DNA of 64,000 nucleotides. Origin: an uncultured Opitutia bacterium (GTDB lineage Bacteria > Verrucomicrobiota > Verrucomicrobiia > Opitutales > Opitutaceae). Shown here one piece after another: positions 1-64,000 of this stretch (positions within the stretch are counted from its first letter, which is position 1; every line of letters begins with the position of its first letter). The position numbers and the translations under genes are program-made. The DNA is taken from NCBI GenBank assembly GCA_903859715.1, contig CAIONS010000023.1, positions 1 to 64,000 of the forward strand. The letters run 5' to 3'. The notes beneath the pieces were generated by a model. That model saw only the letters and a program-made list of their open reading frames with translations, was not told the DNA's origin and ran no database searches.

Positions 1-157
1 CGCTGCCGGGCGCTGGGCCGGTGCAGGCGCCAACGGTAGTAGCCGCTGGGTGAGACCTCCAGCAACCCGCACAGCAGGCGGATCGGATGTGCGCCCTTCA
101 TCGCTTCGACCTGGGCATACCGCTCTCGGGCGTTTCGGAGATGCGTTTCTTTTTTTA
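1..157 (-). mobile_element. IS3-family transposase OrfB, N-terminal fragment
   Basis: Read on the minus strand, this stretch encodes the start of an IS3-type OrfB (DDE transposase). The frame gives ERYAQVEAMKGAHPIRLLCG followed by LLEVSPSGYYRWRLHRPSAR, which matches the HPIRLLC-x-LLEVSPSGYY helix-turn-helix start typical of the family. The catalytic domain would lie to the left, outside the window, so I cannot tell whether the element is complete on that side. To the right I find no OrfA: the sequence upstream of the frameshift site does not give the usual HTH protein, so the 5' part looks lost. Confidence 0.7.
149..156 (-). promoter_or_regulatory. A7G slippery motif at OrfA/OrfB boundary
   Basis: On the minus strand seven A residues followed by G lie directly before the OrfB frame. 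IS3-family elements commonly use an A-AAA-AAG site here for programmed -1 frameshifting to make the OrfAB transposase. The motif is seen directly; its function is family knowledge, and with OrfA apparently missing it is probably a relic. Confidence 0.5.
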
Positions 158-372
158 GGCAGACACATTACCCCTTACCAAAATGGTAACGAAGCGTGCC
201 GCGGGACATGTCATCGGTGAACAGTAAGGTCATGAGTGCAGGTTTGCCCCAATTTGCACTTATATAAGTTCGACGAGCGGTTCGCCCTCCCGTGCGCTGC
301 CTAGCGGGGGGAAGCGCGTTGGGGTCTTTGCGTCCTGTCCCAGTTCGCCCCGCCAATCCTGGCGCCGCACGC

Positions 373-636
373 CTAGCGGTATGCTTCGCTCCGCTTCGCG
401 ATTCGGATCACGAGCACAACGAGCCGCTCATCGTGGACCTCGTAGAGAACGCGGTAATCGCCAACCCGCACACGCCAGACGCCATCTTCACCGGCCAATT
501 TTACACAGCGGGGCGGTCGAGGGTTTGCCGCGAGTTCGTCAATGACAGCACCGATGCGCTGTTTCAGCTTGGCGTCTCGACACCCTTCCAGCCATTCCGC
601 GGCTTTGGCCGACAGGTTGACGCTGTAGCCGCTCAC
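373..636 (-). CDS. RelE/ParE-type toxin of a type II toxin-antitoxin pair
   Basis: A protein of about 87 residues with the RelE/ParE fold signature: an N-terminal helical half (AKAAEWLEGCRDAKLKQRI) and a C-terminal strand block with GVWRVRVGDYRVLYEV and a final VIRIAKRSEAYR. RelE-type members cleave ribosome-bound mRNA and ParE-type members poison gyrase; the sequence alone does not decide which. I choose the GTG at 636 because it overlaps the antitoxin stop (GTGA), the usual arrangement for translationally coupled pairs; an in-frame ATG at 669 lies inside the antitoxin gene. Together with its partner it forms a two-gene operon in a small accessory segment beside tRNA-Val. Confidence 0.82.
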   Translation of the reverse strand: MSGYSVNLSAKAAEWLEGCRDAKLKQRIGAVIDELAANPRPPRCVKLAGEDGVWRVRVGDYRVLYEVHDERLVVLVIRIAKRSEAYR

Positions 637-827
637 GCGAGGCCGATACGCGCCTTCACGTTCTTCCAAGGCACCGTTGGCCGGGGATCGCTGCGAGCCT
701 CAGCTACAGCCTTCCGGTCGGCGATCTCTTCGCGGCGCTCAATCTCGCTGTCCACGTAGGCGAAAACCTTGCGGCGCTCACGGGATGGAAGCTTTTCGAG
801 TTGGTGGATGACCTGCGTTGCTGTCAT
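633..827 (-). CDS. antitoxin partner of the RelE/ParE-type toxin
   Basis: A small charged protein (about 64 residues from the ATG at 827; another ATG at 839 is possible, with a GGGAG upstream). It is largely helical (IHQLEKLPSRERRKVFAYVD) and ends in a loose tail with VPWKNVKARIGL, resembling the tails with which short antitoxins wrap their toxin. I do not recognise the DNA-binding family. The role is assigned mainly from position: it lies directly upstream of the toxin and overlaps it by four bases. Confidence 0.7.
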   Translation of the reverse strand: MTATQVIHQLEKLPSRERRKVFAYVDSEIERREEIADRKAVAEARSDPRPTVPWKNVKARIGLA

Positions 828-954
828 GCGGTGGAACATCGTCAGCGCCGCTCCCGAGTCAACCCCATCACCGCATTGTTGAACGTCTAGGCACAACCAC
901 GCACAATGGCGCTCTTGCTGTAACCAGTGCTGTAACTATTGGAATTCAGTGCGA

Positions 955-980
955 TCAATTAGCTACTTCCGACTAATTGA
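955..980. repeat. 8-bp AT-rich inverted repeat next to tRNA-Val
   Basis: TCAATTAG at 955-962 is the reverse complement of CTAATTGA at 973-980, with 10 bases between. It lies just past the tRNA-Val 3' end. It could be a weak terminator without a T-run, or part of an old integration site. Confidence 0.35.
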
Positions 981-996
981 AAGCGACTTATGTAAA

Positions 997-1073
997 TGGT
1001 GGACCTTACTGGACTCGAACCAGTGACCTTTTCGATGTCAACGAAACGCTCTAACCAACTGAGCTAAAGGTCC
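997..1073 (-). tRNA. tRNA-Val (GAC)
   Basis: A cloverleaf on the minus strand: acceptor GGACCUU pairs with AAGGUCC, the D arm is GCUCAGUUGGUUAGAGC, the anticodon stem UUUCG/CGAAA holds the loop UUGACAU (anticodon GAC), and the T arm has GGUUCGAGUCC. The 3' CCA is encoded (997-999). Its 3' end faces the accessory segment with the toxin-antitoxin pair and IS3 fragment, the side on which integrative elements usually insert. Confidence 0.95.
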
Positions 1074-1110
1074 AAAATCTAAGGTCGGCGAGTAACGCCA
1101 GCGGCGCCCC

Positions 1111-2055
1111 TCAGCGCAAGGAAAAATCCGCCGCCGCTTCCGCCCGGTCCTTGGCGATCTGGGCGCGCAACTCCTCCACCCCGCTGAACTTCTTTTCCGG
1201 CCGCAAAAACCTCAGCCACTTCACCGTCACCAAATCACCCGTCTCAAACGGACATTCCCCAAGCACATGCGCCTCGAGCAGCGGCTCCACCGCCTGCTCC
1301 ACTGTCGGGCGCAGCCCGTAGTTCGCCACGCCCGGCAGCGCGGTGACGGACTTCGCTCCCGCCACCCGGACGACATATACGCCAAACCGCGGCCGCAGGT
1401 CTGGCGCCCAGGCCACGTTCAAAGTCGGAAACCCAATCGTGCGACCCAGCCGTTTTCCCGGCACGACGGGACCCTCGGCAAAATACGAATAGCCGAACAA
1501 CGCATTCGCCGCCGCCACGTCACCGGCTTCCAACAGCGCCCGGATCCGCGTGCTGCTGATCGGCTCGCCATCGAAATTCACCCGCGGCGCGCTGAAAACC
1601 GTGAGGCCATGCTTCCGGCCCTCGGCCACGAGCAGGGCGATGTCACCCTTGCGGCCACGGCCGAAGCGGAAATTTTCACCCACGTAGATCGCGGCCAGCT
1701 GCGGCGCCCGCTGCTTCAGCCAGGGAATGAACTCCTCCGCGGCCAGCTGGGCGAACTCGGGTGTGAAGGGCTGAACGACCAGTGCATCGACGCCCAGCCG
1801 GTGCAGCACGCGCGCCTTGTTTGCCAGGTCCATGATCAGCCGCGTCGGCTGCGCCGGGCGGAAGATCACGCTCGGATGGGGCGAGAAGGTCAGGACCGCC
1901 GCCGTCCCGCCACAGCGCCGGGCCGACTGCACCGCAGCCTCGATGACGGCGCGGTGCCCGAGATGCACGCCGTCAAACATGCCGATCGCCAGGTGCAGCG
2001 GCGCCGGCGGCAGGGCCGCGTTTTCCAGGCCGGCGTACTGCGCGATCGAATTCAC
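1111..2055 (-). CDS. ribF: bifunctional riboflavin kinase / FAD synthetase
   Basis: RibF (314 aa) phosphorylates riboflavin to FMN and adenylates FMN to FAD in the cytoplasm. The N-terminal nucleotidyltransferase half shows [11 protein letters not shown] near residue 25; the C-terminal kinase half shows [15 protein letters not shown] near residue 200. Length is normal for the two-domain form. The GTG start overlaps the truB stop by four bases (GTGA), so ribF is the translationally coupled last gene of the nusA operon. Association of ribF with truB is common in bacteria. Confidence 0.95.
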
Positions 2056-2777
2056 AGGGCCACGCTGGGCGCCGCCGCGTGCACGGGGATCAGGATCTTT
2101 TCGATTTCCGGAATGGGCAGCGCCTCAATCGCATCCAGCGTGAGCGCTTGGGAGATATTAAACCGGTCCGTCGCCGTGCGCCGCAGGGCTGACAGGTGCG
2201 CACCGCAGCCGAGCTTCTGCCCGAAATCGTGCGCAATCGTGCGCACGTAGGTGCCCTTGCTGCTGCGCAGGCGGAAATCGAGCTGCGGCGGGGCGAAGCG
2301 TGTCAGGTCAAAGCTCATCACGCGGATGAAGCGCGGCTCCCGCGCGATTTCTTCGCCTTTGCGGGCGCTTTTGTAGAGCGGCACGCCGTCGATCTTGATG
2401 GCGGAATACATCGGCGGCATCTGGTACTGGTCCCCGAGGAAGGACTGCATCGTCGCCCGCACTTCCGCCTCGGTCAGCGGCGGCACCGGGCGGGTTTCCA
2501 CGACCTCACCGTCCGCATCCTGCGAGTCCGTGGTCTGCCCGAGCTGGATCGTGCCCTCATATTCCTTGTCGAGACTGATGAGGTACTGGGAAATCCGCGT
2601 GGCCTTGCCGATGAGCATGATCAGCAGGCCCGTCGCCATCGGGTCGAGCGTGCCGGCGTGGCCGATCTTCCGCATGTTCAGCTTGCGCCGCAGGCGGGCG
2701 ACCACGTCGTGCGACGTATGGTCCGTGGGCTTGTCCACCAGCAGTACGCCTTCGAGCTCCTTGACCTGGCCGATCAT
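2052..2777 (-). CDS. truB: tRNA pseudouridine-55 synthase
   Basis: TruB (241 aa) makes pseudouridine 55 in the T loop of tRNAs. The family motif with the catalytic aspartate is clear near residue 40 ([16 protein letters not shown]), preceded by [17 protein letters not shown]. It ends soon after the catalytic domain, so any C-terminal PUA-like extension is short or absent. The start overlaps the nrnA stop (ATGA) and the stop overlaps the ribF start. Confidence 0.95.
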
Positions 2778-3793
2778 GACGCCGCCTTTCCCTGCTGGTC
2801 CACGATGGCGATCTGCTTGGCCAGCGCCGCCACCAGGCGGGCATAAAAATTCTCCGTGTCCTGCTTCAAGTTCAGACCTGCAGCGCAGGCATGGCCGCCG
2901 CCGTTGAACTGGGCGGCGATCAAATCGAGCCGGTAGGCCGCATCCTTGGCGCGCAGGCTGGCCTTCACCGTGCCGTCCGGACGGTCCTCGATCAGGACGC
3001 CGACATCCACACCATCAATGGAGCGCGCATAGTCCACGAGGCCCTCGGTGTCCTCGACCGTCGTGCCGGTGGATTCAAACACCCCGGTCGGCAGCTTCCC
3101 AATGCAAACCCGGCCACCGCACTCCATGCGCAGCGAAGCAAGATAGCTCTGCAGCAGCGCGAGCCGGCCGATGGACTCGCGTTCATAGAGCTCCAGCCCG
3201 ACCTCGGGTGGCTTGGCGCCCAAGGTCACAAGCTCGGCCGCCAGTAGAAAGGTACGCCGGGAGGTGGACGCGAAACGAAACTGGCCGGTGTCCGTCACGA
3301 TGCCTGTGTAAAGTGCCTGCGCGGCCTGGGCGTCGATGGTCAGGCCATGGTCCAGCGCCAGCCCCGTAAGAATCTCGCTCGTCGCCGATGAACCGCTGTC
3401 GATCAGGTTGATCTCGGCATAACCGATGTTCGAGAGATGATGATCGATGTTCCCCACCGGCACCGGAAAGCGCGCCTTGAGCCGTTCGCCCGGCCGGGCG
3501 TGATCGGCCGAATCCACAAACACCGCGGCATAATCCTGCGGGTCGCGGATCATTTCGTCCGTGCGCACGAACTTCATCCCCGGCACGAGGAACTCCAACC
3601 GGCGCGGCACCGCGTCGGCATTGACACAGGTGACATCATAGCCCGCGGCCGCGAGCACGCGGGCCAGCCCGACCTGCGAGCCGATGCAGTCGCCATCGGG
3701 GCGGGCATGGCCCACCACCGCGACCTTCCGGCCGCGCAGGCGCTCCTGCAGGCGGACAAAATCCGCGGAGAACGTGGGGTAAAACGAGCTCAT
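2774..3793 (-). CDS. nrnA: DHH/DHHA1 phosphoesterase, NrnA-like nanoRNase/pAp phosphatase
   Basis: A 339-aa DHH-superfamily protein. Homologues at this place, between rbfA and truB, degrade 2-5 nt RNAs and often dephosphorylate 3'-phosphoadenosine 5'-phosphate. Visible metal-site motifs are [12 protein letters not shown] near residue 28 (DGD where many members have DxD), the DHH motif in GNIDHHLSN, and the DHHA1 substrate motif GGGHACAAG near the C-terminus. It overlaps rbfA and truB by four bases each, so it is coupled to RNA-processing genes. Confidence 0.9.
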
Positions 3794-4143
3794 GATTCGT
3801 CCGCTTTCACCGGCTCGACTTCATCGAGCAGCCGCAGGATGCGCGAGCCGCGGATGGCCGAGTCATCGAGCACATAGGTGAAGCGCGGCATGTATTTCAG
3901 GACAATGCGGCCGCCGAGCTCGGTGCGGATCTCGCGCGCCCGGGCGCGGAGCCAGCGGAGCTTTTTCTCGATGCTGTCGGCATCGCCGACAATCGACACA
4001 AACACCCGGGCATCGCGCAGGTCGGGCGCCACCCGCACCTCGGTGACTGTGATCGCGACCGCCTCGCTCTGGTGGCGCTGACGCAGGATGGCGCTGATTT
4101 CCCGCTGGATCAGCTCATTGACGCGAAGGGTGCGGTTGGACAT
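3790..4143 (-). CDS. rbfA: 30S ribosome-binding factor A
   Basis: RbfA (117 aa) binds the 30S subunit and helps 16S rRNA 5'-end maturation. The start MSNRTLRVNELIQREISAIL and the KH-like core with VSIVGDADSIEKKLRWL are typical, as is the ending near RFTYVLDDSAIRGSRILRLL. It follows infB after 72 bases and overlaps nrnA. Confidence 0.93.
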   Translation of the reverse strand: MSNRTLRVNELIQREISAILRQRHQSEAVAITVTEVRVAPDLRDARVFVSIVGDADSIEKKLRWLRARAREIRTELGGRIVLKYMPRFTYVLDDSAIRGSRILRLLDEVEPVKADES

Positions 4144-4215
4144 CGGGGGACAAGTGGCACGGACCGGAACACCCAGATGTACTATCCGGTTTCCAAAATC
4201 CGCAATCCGGTTTTA

Positions 4216-6639
4216 TCAGAGCGACGCCCGGACCTTCTGCACCTCGTAGCATTCGATGAGGTCCCCGGCCTGGTAGCCATTGAAATCGTCGAGCTTGATG
4301 CCGCACTCCAGGCCGGCGCGGACTTCGTTGGCGTCGTCCTTGAAGCGCTTAAGCGTGCCGATCTTGCCCTCGTGCACGGTTTCCTTGCCGCGGCGCAGGC
4401 GCGCGGAGGCGTTGCGGTTGATCTTGCCCTCGGTCACGAGGCAGCCCGCCACGAAGCCCTTCGCGAGCGGGAACACCTGGCGAACCTCCGCCACGCCCGT
4501 CTTCGTTTCCTTGAGATCGGGGTCGAGCATGTCGGCCATCATCTCGCGGACCTTGTCGCCGAGTTCGTAAATGATTTCGTAGCTCTCGACCCGCACGCCG
4601 TGGTGCTTCGCGAGCGAAACGACGCCGTTCTCCAGCTTGGTGTGGAAACCGACGATCACGGAGCCAGCGGCGCCGGCCATGAGCACGTCGTTCTTGGTCA
4701 CGATGCCGACGTCGATGCCCACGATCTCCAGCGAGACCTTGGTGCTCTTGATGCCGTCGAGCACCGAGCGGATGGCCTCGGCCGAGCCGAAGACATCGGT
4801 CTTGATGATGAGCTTGAGCACCTTCGCCTGCGTCGCCGCGATGTTCGCGAACAGCTGCTCGACGGAGACTTCCTTTGGCACGGCCGCCGCGGTGGTGATG
4901 ACCTGCTTGAGGCGGAACTGCTCTTCCTCGGCCAGCTTCTCGGCCTCGCGATTGTTCTTCACGGCCTTGAACGTGGCGCCGCTGTCCGGCGTGCCGGACC
5001 AGCCGATCACGCGCACCGGCGTGCCTGGAGGCGCTTCCTTGAGGTTGTCGCCCTTGTCATCGAACATCGCGCGCACCTTTGCATAGGTCGCGCCGCTGAC
5101 GATGGCATCGCCGACGCGCAGGGTACCGCGCTGAACGATTACGGTCGCGAGCGGGCCGCGGCCAAAATCAATCTCGGACTCGATGATGATACCGCTGGCC
5201 TCGGCTTGCGGGTTGGCCTTGAGTTCAAGTACGTCCGCCTGAAGCAGAATCATCTCCAGCAGGCTGTCGATACCCTGCCCCTTGATGGCGGCAACCGGGA
5301 CCGTGATGGTTTCGCCACCCCAGTCCTCGGGCGCGATATTGCGCTGCTGCATCTGGCCCTTCACCTGGTCGAGATTGGCGCCCTTTACATCCATCTTGTT
5401 GATGGCGACGATGAGCGCGACCTTGGCATTCTGCGCGTGCTGCAGCGCCTCGTCCGTCTGCGGCATGAAGCCGTCGTCCGCGGCCACCACGAGCACGGCG
5501 ATATCCGTGACGTTGGCGCCGCGGGCACGCATCTTCGAGAAGGCGGCGTGACCGGGGGTATCGAGAAAAGTGATTTTGCGGCCGTTGAACTCGACCTGAT
5601 AGGCGCCGATATGCTGGGTGATGCCGCCGGCCTCGCCCGCGGCGACGTTGGCCTTGCGAATGGCATCCAGCAGAGAGGTCTTGCCGTGGTCGACGTGGCC
5701 GAGAATGACCACGACGGGCGGCCGTGGCACGAGGAACTTCGACTCATCCTCGTCGGGCTTCTTTTCCTTCTTGTCCTTCTGCGCCTGCTGCTGCGCCACG
5801 GGATCGCCGCGGTGCTTGATCTCCAGCATGAAGCCGTGCTTCTCGGCGACCTTGATGGCGATCGCCTCTTCGATGTTGGAATTCATCGAGGCAAAGCCAC
5901 CGGCCTGGTTCAACTCGGAGATGAGCTTGAACGGCTTCAGCCCGAGCGCCGTCGCGAAATCGCGGACGACGATCGGCGGCTTGAGGTGAATGATTTTGAC
6001 GTCGCCCTGCACGGTGATGACCGGCGCGACTGCAGCGGGAGCAGCGGGCGGCAACGGTGCGGGGGAAGACGTGCCCGGCAACGGCGGCGGGGTGCTGGGA
6101 CTGCTGCGCGGCGGCAGTGGCGGAGGAACCACAGGGGCCTTGGCAGCGGGCACCGGAGCCGGCACGGCCGGCGGCGAAACGGGACGCGGCGCGAGCGGGG
6201 CCGGAGCAACCGCCCTCGGCGCGGAGACCGGCGCAGGAGCGCTCATGACCGGCCGGGGCGGTGGCGGAGCGACCGGGGCACTGCGCGGCGGCAACGGCGG
6301 GGCCATGGGCGCAGGCTTGAGGGCGGTGGCCTTGGCTTCCTTTTCGCGCACGATGTCCTGCGCAGATTTCACAAAGGCCCCGGTGGGCATCTTGAGCTTG
6401 GGAGCCTCGGCGGCTTCCACCACTGGTGCGGGCGCGGGGGCCGACGGGGCTGCCACCGGAGGATTCGCGGCCGTCTTGGCGGCGAACTCCTGGTCGATCT
6501 CGTGCTCGTAGATTTTGCTGACCGTGCTCGAAACTGACTTGGTATCCGCCGAGACGTAGCCGCGCTCCTTGAGCAGGACCAGCATGTCCTTGCCCTCCAT
6601 GTTGTGGCGCTTGGCGAGTTCGTGAATGCGGATGCTCAT
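4216..6639 (-). CDS. infB: translation initiation factor IF-2
   Basis: IF-2 (807 aa) is the GTPase that brings initiator tRNA to the 30S subunit. An N-terminal IF2N-like domain (residues 1-50) is followed by a long Pro/Ala-rich linker (about 60-210), a second IF2N-type segment (about 215-275), then the G domain with GHVDHGKT (314-321), DTPGHAAF and NKMD, and the C-terminal domains ending at about 805. The Pro/Ala linker is the source of long spurious frames on the other strand. It lies 24 bases after nusA in the same operon. Confidence 0.97.
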
Positions 6640-6663
6640 CAGTGATGGGTCGGTGGCGTCAGG

Positions 6664-7890
6664 TTATTTCTGCGTGACGCGCGCAATGATGTCCTGGGCT
6701 TCCTCGGCGGTAAACCCGGCGCTGACCAGATCGTCGGCCTCGACGCCTTCAAAGGCGGCGGGAGAATTGATGCCCATGTCGACGAGGCGGCCCGCAATGG
6801 CGGCGTCAAACGCGTAGGTCTTGAAGAGCAGCGCGACGGCGTTGCCGCGCGGGTCGTCTCCCACGGCCTGGAATTCCTCGATGTCGAGGCGCCAGCCGAT
6901 GAGACGCGAGGTCAGGCGCGCGTTCTGGCCCTTGCGGCCAATCGCGATGGCGAGGTCATCCGTCGCCACCTTGAGGACGATGCGGTGATTCTTGTCATCG
7001 ATGATGATCTCGCGCGGCGCGGCCGGCTTGAACGCCTCGATGATCATTTCCTTCGGGTCGGCAAAGTAGCGGATGATGTCGATCTTCTCGCCGCCGAGTT
7101 CACGGACGATCGTCTTCACGCGGGCGCCGCGGGCGCCGACGCATGCGCCGACCGGATCCACCTTGGGATCGGTGCTGGTGACGGCGATCTTCGTGCGGTA
7201 GCCGGGCTCGCGCGCGAAGGCCTCGATCTTCACGGTGCCGTCAGCGATCTCGGTGACCTCGAGCTCGAACAGGCGGCGGACAAACTTCGGGCTGGCGCGG
7301 GTGAGGATGATCTCGGGGCCGCGGGGCGTGGAATCGATGGAGAGCAGCAGGCAGCGGATGCGCTCGCCCGGCTGGTATTCCTCGCCGGGGACCTGTTCCT
7401 TGCCGGGCATGATGGCCTCGGCCTTGCCGAGGTCGACGTACAGATCGTTGCGCTCCCGGCGGCGGACGGTGCCGGTGACGATGTTGCCGACCTGGTCCTT
7501 GAAGTCGTCGTAGATGCGATCCTTCTCAAACTGGCGCAGCCGCTGCATGACGGCCTGGCGCGCGGTTTGCGCGGCGATGCGGCCGAGTGTGGACGGATCG
7601 ATTTCCTTTTCCACAAACTCACCGATGAGCACGCCCGGCTTCACCAACTGGGCCTTTTCGACATGGATTTCCGCCTTCGGATTGCTGACCGAATCCACCA
7701 CCTTGAGCAGCGACCAGGCATGGAGCTGGCCATTCTTCGGGTTGATGTCGATTTTCAGCTCCTGACCGGAGTTAACTCCCTTTTGCGCCGCGGTTTTCAA
7801 CGCGTTCGCGATCGTGGCGATCATGTCGGCACGGGGAATACCCTTCTCCTTCTCCATGTATTCCAGGACTGAAAGAATTTCGCTGCTCAT
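6664..7890 (-). CDS. nusA: transcription termination/antitermination factor NusA
   Basis: NusA (408 aa) binds RNA polymerase and nascent RNA and modulates pausing, termination and antitermination. The order is an N-terminal polymerase-binding domain (1-125), an S1 domain (about 130-200, with [18 protein letters not shown]), two KH domains ([18 protein letters not shown] and [15 protein letters not shown]), then one short helix-hairpin-like C-terminal repeat. Length is between forms with no and two acidic repeats. It is the first gene of the operon. Unlike many bacteria there is no rimP before it; a DUF2851 gene sits there instead. The leader holds a promoter and a terminator-like hairpin. Confidence 0.96.
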
Positions 7891-7907
7891 AAGGTTGGTA
7901 TTAAGGG

Positions 7908-7947
7908 AAAAAAAAAGCGGGCCGCAGGGCCCACTTTTTCGAAAGTG
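7908..7947 (-). terminator. strong terminator hairpin in the nusA leader, possible attenuator
   Basis: On the minus strand GTGGGCC (7934-7928) pairs with GGCCCGC (7923-7917) around a 4-base loop and is followed by nine T residues, ending 18 bases before the nusA start. It may end the DUF2851 transcript. A promoter-like sequence lies upstream of it, so it may also act in the nusA leader. A second hairpin, CACTTT/AAAGTG (7947-7942 with 7937-7932), shares three bases with the terminator stem. On the plus strand the stem is followed by five T, so it may work both ways. Confidence 0.75.
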
Positions 7948-7965
7948 AGGTTGATTGAGTCGGAC

Positions 7966-7995
7966 AATCTACCGAGTGGCGCCAAATCTTGTCAA
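7966..7995 (-). promoter_or_regulatory. sigma-70-like promoter for nusA operon
   Basis: On the minus strand TTGACA (7995-7990) is followed after 18 bases by TAGATT (7971-7966). The -35 box is perfect and the -10 box matches four of six positions. It lies between the DUF2851 stop (8015) and nusA, and a start near 7959 would place both hairpins in the leader RNA. Confidence 0.6.
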
Positions 7996-8014
7996 GCCCC
8001 TGTCCCTGCCCGGC

Positions 8015-9244
8015 TTAATCCTGCGCCTCGCGTTCCAGCAACCAGCCCAGCAAACCCTGCGCCGCGCCATGGCTGGCCGGCTGCGCGCGACCGTCAATTG
8101 CGCCCAAACTACGCAAGGCCCGCGGCAGCATCGGCGGCAAATCGCCGGGATACCAGTGAAACCACACTCCGCCTGCATCGCGCCCGCTGATCGCCGCGAG
8201 CAACGGCAGAAATCCGTCGCACACAAGATTGTCGAGTCGGGTGCCGCCCACGGCGGTTGCCCCGAGTTTGACTGCCATGGTTTCCCGCAGCTTCGCGAAT
8301 TGTCCGGTGCGACGCGCCACACCAGTGGCGGAATCCAGTACTGACGCCGGCAGGGATTCACCGAGAGCCATCAGTTGCCCTGGCCAATCCGGCTGCGCCC
8401 GGACCCAGGCCGCATATTGCCGGAGGCGCAGCCGCGGATGATTCGCCGGCCTTACTCCTTGCAGACTCCAAGTGCCGGATTCGGCGGCGAAGATTGCGTC
8501 GCTGTCAGTGACAGGCCTCACCCACTCCCCCAACGGCCACGCGGCCGCGATGCGCAGCATGGGCGCCCGGTTGAAACGGTAGCCCAGGATTTCGAGCGCC
8601 GCATGATGGCATGCGGCCGTCCAGCCGAGCCGTTGCACACGCACTCGCGCAAAGTGAACCTTCTGCCGCCAGCGGCGCTCAGCATGACGGTTCAGGAGCT
8701 GCGTCAATTCCGCTGCGGGTAACGTCGCCAGTTCCTCATGAATTCGCGACGCCGGCCGATTGGTCAGGAGTTCCACCGCTTCCTCCGCAGCGAATTGCTC
8801 AAGATCGTGATGCAGCAGCGGCAGCAGCGCCGCGACCGGAATGGCCGAGCCATCCCCGCCCCGCGTCACATGGCCCGGTTCAGGAGGAAACAGCACCACG
8901 TGCAGCACTACCCCATCGTAAGCCCGATCAGCAGCATGCCCGTGCGCGGCCCAGCCGTCCGCGAGCAGGTGCAGTTCCACATCGCCGATAATCTCGGGCC
9001 CGTCATCGAAGCCCAGTCGCGCACCCTTGAAATCCGGGCCGCCCAGCAGATTCCATTTGCCCGGATGCCGCACGCGCACATGCCGGCCCTCGGTCGTGAC
9101 CAGGCCGGCGCGATCAAAGTCGCCTCGCAGCCAGATTTTCTGGAGCAGTTTTTCCGGAAAGGAAAACGCACCGTAGAGTCCTTGGATTTCCGCCACCACG
9201 CCAGCCGGCGACACATCAGCGGAAGAGAAAGAATATGAGCTCAT
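8015..9244 (-). CDS. DUF2851 family protein
   Basis: A 409-aa protein matching my recollection of DUF2851: a start region with EIQGLYGAFSFPEKLLQKIW, then WNLLGGPDFKGARLGF, GDVELHLLADGW and YDGVVLHVVLF. The function of the family is unknown. I start at the ATG at 9244 (MSSYSFSSADVS) rather than 9361, because the extra upstream residues do not look protein-like. No signal peptide or membrane segment is evident. It occupies the place upstream of nusA and probably ends at the shared terminator. Confidence 0.82.
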   Translation of the reverse strand: MSSYSFSSADVSPAGVVAEIQGLYGAFSFPEKLLQKIWLRGDFDRAGLVTTEGRHVRVRHPGKWNLLGGPDFKGARLGFDDGPEIIGDVELHLLADGWAAHGHAADRAYDGVVLHVVLFPPEPGHVTRGGDGSAIPVAALLPLLHHDLEQFAAEEAVELLTNRPASRIHEELATLPAAELTQLLNRHAERRWRQKVHFARVRVQRLGWTAACHHAALEILGYRFNRAPMLRIAAAWPLGEWVRPVTDSDAIFAAESGTWSLQGVRPANHPRLRLRQYAAWVRAQPDWPGQLMALGESLPASVLDSATGVARRTGQFAKLRETMAVKLGATAVGGTRLDNLVCDGFLPLLAAISGRDAGGVWFHWYPGDLPPMLPRALRSLGAIDGRAQPASHGAAQGLLGWLLEREAQD

Positions 9245-9564
9245 GCGTTTCACTCCGAATGCGCGCCGTTCAATGTCCTGAAATCGCAGCGACGACAGCG
9301 AAGGAAACGAGAACGACATCCACGAAGTGCGGCAATTTCTTTCAGCCCAACCACGATTCAAATTACGCCTAACGAAGGCAAATCAGCTGCACCTCGCGCA
9401 GCAAAAATTAAGTCGCCCTCAGCGCTGTCAGGACACAAGAAAAGATACCCCATTTTCACTGGCACATGTTCCAGGGAAATCCTCGCCGTCACCGACGACC
9501 CGCACTTCACCACCGATGCGTCAGACTCTTTAGTAGGTCCCCCGACTCATTTCCTCCTGAGCCG
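9245..9564. other. divergent intergenic region, no gene seen
   Basis: These 320 bases separate the divergent DUF2851 gene and histidine kinase remnant. Base composition is less GC-rich than in the flanking genes. I see no convincing coding frame, RNA or strong hairpin; it presumably carries both promoters. Confidence 0.5.
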
Positions 9565-10926
9565 ATGCCGAACTCCCCCCACTCGGATCACACTTTCAGG
9601 CATAAACTGAAATCATTCCTGCTCGGCCGCACCGAGGCCGGCGGAACGTTTCTCCTGATCTTCGTCTCCTGCATCGCCGCGTGGGTCGGCTACCATTATC
9701 TCAACGTCCCGGTCTTGCGCTCCACCCGCATTTCCACCGTTGCACTGCCCGCGGGTATTCTTGCCGCGGCCCTGCTGAAGGCTCCTCCACGCTATCGCGG
9801 ATGGTGCGCAGCCGCGGCCGTCCTGACTCTGGCGCTGCCCTGTTACGAGGATCTGATTACAGGTTGGCCGTGGGAGACAGATCACTGGAAAGCATTTGTC
9901 GGATTAAAGTTCGCCGTGGATATCACAATTTTTTGCGCCGTGCTTGGGTGGTGGGGCAAGTTTGCCCTGAACCCTTCCAAACCAATGCATTTGGCCTGGG
10001 CAGGCTGTGCCGTCGTTGCCGGGATCGCCGCCAGTGGCTATGCCTATGTGGCCGCAACCAACGGGATTCTGCCGCAGCTGGCTTCATTCTCCAGCGCAGC
10101 TCATTTCTGGTCTGTGGCTCACCTGCAGGTGCTCGGCTTCATTCTCGGCATCATCATACCGGTGCCGGCACTCTTGGCGTTGCGCGCGAGTGATCTGCGA
10201 CCGGCTTCATCCGCCACTTTCCGGACCGCCATCGTCGTGGCCGGAGTGTTTGTGGCCGTGAGTCTGGTGATTTTCTCCCAGCCCAATCCTGCCTGGATGT
10301 TTCTCTCGATGGCGGCCGTGACCGTGATCACTTTCCACTACGAATTGACCGGCGCGGCGCTCGCCATCCTTGCGACGGTCGGGATCGTGACCGCTTACGA
10401 CATCGCCAAGCTGGGCACGCACGTTCCCGAGGAGGACCGCCCGCACATTCTCATCCTTCAGCTTTTTCTCGCCGTCCTGAGTGTGACCAGCCTGATGATG
10501 GGCTTAGTCCTGCGGCAACGCCGCGAACTGCAGGCGGAACTCGCCACGGCGAAGCGCCTGGCCGAGGACGCGGCCGCCAAGAAGGCCGCCTTCCTTGCCA
10601 ACATGAGCCATGAAATCCGTTCGCCGCTGGCGAGCCTCACCCTGTTCTCGGGCCTGTTGAAGCGGGCGAAAACGGAACGGGAGCGGCACGACATCATTGA
10701 GAACCTTCAGGAGGGCGGCCAAGCGGTGCTCGATCTGCTCAACCGCCTGCTTGATTTCTCCAAACTCGAGGCCGGGCAACTGACCCTTAATCCAGTCCCC
10801 GTGGATCTCTCCGGGCTAATCGACCGGGTCATTGGCCTGCAGCTGCCTCAAGCCAGAGCCAAGGGTCTGATGCTGCAATTACTCGTGGACCCGGAAGTGC
10901 CGGCGAGGGTGTTGGCGGATGTCCGC
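9565..10926 (+). pseudogene. membrane histidine kinase lacking its ATPase domain
   Basis: From the ATG at 9565, about 310 residues with several hydrophobic segments (MASE1-like sensor region, tentative) lead into a HisKA dimerisation domain with FLANMSHEIRSPLASL; the phospho-accepting His is near residue 348. The X-box region follows (LLDFSKLEAGQL, then ADVRQL). Just where the HATPase N-box should begin, homology stops at about 10915-10930. The frame runs on to 11151, but that part is antisense to a gene of the neighbouring element remnant. No ATPase domain occurs in the window, so the kinase cannot autophosphorylate itself. It is a truncated gene, apparently cut when the element region was rearranged. 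Confidence 0.8.
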
Positions 10927-11169
10927 CAGTTGATGCACCGCCTGTTTCGTGCGACCGGCCACATGGCCGATTTCCTCCAGTGTCGCCTCGTTGATCAGAT
11001 CGGGCCGCACGCAGTAGAGCGCGACCGTTGCACGCACGCCGCGCTCGTCGAGCGACGCGGCTTCCGCCATCCAGACCAAGAGCCGGCAGACCACTTCCAA
11101 GGCGAGGAAGCGCGCTTCCTGCTTGGGATCGACCGGCGCTGCGAAGAATGAATCATTGTTAGTTTTCAT
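10926..11169 (-). pseudogene. HTH protein of the element, C-terminus lost
   Basis: The frame begins MKTNNDSFFAAPVDPKQEAR and gives about 80 residues of plausible protein, including LLVWMAEAASLDERGVRATV and a likely helix-turn-helix, EEIGHVAGRTKQAVHQLADI. At that point it runs into the antisense of the histidine kinase gene, so the rest is missing; the open frame continues to 10879 by chance. Function is unknown. The HTH suggests a regulator or replication-related protein of the element. Confidence 0.5.
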
Positions 11170-11300
11170 AGTGGGATTGAGTTCGCTCCCACAATACGCC
11201 GGGCGCGCGTTTTCTAATAGATACAGCGTGCGCCCTCCGTCCTGATCCTATTTCGCACTGGTTCCGTCTGCGTGCGACACGGCGTGTGTCGCTTCGTCTG

Positions 11301-11338
11301 AAAACGAAAACACCGCGCCGGGATAAACCAGCGCGGTG
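11301..11338 (-). terminator. rho-independent terminator after the excisionase-like gene
   Basis: On the minus strand CACCGCGC (11338-11331) pairs with GCGCGGTG (11318-11311) over a 12-base loop and is followed by TTTTCGTTTT. It lies 24 bases past the stop of the excisionase-like gene. Confidence 0.75.
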
Positions 11339-11361
11339 CAGAATTGCCCCGGTGCGGAAGC

Positions 11362-11589
11362 TTATCCGCGCGCCGGCACTTTCAGCCGGGTGCGAATGTG
11401 TGCCGCGACCTCGGAGGCGTCGTAATACACGAAGTGACCGACCCTGTGATGCGGGATGCGCCGGAGCTTGGTCCAGTTCCGCAGGGTGGCGATGGAGGGC
11501 TCCTTGTCTTTGGGAAAAATCCCGCTGGCGCGCAGGCCGATGATGTCCGTGAGCTGGCTTTCTGTGGAGGGGGAGAGTTGCGTTTCCAT
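11362..11589 (-). CDS. excisionase-like small HTH protein
   Basis: A 75-aa protein with a winged-helix excisionase/MerR-like core: an N-terminal helix (STESQLTDIIGLRASGIF), then ATLRNWTKLRRIPHHRVGHF, then VYYDASEVAAHI. Proteins of this shape direct excision or regulate integrase genes. It follows the integrase remnant after a strong hairpin and precedes a good terminator, so it may be intact, but with its integrase broken it has no obvious partner here. Confidence 0.7.
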   Translation of the reverse strand: METQLSPSTESQLTDIIGLRASGIFPKDKEPSIATLRNWTKLRRIPHHRVGHFVYYDASEVAAHIRTRLKVPARG

Positions 11590-11591
11590 AC

Positions 11592-11624
11592 CCCTGCTTG
11601 CCGGTCAAGGGCCGGCAAGCAGGG
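11592..11624. repeat. 13-bp perfect hairpin between integrase remnant and excisionase
   Basis: CCCTGCTTGCCGG (11592-11604) and CCGGCAAGCAGGG (11612-11624) pair perfectly over a 7-base loop. There is no T-run on either side, so it is not a classic terminator. It ends two bases before the excisionase start codon and could limit its translation or mark a recombination or protein-binding site. Confidence 0.7.
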
Positions 11625-11634
11625 CGTGGCGTGG

Positions 11635-12030
11635 TCAGGCTGCGTTGGCCAGCGTCGCAGCAGCCGGAGCAGCGGGAACGTCCGCTTTTTTCGGCAGGAT
11701 GCCGAAAAACTCTTCCCCTTCCTCCTCGGTCTTCAAATCGAGGTAGTGTTTGCGAATGATGCTCTCCGAGTTGCCGGCTTGAAGTGACGCTTCTCCGATG
11801 GAGCGAAACTTTGCGACGAACATCGAAATGAACGTGTGCCGCATGACATCGTGCGCCAACGGGAATTGGAGCCACTGCACTTCTTGAACCTGACGCTCTG
11901 CCTCGGCTTCCGCGCGCGTCGGGAAATTCTTGCGGAAGCGTTTCCCGTCGAGACGGGCGTAGAGTTGGAAAACGATATTCCCGGAGGGATTCGTGAACTC
12001 TGAGATGACGAACGGACTTTTGTGTTTCAT
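11635..12030 (-). pseudogene. tyrosine recombinase (integrase) with internal deletion
   Basis: The 131-aa frame joins an N-terminal arm-type domain (GNIVFQLYARLDGKRFRKNF, to about residue 53) directly to the C-terminal catalytic end (AHDVMRHTFISMF, then ESIIRKHYLDL). The HxxR box and the final tyrosine are present, but the core-binding domain, the first catalytic arginine and the beta-strand lysine are gone; family members are usually 300-400 aa. The deletion kept the frame. It cannot be an active recombinase. It starts about 70 bases from the tRNA-Ser 3' end, the expected integrase position. Confidence 0.78.
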
Positions 12031-12100
12031 GACCGATTTGGCCGGTCAACGTCCTAATCGGCTGTCAGGGAAAATAACCCGTTGGTTTAGAACGGGAAAA

Positions 12101-12188
12101 TGGCGGAGAGGGAGGGATTCGAACCCCCGGAGCCTTGCGGCTCAGCGGTTTTCAAGACCGCCGCGATAGACCACTCTGCCACCTCTCC
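12101..12188 (-). tRNA. tRNA-Ser (TGA)
   Basis: A class II tRNA on the minus strand: acceptor GGAGAGG/CCUCUCC, anticodon stem GCGGU/ACCGC around CUUGAAA (anticodon UGA), long variable arm GAGCCGCAAGGCUC and a T arm with GGUUCGAAUCC. The 3' CCA is encoded. Its 3' end borders the integrative element remnant. Confidence 0.95.
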
Positions 12189-12369
12189 GGCACTGCTTTG
12201 TGGCTCATCCATCGATGGACGGCGCATCCCATCCGCTTGCTTTTCGATGAACCAGCTTGCGGCGAAGTGCAGCGTTCTCACGCCGGGAAAACAACGTCAA
12301 AGTAGCCGGCACTCTGCCCCTCTCGGAAAGCCGGCACGTGACGCCAGCTGCGAGGTCAAGCACCGCGCC

Positions 12370-13092
12370 TCAGTCGCGCCGCGAGAGCAGATAGAGCAGA
12401 TTCAGCAACGCGCTCACGAAGGCTGCGACATACGTCAGCGCCGCCGCATCGAGCGTCTGGTTCACCCCGGGCATCTCATCCCGGTCCAGGATGCCGAGTT
12501 CCACCAGCTGTACCTTCGCCCGACGGCTGGCATCAAACTCGACCGGCAGCGTGATCAGTTGAAAGAGCGAAAGCACGGCATAGCAGATGATCGCAAAGTC
12601 CAGAACAACGCCGGTCAGGCCACGCACCAGAAACCAGCTCGCGAGAATGATAAAAGGCAGCACTTTCGAGACGATCTGCGTGGCCGGCACCAGCGCCATG
12701 CGCCAGTTCAGCATCGCGTAGCCTTCCTTGTGCTGGATGGCATGGCCCGCCTCGTGGGCGGCGACGCCGAGCGCGGCGAGACTTGTGCCGCGGTAATTTT
12801 CCGACGAGAGCACCAGCCGCTTGTGCATCGGATCGTAGTGGTCGGTCAGGTGGCCTTCGATCTCGGTGATTTCAACGTCCGTGATGCCGGCATGCGCCAT
12901 CACGGCCTGCGCGGCCTCCCGGCCGGTGATCTGGCCGCGGGAGAGGATTTGGGAGTTCTTGCTGTAAGCGCTGGAAACCCGGATCTGCGCGTAGATCGCG
13001 AAGATGAAGATCAGCACAAACAGAATCATGAAAAGGCCCGGCGACATAAAGGAGCTGCGGTCGACGATGGCGAAAAAGAGGGATGCGTTCAT
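12370..13092 (-). CDS. YugP-type zinc metallopeptidase, membrane-bound
   Basis: A 240-aa protein of the neutral zinc metallopeptidase (YugP) family. An N-terminal membrane segment ([17 protein letters not shown]) is followed by the catalytic [13 protein letters not shown] near residue 113 and further hydrophobic segments ([24 protein letters not shown]). The substrate is unknown. It appears to stand alone between tRNA-Ser and the oxidoreductase gene. Confidence 0.88.
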
Positions 13093-13251
13093 GGCGGATG
13101 GGATCGGGAGTTAAAGGATTGGTTCCGTGCAGCGGAATGCCGGCCGAAGCCGGGCTTGCCTCACACCTTAAGCAAAACGCGCGATTTGCCAGTGACAATC
13201 GCGCGTTTGGAAAGGAGGCGGCGGGTTTCCACCGCAGCGGTGATCGCGAGG

Positions 13252-14400
13252 TTAGTCGAGCTTCGGCACGTCGAGCCAGCGGCGCTCGGCCCATGACTGC
13301 AGCCCAATCTCGGCCAGCTGCACGCCCTTCGCGCCCTGCAGGAGATTCCACGGGAACGGATCGCCCTTCACCACGTGCTTGAGAAAGAGCTCCCACTGGA
13401 CCTTGAATGCGTTGTCGAACACGTCATTGGTCGGCTGGGTGACCCAGCCGTCGAAGAACTTGATCGGGCTGTCGATGTCGGGGTTCCACACCGCGCGGGG
13501 TGTCATCGAGCCGTGCTGGATGACGCAGTTGCGCAGGCCGGCCACGGCCGAGCCGTGCGTGCCGTCCACCTGGAGCGTCAACAAATCATCACGACGGACA
13601 CGAACAGCCCAGGAGGAGTTGAAATTGCAGATGACGCCGTTCTTCAGTTCGAAGGTCGCGTAGGCCGCGTCGTCCGCGGTGCACTTGTAGGGCTTGCCCG
13701 CCTCATCCCAGCGCTGCGGGATGTGGGTCGCGCCGAGGCAGGAAACCGACTTCACCTCGCCGAACAGATTCTGGATCACGTACTGCCAGTGGCAGAGCAT
13801 GTCGACGATGATGCCGCCGTCCTCCTCCTTGCGGTAGTTCCACGACGGGCGCTGCAGCTTTTCCGTCTCACCGGTGAAAACCCAGTAGCCGAACTCGCCG
13901 CGCACGGAGAGAATTTTTCCGAAGAAACCGGTATCGATCAGGTACTTCAGCTTCAGCAGCCCGGGCAGCCAAAGCTTGTCCTGCACCACGCCGTTTTTCA
14001 GGCCGGCGGCGGTCACCTCACGGTACAGCGCCAGGGCCTCGGCCGAGGTCGTCGCCGTGGGTTTCTCGCAGTAGATGTGTTTCTTGGCCGCAATGGCCTT
14101 GCGCACGCCGATCGGGCGCTGGCCGGTGAGGGTCGCGTCGAAGTAAACCTGGTTCGCCGGATCGGCGAGCGCGGTATCGAGATTGGTGGTGTAACGCTTC
14201 ACCCCGGCTCGGGCGGCCAGCGCGGCCAGCTTGGATTCGCTGCGGCCGACGAGGATCGGGTCGGGCATGATCACCTCGGCGTCGCCGAGCTTGATGCCCC
14301 CCTGATCGATGATCGCCTTGATCGAGCGCAGGAGATGCTGGTTGGTGCCCATGCGTCCCGTGACGCCGTTCATGATGATGCCGACTTTATGCGTGGTCAT
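13252..14400 (-). CDS. Gfo/Idh/MocA-family oxidoreductase
   Basis: A 382-aa NAD(P)-dependent oxidoreductase, probably acting on a sugar or cyclitol. The N-terminal Rossmann fold begins [18 protein letters not shown] and the family motif [13 protein letters not shown] is near residue 117. I start at the ATG at 14400 (MTTHKVGI); upstream residues are low-complexity Arg/Ser. It lies 52 bases after a cupin gene on the same strand, so the two probably form an operon. No secretion signal is seen. Confidence 0.88.
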
Positions 14401-14452
14401 GTGAGGGTGGAAAGTAGCGGGTAGCGAAACGTGGGTAGCGAGTAGAAATGCG

Positions 14453-14899
14453 TTATTTTTTGATATGCTGCGGTTGCGCACCCGCCGGGAGCGGCGGGAT
14501 CGCGCCAACACCCGCGGGCGGCAGCGTGCCATCCAGCTCTTGGCGCCAGTGGGCGACGTCGCCACCCGGACAATAGAAATACATCATGTGCAGCGGAGTA
14601 TCGCCGATATTGGTCAGCTGGTGAAACTGGGTCGGGGGCATGTACACGGCCTGTCCGGCAGTGATTTCGGAGCGCTCAGTGCCAACACAAATTTCACCCC
14701 GGCCCTGCAGCACCATGTAAACTTCCTCCTGTTCCTGATTGTGCCAGGGCACCTGCCCGCCATTCGGCTCAAGCACCACGTAGCCCATGGTAAATCCCTT
14801 GGCGGGAATTGGCTGGCCGGCCTGGCCCGCCAGCCCGCGGCCCATGCGGCGGGCGGGAAACGTGCGACCGGGAATTTTGGCGATATCGGCGATGATCAT
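14453..14899 (-). CDS. cupin-domain protein
   Basis: A 148-aa single cupin. The metal-binding motif 1 region is VPWHNQEQEEVYMVLQGRGE and the second motif has MPPTQFHQLTNIGD. Cupins of this kind are often isomerases, dioxygenases or sugar-binding regulators; the exact activity is not readable. It is followed on the same strand by the Gfo/Idh/MocA oxidoreductase, suggesting a joint role in sugar or polyol turnover. Confidence 0.85.
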   Translation of the reverse strand: MIIADIAKIPGRTFPARRMGRGLAGQAGQPIPAKGFTMGYVVLEPNGGQVPWHNQEQEEVYMVLQGRGEICVGTERSEITAGQAVYMPPTQFHQLTNIGDTPLHMMYFYCPGGDVAHWRQELDGTLPPAGVGAIPPLPAGAQPQHIKK

Positions 14900-14945
14900 G
14901 AATTTTTAGGGAGGTTCTGCGAGAGGTTAGATTTCTTTGCGACGG

Positions 14946-16994
14946 TCAGGCAGTCGTCAATCCTGCGCGCGCCAGCAAGGCGCCGAGGTCCGGCTCACGC
15001 CCCATGAACTCGCGGTAAAGTTCCATCGGGTCCGCGGAATTGCCGCGGCTGAGGACCGCCGCCACGAATTCGGCCCCAACCTTCGCGCTGAACACACCTT
15101 CGCGGCGGAACCGTGTGAACGCGTCCGCATCGAGCACCTCGGCCCATTTGTACGAATAGTAGCCGGCCGCGTAGCCGACCGGATCGGAAAAAATATGCGT
15201 GAAACGCTTCACGACCGTCGGCGTCGGCGGCTCGGTTGGAACCAAGCAGTCCGCCACCAGCGCGCGGGCCACGGGCTCAATGTCCACCACCCCGGCAAAC
15301 TCCGCCGTGCGGATGTGCAGCACCAGGTCCATCTTCGCCAGTGCCACCTGCCGCATCGTCACGGAGGCCGAGCGGAAGTTTTTCGCGGCGGTCATCTTCT
15401 GGAAGATGTCCTCCGGAATCGGCGCGCCCGTCTCGTGATGCCGGGCAAACAGATCGAGACTCTCCCGCTCCCAGCACCAGTTCTCCATGATCTGCGAGGG
15501 CAGTTCGACGAAGTCCCAGGCGACATTCGTTCCATTGAGCGACTTGATCTCCACCTCGCCCAGAAGGTGATGCAGCAGGTGTCCGAACTCGTGGAAAATC
15601 GTCTCCACCTCGCGGTGCTTCAGCAGCGCCGGGCGGCCCGCCGCCGGCGGCGTGAGGTTGCCACAAATCAGCCCAAGATGCGGCGCGCGGGCGCCGTCGG
15701 CGCCAGGGCCACCGGTGATCAGGTAGTTCATCCACGCCCCGCCGCGCTTTGATTCGCGCGGATACCAGTCGGCGTAAAACGATCCGACCGCACGCCCGCG
15801 GGCATCACGCATGTCGTAAAACTTCACCTCGGGGTGCCAGACCTCGACCCCCGTGCGCTCCGTGATGCGCAATCCAAACACCCGCGTCGCCAGCTCAAAC
15901 ATCCCGGCGATCACGCGGTCCATCGGGAAATACGGGCGCAGCACTTCCTCATCAAACGCATAGCGGCTCTGCCGCAGCTTCTCCGACCAATAGGCGGTTT
16001 CCCACGGAGTCAGGCGGCCCACCGCTCCGCCGGTTTGCCGGGCCTTGGACTCTTCCAATTCCCGGGTCTCGCGCCCAAAGGCCGCCGCGGCCCGCCGCTG
16101 CATGTCCTCCACAAATTCCAGCGCCCGCCCTCCGCTCTTGGCCATGCGGCGCTCGATCACGAGATCGGCAAAGTGCCGCTTGCCCAACAACTGGGCTTTC
16201 TCGGCCCGCAGGGCGAGGATGCGCGCGATCAAGGCCGTATTGTCATGCGGCGCCTGCGCGCCCACCGCCACGGCGGCCGCCCACATCTGCTGACGGAGAC
16301 TGCCGTCCGTGAGGTAGGTCATGAACGGCTCCTGCGAGGGCATCGGCAGCGTGAAACGCCAGCCGGCCAGTCCCTTCCCTTCTGCGCTGCGGCGCGCGGC
16401 GGCCACCGCGTGCGCCGGCAGTCCGGCCAGGCGGGATTCGTCCTCCACGACCAGCTGCCAGGCGTTCGTGGCATCGAGCACGTTCTCGGAATATTTCTGC
16501 GTCAGCTGCGCAAGTTCGCTCTGGATCGCCTCGGCGCGAGCCCGCTGGTCCGCTGGCAGATCGGCGCCCGCCTGACGGAATTCCGCCACGGTCTCATCGC
16601 AAAACCGCCGGTGGATGCCGGTCAGTGCGCGGCCCGCGGCCGATTCAGCCACGATGCGCAACCGGCTCCAGAGTTCGGCGTTCAGCGGGATCTTGGCATA
16701 GAACGCCGAGACTTCCGGCAGCATCGCATTGTGCGCCTCACGCAGCGCGGGCGAGTCGGCGACCGACTGGAGATGTGTGACCTTGCTCCATGCCGCCGTC
16801 AGCTCCTCGGTCGCGCGCTCCAAGGCGAGGAACGTGGACTCATAGGTCAGCTTGGCCGGCTCTTGCGCGGTGATCGCAGCCAGCGCCGCTTCCGCGCGGC
16901 TCAGCGCGATCTTGATATCGGGCCCGACGTGTTCCGGGGTAAGTTGCGACCAACGGATGTGAAAGGATGCGTCGAGAAAAGGATGTGAGGCCAT
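14946..16994 (-). CDS. M3-family metallopeptidase, oligopeptidase A-like
   Basis: A 682-aa zinc peptidase of the thimet oligopeptidase/PrlC group, which degrades short peptides in the cytoplasm. The N-terminal part is helical; the catalytic motif HEFGHLLHHLL is near residue 465 (FHEFGHLLHHLLGEVE) with a further metal ligand expected in the following helix. Length is normal. No signal peptide, so cytoplasmic. It lies between the cupin gene and the TonB-dependent receptor on the same strand. Confidence 0.93.
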   Translation of the reverse strand: MASHPFLDASFHIRWSQLTPEHVGPDIKIALSRAEAALAAITAQEPAKLTYESTFLALERATEELTAAWSKVTHLQSVADSPALREAHNAMLPEVSAFYAKIPLNAELWSRLRIVAESAAGRALTGIHRRFCDETVAEFRQAGADLPADQRARAEAIQSELAQLTQKYSENVLDATNAWQLVVEDESRLAGLPAHAVAAARRSAEGKGLAGWRFTLPMPSQEPFMTYLTDGSLRQQMWAAAVAVGAQAPHDNTALIARILALRAEKAQLLGKRHFADLVIERRMAKSGGRALEFVEDMQRRAAAAFGRETRELEESKARQTGGAVGRLTPWETAYWSEKLRQSRYAFDEEVLRPYFPMDRVIAGMFELATRVFGLRITERTGVEVWHPEVKFYDMRDARGRAVGSFYADWYPRESKRGGAWMNYLITGGPGADGARAPHLGLICGNLTPPAAGRPALLKHREVETIFHEFGHLLHHLLGEVEIKSLNGTNVAWDFVELPSQIMENWCWERESLDLFARHHETGAPIPEDIFQKMTAAKNFRSASVTMRQVALAKMDLVLHIRTAEFAGVVDIEPVARALVADCLVPTEPPTPTVVKRFTHIFSDPVGYAAGYYSYKWAEVLDADAFTRFRREGVFSAKVGAEFVAAVLSRGNSADPMELYREFMGREPDLGALLARAGLTTA

Positions 16995-17037
16995 GGGAGT
17001 CGCACACCCAAACGCGATCCGCCCTGCGGGGCAAGCA

Positions 17038-18870
17038 TCACCATGCGTAAGTCACTCCGGCGGAAAGCTGCCGGCCGGCCGCGGGCACTGCGGGCACTTC
17101 TTGAAAGGCCGAGTTCCACAGGTTATCCGCCTGCACGGTAAACTCCGTTCCCCGCCACGCCGCGGGCCGGTAGCTCAGCCCAAGCGAACTGATCACCGCG
17201 CTATTGCCGCCGGCCGTGCGCAGGAGATTGGGCTCCTGGAGGCGCGCTTCGTTGTCAAAACGCAGCTGGAATTCACGGCTCATCCGTACGACCACGGCCG
17301 CCGTCAGCCGCTGGCGCGCATAGTTAAGCGCATAGAAACTGGCGTCCACCATGGCCCCTTTATAGTCCGGCGTCTTGGTCAGAACGGTATAACCGAGCAC
17401 CAGATCACACGCCGCCCATGAACGCCGCACCACCAGTTCGGCTCCCGTGGTCGCGATATCGACGGCATTCGCCCGCCGGCCGAACACGCCGTTCACATAC
17501 GTCCAGTCCACCAGGTTATCATCGCGCCGATAAAACACCGCGGCCTGCCCCACCCAGCCATCAGCCGTGCCGCTGGCTCCCACCTCGAGGTTGTGGCTCG
17601 TTTCCCGGCCGAGGTTGGGATTGCCCAGAAAGAGTCCGGCCGTGGCGCTGGAGTTGAGTGCGGTGTAGCTCGGCAGCTCGGTGGTCGTGGCGTAGCTGAA
17701 ATAAACGCGCTGCACCGGATCCGCACTTTGCTCGCGCGCAATCTCGATGATCGGCGACGCGGCGCCGCCATCGTGGTTCGATTCGTCATAGGTTCCGCCC
17801 GCCTTTACGACCAGGTGCGAGCCATCTCCGAGCGGCCAGCTTTTTTCCGGCACCAGCGCCAGCTTGGTCATGGTCCGGGAATCGTACCGCCCCGCGGTCA
17901 GCGAGGTGGACTCCACGTCATCCGCCAGCACTTCGGCATGGAAATTCAGGGTCATCACGCCCGCGTCAACCCGGCCGCCCACCGCCGCGCCACTGATCCA
18001 CGTCGTGGTCTGGAAAGGGTGCACCGCGCCGACCGGCGCGAACCGATTGAACGCATAATCGTCCTTGTTGCGCCGGTCATAGGCCCCGGCCTCGAGGAAA
18101 TTTCCGCCCCCCAGGTCAATCCGGTGGTTGAAGGCCAGTAGCACGTTCTGGAGATGGTCCGTTTCGTCCGAATTGAACGGCGTGTAAAGATTGGGCCAAC
18201 CGAAGAACTTGGTCTGGTAGCCGGCAAAAAAATCCGTCTGCGCGGCTGAGCTCACGAGCTGCACTCGCGCATTCACGCGGCCAAAATGACTGTCACCATA
18301 CGGTACGGCTCCGTCGGAATCCGCGCGCGCCCAGGCCACGTCCGCCGCCACCTTCTGCCCCAGAATCACGGTGTCGCTGACATAGCCCTGGTAAAATTCC
18401 TGCCGGTCCAAGCCGTTTTCGCCCGCCGCCAGGCTCAGCAACCCGGAGGTGCGCACGGGCCGCCAGGCGTAGGCGACCGCGCCCACGGTGGAGTCCATCG
18501 TGACCAGGGCGTGTTCCGCCCCCGTCAGGATTTCCGGTGCGCCCAGCATCGCCGGCGCCACCGCGATGTCGGCGTAGTAATGACCCGTCTGCGGGTCGAC
18601 CAGGGACACTGCGCCAATTTGGAACCCGGTATTCTCAAAGATGCCGCCGCGAATCGTCACGTCGGCCTGCGCCTCAGGCTGGTTCCGTGTCTGCAGATCC
18701 ACCTGCGGCTCGAACCGCAGCGCCGACACCGGCATGGCAAAGGAGGCCGCCGGCGATTGGTTGGCCACGCGGGGCGAGTAAACCGTGACTTCCGGCAAAT
18801 CGACCGGGGCAAGCTGGCCGAGGAGAGGCATGGCGCAACACAGGCTGACGAGTAGGATCCGAACGTTCAT
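17038..18870 (-). CDS. TonB-dependent outer-membrane receptor
   Basis: About 610 residues from the ATG at 18870. A signal peptide (MNVRILLVSLCCAMPLLG) precedes a plug domain (VTIRGGIFENTGFQIGAVSL) and a beta-barrel ending in an aromatic residue (SAGVTYAW). The receptor imports a siderophore, cofactor or glycan using TonB energy; the substrate cannot be read. ATG codons at 18942 and 18921 are possible but would put the hydrophobic segment further inside. No cobalamin riboswitch was recognised upstream. Confidence 0.9.
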   Translation of the reverse strand: MNVRILLVSLCCAMPLLGQLAPVDLPEVTVYSPRVANQSPAASFAMPVSALRFEPQVDLQTRNQPEAQADVTIRGGIFENTGFQIGAVSLVDPQTGHYYADIAVAPAMLGAPEILTGAEHALVTMDSTVGAVAYAWRPVRTSGLLSLAAGENGLDRQEFYQGYVSDTVILGQKVAADVAWARADSDGAVPYGDSHFGRVNARVQLVSSAAQTDFFAGYQTKFFGWPNLYTPFNSDETDHLQNVLLAFNHRIDLGGGNFLEAGAYDRRNKDDYAFNRFAPVGAVHPFQTTTWISGAAVGGRVDAGVMTLNFHAEVLADDVESTSLTAGRYDSRTMTKLALVPEKSWPLGDGSHLVVKAGGTYDESNHDGGAASPIIEIAREQSADPVQRVYFSYATTTELPSYTALNSSATAGLFLGNPNLGRETSHNLEVGASGTADGWVGQAAVFYRRDDNLVDWTYVNGVFGRRANAVDIATTGAELVVRRSWAACDLVLGYTVLTKTPDYKGAMVDASFYALNYARQRLTAAVVVRMSREFQLRFDNEARLQEPNLLRTAGGNSAVISSLGLSYRPAAWRGTEFTVQADNLWNSAFQEVPAVPAAGRQLSAGVTYAW

Positions 18871-18970
18871 CAGCGCTAGCGCTAGCAGGCCAGCTCCGGA
18901 AAACAAGCCCGAGTTAGTCATATTAAATAATCGCCTTAACAAGATCGGGTCGTCGTCGGATTACCCTGAA

Positions 18971-19002
18971 AAGCAAAAACCCCGGTCGCATTGACCGGGG
19001 TT
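18971..19002 (-). terminator. rho-independent terminator after the ferredoxin gene
   Basis: On the minus strand AACCCCGGTC (19002-18993) pairs perfectly with GACCGGGGTT (18987-18978) and is followed by TTTGCTTTT. It lies 24 bases past the ferredoxin stop and isolates it from the TonB receptor gene downstream. Confidence 0.88.
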
Positions 19003-19025
19003 GAAAATTATCCCGAGTGGGAAAC

Positions 19026-19262
<237 letters not shown>

Positions 19263-19473
19263 GGCTCGCGCGAACAAAGAGTAAATGAAACCGCTGTCAA
19301 GCGGTCAGGGCGGCCGGCGACGAAGGATGACGCACATGAAAGGGGCGCCGGCTCAGTTGAGCCATGCACGGGCGGACCGGATCGATCCCGCCATCCTTTC
19401 CAGACTGCGGAATCCGCCGGATTTTTGGGGTGGCGGCTTGTGTTTGTCACCCACTCTTCCATGCTGCTGTTCG

Positions 19474-20358
19474 ATGCTCTCGGATCGCTCCTACATGCGC
19501 GACAGTTATCCGCGCGAAAAGCCCTCGGTGCTCACCTGGCTCATCTCGGCCATCGTCGCCGGGTTTGTACTCCAGCTCGTGGTCGAGCGCTGGTTCAACC
19601 TGTCCGGTTCGGTCGAGTACTACTTCGGCCTGTCGGCCAGCGGGTTGCGGGCGGGTCATGTGTGGACCCTGCTGACTTACAGCTTCCTGCACGACGCCGG
19701 GAACCTGCTGCATATCGTCGGAAATTTGCTGGGAATTTATTTCATCGGCCGGGTCCTGCAGCCCATGCTGGGAGCCGCGCGGTTTCTCGGACTCTACGCC
19801 GCAGCTGTGATCGTCGGCGGTATCGCCTGGGCGGCGGTCAACTGGCACGCCGGCGGGATCGTGATCGGCGCCTCGGCCGGGGTCGCAGGCCTGTTCGTGG
19901 TGTTCGCCTGCTTCTATCCGAACCAGCCGGTGACCTTCCTGCTCTTCTTTGTGCTGCCGGTCACCCTTAAGCCCAAGTACATCGCCATCGCCGCGGCGCT
20001 GATCGATCTGGCCGGGTGTTTCTTTTATGAGATCATGGGGGCGGTTTCACCTTTCGGCTTCGCCCACTCCGCCCATCTGGGCGGCATGGCGGCCGGCTGG
20101 ATCTACTATCGGTACGTCCACGAAGCCAACTGGCGCCTGCCGTCCCGCCGCCCTGACATCGAATTGCCGCGCTGGATGAACAAGGGCGCCAAGCCGGCCG
20201 CACCCGCCGCCTACCAGGTCAATCTCGGGAACCGGGACGACCTGCGCGCCGAGGTCGACCGGATCCTCGACAAAATCAACAGCCAGGGATTCGGCGCCCT
20301 CACTCCGGAGGAGAAACGTCTCCTCGACAACGCCAAGGACCTGCTGAGCCGGCGCTGA
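19474..20358 (+). CDS. rhomboid-family intramembrane serine protease
   Basis: From the ATG at 19474, about 294 residues. The rhomboid core has LTYSFLHDAGNLLHIVGNLL, the serine motif GASAGVAGL and the histidine in HSAHLGGMAAGW, giving the Ser-His dyad, with about six membrane segments. A C-terminal cytoplasmic tail (about residues 235-294) ends in a helix-rich part, AEVDRILDKINSQGFGALTP. Rhomboids cut membrane proteins near or inside the bilayer. The ATG at 19495 is an alternative start. Confidence 0.9.
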   Translation: MLSDRSYMRDSYPREKPSVLTWLISAIVAGFVLQLVVERWFNLSGSVEYYFGLSASGLRAGHVWTLLTYSFLHDAGNLLHIVGNLLGIYFIGRVLQPMLGAARFLGLYAAAVIVGGIAWAAVNWHAGGIVIGASAGVAGLFVVFACFYPNQPVTFLLFFVLPVTLKPKYIAIAAALIDLAGCFFYEIMGAVSPFGFAHSAHLGGMAAGWIYYRYVHEANWRLPSRRPDIELPRWMNKGAKPAAPAAYQVNLGNRDDLRAEVDRILDKINSQGFGALTPEEKRLLDNAKDLLSRR

Positions 20359-20432
20359 TCGCCGGCCGCGCCTGGCTGGAATAGTCCGATCGCTGTGAAA
20401 CATTTCCCCGCTTTGCCTATCTTAATCCATCC

Positions 20433-22655
20433 ATGATTCGCACTTCCCTCTTCCGGCGATTCGCCTTGGGCACCGCCCTGATCGCCCTGTCCGCCACCGC
20501 GACGTTCGCCGTCCCCGATCAGAAATTCACGAGTTCGTCCACCCTCACGATCGAGGCGCGCACTCTCGTCCAGCTGCTGGAGCAGGCCCATTACAACCGC
20601 GACGCCGTCCATAGCGGCGACTATGCCGAGGTCATCCCAAACTTCATGGCCGACCTCGACGGCCAGCGGCTGTTTTTCCTCGCGAGCGATAAGACCGCCT
20701 TCGGCACCCGCTTCGGCCGGAATATCTACTGGAACATCAGCGGCCTCGGCAATATCGACGCGGCCTACGATATTTTTTCTGTCTACGAGACGCGCACAGA
20801 GTCCCGCATCAACTGGATTTTCGACGAACTGAAGAAGCCCATCGATCTCACCGCCAACGACAGTTATCGCTTCGACCGCACCAAGGCCGAGTGGCCGGCC
20901 ACGGCCGCGGCCGCCGATGAACTCTGGCACCAGCGGGTGAAGTTCGAGCTCATTGCCGAGCTGATGAACAAGAAATCCCTGGACGAGGCCAAGCAGACCG
21001 TCCGGAAGCGCTACGAGCGCATGCTGAAGAATCTCGGCGAGATCGAGGCCAACGAGATCGCCGAGCTTTTCCTTTCCAATGTCGCCCGGCTCTATGACCC
21101 GCATTCCACCTATTTCTCCGCGGAGACCTTCGAGGATTTCGGCATCCAGATGAAGCTGGAGCTCGTCGGCATCGGCGCCGTGCTGAGCGTCGAGGACGAC
21201 TACTGCACCGTGAAGGAAATTGTCCCGGGCGGCCCCGCCGACCTGAGCAAACAGCTGAAACCGGGCGACAAGATCCTCTCCGTCGCCCAGACCGGCAACG
21301 AATCCGTGGAAGTCATCGGCATGAAGCTCCGCCGCATCGTCGAGCGCATCCGGGGCGGCAAGGGCACGCAGGTCACCCTCACCGTGCAACCCGCGGATGC
21401 CACCGATCCCTCTGCGCGCAAGTTTGTCACCCTGACCCGCGATGTCGTGAAGCTCAATGATGCCCGCGCCCACGCCGCGGTGTTTCAAGTGCCCGGCACC
21501 GACGGCCACACCGTCCCGCTCGGCGTGATTACCCTGCCCTCTTTCTATGGCCCGGCGGACAGTCGCGAGAGTACGGACAAGCCCAGCACCACCAAGGATG
21601 TCGCGCAGCTCCTTGGCCAGCTCAAGGCCGCCGGCGTCCAAGGCGTCGTATTGGATCTCCGGCACAACGGCGGCGGTTATCTCTCCGAGGCGATCGATCT
21701 GACCGGCCTCTTCATCAGCCAGGGCCCGGTGGTGCAGGTCAAAAATTCCGTGGGTGAAATCCAAGTCGACAGCGACACCAACACCAGCGTGACCTACAAC
21801 GGTCCCCTCGCCGTGCTGGTCGACCGCTTCAGTGCCTCGGCGTCGGAAATCGTCACTGGCGCCCTGCAGAATTACGGCCGAGCCATCGTCATTGGCGACA
21901 GTTCCACCCACGGCAAAGGTTCGGTGCAGAAAGTCTTGGAAATGAAAGACCTCGTGCCGCAGCTCGCCCGTTCCCCGGTCAAGACCGGCGCCGTGAAGCT
22001 TACCATCCAGAAATACTATCTGCCCAACGGCTCGTCCACCCAGCTCAAGGGTGTCGTGCCCGACATCATCCTGCCGTCGATCGATGAGTTCCTGCCCATC
22101 GGCGAAGGCGCGCTCCCGCACGTGCTTGCCTGGGATGAGATCCCTTCCAGCACGTTCGCCGGCCACCCGCTCGACGCCAAGGTGCTGCAGCCCTTGCGCG
22201 AGGCCAGCGTGGCCCGCCAGGCCAAGCTCGATGAATTCCTCTACCTGCGGAAAAGCATCGACTGGTTCAAGATGCACCAGGATCAAAAGCTCGTCTCCCT
22301 GAATCTTGAGGCGCGCCGCCAGCAGAAAGTCACCGACGAGGCCTTCCGGAAATCCATGGAGACCGAAAAGGAGCAGCTCGCGAAAAACGATTTTACCTAC
22401 CGCGCGATCTGGCTGGGCGCTCCGCCTGCGCCGAAGATCAAGGCCCCGAAGAAAGTCGATCCTTCGGCACCCGCGGATGCCGAGGATGACGAATCGGAGC
22501 TGAGCACCGACAACAACGATGCCTACGCCAAGGTGGACGTGTTCCTCCGCGAAAGCCTGCGCGTGGTGAACGATGCGGTCGCCCTCGCGAAGGAAAAACA
22601 ATTTGCCGCCGACACCCACGCCCCGCTGACCGCGCTACTCGACCACAAGGGCTGA
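20433..22655 (+). CDS. prc: tail-specific (C-terminal processing) protease, S41 family
   Basis: A 740-aa periplasmic protease with a signal peptide (ALGTALIALSATATFAV). Domains in order: an N-terminal helical region (40-215), a PDZ domain (about 230-330), the S41 catalytic domain with the serine in DRFSASASEIVTGAL and the lysine in STHGKGSVQKVL, and a C-terminal helical extension. These enzymes degrade or trim periplasmic proteins at their C-termini, such as peptidoglycan hydrolases. The length fits the Prc/Tsp form rather than the short CtpA form. Confidence 0.93.
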   Translation: MIRTSLFRRFALGTALIALSATATFAVPDQKFTSSSTLTIEARTLVQLLEQAHYNRDAVHSGDYAEVIPNFMADLDGQRLFFLASDKTAFGTRFGRNIYWNISGLGNIDAAYDIFSVYETRTESRINWIFDELKKPIDLTANDSYRFDRTKAEWPATAAAADELWHQRVKFELIAELMNKKSLDEAKQTVRKRYERMLKNLGEIEANEIAELFLSNVARLYDPHSTYFSAETFEDFGIQMKLELVGIGAVLSVEDDYCTVKEIVPGGPADLSKQLKPGDKILSVAQTGNESVEVIGMKLRRIVERIRGGKGTQVTLTVQPADATDPSARKFVTLTRDVVKLNDARAHAAVFQVPGTDGHTVPLGVITLPSFYGPADSRESTDKPSTTKDVAQLLGQLKAAGVQGVVLDLRHNGGGYLSEAIDLTGLFISQGPVVQVKNSVGEIQVDSDTNTSVTYNGPLAVLVDRFSASASEIVTGALQNYGRAIVIGDSSTHGKGSVQKVLEMKDLVPQLARSPVKTGAVKLTIQKYYLPNGSSTQLKGVVPDIILPSIDEFLPIGEGALPHVLAWDEIPSSTFAGHPLDAKVLQPLREASVARQAKLDEFLYLRKSIDWFKMHQDQKLVSLNLEARRQQKVTDEAFRKSMETEKEQLAKNDFTYRAIWLGAPPAPKIKAPKKVDPSAPADAEDDESELSTDNNDAYAKVDVFLRESLRVVNDAVALAKEKQFAADTHAPLTALLDHKG

Positions 22656-22658
22656 ACG

Positions 22659-22688
22659 CGTAGCGCAGGCTTCCGGGCCTGCGCTACG
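22659..22688. terminator. GC-rich hairpin between convergent prc and prmC
   Basis: CGTAGCGCAGGC (22659-22670) and GCCTGCGCTACG (22677-22688) form a perfect 12-bp stem with a 6-base loop, overlapping the prmC stop codon. No T-run follows, so it is terminator-like in position but may equally be one of the dispersed repeats. Confidence 0.55.
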
Positions 22689-23544
22689 ATTCCATCCAGA
22701 CCAGCATAAACCGGTCGCCGCCGGTCAGGTCCGGCAGTGATTCGGTCCGTTTGAAGCCGCCGTTTGCCGCCAGCCGCGCCAGTTCCGCGTGCTGCGCAAT
22801 GCCGGTCTCAAGCGCCAGCATCCCACCCGTCGCCAGGAACCGCGGTGCATCAGCGAGAATCTGCCGCAAATCCGCCAGGCCGCCGTCGGCCGCCGTCAGC
22901 GCTTTCACCGGCTCGTAGCCCTGGACTTCCGGCGTGGTCTGCGCCGTTTCCTCCGCCGAGAGGTAAGGCGGATTCGCCACGATCAAATCAAACCTGCTTT
23001 CCGGGGGCAGTTCGGAAAACCAGCTCGAGCGTCTCAGTGCGACCCGCTCGGCCAGGCCGCACGCGGTGGCATTTTCCTGCGCGAGCGCGAGCGCCTCTTC
23101 ACTGAGGTCCACCGCCGTGACCAGCGCCTGCGGATAGTGTTTCGCCAGCCCGAGCGCGATGGCGCCGCTGCCCGTGCCGAGGTCGAGGATGCTGGCCGGC
23201 GGCTGGACCTGTCGCTCCACCACCACTTCCAATAGTCGCTCCGTTTCCGGTCGTGGAATCAGCGCGCGGCGGTCGACCTTCAGCTTGAGGCCAAAAAACT
23301 CGGTCTCCCCCAGGATGTACTGCAGCGGCTCGCGCTGACCGCGACGGCGGACCAGCCCGCGGATGGACTCGAGCTCAGCCGCCGTGAGCGGACGCTCGAA
23401 CAGCATGTAGAGCTGCATGCGCTTGAGCGACAGGGCATGGCCTACCAGCAGCTCCGCATTGAGCCGCGGGGATTCGATGCCTTTCGCCGCGAAAAAATCG
23501 GTGGTCTTCTTGATGACCTCGAGAACCGTGAGCATATCAGTCAT
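22684..23544 (-). CDS. prmC: peptide chain release factor N5-glutamine methyltransferase
   Basis: PrmC methylates the glutamine of the GGQ motif in release factors. The 286-aa protein has an N-terminal helical domain, the SAM-binding motif ILDLGTGSGAIALGLA and the catalytic NPPY (FDLIVANPPYLSAEE). The start at 23544 overlaps the prfA stop by eight bases; 23535 is a second ATG. It is directly downstream of its substrate gene prfA, the classical order. Confidence 0.95.
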   Translation of the reverse strand: MTDMLTVLEVIKKTTDFFAAKGIESPRLNAELLVGHALSLKRMQLYMLFERPLTAAELESIRGLVRRRGQREPLQYILGETEFFGLKLKVDRRALIPRPETERLLEVVVERQVQPPASILDLGTGSGAIALGLAKHYPQALVTAVDLSEEALALAQENATACGLAERVALRRSSWFSELPPESRFDLIVANPPYLSAEETAQTTPEVQGYEPVKALTAADGGLADLRQILADAPRFLATGGMLALETGIAQHAELARLAANGGFKRTESLPDLTGGDRFMLVWMES

Positions 23545-24655
23545 AGTCCCCGCTGGCGCGCGGTGGCGCGTAAACCTGACCCGTGAGCGCCGCCAGCTTC
23601 TGCTCATACTCGGCCTTCTGCAGCGCAGTGATGATGGGCCCGATGCCACCTTCCATCACCTGCGGCAGGCTGTAGAGCGTGAGGCCGATGCGATGGTCGG
23701 TCAGCCGGTTCTGGGGAAAACTGTAGGTGCGGATGCGCTCGCTGCGATCACCCGAGCCAATCTGGCTGCGGCGCTCCGCGGCATACTTCGCATGCTCCTC
23801 ATCCTCGCGCCGCTGGAGCAGGCGCGAGCGCAGCACCGTCATGGCCTTGGTCTTGTTCTTCAGCTGGGAACGTTCATCGGCGCAGGTCACGAGCAGACCC
23901 GTCGGCCGGTGCAGGATCTGCACGGCGGAATCCGTGGTGTTGACCCCCTGCCCGCCCGGACCGCTCGCGCGGGTCACCGTGATCTCGAGGTCCTGCGGAT
24001 CGATCTGGACGTCGACCTCCTCGGCTTCCGGCAGCACCGCCACCGTGACTGTCGAGGTATGGATGCGGCCATTCGCCTCGGTCACGGGCACGCGCTGCAC
24101 GCGATGGACGCCGCTCTCAAACTTCAGCTGCCGGTAAACCTCCGAGCCCGTGATGAGAAAGATGACTTCCTTGAAGCCACCGCGCTCGCTCTCGCTGCTG
24201 CTCATCGGCTGGACCTTCCAGCCGCGTGCATCCGCATATTTCGAGTACATCCGGAACAGTTCCGCGGCGAACAGGCTCGCCTCGTCGCCACCGGTACCGG
24301 CGCGGATTTCCATGACGGTATTGCGGGAGTCCGTGGGCTCGGGCGGGATCATCGCCAGCAGCACCGACTGCCGCAATTGCTCCCGGCGCCGCTGCAGCTC
24401 GGGCAGCTCGGCCGCAGCGAGCTCCTTGAGGTCAGGGTCACCCGTCGGCTCCTTCAGCAGCGCGGTGGCTTCGCCGACCTCACGATCAAGCCGGGCATGC
24501 TCGCGGTGCTCCGTGATGAGCTGCTGGAGCTTCTGTTGTTCACGCGAAACCTCCGCGGCGCGCCGCGGGTTCGCGTAGAACGAAGGCTCCGCCATCTGCG
24601 CATCGAGTTCATCGCGGCGGCGCTCAAACGGAAAAATATCGGGAAGTTGCTCCAT
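23537..24655 (-). CDS. prfA: peptide chain release factor 1
   Basis: RF1 (372 aa) ends translation at UAA and UAG. Visible are the central EIRAGTGGDEASLFAAELFR block and the catalytic GGQ in SGPGGQGVNTTDSAV; the basic stretch AERRSQIGSGDRSERIRTYS and the following DHRIGLTLY are also typical. Overlaps prmC, which methylates it. Confidence 0.95.
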   Translation of the reverse strand: MEQLPDIFPFERRRDELDAQMAEPSFYANPRRAAEVSREQQKLQQLITEHREHARLDREVGEATALLKEPTGDPDLKELAAAELPELQRRREQLRQSVLLAMIPPEPTDSRNTVMEIRAGTGGDEASLFAAELFRMYSKYADARGWKVQPMSSSESERGGFKEVIFLITGSEVYRQLKFESGVHRVQRVPVTEANGRIHTSTVTVAVLPEAEEVDVQIDPQDLEITVTRASGPGGQGVNTTDSAVQILHRPTGLLVTCADERSQLKNKTKAMTVLRSRLLQRREDEEHAKYAAERRSQIGSGDRSERIRTYSFPQNRLTDHRIGLTLYSLPQVMEGGIGPIITALQKAEYEQKLAALTGQVYAPPRASGDYD

Positions 24656-24775
24656 GAAACGAAATCGGGTCAGCCGGCAGTCAGAGGGTGATTTGCGAAT
24701 TGCGTGGGCCGCGGGGAGCGGCTTCGCTGAGCGAACCTTACGCTCGGCGGATCTGCCTAGCGGGGTTGTTCAGCA

Positions 24776-25801
24776 ATGGCCACGACGCTCTTCACTCAAA
24801 ACATCATCGCGTGCATCTGGGATTTCGACAAGACTCTTATCCCGGGTTACATGCAGGCGCCCCTGTTCCGCCGCTACGGGATCAACGAGGCCGGCTTCTG
24901 GAACGAGACCAACAAGCTCGCCGAGCATTACAAGAAGCGCGGCTACCACCTTTCGCCCGAGATCAGCTATCTCAACCACCTCCTGACCTATACCCTCGCC
25001 GGGCCGCTGAAGGGGTTGAACAATAAAATCCTTCACGACTGCGGCGCTGAGATCCAATTCTACAAGGGCCTCCCGGATTTTTTTGACCGCGCCCAGTCAT
25101 TCGTCCGCGAAAAGCCGGAGTACCAGAAGCACGAGATCTCGCTCGAGCACTACATCGTCAGCACCGGCATCGCGTCGATGGTCCGCGGCAGCGCCATCGC
25201 CAAGCACGTCGACGGCGTCTGGGCCTGCGAGTTCATCGAGAATCCACTGCAGCCGGGTTTCCTGAAGCAGAAGGAACTGGCGCTGAGCGCCGATGCCGAG
25301 ATCGCCCAGATCGGCCTGGTGATCGACAACACCACCAAGACCCGCGCCATTTTCGAAATCAACAAGGGCACAAACAAAAACTCCGCCATTGACGTGAATG
25401 CGAAAATGGCCGCCGAAGACCGCCGGATCCCGTTTCAAAACATGATCTACATCGCCGACGGCCCGAGCGATGTGCCGAGCTTTTCCGTGGTCAAAGGTGG
25501 CGGCGGCCGCGCCTTCGCGGTCTACAACCCTGATGATGCCGCCGAATTCGCCCAGAATGACCGGCTGCGCCAGTCCGGCCGCATCGATCATTATGGTCCC
25601 GCCGACTATACCGATGGCAGCAGTACGACGCAGTGGCTGCGGATGCATATCCACCAGATGTGCGACCGCATCGTGGCAGACCGTGAGACCGCGGTCACCC
25701 AGAAGGCCGCGAAGCCCCCGCGCCATCTCACCGAGACGCCTGAGGAGGCCGCCGCCAAAAGCGCCGCCAAGGCCCCGAAGCAGGCCTCGTTTCTCGAGTA
25801 G
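24776..25801 (+). CDS. HAD-family phosphatase
   Basis: A 341-aa HAD hydrolase. Motif I is IWDFDKTLIPGY (DxDKT near residue 17) and the acidic motif IV is YIADGPSDVPSF near residue 225. A long helical cap lies between them. The C-terminal 45 residues are Ala/Lys/Pro-rich and probably disordered. The substrate is unknown; the DFDKT start and small-molecule phosphatase layout recall phosphoserine phosphatase-like enzymes. It is divergent from prfA. Confidence 0.85.
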   Translation: MATTLFTQNIIACIWDFDKTLIPGYMQAPLFRRYGINEAGFWNETNKLAEHYKKRGYHLSPEISYLNHLLTYTLAGPLKGLNNKILHDCGAEIQFYKGLPDFFDRAQSFVREKPEYQKHEISLEHYIVSTGIASMVRGSAIAKHVDGVWACEFIENPLQPGFLKQKELALSADAEIAQIGLVIDNTTKTRAIFEINKGTNKNSAIDVNAKMAAEDRRIPFQNMIYIADGPSDVPSFSVVKGGGGRAFAVYNPDDAAEFAQNDRLRQSGRIDHYGPADYTDGSSTTQWLRMHIHQMCDRIVADRETAVTQKAAKPPRHLTETPEEAAAKSAAKAPKQASFLE

Positions 25802-25845
25802 GAGCGGGAGATGGAGACGCGGCGCCCTCGCCGCGTTGTGTTCGC

Positions 25846-26325
25846 CTACGGGCTGGTCGCCACCCGGGCCAGTTTCATCTGCTGGGCAATGTTGTTCACC
25901 CGCTCGGCATAATCCCGAGTCGAGGCCGCCGCCGGCCCGCGGACGGCAGCCCGCAGGCCACCATTCCAAGCGACCGCAATGGTATAGGGCGTCACCTCGA
26001 TGCCATTGCGCAGCAGAGCTTTTTTCAGCCATTCGTAGTGGCGGATCGCCACCTCATCCGAAGCCCGGCGATCCGTGGCCCGCGCAAAGGCCACCGTCGT
26101 GTGCATGCGCCAGGTCGCCTCGCGAAATTGATAGGCGCCCAATTCACCATACCGGCCCGGGCGTTCCGTGTTGTAAGGATTCTCGATCCAATGAATCGCT
26201 TCGAGGGTCTCCCAGCGCTCAGTGGCGCGGAGCGTGGACGGAATCAAGCTGGCCACCGCAAGCATTGCCCCGGCAAGGAGCAGCCCGAGCCATTTTGGTA
26301 GAAACTGTCTGGTCGTGATTTTCAC
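25846..26325 (-). CDS. exported lysozyme-like domain protein
   Basis: A protein of about 159 residues with a signal peptide (KWLGLLLAGAMLAVASLI) and then a compact domain with TLEAIHWIENPYNTERPG, GELGAYQFREATWRMHT and TPYTIAVAWNGG. That arrangement resembles the lytic transglycosylase/lysozyme fold, with the glutamate of IEN in the catalytic place, but this is a pattern judgement. I prefer the GTG at 26325, which gives a classical signal peptide; an ATG at 26352 adds nine residues. Confidence 0.65.
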   Translation of the reverse strand: MKITTRQFLPKWLGLLLAGAMLAVASLIPSTLRATERWETLEAIHWIENPYNTERPGRYGELGAYQFREATWRMHTTVAFARATDRRASDEVAIRHYEWLKKALLRNGIEVTPYTIAVAWNGGLRAAVRGPAAASTRDYAERVNNIAQQMKLARVATSP

Positions 26326-26419
26326 GGCCCACGTGACCCCAGCCCATCCCATACGGGTTCATTCCGTCCGAAACTATTCGCGTGATTTCGACGGAACCCG
26401 TCCGGCCATGCAAAACGCA

Positions 26420-29140
26420 CTACTGGTCAAAATTCTCTATCAACCTGGCTACCAAGGCCGTCCACCCGGTCTGGTGGTTGGCTCCCAATCCCTGCCCCGT
26501 ATCCCCGTGGAAATACTCGTGGAACCAGAGCAGCTCGCGCCAGTGCGGATCGTTCACAAACCGCGACTCCATTCCCAAGGCCGGGCGGCGCCCGCCGCTA
26601 TTCGGCAAAAAGAGCGTGACCAGGCGCCGGGAAAGTTCCTGCGCGATCTCAGCCAGGTTGAGGCGGTTACCGCTGCCCGTCGGGAATTCCATCTTCAGGT
26701 CTTCACCATAAAACAGATGATAACGCTCCAGCGCCTCGATCAACAGGTAGTTCACCGGAAACCACACCGGGCCGCGCCAGTTGGAATTGCCCCCGAACAA
26801 CCCGCTGTCGGACTCACCCGGAGTATAGGCAACCCGCCAGGTACCCGCCGGCGCGCTCAGCACAAACGGATGGTCGCGGTAGGCCTGCGACAGCGAACGC
26901 ACCCCGTGCGCAGAAAGAAACTCGGCCTCGTCGAGCACGTAGCGCAATACCCGCTCCAGCCGCTCGCGCGAGGGAATGGCCAGCAGGTAGCGGCCGCAGC
27001 CGCCTTGTTGTTCCAGGTAGGAAATCTGTCCTGCCAGATCCGGCCGGTTTTTCAGGAACCACTTGGTGCGCTTCGCGAATCCCGGCAGACGCTGCATGCG
27101 CTCCTCGTCGATCAGCTCGACCGCAAACAGCGGGATCACGCCCACCATGGACCGCAACCGCAGCGGCGCCGTCCGCCCGTCGAGCAGCAGCTGGTCGTAA
27201 TAAAAACCGTCCTCCTCGTTCCACAGGCCCGTGCCGCCGAGCGTGTTCATCGCGTCAGCGATGGCCACGAAGTGCTCGAAGAATTTTGACGCGATGTCCT
27301 CGTAGGCGGAATCGCCCTCCGCAAGTTCCAGCGCCATCGAGAGCATCGTGCCGCAGTAAAACGCCATCCACGCCGTGCCGTCCGCCTGCTCGAGCGTGCC
27401 GCCGGTCGGCAACGGCTTCGAGCGGTCGAACACGCCGATGTTGTCCAGCCCGAGAAACCCGCCGCTGAACAAATGATTTCCGCCGGGATCCTTCCGGTTC
27501 ACCCACCAGGTGAAATTCACGAGCAGTTTTTGAAACACCCGCGTCAGGAAAACCCGGTCCCGCGCGCCGGCCTCGCCGGTCATCTTGTAAACCCGCCAGC
27601 AGGCCCACGCGTGCACCGGCGGGTTCACGTCCGAGAAATTCCATTCGTACGCCGGCAGCTGGCCATTCGGGTGCATGTACCACTCCCGCAGAAAAAGATT
27701 GAGCTGCTCCTTCGCGAACTGCGGGTCGAGCCGCGCAAACGGAATCATGTGGAAGGCCGAGTCCCACGCAGCGAACCACGGATACTCCCATTTGTCCGGC
27801 ATCGAGAGGACATCGCGCGCATACAGGTGCGGCCAGTCCTGATTGCGCCCCTGCAGGCGGCTCGCGGGTGGTGCCGGCTGCGCTGGATCGCCCTCGAGCC
27901 ACTCCTTCACGATGTAATGGTAAAACTGCTTGGACCACAGCAGCCCCGCATAGGCCTGCCGCGCCACTTGGTTCACATCATCCCGGCCGGCCTTCGCGGG
28001 CTGGGCGGCGGCAAAGGGCGTCTTTATCTCCGGCCGGTTTTTCCCGGCCAGCAGGTCGGCATAGAATTCATCCGCCTCGTGCCGCCGGGCCGCGACCACG
28101 TCGGCAAACCCTTTCCCGAAATTTTTCGCCGGCTTCTCCGCTTCGGCATACAGCCGAAGGCGCAGCACCCGCTCCTCCCCCGCCGCCAGCGTGAGCACGT
28201 GGTGCGCCGCGCATTTCGTGCCCGTGCGCGCCGGATTCACAGCGTCGCTCCGTCCCCCCACCACATACTCGTGAAGGGCATCCTTCACAAACGGCGAGTC
28301 ATTCGGTGAGTCGAACAGCTTGGCGACATTGGTATCGTTCTCCGTGAAGAGCAGCGGCGCGGCCCCGTCGGAGCCCAGTTCAACTTCGAGAAAATACCGC
28401 CCCAGCGTATCGTGGTCGCACTGCACCCGGCTGTCGCTGACCGCCCGCAGAGACGGTTTGCCTCCGGCGCCTTCCTGCCGGCTGCCCCATGACCAGGTAT
28501 TCCGAAACCAGAGGGTCGGCAGCACATGCAACCGGGCCGGTTCCGGGCCACGGTTCGCCACCGTGATCTGGATCAACAGGTCATTCGGACCGGCCTTGGC
28601 GTAGTCCGCGAACACGTCGAAATATTTCCCCCCGTCAAAAATGCCCGTGTCGAGCAGTTCAAACTCCGGCTCGGTCCGCCCGCGACGCGCGTTTTCCGTC
28701 CGCAGCCGGCCATAGGGAAACTCCGCCTGCGGATATTTGTAGAGGCCGCGCTGCCAGGCATGCGTCGGCGTGCCATCGAGATAGAAATAGCACTCCTTCA
28801 CGTCCTCGCCGTGGTTGCCCTCTGGGCCACTGAGGCCGAACAGCCGTTCCTTCAGGATCGGGTCGTGCTCGTTCCACAGCGCGAGCGCAAAGCACAGCCG
28901 GCCCTCGCGATCCGAAAACCCGAGCAGCCCATCCTCGCCCCAGCGGTAGGCGCGGCTGACCGCATGCTCATGCGTGAAATACCCCCAGCATTCCCCGTCC
29001 GGCGAGTAATCCTCCCGCACCGTGCCCCATTGCCGCTCGGCCAGGTACGGTCCCCAGCGTTTCCAATTTTTCGCGCGGGTCGCATCCTCGGCGAGACGGC
29101 GCTGTTCGGCATTCAGGTTATCGTGGCGGGGCGTACCCAT
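26420..29140 (-). CDS. GH63-family glucosidase
   Basis: A 906-aa protein of glycoside hydrolase family 63 or a close relative. The N-terminal block KNWKRWGPYLAERQWGTVRE, followed by SRAYRWGEDGLLGF and LFGLSGPEGNHGEDVKE, is highly typical of the bacterial glucosidase group. The C-terminal half is an alpha/alpha barrel with KWEYPWFAAWDSAFHMIPFA, GGFLGLDNIGVFDRS and NSNWRGPVWFPVNYLLIEAL. Bacterial members remove glucose or mannose from oligosaccharides or mannosylglycerate. No signal peptide, so it probably acts in the cytoplasm. Confidence 0.9.
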   Translation of the reverse strand: MGTPRHDNLNAEQRRLAEDATRAKNWKRWGPYLAERQWGTVREDYSPDGECWGYFTHEHAVSRAYRWGEDGLLGFSDREGRLCFALALWNEHDPILKERLFGLSGPEGNHGEDVKECYFYLDGTPTHAWQRGLYKYPQAEFPYGRLRTENARRGRTEPEFELLDTGIFDGGKYFDVFADYAKAGPNDLLIQITVANRGPEPARLHVLPTLWFRNTWSWGSRQEGAGGKPSLRAVSDSRVQCDHDTLGRYFLEVELGSDGAAPLLFTENDTNVAKLFDSPNDSPFVKDALHEYVVGGRSDAVNPARTGTKCAAHHVLTLAAGEERVLRLRLYAEAEKPAKNFGKGFADVVAARRHEADEFYADLLAGKNRPEIKTPFAAAQPAKAGRDDVNQVARQAYAGLLWSKQFYHYIVKEWLEGDPAQPAPPASRLQGRNQDWPHLYARDVLSMPDKWEYPWFAAWDSAFHMIPFARLDPQFAKEQLNLFLREWYMHPNGQLPAYEWNFSDVNPPVHAWACWRVYKMTGEAGARDRVFLTRVFQKLLVNFTWWVNRKDPGGNHLFSGGFLGLDNIGVFDRSKPLPTGGTLEQADGTAWMAFYCGTMLSMALELAEGDSAYEDIASKFFEHFVAIADAMNTLGGTGLWNEEDGFYYDQLLLDGRTAPLRLRSMVGVIPLFAVELIDEERMQRLPGFAKRTKWFLKNRPDLAGQISYLEQQGGCGRYLLAIPSRERLERVLRYVLDEAEFLSAHGVRSLSQAYRDHPFVLSAPAGTWRVAYTPGESDSGLFGGNSNWRGPVWFPVNYLLIEALERYHLFYGEDLKMEFPTGSGNRLNLAEIAQELSRRLVTLFLPNSGGRRPALGMESRFVNDPHWRELLWFHEYFHGDTGQGLGANHQTGWTALVARLIENFDQ

Positions 29141-29194
29141 GGGGTGAAAGACGGACCAGCGAATCGACCGCCCGTTCCGGGCGCGAGCTTTTGC

Positions 29195-29929
29195 TCAGAG
29201 CAGCCGCTTCACTGCGTCGAGCCCGGCTTCGCTCACCACCACAAAATGATACGTCGCATCCGACCACGATGCGCTGGCGAGCTGCGCCTGCTGGACAAAC
29301 TCCGCACCCGCTTTCGCTGACAGGCCGGGAAAATCCGCCCGGCTCGCAATATAGCAGTGGAACCACTGGCCATCGCGATTGAAGCAGACTTCGAGCACGT
29401 CGTGCCCGGCAAAACTCAGCGTGCGGCAGCCGGTCGCCCGCAGCGCCGCGAAATCCACCGGCAATCCCGCGCTCACGTGCGTCGTCGGCTGGCTCAGCAT
29501 CAGCTGCAAGGCCCCCATCGCCTCGCCATGGCCGCCATGCTTGCCGTGCGCCGTGTCATCGATCGCAAAGGCCGTGAAACGCGCCGTCTCCGCCGCCGCG
29601 CGATTCGGCCACAACGCCATGGTTGCGGTCAGCAGGACGGCAATGCTCGCCGCCAGCGCCAGCCAGACGGTCGGAAAACTGCGCTTGGACACCGGCGCGC
29701 GACTGGCCCGTGCTCCTGCCAGGATCGCCTCCCGCAATCCCGCCGGCGGCGCAATTTCCTGCAGCCGGGCCGCAACCGCCGCATCATGCGCCTGGGCGCG
29801 CGCAAACCAGCTGCCCAGCGCCGGATCAGCCTTGGCCTGCTTCAGGGCCTCGCCAAACAGGGCGCTGCCTGCATCGCGGCAGTTGGCCCGGTAGGCGCCC
29901 AATAGGAATTTTGCCTCGGTGTTCGTCAT
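29195..29929 (-). CDS. putative membrane anti-sigma factor
   Basis: A 244-aa protein with a helical N-terminal domain (to about 80), one membrane segment (TVWLALAASIAVLLTATMAL, about 90-110) and an extracytoplasmic part with LSFAGHDVLEVCFNRDGQWF. Its start overlaps the stop of the ECF sigma gene (ATGA), the usual arrangement for an anti-sigma factor. The N-terminus lacks the HxxxCxxC zinc motif of ZAS anti-sigma factors, so it would be a different type. Role inferred from context. Confidence 0.7.
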   Translation of the reverse strand: MTNTEAKFLLGAYRANCRDAGSALFGEALKQAKADPALGSWFARAQAHDAAVAARLQEIAPPAGLREAILAGARASRAPVSKRSFPTVWLALAASIAVLLTATMALWPNRAAAETARFTAFAIDDTAHGKHGGHGEAMGALQLMLSQPTTHVSAGLPVDFAALRATGCRTLSFAGHDVLEVCFNRDGQWFHCYIASRADFPGLSAKAGAEFVQQAQLASASWSDATYHFVVVSEAGLDAVKRLL

Positions 29930-30477
29930 GCTTGTTTCCTCCCCTGCGCGCCGTCGAAGGGCACGACTTTGGATTTTGCCGTCTTCTCTTCCTGTTGCAG
30001 GGCGGCGCGCAGCTGCGCTTTGCCGCGCGAGAGCCGTGACATGACGGTGCCAATCGGCACCTCCAGCGTCTCGGCAATCTCCGTGTAGGATAAGTCCTCC
30101 AGATAAAACAACGTCAGCGGCGCCCGGAAGACTTCGTCCACCGTCTGCAGCGCCGCCACCACCAAGGCCGCATCCATCCGTGCCGCCCGGTCCACATCCT
30201 CCGCCGCCACATCCGATTCTCCCGGCGGCAGGTCCTCGATCGATGTCACCCGCACATCCCGGCGCCGGCCGTGGAGAAACTCGCGGTACAGGGTCGTGAA
30301 CAGCCACGATTTGGCCTTCGACGCCTCACGGAGACCGTGCCCCTTGGTCGCCCAGATGAAGAAGGTCTGCTGCACCAGGTCACCCGCATCCGACGGGCTC
30401 TTGGCCAGACTGAGCGCAAACCGGTACAGCGCCGCATAGTGCGCATCGACCAATTGCGTGAATACTTCGGAGCTCAT
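29926..30477 (-). CDS. ECF-type RNA polymerase sigma factor
   Basis: A 183-aa sigma factor. Region 2 is FTQLVDAHYAALYRFALSLA with DAGDLVQQTFFIWA, and region 4 is LTLFYLEDLSYTEIAETLEV followed by PIGTVMSRLSRGKAQLR. No region 1 or 3, as in ECF factors. The gene overlaps the putative anti-sigma factor by four bases and is divergent from the SNF2 gene, so it may control its own operon; no clear promoter was recognised. Confidence 0.9.
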   Translation of the reverse strand: MSSEVFTQLVDAHYAALYRFALSLAKSPSDAGDLVQQTFFIWATKGHGLREASKAKSWLFTTLYREFLHGRRRDVRVTSIEDLPPGESDVAAEDVDRAARMDAALVVAALQTVDEVFRAPLTLFYLEDLSYTEIAETLEVPIGTVMSRLSRGKAQLRAALQQEEKTAKSKVVPFDGAQGRKQA

Positions 30478-30536
30478 GCTGGTTTTCAGAGTTGCGTCGG
30501 GCCCCGTTTATTCCCGGAAACATTCTGCTCCGCAAC

Positions 30537-33113
30537 ATGCTTCGCCTCCTCCTTCCGCCCAACCTCGCCGCCGCGGCCCCCCGCGACGCGATTGCCGTAA
30601 AGGTGGAACTCGATCCCGGTGCCGCGCCCGCAGCGGAGCTGATGCCCGCCCTCGCCCTGCTTCAGCGCTGGTGCGGCCCGGCCGCGAAGCCGCCTTTTTT
30701 CCTTCAGCTGACCCGCGCCCAGCTGCGCGAGCTCATCGCCGCCCTGCCCCGGCAATCCGTCTTTTTTCACGCCAACGCCCCGGCCGCACCCATCCTCTGG
30801 ATCGGCCCCACCCTGATGGGCGTGTCCGAACATCTCCGGGAAACGCCCGCCCCAACCTCACCTTCACCCGTACCGCACCGCCCGGTCATCCCGTCGCCCC
30901 GGGCTTCCCGCCTCTCGCCTCTTCAAGCCACTCCGCTGCTGGTGGATGGCACCGAGCACTTTCTCGCCATCACACTGCCTTCGCGTGAGCACCCCGCCTA
31001 CGCCGCCGCACTCGAACTGCTCAAGGGCAGCGGCTTCGTCCTCGAGCCTTCCAACCGAAAGTGGTGGCTCCGCGACCGGCACAAGACCCTCAACTTCCTC
31101 GCCGCCCAAGGCACCCGGCTGCGCGAAGGCCTCGATGCCCAGTTCACCGACGCCTTCGAACGGCACACCGCGCATCTCCATCCCGCCGAGATCGCCTGCA
31201 CCGCCACCGCAGACGGCGATGGCTTTGAGGTCACCCTCGGCTTGAGCGCCGGCGCGGCGGACGATGCGACTGTCCGCACCGCCGTCGCCGGCAACCGCAA
31301 TTACATCGAGGCCGGCGGCCAGGTCTTCCTGCTCGATGCCGCCCAGCTAACCCGCCTCGCCGAGGCCCAGCGCGCCCTCGCCGGCGAGCCCAACGCGAGC
31401 CTCGCCACCCGGCGCACCCAGCGCGTCAGCGCCGCGCGCACCGCCGAAGCCCAGGAAATCCTCGAATCGCTCTCGCCCGGCTTCCAGCCGCCCGACGCCT
31501 GGCGCGAACGCAGTTCCGCTCTCCGCAACCTCTCGACGCTCGCCCCGGCGCCCATGTCCGCCGCGCTCGACGCCCAGCTTCGCCCCTATCAGCGCCTCGG
31601 CGCCGCGTGGCTCTGGCACCTGCACCGTCACCAGCTCGGCGGCATCCTCGCCGACGAAATGGGTCTCGGAAAAACTCTCCAGGCCCTGGCGCTGCTGAGC
31701 GCCCTTCAGGCGCAGATGAAAGAGGAAAGTCCCAAGGTGAAAGAGTCGGACGCCGGAGACACGGCTGCATTGGCTTTCAACATTCAACCTTCACCTTTCC
31801 AACCGTCACGAGTTTCCCTCGTGATCTGCCCCGCCTCGCTCGTGGAAAACTGGCGGCGCGAGGCCGCCCGGTTCGCCCCGGAGCTTCGGGTCTTTGTGCA
31901 TCATGGCGCCCACCGGCTGGCCACCGCCCTGGACACTTCCACCTTCGACCTCGTCATCACGTCCTATGGCACCCTCGCCCGCGACCGCGAGCTGTTCGCG
32001 ACCGTGGCCTTCGCCATCATCATCGCAGACGAGGCGCAGCACATCAAAAACCGCCGCTCACAGAACGCGACGGCCCTGCGCTCCCTCCGTGCCACGAGCC
32101 GCTTCCTCCTCACCGGCACCCCGCTCGAAAACTCGCTCGAGGATCTGCGCTCGCTGTTTGAGTTTCTCCTCCCTGGCTATCTCGGGCAGATTCCCTCCGG
32201 TGTCCGCGGCGAGGAGCGCGCCTGGTTCGACCAGCGCCTGCGCGCGCAGGTCGCGCCGTATATCCTGCGTCGCACCAAGCAGGCCGTGGCACCCGAGCTG
32301 CCGCTCAAACTGGAGCAGACAATCTGGTGTGAACTCACGCCCGTCCAGGCCGCGCTCTACCGAAAGCTCGAGGAAACCGGCGAACGCGAGCTGCTCGACC
32401 TCGCCGCCGGCGGCGCCAGCGAATCCCGTCTGCAATTCGCCGCGCTCACGCAGCTCCTGCGTCTCCGCCAAGTCTGCTGCGACCCGCGTCTGGTGGAGGT
32501 AGGGCGGGTTATCCCTAACCCGCCGCCCTCGGACTCAGACGATCCCGAACAGCAAATTGAGGATAATCCGCCCTTTCCCGACTCCGCCAAACTCGACGCC
32601 TTCCGCGAACTCCTTGCCGAGGCCGTCGATGACGGCCATCGCATCCTGGTCTTTTCGCAGTTCACCTCGCTGCTCGCGCTGCTGCGCGCCGAGCTTGATG
32701 CGCAAGGCATGGCCTACTGTTACCTCGACGGCTCGATGGCTCCGCGCGCGCGTCAGGCCGCGGTGGACCGTTTTCAGGAGACTGGCGCTGTCACCGTGTT
32801 TCTCATCTCGCTCAAGGCCGGCGGCACCGGCCTGAACCTGACCGGAGCGGACACCGTCGTGCACTTCGACCCGTGGTGGAATCCCGCCGCCGAAGCCCAA
32901 GCCACGGACCGCGCCCATCGCATCGGGCAGACGCGGCTGGTCACGAGCTACAAGCTCATCGCCGCCGGCACCGTCGAGGAACGCGTGCTTGCCCTGCAGG
33001 AAACGAAGCGCGCGCTGCTGGCGGATGTCTTCGAGGCGAGCGACACGGCCGCGGCGAAACTGTCGCTTGCCGACCTGAAAGGCCTGCTTTCGCCCGCCGG
33101 AATTTCCCGTTGA
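30537..33113 (+). CDS. SNF2/Swi2-family helicase
   Basis: An 858-aa SNF2-type ATPase from the ATG at 30537 (MLRLLLPPNLAAAAP). Motif I is GGILADEMGLGKTLQAL (about residue 370), the DExQ box is IIADEAQHIKNRRS, motif III follows in LLTGTPLENSLEDLRSLF, and the C-terminal motif VI is ATDRAHRIGQTRLVTSY. Members remodel DNA-protein complexes, for example RNA polymerase recycling in RapA. Two segments, about 396-423 and 654-680, interrupt otherwise continuous homology and correspond to repeat-like DNA; both keep the frame. No SWIM zinc domain was recognised at the start. Confidence 0.92.
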   Translation: MLRLLLPPNLAAAAPRDAIAVKVELDPGAAPAAELMPALALLQRWCGPAAKPPFFLQLTRAQLRELIAALPRQSVFFHANAPAAPILWIGPTLMGVSEHLRETPAPTSPSPVPHRPVIPSPRASRLSPLQATPLLVDGTEHFLAITLPSREHPAYAAALELLKGSGFVLEPSNRKWWLRDRHKTLNFLAAQGTRLREGLDAQFTDAFERHTAHLHPAEIACTATADGDGFEVTLGLSAGAADDATVRTAVAGNRNYIEAGGQVFLLDAAQLTRLAEAQRALAGEPNASLATRRTQRVSAARTAEAQEILESLSPGFQPPDAWRERSSALRNLSTLAPAPMSAALDAQLRPYQRLGAAWLWHLHRHQLGGILADEMGLGKTLQALALLSALQAQMKEESPKVKESDAGDTAALAFNIQPSPFQPSRVSLVICPASLVENWRREAARFAPELRVFVHHGAHRLATALDTSTFDLVITSYGTLARDRELFATVAFAIIIADEAQHIKNRRSQNATALRSLRATSRFLLTGTPLENSLEDLRSLFEFLLPGYLGQIPSGVRGEERAWFDQRLRAQVAPYILRRTKQAVAPELPLKLEQTIWCELTPVQAALYRKLEETGERELLDLAAGGASESRLQFAALTQLLRLRQVCCDPRLVEVGRVIPNPPPSDSDDPEQQIEDNPPFPDSAKLDAFRELLAEAVDDGHRILVFSQFTSLLALLRAELDAQGMAYCYLDGSMAPRARQAAVDRFQETGAVTVFLISLKAGGTGLNLTGADTVVHFDPWWNPAAEAQATDRAHRIGQTRLVTSYKLIAAGTVEERVLALQETKRALLADVFEASDTAAAKLSLADLKGLLSPAGISR
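31725..31805. repeat. repeat-like insert inside the SNF2 gene (first)
   Basis: The DNA between motif I and motif Ia contains GGAAAGTCCCAAGGTGAAAG and, about 40 bases later, CTTTCAACATTCAACCTTCA then CCTTTCC, an imperfect inverted pair. The encoded stretch (KESDAGDTAALAFNIQPSPF) is low in conservation value, and homology resumes at SLVICPASLVENW. Confidence 0.5.
32499..32576. repeat. in-frame palindromic repeat inside the SNF2 gene (second)
   Basis: AGGGCGGGTTATCC (32501-32514) and GGATAATCCGCCCT (32561-32574) are inverted copies with one mismatch, and a further internal inversion occurs (CGGGTTA/TAACCCG). The motif belongs to the GTAGGGCGGG family found between genes elsewhere in this window. 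It encodes GRVIPNPPPSDSDDPEQQIE, a proline/acidic insert between CCDPRLVEV and DSAKLDAFRELL. Confidence 0.75.
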
Positions 33114-33153
33114 CGCGCCTGCTACGCCGCCCTTTGTTCACCGCTCCACTTCT

Positions 33154-33229
<76 letters not shown>

Positions 33230-33271
33230 CTTCACCACCAAAGGGTTGTGCTTGGACCGGAACGCCTTCCC

Positions 33272-34078
33272 TCACCACTGGATGTCGATGTCGGTCACCG
33301 GGGTCGGCGTGAGGGCGTAGCTCTCCTGCACCGCGGCACTGAACCGGTTCAGGATGTCGATCCGCTCGTTGAAGATCCGTTGTTGCTCGTTGTAGCGGTC
33401 GACCAAGGCGTTGAGCCGGGCGACCTCTTCGGGCGACGAGGTGTTCGTCTGGGCGCGCACCTGGTCAATCTCACGTCCATTCGCCTCGATCGCCGACCGT
33501 TGTGCAGTGAGCCACTGCGTCCAGGCCTCGATTCCCTGCCGCGCCGCCATGATTTTCTCATAGTAGGGGTAGGAATTTGGCCCCTCTACGCCCACGTCGA
33601 GCGGCAGCCTGCCATATGGCCTGCCGCGCTCCAGGTAGCCAAAAGTGGCAAACACTCCCGGGTTTCCGGACTGATTTTCACCCACGCCTCCCGTGCAGTC
33701 CACGAAAACCAGCCCGTGGTCCCGCGTCCGGAATGCCGTCAACGCATGTCCCGGTCCGCTTGCAAAGGTCACGAAGACGATCGCCGCCCGCAGGCCCGCC
33801 CGCTCGGCGTTGTTGTGCAGGCGGACGGCAAACTCCGTGCAGACAAAACTGCCCTCGACGTAGCGCAGCCGGTTCGTGCCATCCGCCTTGATGAACCGGA
33901 TCAACTCCGCGAGCCACGGGTCGTGCGCCTTGGAATTGCGCTGGATCGTCACCGGCTGGCCGTTGGTCATGCACCAGTAGGCGCCTTGGGCATTCGTTAG
34001 TGGGCCGGACTCCTCCGCCCGAGCCAGGTCTTCGAAGCACAGAAGCGGAAGGAGAAAAATTAACGCACGTCGAAGCAT
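33272..34078 (-). CDS. exported protein with transglutaminase-like Cys-His-Asp pattern
   Basis: A 268-aa protein from the ATG at 34078 with a signal peptide (MLRRALIFLLPLLCFEDLARA). Residues FVCTEFAVRLHNNAERAGLR, then GHALTAFRTRD, then LVFVDCTGG give Cys, His and Asp in the order and spacing of transglutaminase-like cysteine hydrolases. A C-terminal coiled-coil-like region (about 190-245, EEVARLNALVDRYNEQQRIF) follows. The function is unknown; a protease or crosslinking role at the envelope is possible. Its 3' end is convergent with tRNA-Phe. Confidence 0.6.
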   Translation of the reverse strand: MLRRALIFLLPLLCFEDLARAEESGPLTNAQGAYWCMTNGQPVTIQRNSKAHDPWLAELIRFIKADGTNRLRYVEGSFVCTEFAVRLHNNAERAGLRAAIVFVTFASGPGHALTAFRTRDHGLVFVDCTGGVGENQSGNPGVFATFGYLERGRPYGRLPLDVGVEGPNSYPYYEKIMAARQGIEAWTQWLTAQRSAIEANGREIDQVRAQTNTSSPEEVARLNALVDRYNEQQRIFNERIDILNRFSAAVQESYALTPTPVTDIDIQW

Positions 34079-34153
34079 GACGGGAGCAAGCTCAGGTTCT
34101 CTGCGCTCTTTGCAACCTTGGGGTGAAGATGGATCGGGACTCCAAACCATCAT

Positions 34154-34190
34154 CCTTTTTACAGGAGGTAACGAAGGGAATGGAGAGTTT
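34154..34190 (+). repeat. ACAGGAGGTAAC-family repeat, single arm
   Basis: TTTTTACAGGAGGTAACGAA, then GGGAATGGAGAG, matches the arms seen at 46.7, 52.1 and 54.6 kb. Only one arm is clear here, followed by TTTTCCTCCG. Confidence 0.65.
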
Positions 34191-34252
34191 TCCTCCGCAC
34201 CACCCCTCGCTCAGGCTCGCAGCCACGTAGCAAACGCTCCAGCCCATCCGGC

Positions 34253-35005
34253 CTACATCCGGCAGATCAAAAGCTCGCGTTCGAACATGAGCTCCTTGGG
34301 CAGATGGGAGTGGAGATCGAGGAACAACTCCTCATGGCCGAGCACCTCCGCACGCCACGCGACCCGGTCAAACGCCTGCAGCTCCTCAAATTTCTCGCGC
34401 GGGTAGTCGAGACCCTCCCACTCCAGGTCCTCGTAGCGCGGCATCCAGCCGATGGGCGTCTCCCGGGCCCGGCCACCACCGCGGGCACGGTCCACGATCC
34501 ATTTTAGTACCCGCATGTTCTCGGAAAATCCGGGCCACATGAATTTGCCATCCTTGTCCTTCCGGAACCAGTTGACGTTAAAAATCCGCGGCGTCTCGGA
34601 GAGCATGCGCTGCATGTTCATCCAGTGCCGCAGATAATCGCCCATGTGGTAGCCGCAGAACGGCAACATGGCCATCGGATCGCGGCGGACCTTGCCCACT
34701 GTGCCCGCCGCCGCCGCCGTCATTTCCGAACCCATCGTCGCCCCGAGGTAGACTCCGCTCGACCAGTTGAACGCCTGGTAAACCAGCGGCATCGTGGTCG
34801 CGCGCCGGCCGCCGAAGATGATCGCGCTGATCGGCACGCCGGCGGGATTTTCCCAATTGGCGTCCATCGTCGGACACTGCGACGCCGGGGAGGTGAACCG
34901 CGCATTCGGGTGGGCCGCCTTGGCGCCGGTTTCCCTGCCCAGCGCCGGCGTCCAGTCCTTGCCCTGCCAGTCCAGCGCATGCGCGGGCGGCGTCTCGGTC
35001 AAGAT
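34253..35005 (-). pseudogene. GTP-type phosphoenolpyruvate carboxykinase, C-terminal fragment
   Basis: About 250 residues of strong PEPCK (GTP) homology: [89 protein letters not shown] and the natural C-terminus. The full enzyme is about 600 residues; the N-terminal half, with the P-loop that binds the nucleotide, is absent. At about 35,005 homology switches abruptly to a TonB receptor on the other strand. The open frame continues to 35110 only as receptor antisense. As it stands the fragment cannot make the enzyme. A real deletion or an assembly join are both possible. Confidence 0.85.
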
Positions 35006-35006
35006 T

Positions 35007-35848
35007 GTGGGCACGCCTTTCCAACTGCCGGCCGGCGCATTTGCCATCGCGGTCGGCGGCGCCACCCGCAAGGAAAGCCTCTCCGGTACGCCCGACCAGG
35101 ATTCGTACAACCTCAGTACCTCTCCCGCTAATCACAACTGGGGCTCGGGCGGTGTGTTCTTCGATCCTTTCTCCAAGAGCCGCACGATCGATTCCCTCTA
35201 CGCCGAGGTGCGGATCCCGATCACGAGTCCAACTTGGAACAAGCCCGGGCTTCACGCCCTTGACCTCACCTTCGCCGGCCGCTCCGAGGACTATAGTGAC
35301 AACGGAAAGTCGAATGTGCCGAAGGTCGGCCTTCGCTGGCAACCGATCGACGACCAGGTCACGTTCCGCTACACCTACTCCAAGGCGTTCACCGCGCCCG
35401 ATCTCTGGCACGAGTTCGGCCCGCCGTCCGTGACCGCGGCGTCCAGCGCCACGTTTTTCTCCGGCAATCTGGGGGTCAGCGATCCGCGGCTGAACCAGAC
35501 CTTCAGTTACTTCTCGGGCAATGGTAACAACCCGAATCTCCAGCCCTCCCATGCCTGGTCGCGGTCCTTCGGCGTCGTGATCTCACCCATCCCGCCGTTA
35601 CAGTCGCCTATTATACTTCGTGGGATTTCCAGGAAGCCTACACCTTCGACAAGGTTCAGGACGCAGGCTGGGCCGGCAGTCTGCTCAGCGGCGTGAAACT
35701 CGCCGTGGGCGTCAACAACATCTTTAACCGGATGCCGCCGTATGCCGGGATTTCCCAGGCGGCAGGCAATAACAACAACAACGTGGACACCGCCACATAT
35801 TCCCCCATCGGGCGCCTGATGTACGTCTCCGCCAGCATCAAGTTCTGA
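35007..35848 (+). pseudogene. TonB-dependent receptor fragment, frameshifted
   Basis: C-terminal beta-barrel sequence of a large TonB receptor: [55 protein letters not shown] and GNNPNLQPSHAW. Near 35,580 the frame changes, and the last strands (AYYTSWDFQEAYTFDK, VGVNNIFNRMPPYAG, ending YVSASIKF) are read in another frame to the stop at 35846-35848. Signal peptide and plug are missing at the left, and part of the barrel appears missing at the frameshift. It meets the PEPCK fragment head to head. Confidence 0.8.
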
Positions 35849-35860
35849 GCCTTTTTCTTT

Positions 35861-35906
35861 GGCCGGGAAAATGAGCTGGGTAGCATATACCCGGCTCATT
35901 CCGGCC
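35861..35906. terminator. long hairpin after the TonB receptor fragment
   Basis: AATGAGCTGGGTA (35870-35882) pairs with TACCCGGCTCATT (35888-35900) with one G-T pair, and GGCCGG (35861-35866) can extend it with CCGGCC (35901-35906) across a 3-base bulge. No T-run follows. It sits 12 bases past the receptor stop, so it is probably its terminator or RNA-stabilising hairpin. Confidence 0.6.
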
Positions 35907-36018
35907 CGGAGCCCTCAGACTGAATCCGATTTAATGCAGGATTCAGGCTGCATTCATGAGCCGGCCTTAAATTCCCGATATCACTCTTCCCTTTATAAGA
36001 TCTCTCCAAAAATCCCTG

Positions 36019-36531
36019 ATGAAAACGACCTCCCGCCTCTTTGTTGCGCTCTCCAGTTTGCTGCTCGGCCTGGCCCTCCCGGTCCGCGCCGCGGAAAACC
36101 CTCCCAGCCCCGCCTGGGGCAAGGCCGCCGACAACCGGATTTACGCCCAGCAGCTCGTGAACGAGCTCATGGCCAAGTATCCTGAACTTGTCGTCGTCGG
36201 GCTCCACCTGACAGCTCCCGGCGCCAAGGTCGAAACGATGATCGCGACCAACCTGGATCGCGTCGGCAAGCAGGACGACGACGACGACATCGCCGTCGCC
36301 CAGGAGCACAAGACCGTCCTGGCCCCCAACATGAAGGACCCGCACAAATTCGAGGTGCAGGTTCCGCTCAAGGATGCGGCGGGCAATTTCATCGGGGGCG
36401 CCGCCGGTTTCGTTTTCAAATACAACGCCGGCGACGACGAGGTGCAGCTGCACATCAAAGCCCTGGCCATCCGGGACGAGCTCGCCAAAAAGACGCCCAA
36501 TCTCGCCGCGCTGCTCATGCCCAGCAAATAG
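36019..36531 (+). CDS. secreted protein, possible Cache-like domain (paralogue 1)
   Basis: A 170-aa protein with a signal peptide (MKTTSRLFVALSSLLLGLAL, cleavage after VRA). Mature parts include RIYAQQLVNELMAKYPELVV, DRVGKQDDDDDIAVAQ and VPLKDAAGNFIGGAAGF. The paralogue at 37.67 kb has the same blocks (IYAQ, HPEL, DRIG-DD-DDI, PLRDAAG). The run of long helix, PEL, strand, PL-DAAG-x-IG strand resembles small PDC/Cache sensor domains, but here free and secreted rather than attached to a kinase. Function unknown. No clear ribosome-binding site. Confidence 0.8.
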   Translation: MKTTSRLFVALSSLLLGLALPVRAAENPPSPAWGKAADNRIYAQQLVNELMAKYPELVVVGLHLTAPGAKVETMIATNLDRVGKQDDDDDIAVAQEHKTVLAPNMKDPHKFEVQVPLKDAAGNFIGGAAGFVFKYNAGDDEVQLHIKALAIRDELAKKTPNLAALLMPSK

Positions 36532-36581
36532 GGCTGGCGACTGTTTCACGTGCCCTTCTTCCAACCTGTTTCTTTTCGTCC

Positions 36582-37571
36582 ATGAATCTTCCCTTTCACC
36601 GTCACCTCGCCGCCGTGGTCGTGGTCTCTGGTTTCGCCCTCGTCCAAACCCAAGCCGCCGAAGACGCGGCTCCCCTTGCGCCCGATGCCATGGTCAAGAT
36701 CGCCGGTTCCAAAGGAAAATTTGATTTCCTGGCGGTCGACTCCTCCCACCACCGCTTGCTCGCCGCCCATGAGAAGGATGGCACCGCGGACTTCATCGAC
36801 CTGCAGTCCAACACCGTGCTCGCCCGCCTGAAGGTGGGCCCGGCCGTCGGCATCGCCTCGGATCCGCAGGCCGGCAAGTACTATGTCAGCGTGCAAGACG
36901 ACAAGCGCGTGGCCATCATCGATGCAACCACCTTGGTTGAAACCGGCTCGGTCCCCACTCCAGCCGAGACCGATGCCATTCTCTACGATGCCAAGGATCA
37001 CCGGGTTTACGTGACCAACGACAATGGCAAATACCTGTGGGCCATTGATCCTGTCGCCGGCAAAGTCACGGCCGCCATCGAGATCCCGGGAGAGCCGGAA
37101 TGCATGGCCCACGATGAGTCCACCGGCCGGATTTATCTCAATATCAAGAATCTCAACGAAGTCGCTGTCATCGATACCAAGACCAATAGGGTCACCGCCC
37201 AATGGCCCACCGCCCCGGTCTCGGGCCCGCATGGCCTCGTCTTCGATGCTGCAGCGGGCCGGATCTATGTATCCGGTGACAATGGCACGCTCGTCGCCAT
37301 CGACATCAAGACCGGACAGGTTCTCAGCTCGGCCAAGATCACGGCAAAGGTCGACCAGATCGCCTTCGACGCCGTCACCAGGCGCATCTTTTGCGCCGGC
37401 CCCGATTACCTGTCCGTCGTGATGGCCACGGCGACAGGCGTGGAATCTCTTGGCAATGCCAGCTCCGCTGCCACCGCCAAGAATGTCGCCGTCGACCCCG
37501 CAACCCATAAGGTTTGGACCACCTACACCGACGGCACCGACTCCTTTGCGAAATCCTGGCGCCAGTTGTGA
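36582..37571 (+). CDS. secreted YVTN-type beta-propeller protein
   Basis: A 329-aa protein with a signal peptide (HLAAVVVVSGFALVQTQA) and a seven-bladed propeller pattern: repeated units such as HRVYVTNDNGKYLWAIDPVA, GRIYLNIKNLNEVAVIDTKT and GRIYVSGDNGTLVAIDIKTG. Such propellers bind partners or ligands or act as scaffolds in the periplasm or at the surface; no catalytic motif is visible. It lies 50 bases after paralogue 1 and 95 before paralogue 2, all on the plus strand, so the three may be one transcription unit. Confidence 0.88.
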   Translation: MNLPFHRHLAAVVVVSGFALVQTQAAEDAAPLAPDAMVKIAGSKGKFDFLAVDSSHHRLLAAHEKDGTADFIDLQSNTVLARLKVGPAVGIASDPQAGKYYVSVQDDKRVAIIDATTLVETGSVPTPAETDAILYDAKDHRVYVTNDNGKYLWAIDPVAGKVTAAIEIPGEPECMAHDESTGRIYLNIKNLNEVAVIDTKTNRVTAQWPTAPVSGPHGLVFDAAAGRIYVSGDNGTLVAIDIKTGQVLSSAKITAKVDQIAFDAVTRRIFCAGPDYLSVVMATATGVESLGNASSAATAKNVAVDPATHKVWTTYTDGTDSFAKSWRQL

Positions 37572-37666
37572 CTGACTTCTCCTTGAACGTGGCCGCCATT
37601 CGTCAACTCCGCCGCGGCCGCGTTCTTCGATCATGTTTCCACCTCAACCCCTGACCGGGCTTCAAA

Positions 37667-38188
37667 ATGAAAACTACCCTTAAACTGATTGTCGCCCTTG
37701 CCCTCGGAACTGCGACCCTGGCTCTTCGGGCGGCCCCTGAAAAGCAGAAGAACTGGATCCCTCCCGCCACCAAGATTTACGCGCAGGCGCTGTCGGAGCA
37801 GACCATGGCGAGCCATCCTGAACTGCTCAGCCTCACGTTTCACGGCGTGCCGCCCGGCCTGACCAAGGTCTACACGATGTTCGCCGGCTCCTATGTCGAC
37901 CGCATCGGCAATCCGGATGACCCGGACGACATCATGGTGAGCGAGCTCGGCATCACCATCGTCGACCCCCGCTGGCATCGCACGAGGGACGCCGTGCGGA
38001 AGTTCGTCATGCTGATGCCGCTCCGCGATGCCGCAGGTGAAAACGTCGGCCTGCTGGTCGCCGCCTACAAGAACCCCGTCGACAGCGGCAAGGGAGAGAA
38101 GGACTTCTTCTTAGCCGGCACCGCCCTGCGCGACGATCTGGAAAAACTGATCCCCAGCTATACGGCCCTGTTTCAACCTGCCAAGTAA
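37667..38188 (+). CDS. secreted protein, possible Cache-like domain (paralogue 2)
   Basis: A 173-aa protein with a signal peptide (MKTTLKLIVALALGTATLAL, cleavage after LRA). Its core aligns with the 36.02-kb protein: KIYAQALSEQTMASHPELLS, DRIGNPDDPDDIMVSELG, LMPLRDAAGENVGLLVAAY and a C-terminal helix (LRDDLEKLIPSYTALF). The pair appears to have arisen by duplication around, or with later insertion of, the propeller gene. Function unknown. Confidence 0.8.
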   Translation: MKTTLKLIVALALGTATLALRAAPEKQKNWIPPATKIYAQALSEQTMASHPELLSLTFHGVPPGLTKVYTMFAGSYVDRIGNPDDPDDIMVSELGITIVDPRWHRTRDAVRKFVMLMPLRDAAGENVGLLVAAYKNPVDSGKGEKDFFLAGTALRDDLEKLIPSYTALFQPAK

Positions 38189-38223
38189 GGCCGGGGTGTA
38201 ATGCACCCACAAACCCGCGCATG

Positions 38224-38253
38224 AAAAAGCCGTCCGTTTTGAGGCGGACGGCT
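38224..38253 (-). terminator. rho-independent terminator of the pilin gene
   Basis: On the minus strand AGCCGTCCG (38253-38245) pairs with CGGACGGCT (38236-38228) over an 8-base loop and is followed by TTTT after the stem. It lies 25 bases past the pilin stop. Confidence 0.85.
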
Positions 38254-38277
38254 TGGATAAAACCAATGGCGGCTTGA

Positions 38278-38631
38278 TTACGGGGCGTAGGTGATCGTGC
38301 GAACACCCGCGACGCCGCTGATCGTAACCGTGGTGCCCTGCGAGAAACCGGTCGGGTAGGTCTCGTTGGCTACCAGGTTCAGTGACTTCACATAGTTCGA
38401 GGAACCCACCAGATCCGTGATCGCGACGGTCGAAACACCGTTCTCGAGGTAATACTGGTCGGCCGCCGCGGAGAGCTGGCGGGCGTTGTTCAGGACAGCC
38501 TTGTCCTGCGAGGACTGGCGCACCTTCTGGAACGCGGGAATCGCCATCGCGGCCAGGAGGCCGATGATGACGACGACAATCATGATTTCGACGAGGGTGA
38601 AACCCTTGGCGGACTGGTTCATATTTTTCAT
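38278..38631 (-). CDS. type IV pilin-like / type II pseudopilin protein
   Basis: A 117-aa prepilin. The short leader MKNMNQSAKG is followed by FTLVEIMIVVVIIGLLAAMA, the class III signal cleaved after Gly by prepilin peptidase and methylated on Phe. The head domain starts PAFQKVRQSSQDKAVLNNAR and ends VAGVRTITYAP, typical of pilins in this phylum. I start at the ATG at 38631; the open frame extends to 38673. It is isolated, with its own terminator; no assembly genes are nearby. Confidence 0.92.
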   Translation of the reverse strand: MKNMNQSAKGFTLVEIMIVVVIIGLLAAMAIPAFQKVRQSSQDKAVLNNARQLSAAADQYYLENGVSTVAITDLVGSSNYVKSLNLVANETYPTGFSQGTTVTISGVAGVRTITYAP

Positions 38632-38928
38632 GTGGAATGGATCAGCAGTGGTCGTTGGATATCTGGAGTTCACTCGCGTTAAGCGAGGGCACCTTAGAAA
38701 TTGTATTAAAATGGTAAGATCAATGCCGACCCTGCTCCTTGGGATGGTCTTACATAATTCTTACAAGGCCGGGACAACGCGCATGATCGTATCCGGACCG
38801 TGCCCCAGCCCTGATGCCGGCTCACTGCTCCACACCATGCCTTCCGGGGCTTGCCTGAATTAGGACACAACCGCAGCGGGCTGATGCTTGACGCCGGGCC
38901 ACCGATCCCCGTTTTGTTGCCGCCCAAT

Positions 38929-40035
38929 ATGCTCCGTAAAGTTAATGTTGGCATCGTCGGCTGCGGTAACATCAGCGACGCCTACTTCCTCGGCTCGAAG
39001 AAATTCGACATCCTCAATCTCGTCGCCTGCGCCGACCTCGATCCCGCCCGCGCCCGGGCGAAGGCCGCCCAGTACGGCATCCGGGCCTGTGCCAGTGTGG
39101 CCGATCTGCTCAATGACCCGGAGGTCGAGATCGTCATCAACCTCACCGTGCCCAAGGCCCACGCCGAGGTGAACACCGCCGCCCTCCACGCCGGCAAGCA
39201 TGCCTACTGCGAAAAACCCTTCGCCCTCAACTCCGCGGACGGCGCTGCCGTGCTCGAGCTCGCCAAAAGGAAAAATCTCCTGGTCGGCAGCGCGCCCGAC
39301 ACCTTCCTCGGCGGCGGCATCCAGACCGCCCGGAAAGCCGTCGATGATGGCGCGATCGGCCGCCCGGTCTCGGCCCTGGCGTTCATGATGTGCCGCGGCC
39401 ACGAGTCCTGGCACCCCAGCCCGCAGTTTTATTATCAGAAGGGTGGCGGCCCGATGTTCGACATGGGGCCGTATTACGTCACCGCCCTCGTCAACCTGTT
39501 CGGTCCCGTTTCGCGCGTGGCCGGCTCGACCTCCGCGGCGTTTCCCGAGCGTCTGATCACCAGCCAGCCACTCAACGGCACGCTCATGCCGGTCGAGACC
39601 CCGACCCACCTCACGGGCACCCTCGACTTCACCGGCGGCGGCACCGGCACCATGGTCATGAGCTTCGACACCTGGCCCTATCCGCTGCCCTTCATCGTGC
39701 TGTTCGGCACCGACGGCACGCTCGAGGTGCCGGACCCGAATCACTTCACCGGCGCCGTGCGGCTGAAACGCAAGGATGGCACGGCCTACGAGGAAATCCC
39801 GCATTCCCACCTGGCCGAACGCAGCCGCGGCGTAGGCGTGGCGGACATGGCTTATTCGATTCTCCGCCGCGACCGCGCCGCGCGCGCCAGCGGCGAACTC
39901 GCCGAGCATGTCGTCGAAATCATGGAGTCCTTCGAAAAATCCTCGACGACCGGCCGGCATGTGACACTCAAGACGTCCTGTGCCCGTCCCGCCGCCCTGC
40001 CGGTCAACCTCGGGCCCAACGAACTCGATTCCTAG
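38929..40035 (+). CDS. Gfo/Idh/MocA-family oxidoreductase
   Basis: A 368-aa NAD(P)-dependent dehydrogenase from the ATG at 38929. The Rossmann motif GIVGCGNISDAYFLGSKKF and the family motif HAYCEKPFALNSADG (about residue 93) are clear; the substrate domain has WHPSPQFYYQKGGGPMFDMG. It probably oxidises a sugar derivative. A ThuA-like gene follows on the same strand after a palindromic repeat, an association common in sugar utilisation loci. Confidence 0.92.
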   Translation: MLRKVNVGIVGCGNISDAYFLGSKKFDILNLVACADLDPARARAKAAQYGIRACASVADLLNDPEVEIVINLTVPKAHAEVNTAALHAGKHAYCEKPFALNSADGAAVLELAKRKNLLVGSAPDTFLGGGIQTARKAVDDGAIGRPVSALAFMMCRGHESWHPSPQFYYQKGGGPMFDMGPYYVTALVNLFGPVSRVAGSTSAAFPERLITSQPLNGTLMPVETPTHLTGTLDFTGGGTGTMVMSFDTWPYPLPFIVLFGTDGTLEVPDPNHFTGAVRLKRKDGTAYEEIPHSHLAERSRGVGVADMAYSILRRDRAARASGELAEHVVEIMESFEKSSTTGRHVTLKTSCARPAALPVNLGPNELDS

Positions 40036-40045
40036 CCGATCCTTC

Positions 40046-40127
40046 TGTCATTCTGAGCGCAGCGAAGAATCCACTTGGAACCGGCCGATAGAATCGTTCT
40101 GGATTCTTCGCTGCGCTCAGAATGACA
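40046..40127. repeat. 28-bp perfect inverted repeat (CATTCTGAGCGCAGCGAAG family)
   Basis: Arms at 40046-40073 and 40100-40127 are exact reverse complements around a 26-base spacer; the left arm begins TGTCATTCTGAGCGCAGCGA. It lies just past the oxidoreductase stop. A related repeat with TCATCCTGAGCGAAGCCGAA is at 61.2 kb. Confidence 0.9.
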
Positions 40128-40191
40128 AACCGGGCCATCTGCCCTCCGTTTTCTCCGCGTCCTCCTGTAAAATCAATTCCCTGATCTTTCT

Positions 40192-40839
40192 ATGAAAAAT
40201 GCCCTTATCGTCTGGGGTGGCTGGGATGGCCACGAACCGAAGCAATGCGCGGAGTTCTTCGCGCCGAAACTCGCGGAGCGCGGGTTCAAGGTCGAAATCT
40301 CCGACACGCTCGAGGTTTTTACCGACGCGGCCAAGCTGGCGAATCTCTCGCTGATTGTCCCCATCTGGACCTGCGGGACGATGACGCCCGAGCAGTCCAA
40401 AGGTGTTCACGACGCGGTCCTGGCCGGCGTCGGGCTCGCCGGATTTCACGGCGGCATGTGTGACGCCTTCCGCGGCAACACCGACTGGATGTGGATGACC
40501 GGCGGCCAGTTCGTCTCCCACCCCGACAATATCAAGGACTACACGGTCAACATCGTGAACAAGGCCGATCCGATCACCGCGGGGATTTCCGACTTCAAGG
40601 TGCGCAGCGAGCAGTACTACATGCTCGTGGATCCGCGCAACGAGGTCCTCGCCACGGCCACGCATCAACCCGTCAGCGCCCCGTGGGATGCCGGCGTCGT
40701 CATGCCTTTCGTCTGGAAGAAAGTCCATGGCCAGGGCCGGGTCTTCTATTCCGCCATGGGCCACGTCCTCACCGAGTTCAAGACGTACCCGCAGCAGCTC
40801 GAGATCACGCTGCGCGGCATGGTCTGGGCAGCGAAGTAA
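40192..40839 (+). CDS. ThuA-like domain protein
   Basis: A 215-aa protein of the ThuA family (glutamine amidotransferase-like fold, often linked to trehalose or other sugar utilisation). It starts MKNALIVWGGWDGHEPKQCA and has GLAGFHGGMCDAFRGNTDWM and HGQGRVFYSAMGHVLTEF, blocks shared by ThuA proteins. The biochemical activity of the family is not settled. It lies downstream of the Gfo/Idh/MocA gene and convergent with the guanylyltransferase gene. Confidence 0.9.
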   Translation: MKNALIVWGGWDGHEPKQCAEFFAPKLAERGFKVEISDTLEVFTDAAKLANLSLIVPIWTCGTMTPEQSKGVHDAVLAGVGLAGFHGGMCDAFRGNTDWMWMTGGQFVSHPDNIKDYTVNIVNKADPITAGISDFKVRSEQYYMLVDPRNEVLATATHQPVSAPWDAGVVMPFVWKKVHGQGRVFYSAMGHVLTEFKTYPQQLEITLRGMVWAAK

Positions 40840-40848
40840 GGTTGCGTC

Positions 40849-40967
40849 AATGTAGGGCGGGTCGCTGACCCCGTCTTTATGGTCGAGATAGGGAGGATTG
40901 TCCCTGATCAGCCGCGTTTGGCTCCGACGGAGTCCAACTGGCGGAGTCAGCGACCCCGCCCTACATT
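40849..40967. repeat. GTAGGGCGGG-family palindrome between convergent genes
   Basis: Arms AATGTAGGGCGGGTCGCTGA-CCCCG (40849-40873) and its reverse complement with one extra base and one change (40942-40967) enclose about 68 bases, which contain GATAGGGAGGATTGTCCCTG. It fills the space between the ThuA gene stop and the manC stop. Confidence 0.8.
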
Positions 40968-42034
40968 CACAGCAGGTCCTTCGGCAAATGCGGCATCAGC
41001 TGCTTGATGTCGCCCACCGCGTCGCGATGGCAGACCAGGATTGCATCGGCGGTTTCAACCACCACGAGATCCTTCACTCCCACGAGCGCGATCACGCGGC
41101 CGTTGCTGAGCGCGATATTGTTTGCTGCGCCGGCCACGCTGATCACGGAGCCGCGCACCGCATTGCCTGCGGCATCGGTCGCCAGGTGTGCCGGGAGCGC
41201 CGTCCACAGGCCCACGTCATCCCAGTCAAATTCCGCCAGCATCGTCTCGACCGCCCCGGCTTTTTCCATGATCGCGTAGTCCACCGAGACCTTCGGTTCG
41301 AGCGTGGAGAACGTCGCCGCGAGATAGGCCGCCGGATCTCCGGCCGGAAACTCCCGGATGAATCTCGCCAGCGCCGGTGTCTGCCGGTCCGCCTCGGCGA
41401 GAAACGCCGCCACGTTCCAGACAAACATGCCGGCATTCCACGCAAAATTGCCTGCGGCCAGATAGCGGGCCGCCGCCGCCGCGTCCGGTTTTTCCACGAA
41501 GCGCACCACCCGGCGAAAGCCGTCGCCGCCCGTGACCAGATCGCCGATCTCCAGATATCCAAATCCGGTCGCCGCGTGCGTCGGCTTGACGGCAAAGGTC
41601 AGCAGCGCCGTCGTCTGAGACGCCCGGGCCAGACCGGCGCCCAGCTGCTGCGCGAACGCCGCAGTGTCCTTGATGAAAGAGTCCGCCGGCAGCAGCGCCA
41701 TCACCGCCTGCGGATCTCGTACCCGCACCAGCCCCGTGGCCAGCGCCGCCGCCGCGGCGGTATCGCGCTTGGCGGGTTCCGCGATGATTTGCGCCGGCGA
41801 CAGCAGCCCGGCGAGCGCGGTTCGTGTGTTCTCCAGCTGGGCGGCGTTGGTCAGGACGAAAACATGCTCCCGCGGCACCACGCCGTCGAGCCGCCGCACC
41901 GTCTCCTCCACCAGCGTGCGCTCGGAGAAAAGCTTGAGCAGATGTTTCGGCGTGCGCTGCCGGCTCATCGGCCAGAAGCGCTCGCCGCTGCCGCCGGCCA
42001 TGATGCAGACGTAGGCGTGGGGAGATTCCTTCAT
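40967..42034 (-). CDS. manC: mannose-1-phosphate guanylyltransferase
   Basis: A 355-aa nucleotidyltransferase making GDP-mannose, the precursor of mannose- and fucose-containing glycans. The nucleotide motif CIMAGGSGERFWPMSRQRTP is at the N-terminus and FVEKPDAAAAARYL is in the middle. It has only the transferase part; the fused isomerase domain of longer AlgA/ManC proteins is absent. It ends at the repeat shared with the ThuA gene. Confidence 0.9.
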   Translation of the reverse strand: MKESPHAYVCIMAGGSGERFWPMSRQRTPKHLLKLFSERTLVEETVRRLDGVVPREHVFVLTNAAQLENTRTALAGLLSPAQIIAEPAKRDTAAAAALATGLVRVRDPQAVMALLPADSFIKDTAAFAQQLGAGLARASQTTALLTFAVKPTHAATGFGYLEIGDLVTGGDGFRRVVRFVEKPDAAAAARYLAAGNFAWNAGMFVWNVAAFLAEADRQTPALARFIREFPAGDPAAYLAATFSTLEPKVSVDYAIMEKAGAVETMLAEFDWDDVGLWTALPAHLATDAAGNAVRGSVISVAGAANNIALSNGRVIALVGVKDLVVVETADAILVCHRDAVGDIKQLMPHLPKDLL

Positions 42035-42055
42035 TGGAGGCCCGATGCTAGGCGC

Positions 42056-42150
42056 AGCTTTCAGCCGTCAGCAATCAGCTTTCAGCTTTTCTACGCCGGC
42101 ACCCGCAAGGCTCGGTTCAAGGCTGATGGCTGACCGCTGAAGGCTGACAG
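42056..42150. repeat. TTTCAGC-type imperfect inverted repeat
   Basis: CAGCTTTCAGCCGTCAGCAA, then TCAGCTTTCAGC, is mirrored by AAGGCTGATGGCTGACCGCT then GAAGGCTGACAG some 40 bases later. It occupies the divergent region between manC and the GH78 gene, so the promoters of both must lie in or near it. Confidence 0.7.
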
Positions 42151-42233
42151 CAGTCTTGCCGCTGTTGATTGTTCGTTCATCGCGCCCTTGCTTCACGGCC
42201 GGCAAATCGCTTTTTCTCGTGTCCCCTTACTCC

Positions 42234-44951
42234 ATGCCCACTCCGACCCTCGCTGTTCACCTGCGTTGCAACCATCTCGACAACCCGCTCGGCGTTCATG
42301 ATGCCGCTCCCCGTCTGAACTGGCGGCTCACGACCGACGGCCGCCGCGGTGCCCGGCAGACTGCGTATCGCATCGTGGTCTCGACCCAGCGCCACGGTCG
42401 CGCCGATCTCTGGGACAGCGGCCGCGTGCGTTCCGACACCACAACCGAGATTGCCTACGGCGGCCGCACTCTTGCCTCGCGTCAGCGCGCTTGGTGGCGC
42501 GTCGAGGTCTGGGATGAAAAGAACCGTCGCAGCGAGAGCGTGTCCGCCTTTTGGGAGGCCGGCCTGCTCTCCCGCGCGGAATGGCGCGGCACCTGGATCG
42601 GCGCCGCCCTCGCCGGCGGTCCGGAAACCGGTGCCCCCAGCCCTTACCTCCGCACGATTTTCAACATCGGCAAGAAAGTCGCCTCTGCCCGCCTCTACGC
42701 CACGGCGCTCGGCCTCTATGAATTCCATCTCAACGGCCAGCGCGTGGGCCACGACGTCTTCACCCCTGGCTGGACCGAGTACAAGAAGCGCGTGCAGTAT
42801 CAGACCTACGATGTCACCGCCTTGCTGCGTCCCGGCGCCAACGCCGCCGGCGCCATCCTCGGTGACGGCTGGTACTGCGGCCACCTCGGCTGGCGCGAGC
42901 GGAACTATTACGGCGAGCGGCCTCATCTGCTGGCCCAGCTCGTGCTGACGTTCACGGACGGCTCCACGCAGACCATCGTCACCGATGGTGCCTGGAAGAC
43001 TTCATTCGGCCCGATCGTCGAGTCCGACATGATCCACGGCGAGGCCTATGACGCCCGCCGCGAGCTGCGCGGCTGGGACGAGCCGGGTTACGACGACACC
43101 GCCTGGCTGCCGGTCGTGCGCTTCGCCGATCCCGCCATCGACATTTCACCGATGCTCGGGCCCACCGTGCGCGCCACGCAGGAACTTAAGCCCGTGGCCC
43201 CGCCGGTGAAAATCAATATCTGGCCGTCGTCCATCTGGGTGTTCGACCTCGGCCAGAACATGGTCGGCCGCGTCCGCCTCCACGTGCGGGGCAAGGCCGG
43301 CCAGGTCGTCCGCCTGCGTTTCGCCGAGATGCTCAACGCCGCCGATGGCACGATCTACACCGAGAATCTTCGCGCCGCCCGCCAGACCGACCACTACATC
43401 CTGCGCGGCGATCCGCGCGGCGAAACCTGGGAGTCGCGTTTCACCTTCCATGGCTTCCGCTACGTCGAGATTTCCGGCCACCCCGACACCCTCCTGCCCG
43501 ATGCAATTACGGGCATCGTGCTCCACAGCGACACGCCGCGCACCGGCATCTTCTCGTGCAGCGATCCGCTCATCAATCAGCTCCAGAGCAACATCGACTG
43601 GGGTCAGCGCGGCAATTTCCTCGAGGTTCCCACCGACTGCCCACAGCGCAACGAGCGCCTCGGCTGGATGGGCGACGCCCAGGTCTTCAGCCGCACCGCC
43701 GCGTGGAACCGCGATGTCGCGTCCTTCTTCGTCAAATGGCAGCGCGATATCTCTGACGCCCAGGGCGCAGAGGGCCAGATGCCTTCTGTCGCCCCGCACA
43801 TTGAGGGCGTGGGTGCCGATGGCGGCCCCGCGTGGGCCGATGCCGCGCCGATCTGCCCCTGGACGATGTACCTGTGCTACGGCGACAAGGAGCTGCTGGC
43901 GGAGCACTTTGATTCACTCACCAAGTTCATTGGCTACATGGAAGCCAAGGCCAAAAATCTCATCCGCTCGCATCCCGACACGGATGTCTGGCATGGTTAT
44001 GGCGACTGGCTGGCCCTCGACGGCAGTGGCAACGTCTTTGGCAACACGCCGAAAGATCTCATCGGCACCGCGATGTTTGCCTACAGCACGTCGCTCGTCG
44101 CCAAGATGGCCCGCGTGCTCGGCCGCACTGCGGATGCCGTTCGCTACGAACGTCTCACCGAACGCATCCGCCGCGCTTACCAGAAGCGCTACCTCACGGG
44201 TGATGGCGTCGCCGCCGGCCTGACGCAGACCAGCTATGTGCTGACGCTGCAGTTCGACCTCGCGCCCGCCGCCCTCCGTCCGAAGCTCCTAGCCGAACTC
44301 GTCCGCGACATTGAACAGCGCGGCAACAAGCTCACGACCGGCTTCGTCGGCGCCTCCTACCTGCCGCACGTGCTGTCACGCTTCGGCCGGGCCGACCTCG
44401 CCTACAAGCTCCTTCACCAGAAGGCGTGGCCGTCATGGCTCTACGCCGTCACCCAGGGCGCCACGACCATCTGGGAGCGTTGGGATGGCTGGACCCAGGA
44501 AAAGGGTTTCCAGGACAAGGGCATGAACTCCTTCAACCACTATGCCTACGGCGCGATCGGTTCGTGGCTGTATGCGGTCGTTGCCGGCGTCGACCTCGAT
44601 CCCGCGCAGCCCGGCTTCAAGCACATCCTCCTCTCGCCCCAGCCCGGCGGCGAACTCACCTCGGCCCGCGGCGTCCTGCAGAGTCTGCACGGCGAAATCC
44701 TGAGTGCCTGGAAACTCCGCGCCGGCCGTTTCGAATGGGAGGTCATCGTGCCGCCCAACACGACCGCCACCGCGCGCTTCCCGGTTCCGAAGTCGGCCAA
44801 AATCAGCGAGGGCACGAAGCTGCTCGCGCGCTCGACCGGGGTTTCGTCCGTCAAAACTTCCGGCGGAGCCGTCACCTGCACCCTCGCCGCCGGCCACTAC
44901 AAGTTCACCGCCACCTGGAAGCCCGCGCCCGCCAAGCCCGCCGCCAAGTAA
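42234..44951 (+). CDS. GH78 alpha-L-rhamnosidase
   Basis: A 905-aa glycosidase releasing terminal alpha-L-rhamnose from plant or microbial glycans. The N-terminal beta domains contain RLYATALGLYEFHLNGQRVG and FTPGWTEYKKRVQYQTYDVT; the catalytic barrel has the signature PTDCPQRNERLGWMGDAQ with the acidic catalytic residues, and WERWDGWTQEKGF later. I start at the ATG at 42234; there is no signal peptide, so it may act on imported oligosaccharides. The C-terminal tail is Ala/Pro/Lys-rich. Confidence 0.93.
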   Translation: MPTPTLAVHLRCNHLDNPLGVHDAAPRLNWRLTTDGRRGARQTAYRIVVSTQRHGRADLWDSGRVRSDTTTEIAYGGRTLASRQRAWWRVEVWDEKNRRSESVSAFWEAGLLSRAEWRGTWIGAALAGGPETGAPSPYLRTIFNIGKKVASARLYATALGLYEFHLNGQRVGHDVFTPGWTEYKKRVQYQTYDVTALLRPGANAAGAILGDGWYCGHLGWRERNYYGERPHLLAQLVLTFTDGSTQTIVTDGAWKTSFGPIVESDMIHGEAYDARRELRGWDEPGYDDTAWLPVVRFADPAIDISPMLGPTVRATQELKPVAPPVKINIWPSSIWVFDLGQNMVGRVRLHVRGKAGQVVRLRFAEMLNAADGTIYTENLRAARQTDHYILRGDPRGETWESRFTFHGFRYVEISGHPDTLLPDAITGIVLHSDTPRTGIFSCSDPLINQLQSNIDWGQRGNFLEVPTDCPQRNERLGWMGDAQVFSRTAAWNRDVASFFVKWQRDISDAQGAEGQMPSVAPHIEGVGADGGPAWADAAPICPWTMYLCYGDKELLAEHFDSLTKFIGYMEAKAKNLIRSHPDTDVWHGYGDWLALDGSGNVFGNTPKDLIGTAMFAYSTSLVAKMARVLGRTADAVRYERLTERIRRAYQKRYLTGDGVAAGLTQTSYVLTLQFDLAPAALRPKLLAELVRDIEQRGNKLTTGFVGASYLPHVLSRFGRADLAYKLLHQKAWPSWLYAVTQGATTIWERWDGWTQEKGFQDKGMNSFNHYAYGAIGSWLYAVVAGVDLDPAQPGFKHILLSPQPGGELTSARGVLQSLHGEILSAWKLRAGRFEWEVIVPPNTTATARFPVPKSAKISEGTKLLARSTGVSSVKTSGGAVTCTLAAGHYKFTATWKPAPAKPAAK

Positions 44952-44961
44952 CCGCGACGCC

Positions 44962-45022
44962 CAGTAGCAGCCGACGTCAGGAGGCTGGTCCGGCTGCAGG
45001 GCGGGATCGCCGACCCCGCCTT
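44962..45022. repeat. partial palindromic repeats between convergent genes
   Basis: AGTAGCAGCCGACGTCAGGA and, after it, GCAGGGCGGGATCGCCGACC-CCGCC lie between the rhamnosidase stop and the stop of the alcohol dehydrogenase-like gene. The second part is a diverged copy of the GTAGGGCGGG family arm, with GGCGGGATCGCC folding on itself. Confidence 0.55.
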
Positions 45023-46016
45023 ACGACATCCGCACCACGATCTTCCCGAACTGCCCGCCGCGTTCCATCAGGTCGAACGCCTCGCCCGCACGCTCAAACG
45101 GGATCACCTCGCTAATCACGGGCTTGAGCCGGTGCATCGTCACATATTGGGCCATCGCGGCGAATTCCACCGGCATGCCCATCGTCGTGCCCAGCAGCGA
45201 AAGTTGCCGCCAGAAAATCTTCCGCAGGGTGAGGCTGGACGGATTGCCGCGGGTCGCGCCAAACGACACGATCCGCCCACCCGGCTTGGCCAGGTCGATG
45301 AGATCGGAAAAGCCATCGCCACCCGCACTGTCCACGATCACGTCGAATCCGCCGGACCGCTTGAGCAAGTCCGCCGCCCAACCAGGCTGCGTGTAGTTCG
45401 CGCCAGCATTGGCGCCAAGCGAGACCGCGCGGGCAATCTTGCCGTCGTCGCTCGACGTCACCCACACCTCGGCACCGTGCTGGGCCGCAAACTGCAGCGC
45501 GAGCAGCGCCACTCCGCCGCCGATCCCAGTCACCAGCACGCGCTCGCCCGGCAGGACCGCCGCCCGGGTCACGACCGCGCGCCAAGCCGTCAGCCCGCCC
45601 AGCGGCAGCGCCGCGGCTTCCTCCCATGAGAGATGAGCGGGTTTCGCCGTGAGTTGACCGGCTGGCACTGCGACCCGCTCCGCCAGCGTGCCGTCGCGTG
45701 GCAGGCCGAGGATGGAAAACTTGCTCCCCTGCGCATCGAGACTGTCGCCCCAATCGAGGGCCGGATTGAGGATGACCTCGCGGCCGACCCACGCCGCATC
45801 GACGCCCGCGCCCACCGCCGTCACCACACCTGCGCCATCCGAACCCGGGATGCACGGCCATTTCAGCCCGGCGTACTGCCCGAGCTTGATCCACAGGTCG
45901 CGATGATTGAGCGCTGCCGCCCGGATCGTGACCACGACCTCGTCAGCCGCCGGCACGGGATCAGGCACCGTGGTGATTTTCAGTTCGTTGACCGCCGGGA
46001 GTTGGATCGCGCGCAT
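45021..46016 (-). CDS. medium-chain (zinc-type) alcohol dehydrogenase/quinone reductase family protein
   Basis: A 331-aa MDR-superfamily oxidoreductase from the ATG at 46016 (MRAIQLPAVNELKITTV). It has NHRDLWIKLGQYAG, the GSDGAGVVTAVGAGV block and the cofactor motif VLVTGIGGGVALLALQFAAQ. The GHE/structural cysteine set of zinc enzymes is not evident, which favours the quinone oxidoreductase-like branch using NADPH. The substrate is unknown. It is divergent from the rluE-like gene across a short repeat. Confidence 0.88.
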   Translation of the reverse strand: MRAIQLPAVNELKITTVPDPVPAADEVVVTIRAAALNHRDLWIKLGQYAGLKWPCIPGSDGAGVVTAVGAGVDAAWVGREVILNPALDWGDSLDAQGSKFSILGLPRDGTLAERVAVPAGQLTAKPAHLSWEEAAALPLGGLTAWRAVVTRAAVLPGERVLVTGIGGGVALLALQFAAQHGAEVWVTSSDDGKIARAVSLGANAGANYTQPGWAADLLKRSGGFDVIVDSAGGDGFSDLIDLAKPGGRIVSFGATRGNPSSLTLRKIFWRQLSLLGTTMGMPVEFAAMAQYVTMHRLKPVISEVIPFERAGEAFDLMERGGQFGKIVVRMS

Positions 46017-46036
46017 GCTGGGTCTTTCAAGGCAGC

Positions 46037-46106
46037 ATCGCGGAAACGCGGAGGAACGGAAGCGCGGAAATTTTCCGTGTTTCCGCCCTTCCGCGCCCCC
46101 GCGATT
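46037..46106. repeat. CGCGGAAACGCGG-type inverted repeat
   Basis: ATCGCGGAAACGCGGAGGAA followed by CGGAAGCGCGGAAA (46037-46070) is mirrored by TTTCCGCCCTTCCGCGCCCC then CGCGAT (46081-46106 region), an imperfect inverted pair with a short spacer. It lies in the divergent promoter region between the MDR gene and the pseudouridine synthase gene. Confidence 0.7.
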
Positions 46107-46124
46107 ACTGTATGCCTTTCCTCC

Positions 46125-46694
46125 GTGCTTCTCGCGTTTCACAAACCTTATGGCGTGCTCTCGCAATTCACGCCCGAGCCAGGCTCGAAGTGGCGCACGC
46201 TCGCGGAGTTCAGCCTGCCACCGGGCGTGTATCCGCTCGGCCGCCTGGATGCCGATTCGGAAGGTCTGCTGCTGCTCAGCGACGAACCCGGCCTGAACAC
46301 CCGGCTGCTCGATCCCCGCCACGCCCATCGGCGCGAATATTGGGCGCAGGTCGAAGGCGTGCCCTCGACCGATTCACTCGCCCGGCTGGAACACGGCGGC
46401 CTCGCGATCGATGACTACCGGACACTGCCCTGCCGCGCCCGGCTGCTGGATCCGGCTCCGGACGCGCCGCCACGCGATCCACCGATTCGCGCCCGGAAAA
46501 GTGTGTCTGACCGCTGGATCGCCCTGGAACTCACCGAGGGCAAAAATCGGCAGGTCCGTCGCATGACCGCCGCCATCGGTCATCCGACCCTGCGACTCAT
46601 CCGCGCCCGCATCGGGGAATTCGCCTTGGGCCCATTGGGCCCCGGAACTTGGCGCGATCTGAACGCCGCTGAGCGCGCCCAAATCTTTGTCTAG
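46125..46694 (+). CDS. RsuA/RluE-family pseudouridine synthase
   Basis: A 189-aa enzyme without the S4 domain, like RluE, which modifies 23S rRNA at U2457 in E. coli. The first residues LLAFHKPYGVLSQFTPEPGS and the catalytic GRLDADSEGLLLLSDEP (Asp in GRLD) are clear, with LTEGKNRQVRRMTAAIGHPT near the C-terminus. I take the GTG at 46125, directly before LLAFHKPYG; no ATG fits this end. Which RNA position is modified here is inference. Confidence 0.88.
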   Translation: MLLAFHKPYGVLSQFTPEPGSKWRTLAEFSLPPGVYPLGRLDADSEGLLLLSDEPGLNTRLLDPRHAHRREYWAQVEGVPSTDSLARLEHGGLAIDDYRTLPCRARLLDPAPDAPPRDPPIRARKSVSDRWIALELTEGKNRQVRRMTAAIGHPTLRLIRARIGEFALGPLGPGTWRDLNAAERAQIFV

Positions 46695-46716
46695 GTCCGT
46701 AATTTAAAACCCGGAT

Positions 46717-46800
46717 TCTTACAGGAGGTAACCGAGGAAACGGAGAGCGTCCCTGATCATTTCTCTCCTCAGTTGCCTCCGTTGCCTCCTGTAAAAACAG
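46717..46800. repeat. ACAGGAGGTAAC-family inverted repeat
   Basis: TTCTTACAGGAGGTAACCGA then GGAAACGGAGAG is mirrored by CTCCTCAGTTGCCTCCGTTG then CCTCCTGTAAAA; the arms match imperfectly over about 30 bases. It lies between the convergent rluE-like and OsmC genes. The GGAGG core mimics a ribosome-binding site but no gene follows it. Confidence 0.8.
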
Positions 46801-46812
46801 GCTTTGAATTCC

Positions 46813-47238
46813 TCAGACCAGCTTCGCGTCGAGCGTGATTTCGGCCTTAAGCAGGCGGGAGATAGGACAACCGGCCTTCGCTCCGGCCGCTACTTCGGCG
46901 AATTTGTCGGCAGCGATTTCCGGCACCTTGGCCGTCGTCTCGAGATGGATCGCTGTCACCGTCCAACTGGTGGTCGGGAGATTTTCCATCGTCAGGGTGG
47001 CGGTGGTGTTCAGCGTATCGGCGGTGAAGCCCGCCTGCTGCAGCGCGAGCGAGAGCGCCATCGTGAAACAGCCCGCGTGGGCCGCCGCGATAAGCTCCTC
47101 GGGGTTGGTGCCGCGGCCATTCTCAAACCGGGTCGAGAACGAATACTGTGCGGCCTCGAGCACACCGCTCTCGGTCGAAATCGTGCCTTTGCCTTTTGCC
47201 AGATTGCCGTGCCAGACGGCGGATGCTTTGCGTTTCAT
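46813..47238 (-). CDS. OsmC-family peroxiredoxin
   Basis: A 141-aa OsmC/OhrA-family protein reducing organic hydroperoxides with two cysteines. Both are visible: HAGCFTMALSLAL near residue 57 and AGCPISRLLKA near residue 124. The start AVWHGNLAKGKGTISTESGV and NPEELIAAAHAGC are typical of the OsmC branch. It is the last gene of a same-strand redox group with the nitroreductase and old yellow enzyme genes. Confidence 0.93.
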   Translation of the reverse strand: MKRKASAVWHGNLAKGKGTISTESGVLEAAQYSFSTRFENGRGTNPEELIAAAHAGCFTMALSLALQQAGFTADTLNTTATLTMENLPTTSWTVTAIHLETTAKVPEIAADKFAEVAAGAKAGCPISRLLKAEITLDAKLV

Positions 47239-47289
47239 GGATGGTTGGGTTGGATGGATGGAACAGTCGAAAGTTAGGTGCGCAGAGCC

Positions 47290-47940
47290 TTAAATTCTCA
47301 CGATCACTTCGTCCGGCTTGAAACGGACCTTCTTCGTCGTCGCGTATTTATCGTCCGCCGCGCGGTAGCCTGCCGCACAGCATACGACCGAGGCATAACC
47401 GGTGCCCTGCAGTCCAAGGATTTCGTCGAATTTCCCCGGCTCAAACCCCTCCATCGGGCAGGTGTCCACCCCCAACAGCGCCGCGCTCGCCATGAACTGG
47501 CCGAGCGCGATGTAAACCTGGTGTGACTGCCAGATATCGAGCCGGGCCTCGGCCCGGGCCTTGTCGAGGTTGCCCGTGATCATCTGGCGGAATTTTCCCA
47601 GCGATTCGGCCGCGATGCCCCGCACTTCCGCCATCCGGCCGATGTGCCGGTCCACATGGTCGGCCCCAAGATCCTTGCGCACGGTAAACACGACAAAATG
47701 CGAGCAGTCGACCACCTGCGACTGGTCCCACGCGGCCGGCCGCAGCCGGGCTTTCATCGCCGGGTCCGTCACGATGATGAATTTCCACGGCTGCAAACCC
47801 GCCGACGAGGGCGAGAGCACCAGCGCCTGCTCCAGCGTATGCCAGTCGGCGGCGGAGATTTTCTTTGCCGGGTCGAATTTCTTCGTGGCGTAGCGCCAGT
47901 GGAGCGCGTGCAGCAATGTTTCAGACGGCACAGGATGCAT
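47290..47940 (-). CDS. NAD(P)H-dependent FMN nitroreductase
   Basis: A 216-aa nitroreductase-family flavoprotein. WRYATKKFDPAKKISAADW and SPSSAGLQPWKFIIV (FMN binding) at the N-terminus and GVDTCPMEGFEPGKFDEIL with GYRAADDKYATTKKVRF at the C-terminus match the NfnB/YfkO group. It reduces nitroaromatics, quinones or similar compounds. It lies between the OsmC and old yellow enzyme genes. Confidence 0.92.
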   Translation of the reverse strand: MHPVPSETLLHALHWRYATKKFDPAKKISAADWHTLEQALVLSPSSAGLQPWKFIIVTDPAMKARLRPAAWDQSQVVDCSHFVVFTVRKDLGADHVDRHIGRMAEVRGIAAESLGKFRQMITGNLDKARAEARLDIWQSHQVYIALGQFMASAALLGVDTCPMEGFEPGKFDEILGLQGTGYASVVCCAAGYRAADDKYATTKKVRFKPDEVIVRI

Positions 47941-47961
47941 GAATCGAATTTAGACCGAGGT

Positions 47962-49059
<1,098 letters not shown>

Positions 49060-49083
49060 TCATTTGGCAAATTTCCCGTGCGC

Positions 49084-49377
49084 CTAATCCAACAGGTCCT
49101 GAAACACCGGGTGCCGCTGGATGAAAGCCGCGACATAAGAACACCGCGGCACAACGCGCCAGCCTTCGGCTCGCGCCTGCTCCAAGCCGGCGCGCACGAG
49201 CTTCTCCGCCAGGCAGCGGCCGCGCAGTTCCGGCGGCACAAACGTATGGGTGAAGAGCATGCGCCCGTCCTGCAGCACATAGTCCGCCACCGCCAGATGC
49301 CCGTCCACGATCGCCTCAAAGCGGCTGGCCGCTGGATTGTGCTTCACCACCGCTTCATCGGATGCCGGGGAAGTCAT
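49084..49377 (-). CDS. small GNAT-like acetyltransferase (YjdJ type)
   Basis: A 97-aa member of the short N-acetyltransferase family. ADYVLQDGRMLFTHTFVPPE and LRGRCLAEKLVRAGLEQARA form the acetyl-CoA binding strand and helix, and VPRCSYVAAFIQRHPVFQDL the conserved end with CSY. The substrate is unknown. It starts 7 bases after the murJ stop, so it is probably cotranscribed with murJ. Confidence 0.88.
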   Translation of the reverse strand: MTSPASDEAVVKHNPAASRFEAIVDGHLAVADYVLQDGRMLFTHTFVPPELRGRCLAEKLVRAGLEQARAEGWRVVPRCSYVAAFIQRHPVFQDLLD

Positions 49378-49384
49378 GACTTCG

Positions 49385-50941
49385 TCATCCCTTCCGTTTT
49401 AAAAACCGGTTGGCGAGTACGGTAAATTCCTCGCGTCCCTCGATCTTCAGCAGCCAAAGCAGGAGTGCATACGAACCGGCGCCGAGGGGAATCAAGACCA
49501 CCAGCGCCAGAACATCCCGCAGGCGCGGACCGAAGCCGGCACCCTGCAGCCCGTGCCAGGCTCCGCCCACCACCAGCCCCATGACCAGCGCGGCCATCAC
49601 GATCTTTCCCACCGTCGGCCAGAGCGGTGCAAAGCGCATTTCGGGCAATTTTCGCGTGAGGGCGCGGGTCAGCAGCAGCGTCTGCACGATGATCGCGGTC
49701 GTGCTGGCCAGCACAAGTCCGGTGGCCCCGAGCCAGTGCCTGAGCGACAGGCTGAGCACGAGATTCACGATGAAATCCACCACGGCGATCCGGACCGGCG
49801 TCATCGTGTCCTTGACCGCGTAGAAGGCGCGCACCGTCAGGTTGACGACGGAGAAGAACGGCATGCCCACGGCAAACAGGACCAGCAGCCCTGCCATGCT
49901 GTGCGCCGCATCGGCCGTGAACTCGCCGTGCCGGAACAGCACCCGGGTGATCGGCTCGCTGAGCAGCGCCAGGCCGACCGCCGCCGGCACATTGATGATG
50001 AGGATGAGGCGGATGCCCTTGCGGTAATCCTCCGCCATGGCGGTGAAATTACGCTCGACCGCGTGCCGGGCGATGAGGGGATAGATCACTGTGGAAACGG
50101 CGATCGCGAAGACCCCGATCGGCAGTTCCATCAGGCGGTTCGCGTAAAACATCCACGTGGCCGCCGAATCGCTGATGGCGTAGGCGAGCAGGCTGCCGAC
50201 GTAGATATTCACCTGATAGATTGCCGTGCCGAAAAACCCGGGCGCCATCAGCGCCGCGATTTCCCGCATCCGGGGCGAGAGCGCGAAATCGGGCTGCGGC
50301 CGCCAGCCGGCCCGGACCAGCACTGCCGCCGGCACCGCCATCTGGAGAAAGCCGCCGACCAGCACACCCGCGCAGAGCCAGTGCATCTCACCCATCGGAG
50401 TCTGCGCAAAATGCAGGCCGGCGCCGCCCAGCGAGGCAATCATCGCGAGATTGAGCCAGATCGGGGACAGTGCCGGCTCGGTGAACCGGTGGAAGACATT
50501 CAGCGTCGCGTTGAGCGCGGCTGCGACGCAGACGAAGAAAAGATATGGGAACAGGAAGACCGCCAGATCCGCCACCAGGTACCACTTGTCTTCGTGCCCG
50601 GTAAGCCGCCGCGACTGGCTCAGACCCAGCATCGCCAGGCCCACCAGTGCGCCGGTGATGACCACCAGCCAGCTGACCACTTTGTTCAACAGCGCGTACG
50701 CGCCCTGTTCCCCGTTGCCATGCAGTTCATCCTGCAGGGTCGGCAGGAACGCCGCGGTGAGCGAACCCTCGCCCAGCAGCCGCCGGAAGAGATTGGGCAG
50801 GCGGAAAGCCGTGAGAAAAGCTGAATTCAGTATGCTGTCGCCAAAGATCGACGCGCTCAGCGAATCCCGCCCCAGCGCCAGCACCCGCGACACCACCGTC
50901 AGCAACGAGACGACGCCGATGTTCTTGAGCTTTTTCGACAC
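49385..50941 (-). CDS. murJ: lipid II flippase MurJ
   Basis: A 518-aa polytopic membrane protein of the MOP superfamily that flips lipid II for peptidoglycan synthesis. About 14 membrane segments; typical blocks are SRVLALGRDSLSASIFGDS, FRLPNLFRRLLGEGSLTAAF and NRLMELPIGVFAIAVSTVIY. Length is normal. It is followed by the small GNAT gene. Confidence 0.95.
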   Translation of the reverse strand: MSKKLKNIGVVSLLTVVSRVLALGRDSLSASIFGDSILNSAFLTAFRLPNLFRRLLGEGSLTAAFLPTLQDELHGNGEQGAYALLNKVVSWLVVITGALVGLAMLGLSQSRRLTGHEDKWYLVADLAVFLFPYLFFVCVAAALNATLNVFHRFTEPALSPIWLNLAMIASLGGAGLHFAQTPMGEMHWLCAGVLVGGFLQMAVPAAVLVRAGWRPQPDFALSPRMREIAALMAPGFFGTAIYQVNIYVGSLLAYAISDSAATWMFYANRLMELPIGVFAIAVSTVIYPLIARHAVERNFTAMAEDYRKGIRLILIINVPAAVGLALLSEPITRVLFRHGEFTADAAHSMAGLLVLFAVGMPFFSVVNLTVRAFYAVKDTMTPVRIAVVDFIVNLVLSLSLRHWLGATGLVLASTTAIIVQTLLLTRALTRKLPEMRFAPLWPTVGKIVMAALVMGLVVGGAWHGLQGAGFGPRLRDVLALVVLIPLGAGSYALLLWLLKIEGREEFTVLANRFLKRKG

Positions 50942-51003
50942 GCAGGAAATTTCCGGGCAGCAGCGTAACGCGGCAAGTCCTTAACCCGCCGGCCGGCCGC
51001 GGC

Positions 51004-51720
51004 TCACGGCTTCGGCATCGTCAGCTTCACCGCGCTCGCCTCGATGGTGACATCCGAGAGCTTGTCCCAAGCCATGGCCAGATCCGCGGGCACGTGTTGC
51101 GCGCCCAGGATTTTCTTGAGCACCCATCCCGTCGCCAGCGGCAACCGCTGCGTCGGGCAGGAGCCGACGTAAACCGTGTCGGGCACATAGGTGAAAGTGT
51201 CGCCCTGGCGGGCAATCGTCCCGCTGGCCTGGACAAGGAACGACTGGTTGAGGCCGACCAGGGCGTATCTCACCCGCACCGGCACGCTGATCTGGATCTG
51301 CCCGTCGTGGATGCGGAAGTTGGGCGCACCCGGGCTCAGAAACTCCCCGGAGTCCGCTTCCACCGCCGGGGTTTTGCCGGGCGCAGCAGGACCCTTGCTG
51401 GGCGCTGGCGGCGGACCGGCCGGCGTCGCCGGGGCGGCCACCGTGTTGATCTCGTCCTCGTTGAGGACAATCGAGCCACCCTGGGCAAAAATCTTCAGCT
51501 TGGAAACCGCGCGTCGCGCCTTGGCGGAGTCATGCGACCCCTCGATGTAGTAAACCATCCCGACCGCCGGCTCCTTGGGCAGCTCCTTGACCTGCGTCAC
51601 GGGTTTGAAAATCAGATAAGTCGCCGCCAGCACAATGCCGAGGACCACGCTGACGATGGCGCCCAGCATGACTTCAATCCAGCTGGGGCCGTACATGGCA
51701 CGATCAAGTTTTTTGCTCAT
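51004..51720 (-). CDS. membrane-anchored protein of unknown function
   Basis: A 238-aa protein with one N-terminal membrane segment (VMLGAIVSVVLGIVLAATYL, about 18-38), a region with GMVYYIEGSHDSAKARRAVS, an Ala/Pro-rich linker (about 95-120) and a C-terminal beta-rich part with IQISVPVRVRYALVG and TYVPDTVYVGSCPTQ. I do not recognise the family. The large part probably faces the periplasm. It lies between murJ and fmdB-like gene on the same strand. Confidence 0.72.
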   Translation of the reverse strand: MSKKLDRAMYGPSWIEVMLGAIVSVVLGIVLAATYLIFKPVTQVKELPKEPAVGMVYYIEGSHDSAKARRAVSKLKIFAQGGSIVLNEDEINTVAAPATPAGPPPAPSKGPAAPGKTPAVEADSGEFLSPGAPNFRIHDGQIQISVPVRVRYALVGLNQSFLVQASGTIARQGDTFTYVPDTVYVGSCPTQRLPLATGWVLKKILGAQHVPADLAMAWDKLSDVTIEASAVKLTMPKP

Positions 51721-51728
51721 GGGTAAAA

Positions 51729-52007
51729 TTATTTGGCGGCGGGCGCTGGCTTGGTCTCCGTCTTCGCGGGCGCTGGCGCGGCCGCGGGTTTGGCGCCGTC
51801 ACCGGACTTCTCCGGGGATTTCTTGTTCTTGTAATCCGTGATATAGAAACCCGAGCCCTTGAAAATCAGGCCGGCGCCTCCGCCGATGAGCCGTTTTACG
51901 CCCTTCTTCTTGCACTTCGGGCAGTGCGTCAGCGGTTCGTCCCGCATCGACTGGAACAGCTCGAAGGCGTGGCCGCATTTGGGACAGACGTAGTCGTAAG
52001 TGGGCAT
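51729..52007 (-). CDS. FmdB-family zinc ribbon protein
   Basis: A 92-aa protein with one zinc ribbon: MPTYDYVCPKCGHAFELFQS and HCPKCKKKGVKRLIGG give two CxxC pairs. The central KGSGFYITDYKNK is the usual family ending, here followed by an Ala/Pro/Lys tail (about 30 residues). FmdB-type proteins are putative regulators. It starts a same-strand group with the unknown membrane protein. Confidence 0.9.
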   Translation of the reverse strand: MPTYDYVCPKCGHAFELFQSMRDEPLTHCPKCKKKGVKRLIGGGAGLIFKGSGFYITDYKNKKSPEKSGDGAKPAAAPAPAKTETKPAPAAK

Positions 52008-52093
52008 CGGAAAACCCGGTGGTTATGGGTCCGCTCCGACGTGATGGCGAGTTTGTTTCTCAGCCAAGTCCCCGATCCTCGAAACCAAATCCG

Positions 52094-52262
52094 TTTTACA
52101 GGAGGCAACAGAGGAAAGGGAGGGCTGAACCCAGCCAAACTTGCCCACGGATTTCACGGATTCGATCTGGATAAAGGCATTCCAAGAAATAGGTTTCGGA
52201 TTAGAACCAGCGGATTTCTGCGTCGACGGGTATTATCCAGATCGAATCCGTGAAATCCGTGG
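52094..52262. repeat. two repeat families between fmdB-like gene and prenyl synthase gene
   Basis: TTTTACAGGAGGCAACAGAG then GAAAGGGAGG (52094-52125) is an arm of the ACAGGAGG family. Next comes a 30-bp perfect inverted repeat: CCACGGATTTCACGGATTCG opens the left arm (52145-52174) and its exact complement fills 52233-52262. The 58-base spacer contains no gene. Together they fill the divergent region upstream of the prenyl synthase gene. Confidence 0.88.
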
Positions 52263-52385
52263 TCAAAACGCCTTGGGATTGTCTCCCACGTTATTCTCCT
52301 CGAAAGCATGCGATGGCCAGGCACCCGCAGTTGCCCGCTGTCGCAGGGTTGCGCCGGGCCGGATTTTCGCCCACGCAAGGAAGCG

Positions 52386-53300
52386 ATGGATTTTCCCGCT
52401 GAATTGAAACGTTACGCCGCCCGCGTCGAGCAGGGGATCGACCAGCTGCTGCCCCCTGCCACCACCCGGCCGGAGCGCCTGCACACCGCCATGCGCTACA
52501 GTCTGCAGGCCGGCGGCAAACGCCTCCGCCCCGTGCTCGTCCTGGCCACCTATCATCTCTTTGCGGGGATGAAATCCGAAGGTGGAAATTCGAAACCTGA
52601 AATAATGGACCCCCTCCCCGCGGCGGTCGCCATCGAGTGCCTGCACACCTATTCGCTGATCCACGACGACCTGCCATGCATGGACAACGATGATCTCCGT
52701 CGCGGGCGACCCACGGCCCACCGGCAGTTCGACGAGGCCACTGCCCTGCTCGCCGGCGATGCCTTGCTGACCCACGCCTTCGTCCTCCTTGCCGAAAGCT
52801 ACGCCACCCGACCTCTCCTCGCCCACGCGCTGATCCGCGAACTGGCCGATGCCGCCGGCAGCCGCCGGCTTATCGGCGGCCAGATGGAAGACCTGCTGGC
52901 CGAGAAAAAAGACACCGCCACCGTCGCGGAACTCGAATTCATCCACCTCAACAAAACCGCCGCGATGATCGAGGCCGCCCTCGTCATGGGCGGTCTCGCC
53001 GGCGGTGCCGGCGAAGGCACACTCGCCACCTTGCGCCGGGCCGGCCGGCATCTCGGGCTCGCGTTTCAGATCATCGACGACGTGCTCGATGCCACCGCCG
53101 ACAGCGCCACGCTGGGTAAAACCGCCGGCAAGGACGCCAAGGCCGGCAAAACCACTTTCGTGAAACTCCACGGCCTGGAGACCTCCCGCCAGCTGGCCTT
53201 GCAGCAGTCCGACGCCGCCCGCGCCGCCTTGATGGGTCTGCCCGGCGACCCCGCGTTTCTTCTGGCCTTGATCGCCAGCATGGCCGCCCGGCCAAGCTGA
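52386..53300 (+). CDS. ispA: polyprenyl synthetase (farnesyl/geranylgeranyl diphosphate synthase type)
   Basis: A 304-aa trans-prenyltransferase. The first aspartate-rich motif is IHDDLPCMDNDDLRRGRPT and the second is FQIIDDVLDATADS; GGKRLRPVLVLATY precedes them. The residues before the first motif favour short C15-type products, but product length is inference. A short stretch, KSEGGNSKPEIM (about residues 62-73), interrupts the family alignment and its DNA looks repeat-like. Start: ATG at 52386. Confidence 0.9.
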   Translation: MDFPAELKRYAARVEQGIDQLLPPATTRPERLHTAMRYSLQAGGKRLRPVLVLATYHLFAGMKSEGGNSKPEIMDPLPAAVAIECLHTYSLIHDDLPCMDNDDLRRGRPTAHRQFDEATALLAGDALLTHAFVLLAESYATRPLLAHALIRELADAAGSRRLIGGQMEDLLAEKKDTATVAELEFIHLNKTAAMIEAALVMGGLAGGAGEGTLATLRRAGRHLGLAFQIIDDVLDATADSATLGKTAGKDAKAGKTTFVKLHGLETSRQLALQQSDAARAALMGLPGDPAFLLALIASMAARPS

Positions 53301-53399
53301 AGACTTGTCCCGGAACGGGATGACCTTTGCTCAGTAATTTCCGCCTGTGTCCGGGATTGAGTTCCTCACCGAAGCCTTTGATTGTGTGGCCACAATCCT

Positions 53400-53621
53400 G
53401 TGGCCTCCGAACGTCCCAAAGAGCATCCCATCCGCGAACTACTCCTGCATGGAGGACATCCTTTTCCCAAGGACATGGAGGAAATGATCCGCCGGCTGCA
53501 TCTGAAGCCCAACGCGATCACCGCGGAGATTGCCATGGACGCCTACGACTGGGAACGCGGCGAGCAACTGGAGCGGGGCCGGAAAAAGCTCCTCGCCCTG
53601 TGCGCGCTGCACGGCGTTTGA
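53400..53621 (+). CDS. small conserved-looking protein of unknown function
   Basis: A 73-aa frame from the GTG at 53400: VASERPKEHPIRELLLHGGH, then PFPKDMEEMIRRLHLKPNAI and MDAYDWERGEQLERGRKKLL. Composition and codon pattern look protein-like, rich in charged helix. The 53382 ATG gives an implausible extra start. No known domain recognised. It follows the prenyl synthase gene by 99 bases and ends just before a large repeat. Confidence 0.55.
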   Translation: MASERPKEHPIRELLLHGGHPFPKDMEEMIRRLHLKPNAITAEIAMDAYDWERGEQLERGRKKLLALCALHGV

Positions 53622-53630
53622 GCAGGTGGA

Positions 53631-53790
53631 ATGTAGGGCGGGGTCGCTGACCCCGCCAAACCTCCGTCAATCTTCCCGCGGATATCACGGATCGGCGCGG
53701 ATAAATTCGGGCCATCCGCGACCCTCCGCGTCATTCGCAGGGAAGTATTCTCGGAACGATCAGGCGGGGTCAGCGACCCCGCCCTACAAT
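53631..53790. repeat. nested repeat: GTAGGGCGGG-family arms enclosing another repeat
   Basis: Outer arms TGTAGGGCGGGGTCGCTGAC-CCCGCC (53632-53657) and its exact complement (53763-53788) are 26 bp. The enclosed 105 bases contain CCCGCGGATATCACGGATCG and CGGATAAATTCGGGCCATCC, which look like a diverged copy of the CACGGATTTCACGGAT repeat of 52.1 kb. It lies upstream of the tpiA stop. Confidence 0.85.
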
Positions 53791-53822
53791 CAGATAGGAT
53801 TTCTCACATCGCGTGGACGCGG

Positions 53823-54593
53823 CTACTTCGCCGCCACTGCGGCCTTCACCAGCTCGACAAAGCTGCGCGCCTCGAGCGAGGCACCGCCGATCAGGCCGCC
53901 ATCGATATCTTTCTGCGCGAGCAGTTCGGGAGCGTTGGCGGGCTTCATTGAGCCGCCGTACAGGATGCGGATACGCTGCGCCACCGGTTCGGTGAAGAGA
54001 TTCGTCAGCAGCCCGCGAATGAAGGCATGCACTTCCTGCGCCTGGTCCGTCGTGGCCACCTTGCCCGTGCCGATGGCCCAGACCGGCTCGTAAGCCACGA
54101 TCAATCCGGCCGCCTGCTCCTTGCTGACGCCCTCGAGGCCGGCTTCCAGCTGCGTCTGCACCACCTTGAGCGTGGCGCCTGCCTCGCGCTCAGCGAGGGA
54201 TTCACCGACGCAGAAAATGGGACGCAGCTGGTTTTTCATCGCGGCCAGCACCTTCAGATTGATGAAGGCATCCGTCTCCCCAAAGAGGCTGCGCCGCTCG
54301 CTGTGCCCGAGGATGACGTGCGTGGTGAACAGCGCCCGGAGCATCGGCGCGGAGATCTCGCCCGTAAACGCACCGCTCGCCTCGGGGTGCAGGTTCTGTG
54401 CGCCGAGCTTCACCGTCGAGCCCTCCAGCGCACGCCCCACGGACTCCAGCGCGACGAACGGCGGGCACACCACGATGTCGACATCCGTGAGCTTGCCGAC
54501 GGTGGCGACGAGCTCGGCCACCAGCGCGGCGCCGTCGGCCGGCGTCTTGTTCATCTTCCAGTTACCAGCGATGAGCTTTTTGCGGAGATTCAT
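53823..54593 (-). CDS. tpiA: triose-phosphate isomerase
   Basis: A 256-aa TIM-barrel enzyme interconverting DHAP and glyceraldehyde-3-phosphate. The catalytic residues are visible: Lys in IAGNWKMNKT, His in LGHSERRSLFGE, Glu in VAYEPVWAIGTGK. The phosphate loop follows in GGASLEARSF. It is the third gene of the glycolytic cluster gap-pgk-tpiA, 84 bases after pgk across a repeat. Confidence 0.96.
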   Translation of the reverse strand: MNLRKKLIAGNWKMNKTPADGAALVAELVATVGKLTDVDIVVCPPFVALESVGRALEGSTVKLGAQNLHPEASGAFTGEISAPMLRALFTTHVILGHSERRSLFGETDAFINLKVLAAMKNQLRPIFCVGESLAEREAGATLKVVQTQLEAGLEGVSKEQAAGLIVAYEPVWAIGTGKVATTDQAQEVHAFIRGLLTNLFTEPVAQRIRILYGGSMKPANAPELLAQKDIDGGLIGGASLEARSFVELVKAAVAAK

Positions 54594-54602
54594 GGGAGTT
54601 TG

Positions 54603-54674
54603 GTTTTACAGGAATAAACGGAGGGAACGGAGGAGGAGAATGACTCTGTTCCCTCTGTTGTCTCCTGTGCAATC
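54603..54674. repeat. ACAGGA-family inverted repeat between tpiA and pgk
   Basis: TTTTACAGGAATAAACGGAG then GGAACGGAGGAG is mirrored by CTCTGTTCCCTCTGTTGTCT then CCTGTGCAA, imperfectly over about 28 bases. It lies in the middle of the gap-pgk-tpiA cluster, where it could form an mRNA hairpin. Confidence 0.75.
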
Positions 54675-54677
54675 AGA

Positions 54678-55922
54678 TCAGTTTTCCAAAAAGGCCACGC
54701 CCGGAAGCACCTTGCCCTCGAGGAATTCGAGGCTCGCGCCGCCGCCGGTCGAGCAGTGCGTGACCTTGTCGGCCACCTTGAATTTCTTTGCGGCCGTCGC
54801 GGTGTCGCCGCCGCCCACGACGGTCGTCGCGCCCAGCGCGGTCGCCTCGGCCACGGCGTCGGCCATGGCTTTCGTGGCGCCGGCGAATTTTTCAAATTCA
54901 AAGACCCCGGCCGGGCCGTTCCAGATGATGGTCTTCGCGCCGAGGATCGCCGCGCGGTACAGCGCGATCGACTGCGGCCCGGCATCCAGGCCCTGCCAGC
55001 CCGCGGGGATGCCGCCGGCATCGGTTGCCGGCTGCGTGTTGGCGTCGGGGGCAAACTTGTCGGCGCAGATATAATCGACCGGAAAGATGAGCTTCACGCC
55101 GCGACCCTTCGCGTCGTCCGCGAGTTGCTGCACGATCTTGGCGCCCTCAGGATCGAAGAGGCTGTCGCCGATCGACATGCCGTTGATGACCTTCTTGAAC
55201 GTGTAGGCCATGCCACCGCCGATGATGATCTCGTCCGCCTTGGCCAGCAGGTTTTTGATCAGCGGGATCTTGTCCCCGATCTTGGCGCCGCCGAGAATGG
55301 CGAGCAGCGGCCGCCGCGGATGCTCCAGCACGGCGGCAAACGCCTTCAGCTCGGCTTCCATCAGGAAGCCCGCCGCCTTCAGCGGCAGGTTGACGCCGAC
55401 CATCGACGAGTGTGCGCGGTGCGCGGTGCCAAAGGCGTCATTGACGAAAACATCGCCCAGCTTGGAGAGCCCGGCGCGAAAAGCCTCCACCGCCTTCGGG
55501 TCGGCCTTCACGGACGTGCCATCCTCGAGCTTGATCTTCCCTTCTTCCTCGATGTGGAAGCGCAGGTTCTCCAGGAGCAAAACATCGCCCGGGCGGAGTG
55601 CCGCCACCGCCTGCTCCGCGACCGGACCGACGCAGTCCGCGGCAAACGCCACGGGACGGCCCAGCAGCTTTGCCAGTTCAACCGCCACCGGCTGCAACGA
55701 GTACTTCGCGATGACCTTGCCATCCGGACGGCCCAGATGGCTCATCAGCACGACCGACGCGCCTTGCTCGAGCGCATAGCGGATCGTGGGCAGCGCCGCG
55801 ACGATGCGCTGGTTGTTCGTGATCGCACCCGTGACCTTGTCCTGCGGGACGTTGAAGTCGACGCGCAGGAGGACGCGTTGGCCGGCCAGGGAGAGATCGC
55901 GGATGGATTTGAACTTGGGCAT
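54678..55922 (-). CDS. pgk: phosphoglycerate kinase
   Basis: A 414-aa two-domain kinase transferring phosphate from 1,3-bisphosphoglycerate to ADP. N-terminal [17 protein letters not shown] and [16 protein letters not shown] are clear, with [19 protein letters not shown] in the nucleotide domain and a late [15 protein letters not shown]. The gene lies between gap and tpiA. Confidence 0.96.
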
Positions 55923-55941
55923 GAACGAATGTGGGTGTTTG

Positions 55942-56025
55942 AAGGTAGGGCGGGACCGCTGGGCCCGCCTTGATCGTTATCCGCGAACAGGTCTGATGGC
56001 GGGCCTAGCGGTCCCGCCCTACCTT
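55942..56025. repeat. GTAGGGCGGG-family palindrome between pgk and gap
   Basis: Arms of 28 bp at 55942-55969 (AAGGTAGGGCGGGACCGCTG then GGCCCGCC) and 55998-56025 match as inverted copies with one difference, around 28 bases of spacer. It occupies most of the gap between the gap stop and the pgk start. The mnmA insert at 61.8 kb is a close copy. Confidence 0.9.
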
Positions 56026-56029
56026 GGAA

Positions 56030-57160
<1,131 letters not shown>

Positions 57161-57165
57161 TTATG

Positions 57166-59625
57166 CTACACCTCGCTCACCCAGAGCCCGCAGCCCAGCG
57201 CGGGCACGAACAGCTGGGGCTCCACCGGCAGCGTCGCGCCGGGTGTCACCGTGGGGAAAAACCGCTCCTGGTCGGCCTGCTGGCGCCAGGTGGACGCGGT
57301 CACCTCGGCCGGAAGCGAGATCGTGACATCGCCAAACGTCGGATTGACCGCGAACAGCAGGCGCAGCGCGCCCTGGGCCCGATCCGCATTGTAGACGACA
57401 GCCAGGGCAGACGAACCGGGCGGGGAGAAAAACTGGAAGAAGCCCTCGCCCGGCCGCGTGTGCGGCCGCAGCAGCCGGCCGCGCTCGCTGCGGCGGAACG
57501 CGATCCAGCCCGCAAAATACGCATGCGTGCCGAGGTAGCGGTAGAGCCGGCGGTAATCGAGCGCGTTGAGGTCGCCGCGCTGGTAGGAGTTGTTCACGCC
57601 GTGCTTCGAGCGCAGGAAATCCTGCCCCTCCGCCAGCATCGGGATGCCGAGCGACATGAACAGCAGCGCCGCCATCAGGTGCGTGCGGGCCCGGTCGTTC
57701 GCCGTCGGGCCAAAGCCGTCGAAATTCGGGTTCTCCGTGATCGTGTCCAGCCACGTGCGGTCGTCGTGCGACTCGGTGTAGTTCACCGTCTGCGCCGGCC
57801 ATTTGGCGAAGTACCACGGCGAGCCTTTGAGAAAATATTCCATGCGGTCGGCTGCGCCGTTGCCCCGGACGTAACCGCGCACGAAATCGCGGTAACCGTC
57901 ATTCCATGAGGCCCAGCCGGTGTCGCGCAACGCACCCGCGATGTGGCCGCGGAAGCTCCACGGCTCGGCAATCAGGATGACACTGGGTTTCACGCGCTTC
58001 AGCGCCGCCTCGATGTCGCGAAGCACGGCCACGCCGAGCAGCTCGGCCAGGTCGAACCGGAAACCATCCACACCGTAGGCCTCGATCAGGTGGAGGCAGC
58101 TGTCGATGATCAGGCGCGTCGCCATCGCGGAGCGGGCGCGCAGGTCGTTGCCGCAGCCGCTCCAGTTGGCAAGCTGCCCGGCTGCGTCCTGCTCGAAATA
58201 GTAGAGCCGGTCGATGAAGAGCAGGTGCGCCGGCTCGCCCACGTGATTGTAGACCACGTCGAGCACCACCGCCATGCCCCGCCGGTGAAACGCCCGCACC
58301 AGTTCCTGCAATTCGCGCACGCCCGAGGCCTGCTCCGGCGCAAGCGTGTAGCTGCTCTCGGGGGCGAAGTAGTTGTTCGTCATGTAGCCCCAGTGATACT
58401 CCTCCGTCGTGCGGTTATCGAATTCCTGCACCGGCTGCAGCTCCACGCAGTTCACCCCGAGGTGTTGCAGGTAAAACTCCGGGCTCTCGACCCACTTGCG
58501 CAGGCCGCTGAAACCCAGCCGTTCCGCGGCCGTGGCATTCACCGGCGCGTTGGCCGACAGGTCGCGCACATGCACCTCGGCCATGATCAGGTCATGCCAG
58601 GACGGGGTCCGGAAATGCCGGTCGCCCTCCCCCACCCACGTGCGGTCGAGGACAATGCCCGGTCCCTCGCGGCCCATCGTGGCGAGCGCATAGGGATCCA
58701 GCACCCGCTGGGCCGGATCGAATCTGCCCGCGCCCTCCCGCACCCCGTCCAGGGTATACCAGTAAAACCAGCCGTGCAGATTCTGGTTGAGCGTGATTTC
58801 CCAGACCCCCGCATCGCCATCGGCGTCCACCCGGCGCGCCAGTTCAAACGACTGCGCCCCATCCGTCGCTCCAGCCGCCTGCGTGAAAAACAGCGTGACC
58901 GCCCGGGCGCGCGGCGCGAACAGCCGGAAGACCGTGGCGTCGTGATGCACGATGGCGCCGAGCGGCAGTTCCGTCTTCAGCTCGTAGAAGAAATGTCCCG
59001 GCACCAGGGGCACACCCGCCTGGCCATCCGTCGCTTCCGACCACGTGACGCTCCGGCTTTCGGCGAGATCCAGCGGCGCGCCGAGCGTAAACTGCCACAG
59101 CTGCCAGCCCGTGCGATGGGGATCGATGAGGCGGTTGAGATTCCCCCCTTCGTCTTTCACGACATTCGGCGCATCGCCGGCCGGCACGAGCCACTGGTGC
59201 TCGCCCGTCACGAATTTGAAGCGTTGCCCGGCCTTGACCAGGAACAGCGCCGGGTCGCCCGTCCACATCAGCACGCTCGCGCCGTCGAGTTCCGCCGGCT
59301 TCAGCCGCCACTCGTCGGCGCCGATCGCGGCCTGCCAGCCGTTGAAATCACCCGCGAGATAAACCGCATCGCGCACCGCATCCACGGCGGACCCGTGCTC
59401 GAGCGGCAGCACGAACGAAATTTCCCCGTGGGGATTCAGGAAATAGCCGTACCTGCTTCCCGCAATGAGCCCCGGCGCAGGCTTCAGTCCGGCTGGCACG
59501 GCACATTGGTCGCCGAGAGTGAAACGCGGCAGCGCATGATCCGTCCAGTCGCGGTCCAGCTCGACAATGCCCGTCGTGAGCGATTCGAGCCAGGCGCGGA
59601 CAATGCGGTGCGGGGAATCAGCCAT
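57166..59625 (-). CDS. GH13 pullulanase-like debranching enzyme
   Basis: An 819-aa glycoside hydrolase. An N-terminal E-set/CBM48-like region (about 80-190, with DAVYLAGDFNGWQAAIGAD) is followed by a second one (about 240-330), then the GH13 barrel with VVLDVVYNHVGEP, the nucleophile Asp in GVDGFRFDLAELLG, the acid/base Glu in SVILIAEPW, and NYTESHDDRTWLDT. The EYHWGYMTNNYFAPESSY motif replaces the YNWGYDP of classical pullulanases. Start at 59625. No signal peptide: cytoplasmic glycogen or maltodextrin debranching likely. Upstream of gap on the same strand. Confidence 0.9.
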   Translation of the reverse strand: MADSPHRIVRAWLESLTTGIVELDRDWTDHALPRFTLGDQCAVPAGLKPAPGLIAGSRYGYFLNPHGEISFVLPLEHGSAVDAVRDAVYLAGDFNGWQAAIGADEWRLKPAELDGASVLMWTGDPALFLVKAGQRFKFVTGEHQWLVPAGDAPNVVKDEGGNLNRLIDPHRTGWQLWQFTLGAPLDLAESRSVTWSEATDGQAGVPLVPGHFFYELKTELPLGAIVHHDATVFRLFAPRARAVTLFFTQAAGATDGAQSFELARRVDADGDAGVWEITLNQNLHGWFYWYTLDGVREGAGRFDPAQRVLDPYALATMGREGPGIVLDRTWVGEGDRHFRTPSWHDLIMAEVHVRDLSANAPVNATAAERLGFSGLRKWVESPEFYLQHLGVNCVELQPVQEFDNRTTEEYHWGYMTNNYFAPESSYTLAPEQASGVRELQELVRAFHRRGMAVVLDVVYNHVGEPAHLLFIDRLYYFEQDAAGQLANWSGCGNDLRARSAMATRLIIDSCLHLIEAYGVDGFRFDLAELLGVAVLRDIEAALKRVKPSVILIAEPWSFRGHIAGALRDTGWASWNDGYRDFVRGYVRGNGAADRMEYFLKGSPWYFAKWPAQTVNYTESHDDRTWLDTITENPNFDGFGPTANDRARTHLMAALLFMSLGIPMLAEGQDFLRSKHGVNNSYQRGDLNALDYRRLYRYLGTHAYFAGWIAFRRSERGRLLRPHTRPGEGFFQFFSPPGSSALAVVYNADRAQGALRLLFAVNPTFGDVTISLPAEVTASTWRQQADQERFFPTVTPGATLPVEPQLFVPALGCGLWVSEV

Positions 59626-59781
59626 GGGAGAAACCTCAGCATCCTCCGCGCCACAGGCCGGACAAGCCGGAAACTTCGCGCCGCCGTTTGACAACGGCGT
59701 TACAAGCCGCGCGGGAAATCACTTTGATGGCGACTCATCCCGGAATTCCCGCCATCCAAAGACCCTCAATCCGGAAACACC

Positions 59782-61116
59782 ATGAGCCTCCGTCCGCACC
59801 CGCTTCTCACCTTGAACCAAATCTTCCGACTGGGACTGCTGCTCCTGACCGTCGCACTGGGCGTGGTGCCTGCGACCCGCGCCGGCGAGCCGGACAGTGA
59901 GCTCAAGCTGGTCATCGTGCTGACGCGCCACGGCGTGCGCTCGCCGCTGCAGACCAACCAAGCCCTGGGGAAATACGCCGCCGAACCCTGGCCGGAATGG
60001 ACGGTGGCGCCGGGCATCCTGACGCCGCATGGCCGGGAGGCCATGGTCCTGTTCGGCGCGTACTATCGCGCGCGTTATGTTCAGGAGGGCCTGCTGACCG
60101 GCCGCACTGCGGACGATTTCCCGCAGGTTTTCTTCCGCGCCGACAACGACCAACGCACCCTTGAGACGACCCAGGCCCTGGCGGACGGATTGTTGCCCGG
60201 CACCAAGCCCGACGTGCATGCCTGGCCGGCCGACCGAGTCGATCCGTTGTTCCAACCTGTCAAAGCCGCGCCCGGCCTGCCCGACCGGAGCCTGGCCATC
60301 GCCTCGGTGCTGGGGCGGGTCGGCGGCGATCTAAATGCCATCCCGCAGGCGCACCACGCGGTCTTTGCGACTCTCGAACAGGTGCTGTGCGGGGAAACCG
60401 GCCTGGTGCCGCCCGGCAAAACCTCCCTGCTGGATGTGCCGGCGAAGCTTGAGCCCGGCCAGAAAGACCACGCCGTCGAATTGCAGGGACCGCTCCGTGT
60501 AGGAGAGCAGATTGTGGATGCCCTCGTGCTCGAGTACACCGAGGGCATGCCCATGAAGGATGTCGGCTGGGGCCGGCTGACGCCCGCGAAGCTCACAGAA
60601 GTCCTCAAGTTACACTCGCTCTACTTTGACCTGACGCAGGCCTCGCTTTATCCCGCTCAAGCTCAGGCCTCGAACCTCGCGTCGCACCTGCTCCAGACCC
60701 TCGAGCAGTCCGTTAGCGGCCAGCCGGTGACAGGCGCGCTCGGCACACCGGGGCAAAAGTTGATCATGGTCGTGGGCCATGATACCAACATCGCCAACCT
60801 CGGAGGACTGCTCGGCCTCACTTGGCTGCTCCCCGGCACGCAGGCCAACCCGGTGCTGCCCGGCGGCGCGCTCGTGCTGGAACTGCGCCGTCGTCACGAC
60901 GGTCAATTTGTGATCCGCACGTATTACATGAGCCAGAGCCTTGAACAGACCCGCACCCTCCAGCCGCTCACCTTGGAAAATCCGCCGGCCCTCGCCCCGA
61001 TCTTTGTCCCCGGCTGCAGCGAGGCCGGTCCCGGCTTCGACGCGCCGCTCGGCAAGTTCGAGGATCTGCTGCATCGCGTGATCGATCCCAGGTTCGTCGT
61101 GCCCGGCACGCCGTAG
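59782..61116 (+). CDS. histidine-type acid phosphatase
   Basis: A 444-aa member of the histidine acid phosphatase/phytase family with a signal peptide (GLLLLTVALGVVPATRA). Catalytic motif LTRHGVRSPLQTN holds the nucleophile His (near residue 50), and the proton-donor motif HD is in MVVGHDTNIANLG. Family members hydrolyse phytate, glucose-1-phosphate or other phosphomonoesters in the periplasm. It is divergent from the GH13 gene. Confidence 0.92.
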   Translation: MSLRPHPLLTLNQIFRLGLLLLTVALGVVPATRAGEPDSELKLVIVLTRHGVRSPLQTNQALGKYAAEPWPEWTVAPGILTPHGREAMVLFGAYYRARYVQEGLLTGRTADDFPQVFFRADNDQRTLETTQALADGLLPGTKPDVHAWPADRVDPLFQPVKAAPGLPDRSLAIASVLGRVGGDLNAIPQAHHAVFATLEQVLCGETGLVPPGKTSLLDVPAKLEPGQKDHAVELQGPLRVGEQIVDALVLEYTEGMPMKDVGWGRLTPAKLTEVLKLHSLYFDLTQASLYPAQAQASNLASHLLQTLEQSVSGQPVTGALGTPGQKLIMVVGHDTNIANLGGLLGLTWLLPGTQANPVLPGGALVLELRRRHDGQFVIRTYYMSQSLEQTRTLQPLTLENPPALAPIFVPGCSEAGPGFDAPLGKFEDLLHRVIDPRFVVPGTP

Positions 61117-61152
61117 GCCGTTCGCGGCACCCCATCAGCATCCCTATTTAAT

Positions 61153-61308
61153 CCGTCATCCTGAGCGAAGCCGAAGGATCTCTGTCATCTTTCCCCGCGA
61201 TTCCGAGTTTGATTTGGACACTCAGGCGTCGTCGCGGGAGTGGCAGATAGTAATCACGGGCCGAGGTAAATAATTACAGAGATCCTTCGGCTTCGCTCAG
61301 GATGACGG
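61153..61308. repeat. 33-bp perfect inverted repeat (TCATCCTGAGCGAAG family)
   Basis: Arms at 61153-61185 and 61276-61308 are exact reverse complements; the left arm begins CCGTCATCCTGAGCGAAGCC. The 90-base spacer (containing GCGTCGTCGCGGGAGTGGCA) shows no gene. It lies between the acid phosphatase and mnmA genes. It is related to the repeat at 40.05 kb. Confidence 0.92.
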
Positions 61309-61396
61309 CATTTTGAGGAAGGTACTCCGGCCAGCCGGGACCTGCGTCCCTCCGCTGGCGTTTGACAAAGCGCCACGCCCTCGCGTCGCTTGCGCC

Positions 61397-62536
61397 GTGT
61401 CCGCTACAGAAAAAATCCTCGTCGCCATGTCCGGCGGAGTCGACAGCTCCGTCGCCGCGCTGCTGCTCCAACGGCAGGGCCACGACCTCGTGGGCGCGTA
61501 CATGAAGAACTGGATCAACGAGGACAACATCATCGGCGACTGCCCATGGCAGCAGGACATCGTCGACGCCCGCGCGGTCTGCGAAAAACTCGGGATCGAG
61601 TTCCGCGTGGTCAACCTGATGGCGGAGTACCGCGAGCGCGTCGTCACCTACCTGCTCGACGGCTATGCGCGCGGACTCACGCCGAACCCGGACATCATGT
61701 GCAACCGGGAGATCAAGTTCGGCGTGTTCCGGGCCTACGCCGAGGCCGAGGGTTTTTCCGCGCTCGCGACCGGGCACTACGCGCGGCGGGTGGCAGATGG
61801 TAGGGCGCGACCGCTGGGCGCGCCGTCCGACGTCGATGGCGCGCCCAGCGGTCGCGTCCTGCCCCAATTCTCCCTGCTCGAGGGCCTCGATAAAAACAAG
61901 GACCAGTCCTATTTCCTCGCGCTGCTCTCGCAGGCCCAGCTCCGCTTCGCGCGCTTTCCGATTGGCGACCTGGCCAAGCCCGCGTTGCGCCGCCTCGCGC
62001 GCGAAGCCGGCCTGCCGACCGCCGACAAGAAGGACAGCCAGGGCATCTGTTTTATCGGCGAGGTGAAGATGCAGGATTTTCTCCGCACCTACGTGCCGGA
62101 TGCGCCGGGCCCGATCCGGCGCGCCCACGATGATCGCGAACTCGGCCGGCATCGCGGCCTGCACTTGTACACGCTCGGCCAGCGCCGCGGCATCGGTGTA
62201 CCGTCGAACACCGACCACGAGGCCTATGTCGTGGTCGGCAAACGCGCCGCCGACAACGCCCTGCTTGTCGCCTTCGACCATCCGGATGCGCCGGGACTTT
62301 TTCAAAGTGAGGTGCGCGTCCACTCGCTCAGCTGGACAGGTGCACCGCTCGCCGGCGCGCAAACGCTGGAAGGCCGGGTCCGCTACCGCGATCCGCGCGT
62401 CGCCCTGGAATTCATTCCCGAAGGCGGCGGCACCGCGCTGATCAAATTCCGCGAGCCCCAGCGCGGCCTCGCCTCAGGCCAGATCCTGGCCTTCTACGAC
62501 GGCGAGCGCCTCCTCGGCGGCGGGGTTTATCAGTAA
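61397..62536 (+). CDS. mnmA: tRNA-uridine 2-sulfurtransferase MnmA
   Basis: A 379-aa tRNA thiolase making s2U34 of Lys, Glu and Gln tRNAs. The PP-loop motif [17 protein letters not shown], the catalytic cysteine in [15 protein letters not shown], and [17 protein letters not shown] are present. I start at the GTG at 61397 ([11 protein letters not shown]), because upstream residues are not conserved. Residues about 135-155 ([20 protein letters not shown]) are an insert in a normally short loop, made by the palindromic repeat at 61.8 kb; the frame is preserved and all catalytic motifs remain. Confidence 0.94.
61800..61862. repeat. palindromic repeat in frame inside mnmA
   Basis: AGGGCGCGACCGCTGGGCGC-GCC (61802-61824) and its inverted copy with one mismatch (61838-61860) surround 13 bases. 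It is the same family as the pgk-gap repeat (AGGGCGGGACCGCTGGGCCC). Translated, it yields the mnmA loop insert. Confidence 0.88.
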
Positions 62537-62860
62537 GCCCGTTTGCCAAAGGATAGTGCTGCGTACTCTAAGCCGGAGTCATGCAGTCAAGGGTGGAACG
62601 CGTTGCCCACAACGCGTTGGCTTGCCCGCCATAGGCTCGGCAAAGGCAGGTTGACCCAGTCCGTGACTAAACGCTGGCAGAGCCGATCAGCGCGTTGGAG
62701 ACAACACGCTCCACCTTTCAATCCCTCGCATATATTACGAGAAGTTGATCGGTTAACCGTCCCCGGAACAGATCTGCTCTCCGTTTCCTCCTGTAAATCC
62801 GGATCGATCACCCGCGCAAAACGCGTGACGCCACCCCGCCGCCTGCACCACGCTGCCGGT
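62537..62860. repeat. gene-free region with repeats between mnmA and the FUSC-like gene
   Basis: These 324 bases hold no plausible gene. GGGTGGAACGCGTTGCCCAC then AACGCGTTGGC (from about 62591) is partly mirrored by CAGCGCGTTGGAGACAACAC then GCTCCACCTTTC (from about 62687). An ACAGGAGG-family arm lies at 62777-62797 in reverse (CTCTCCGTTTCCTCCTGTAA). Confidence 0.65.
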
Positions 62861-64000
62861 ATGAAAGCCACGGGTCTCCTCGCCGGCGTCGGGCAATTCG
62901 CGGAACGCGAATCGCTGCTGCCAGACCTGCGGCGCGCACTGCGCACGACCGCGGCCTTCATGCCGCCGCTGATCCTCTCCCACTTCGGCCTGCTCGCCGG
63001 TCCCGTCGTCTTCGCCGCCATCGCCGCGCAGAACGTCGCGCTCATCGACCTGCGCGGCCCCTACCGCGTGCGGATCCAGCTCCTGCTCGCGAAAGCCGTG
63101 ATCCTGGCCGGCGCCACGTGGCTCGGCTGCACCGCCGCGGGCAGCCTCGCCGGCGCCGTGCTGGCCACCGCGCTCATCGCCCTTTCCATGGGCCTCTGGC
63201 GTCATCTCAGCACCGACTACGGTCCGTCCATGGCGACGGCCTCGGCTCTTCTTTTTCTTATCGCGCTCGCCGCCCCGCCGGCCGCAGCCGCTCCGGCCGT
63301 GCTTTCCGCCCTGGGCGGCGCGTTGTGGGGTGTCGCCGTGCAGGCGTCGCTCTGGCCTTTCCGGTCGCAACATCCTCTCCGCCAGGCCGCCGCGGAAAGC
63401 TGGATCGCCCTCGGCGATTTGTTCGCCGCCATGTCGCTGGAGGACGGGCGCGACAGTGCGACCCGTCACCGTGCCATCACGGATCAGGAAGCCAACGTGC
63501 GGACCACCATCGACCGGAACACCGCGCTCCTCGCCGCCAGCGGGCCGTCGTCCAAGCTGCAGCAGCGGCTCGACGCCCTCAATCTCACCGCCGCGCGCCT
63601 GTCCACCCGGGGCATCGTGTTCAACAGCGTGCTCGAGTCGTTGCAGCTGCAGCCGGACTTCCGGCGGCTGGCTCCCACCGTCCAGCCGGTGCTGACCTCC
63701 CTCACCAACACCTCCCGCACCGTCGCGCTGGCCATCGTGTCCCGCCAGCCGGCCCAGCTCGCCACGGCCGAGGTCCGGCTGCAGCGGCTTGCCAACCTCA
63801 TCCAGGTCCTGCAGGCGCGCATCACCGTGCACGCCGGCGGCTCAGCCGTGGCCAACGAACTGGTGGACCTGCTCCGGCAACTCGCGGAACCGTTGCCCGT
63901 CCTCCTGCAGCAAGTGCGCGCCACCATGGACCGTGCGGCGGAGCGCGGCGCCTTTTCGCTCGAGCTGTTCGATCTCGATGCGTGGTCGATGCGGCCCTTC
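62861..64000 (+). CDS. FUSC-family (YccS-like) membrane protein, 3' end outside window
   Basis: From the ATG at 62861 an open frame of 380 codons runs to the window end without a stop. Segments such as AFMPPLILSHFGLLAGPVVF, LAKAVILAGATWLGCTAAGS and GPSMATASALLFLIALAAPP form about six membrane helices, then a long cytoplasmic helical region begins (about 175 on, AESWIALGDLFAAMSLED). This is the layout of the FUSC/aromatic acid exporter (YccS/AaeB) family. Substrate unknown. The large open frame on the other strand here is a shadow. Confidence 0.8.
   Translation, partial: MKATGLLAGVGQFAERESLLPDLRRALRTTAAFMPPLILSHFGLLAGPVVFAAIAAQNVALIDLRGPYRVRIQLLLAKAVILAGATWLGCTAAGSLAGAVLATALIALSMGLWRHLSTDYGPSMATASALLFLIALAAPPAAAAPAVLSALGGALWGVAVQASLWPFRSQHPLRQAAAESWIALGDLFAAMSLEDGRDSATRHRAITDQEANVRTTIDRNTALLAASGPSSKLQQRLDALNLTAARLSTRGIVFNSVLESLQLQPDFRRLAPTVQPVLTSLTNTSRTVALAIVSRQPAQLATAEVRLQRLANLIQVLQARITVHAGGSAVANELVDLLRQLAEPLPVLLQQVRATMDRAAERGAFSLELFDLDAWSMRPF

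Follow-up and report, generated by a model that had tools for sequence, protein, structure and literature searches.

Does the short stretch between a DUF2851 gene and nusA in the genome of an uncultured Opitutia bacterium hold an attenuator of the nusA operon, or is it simply the place where transcription of the upstream gene ends? The earlier note on this DNA had proposed attenuation, based on a promoter followed by two overlapping hairpins, and had named a simple terminator of the DUF2851 gene as the plain alternative. We followed up both readings in the window, i.e. the whole stretch of 64,000 nt that was analysed (contig CAIONS010000023.1, positions 1 to 64,000), and in genomes of the same order, class and phylum.

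Anatomy of the nusA leader

The elements first noticed, a TTGACA-18-TAGATT promoter upstream of a GC hairpin with nine T before nusA, are all present on the minus strand and are listed with their coordinates in Table 1. The terminator hairpin comprises 13 pairs including an A-U extension, with a 7-pair core GTGGGCC-CTGC-GGCCCGC (7917-7934, loop CTGC), and the arms of the 5' hairpin, CACTTT (7947-7942) and AAAGTG (7937-7932), can be extended to 8 bp (7930-7949). The two structures share three bases of the 7-bp core, as had been claimed, and six of the full 13-bp stem. Between the T tract and the nusA ATG (7890) there are 17 nt, and because this gap is so short, nusA expression must pass through the element.

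Table 1. Features of the nusA leader and its surroundings in the window.
Feature	Position	Strand	Basis
-35 element TTGACA	7990..7995	(-)	window sequence
-10 element TAGATT, 18-nt spacer after -35	7966..7971	(-)	window sequence
predicted transcription start, approximate	7960	(-)	inferred from -10 position
5' hairpin CACTTT-CGAA-AAAGTG, alternative to terminator	7932..7947	(-)	energies, exposed-RNA folding, swap tests
terminator hairpin	7911..7940	(-)	folding; kept in 121/127 order loci
T tract, nine T, partly paired in extended stem	7908..7916	(-)	window sequence
nusA, first operon gene	6664..7890	(-)	Pfam NusA_N, S1, KH_5
operon order nusA-infB-rbfA-(DHH gene)-truB-ribF		(-)	non-nusA names from translations
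upstream DUF2851 gene, context only, outside element	8015..9361	(-)	PF11013

The window leader folds with -19.8 kcal/mol (z -3.9 against shuffles, 0 of 200 as good). Taken alone the promoter match in the window is weak evidence, with one found and 0.5 expected in 4-kb shuffles, which is not significant; it is because of its conservation that we regard the element as more than chance. Two further possibilities were considered and rejected. A GTG frame starting in the terminator stem of the window enters the nusA start and could suggest a leader peptide, but the GTG-ATG distance modulo 3 varies among the loci (31, 20 and 15 of 66). When other leader copies were sought with model R1, a single additional match (E ≤ 0.01) came up in the own genome; this one and the matches L131, L132 and L135 are located behind ORF 3' ends and resemble ordinary terminators, with L133 and L134 being ambiguous cases.

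A Shine-Dalgarno-like sequence does not occur before nusA at window positions 7891-7907, nor before infB and rbfA in the window. Such a sequence precedes nusA in 1 of 66 order loci, compared with 4 of 17 class loci that do not belong to the order and 28 of 35 from other classes. The predicted 5' end of the transcript, ACUCAAU (window 7954-7960), is common in the window's family and presumably resembles a NusA-binding RNA of M. tuberculosis.

Conservation of promoter and terminator

Three pooled samples show that a hairpin followed by a T tract is kept before nusA in 121 of 127 loci of the order. For the first sample NusA was matched in 54 of 57 relatives and the upstream DNA was read for 53, the dropped rows being G049, where the match starts at residue 203, and G006, G041 and G052, which gave no NusA match. 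Here the hairpin with T tract precedes nusA in 52 of 53 loci; the exception, L043, has no motif and was excluded from alignment A1. All 14 further order genomes of the second sample carry the hairpin. The third sample consists of 60 further order genomes picked outside the window's family, of which 51 match the motif by script and four were added by eye (L239, L245 with a weak tail, L265 and L269), while the hairpin is absent in five (L216, L217, L219, L220 and L221), all from one family. Together with L043 this makes six order loci without the hairpin. In the family of the five the TTGACA promoter is kept, the GTGGG terminator is lost and other hairpins are seen before nusA.

In 65 of 66 order loci TTGAC is located 70-105 nt (about 88) upstream of the point where the T tract ends, and the script found it also in 58 of the 60 loci of the third sample. 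The -10 element is less conserved, with at least four of six matches in 30 of 66 order loci. In a further set of 80 loci, which overlaps the other genomes and was therefore kept out of the 127, promoter and hairpin were present in all 77 usable loci; L165, L166 and L212 were excluded for too short upstream DNA. Promoter and terminator are thus kept together across the order. The T tract is separated from nusA by 5-64 nt across the 66 order loci, and nusA therefore depends on read-through.

The gene arrangement in the window would at first sight fit a plain terminator of the DUF2851 gene, as this gene has the same orientation and stops 19 nt short of the -35 element, with no other terminator between. 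The hairpin probably does serve DUF2851 in this way as well. As the whole explanation, however, this reading is very improbable. DUF2851 is often absent upstream of nusA in the order sample and the hairpin is still present, also at loci where the neighboring gene is divergent. Such neighbors encode QueC (L040), ALAD (L047), a member of the isocitrate/isopropylmalate dehydrogenase family (Iso_dh, L048) and an ABC ATPase (L051), and L042 and L046 likewise have divergent neighbor proteins and a kept hairpin. With several upstream genes divergent, a plain DUF2851 terminator therefore fails to explain the conservation, and the position of the hairpin is always between the promoter and nusA. Attenuation before nusA, on the other hand, is well supported by the joint conservation of promoter and terminator, which extends to loci with a divergent upstream gene.

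Beyond the order, a script that misses some hairpins visible by eye (e.g. L078, L079, L090 and L097) found a similar hairpin in 26 of 35 loci of other classes, 25 of these hairpins with G[TC]GGG, and in 11 of the 17 class loci that are not part of the order, 8 of them with G[TC]GGG; as background, 59,486 nt of DNA lying further upstream contained 5 such hairpins. The class loci L082, L084 and L085 have a hairpin without GGG. In L078, L079, L086-L088 and L094, again from the class outside the order, the flanks of the terminator look complementary by eye, like an enclosing outer stem.

A putative hairpin competing with the terminator

The alternative stem had been described as partly mutually exclusive with the terminator. 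In the window leader the terminator has an energy of -19.8 kcal/mol, the 5' hairpin of -4.3 (6 bp) to -7.1 (8 bp) kcal/mol, and the 5' hairpin plus a residual 4-bp terminator of -10.8 kcal/mol. Stepwise folding of the exposed RNA predicts that the 5' hairpin is dominant until the polymerase has come to the last T of the tract; there the alternative folds are within about 2 kcal/mol of each other. Of 191 leaders, 173 have three or more of the six arm bases paired upstream at the equivalent moment.

For the comparison among species we used a swap test (L245 excluded), in which each terminator arm was combined for folding either with the upstream segment of the same leader or with segments from other species. 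Outside the window's family the non-redundant leaders (n=38) gave -3.84 kcal/mol with their own segments and -2.17 kcal/mol with swapped ones (0 of 20,000 permutations). When every family was represented by a single leader (n=20), the values were -3.44 and -2.18 kcal/mol, a result that 5 of 50,000 permutations equaled. As a control, an arm from behind the T tract showed no effect in this test (z 0.23). With reversed upstream segments an effect was still seen, though a smaller one (z -2.9, 58 of 20,000; z -1.7 with one leader per family), and part of the swap signal is therefore composition. Within the window's family, where the 5' hairpin varies too little, the test did not reach significance with the 0.75 threshold (7586 of 20,000), and the looser 0.85 threshold gave 400 of 20,000.

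By a six-base count of the competing stem the own segments were no better than swapped ones (6330 of 10,000), and by the delay of terminator folding they were no better than shuffled upstream segments (Wilcoxon p 0.16). A first shuffle test yielded p ≤ 0.05 for 13 of 52 leaders. Pair counts for the 5' hairpin were weak on the MAFFT alignment, in which distant leaders are misaligned outside the terminator. Arms that are altered yet pairing were recognized by eye as CACCT/AGGTG (L051), GCTTTC/GAAAGC (L076), CTCTTA/TAAGAG (L256) and, with wobble, CATTATCC/GGATAGTG (L237). The swap tests thus support a putative competing hairpin conserved throughout the order, while the six-base count and the delay measure were negative. 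For the claim of a mutually exclusive stem this means that it is supported by the swaps outside the family and with one leader per family, but not by the test within the family or by the six-base count.

Relation to known leaders

The element is similar to the rimP-leader, which is described in the sections cited here of Naville and Gautheret (2010, PMC2965389) as a terminator GGGc(...)gCCC before rimP-nusA-infB in most bacteria. The window stem GGGCC-CTGC-GGCCC with T9 agrees with this GGGc(...)gCCC pattern and its T stretch. Among the 66 order loci a GGGC..GCCC stem is present in 34 and GGGY..RCCC in 51, and the range of 4-130 nt before the first gene includes both the window (17 nt) and the order (5-64 nt). 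The E. coli leader shows GGGCTTTAGGCCC followed by seven T just before rimP. There are also differences, as the first gene of the operon is nusA here and not rimP, and a competing 5' hairpin is supported here, whereas the general form of the rimP-leader has no visible antiterminator in the cited sections of PMC2965389, which name NusA or RimP as possible readers. Membership in Rfam RF01770 (rimP) was rejected, with 0 of 57 genomes over the gathering cut-off, no match at nusA and the family missing from the matches of the window leader, although this model is narrow and only 1 of 14 control genomes was over the cut-off.

In other bacteria RimP acts in the maturation of the 30S subunit. RimP_N (PF02576) was found in none of 57 relatives and in none of 240 genomes from the phylum, compared with 10 of 14 control genomes, and NusA was matched in 233 of the 240. 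Because RimP_N is missing from all 240 phylum genomes, RimP is unlikely to be the effector here, barring divergence beyond the Pfam model.

In B. subtilis an intrinsic terminator is likewise found in the leader of the nusA operon and NusA feedback has been proposed; according to the cited part of a review (PMC12288461), NusA is autoregulated there by NusA-stimulated termination/attenuation in its own leader. NusA-stimulated termination is thus reported for B. subtilis, whereas in our case a role of NusA would follow by analogy, and the ylxS leader has 180 nt in the cited sections of PMC2965389 compared with about 50 nt here. GraL/greA of E. coli resembles the element in having a promoter, a very short leader, an intrinsic terminator and a transcription-factor gene, but differs in the factor and in the sequence; in the part of PMC6829880 cited here, the greA product raises termination in its own leader and about two thirds of transcripts end at GraL. 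Our search of the open-access literature on nusA leaders and start-site maps in Verrucomicrobia found no paper describing such an element. The element is real and conserved and very probably an attenuator of the rimP-leader kind, the principle of which is known. New here are the overlap of the terminator with a putative competing hairpin and the absence of rimP, the usual first gene.

Possible mechanism and effector

We consider it fairly probable that the element acts as a transcription attenuator of the nusA-infB operon with NusA most likely raising termination. Start site and termination in vivo are inferred from the sequence: transcription would begin from the promoter, some 30 nt ahead of the terminator core, and the roughly 50-nt leader would form the 5' hairpin first, which the emerging 3' arm of the terminator would then displace. 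A large share of polymerases would stop at the T tract, and the read-through fraction would set the levels of NusA, IF2 and RbfA. NusA helps hairpins to form in the RNA exit channel; by raising termination it would most likely limit its own synthesis. NusA feedback is favored because RimP_N is absent and because there is precedent in other bacteria, namely NusA autoregulation in B. subtilis as given in the cited part of the review, so that the assignment of NusA as effector is by analogy. Against the NusA step, the same part of PMC12288461 states that NusA matters most at weak hairpins and interrupted T tracts, and the window terminator is strong (-19.8 kcal/mol, nine T), unlike the NusA-sensitive type reported there. 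The loss of the hairpin in six order loci and the negative six-base count and delay measure likewise weigh against the model.

The second pair of the terminator core is T-G in 147 of 194 order leaders (C-G 24, T-A 5, other 18), and in 52 loci outside the order, from the class and other classes, T-A was found 22 times versus 12 times for T-G (C-A 1, no match 17). The conserved G is retained even where its pairing in the terminator is a U-G wobble. When the polymerase stands at the C that precedes the conserved G of CCCGC, the distance back to the end of the 5' hairpin is 10-13 nt in 155 of 176 leaders, a spacing that is partly forced by the terminator's own geometry. The cited part of PMC12288461 reports the same spacing for NusA-stimulated pause hairpins. 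One could therefore imagine a sensor of two hairpins, in which the 5' hairpin would be a NusA-stimulated pause hairpin using the 5' arm of the terminator, and NusA would have two successive effects, at first stabilizing the pause together with the competing fold and later driving the terminator; this we find doubtful.

An effector other than NusA is also conceivable, with cold-shock proteins or temperature melting or trapping the leader hairpins and thereby raising read-through. In E. coli, CspA, CspC and CspE reduce termination in the metY-rpsO operon and increase the expression of nusA and rbfA (cited part of PMC9765468, referring to earlier work), rbfA belongs to the window operon as well, and 5' hairpin and terminator are close in energy during transcription of the T tract. 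The single-stranded part of the leader, however, is not conserved outside the family, and on balance an effector of this type seems possible but rather unlikely. The leader might also do without any effector and let a constant fraction of polymerases pass, with the 5' hairpin merely setting this fraction. Such a role would suit an element that is short and has no conserved ligand pocket, but the conserved core sequence and the T-G wobble (147 of 194) exceed the needs of a simple terminator, and autoregulation through the nusA leader is reported for B. subtilis in the review section cited; we judge it quite improbable. Finally, promoter and terminator would yield a short stable RNA, so that the element could be a gene of about 50 nt for a small RNA acting in trans, to which the downstream nusA is incidental, and GraL before greA in E. 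coli is a precedent (cited part of PMC6829880). The constant position before nusA points instead to a cis role, the segment preceding the terminator is freely variable outside the family and the window leader has no Rfam match above the gathering score, which leaves a small RNA gene extremely improbable.

In the sections cited here, Naville and Gautheret left it undecided which of the two proteins, RimP or NusA, reads the rimP-leader. A phylum that has no detectable RimP and yet carries such a leader represents a natural experiment, which argues in favor of NusA or another shared factor and against RimP. With the competing hairpin, an operon in which transcription and translation factors are combined would have a concrete switch that can be mutated.
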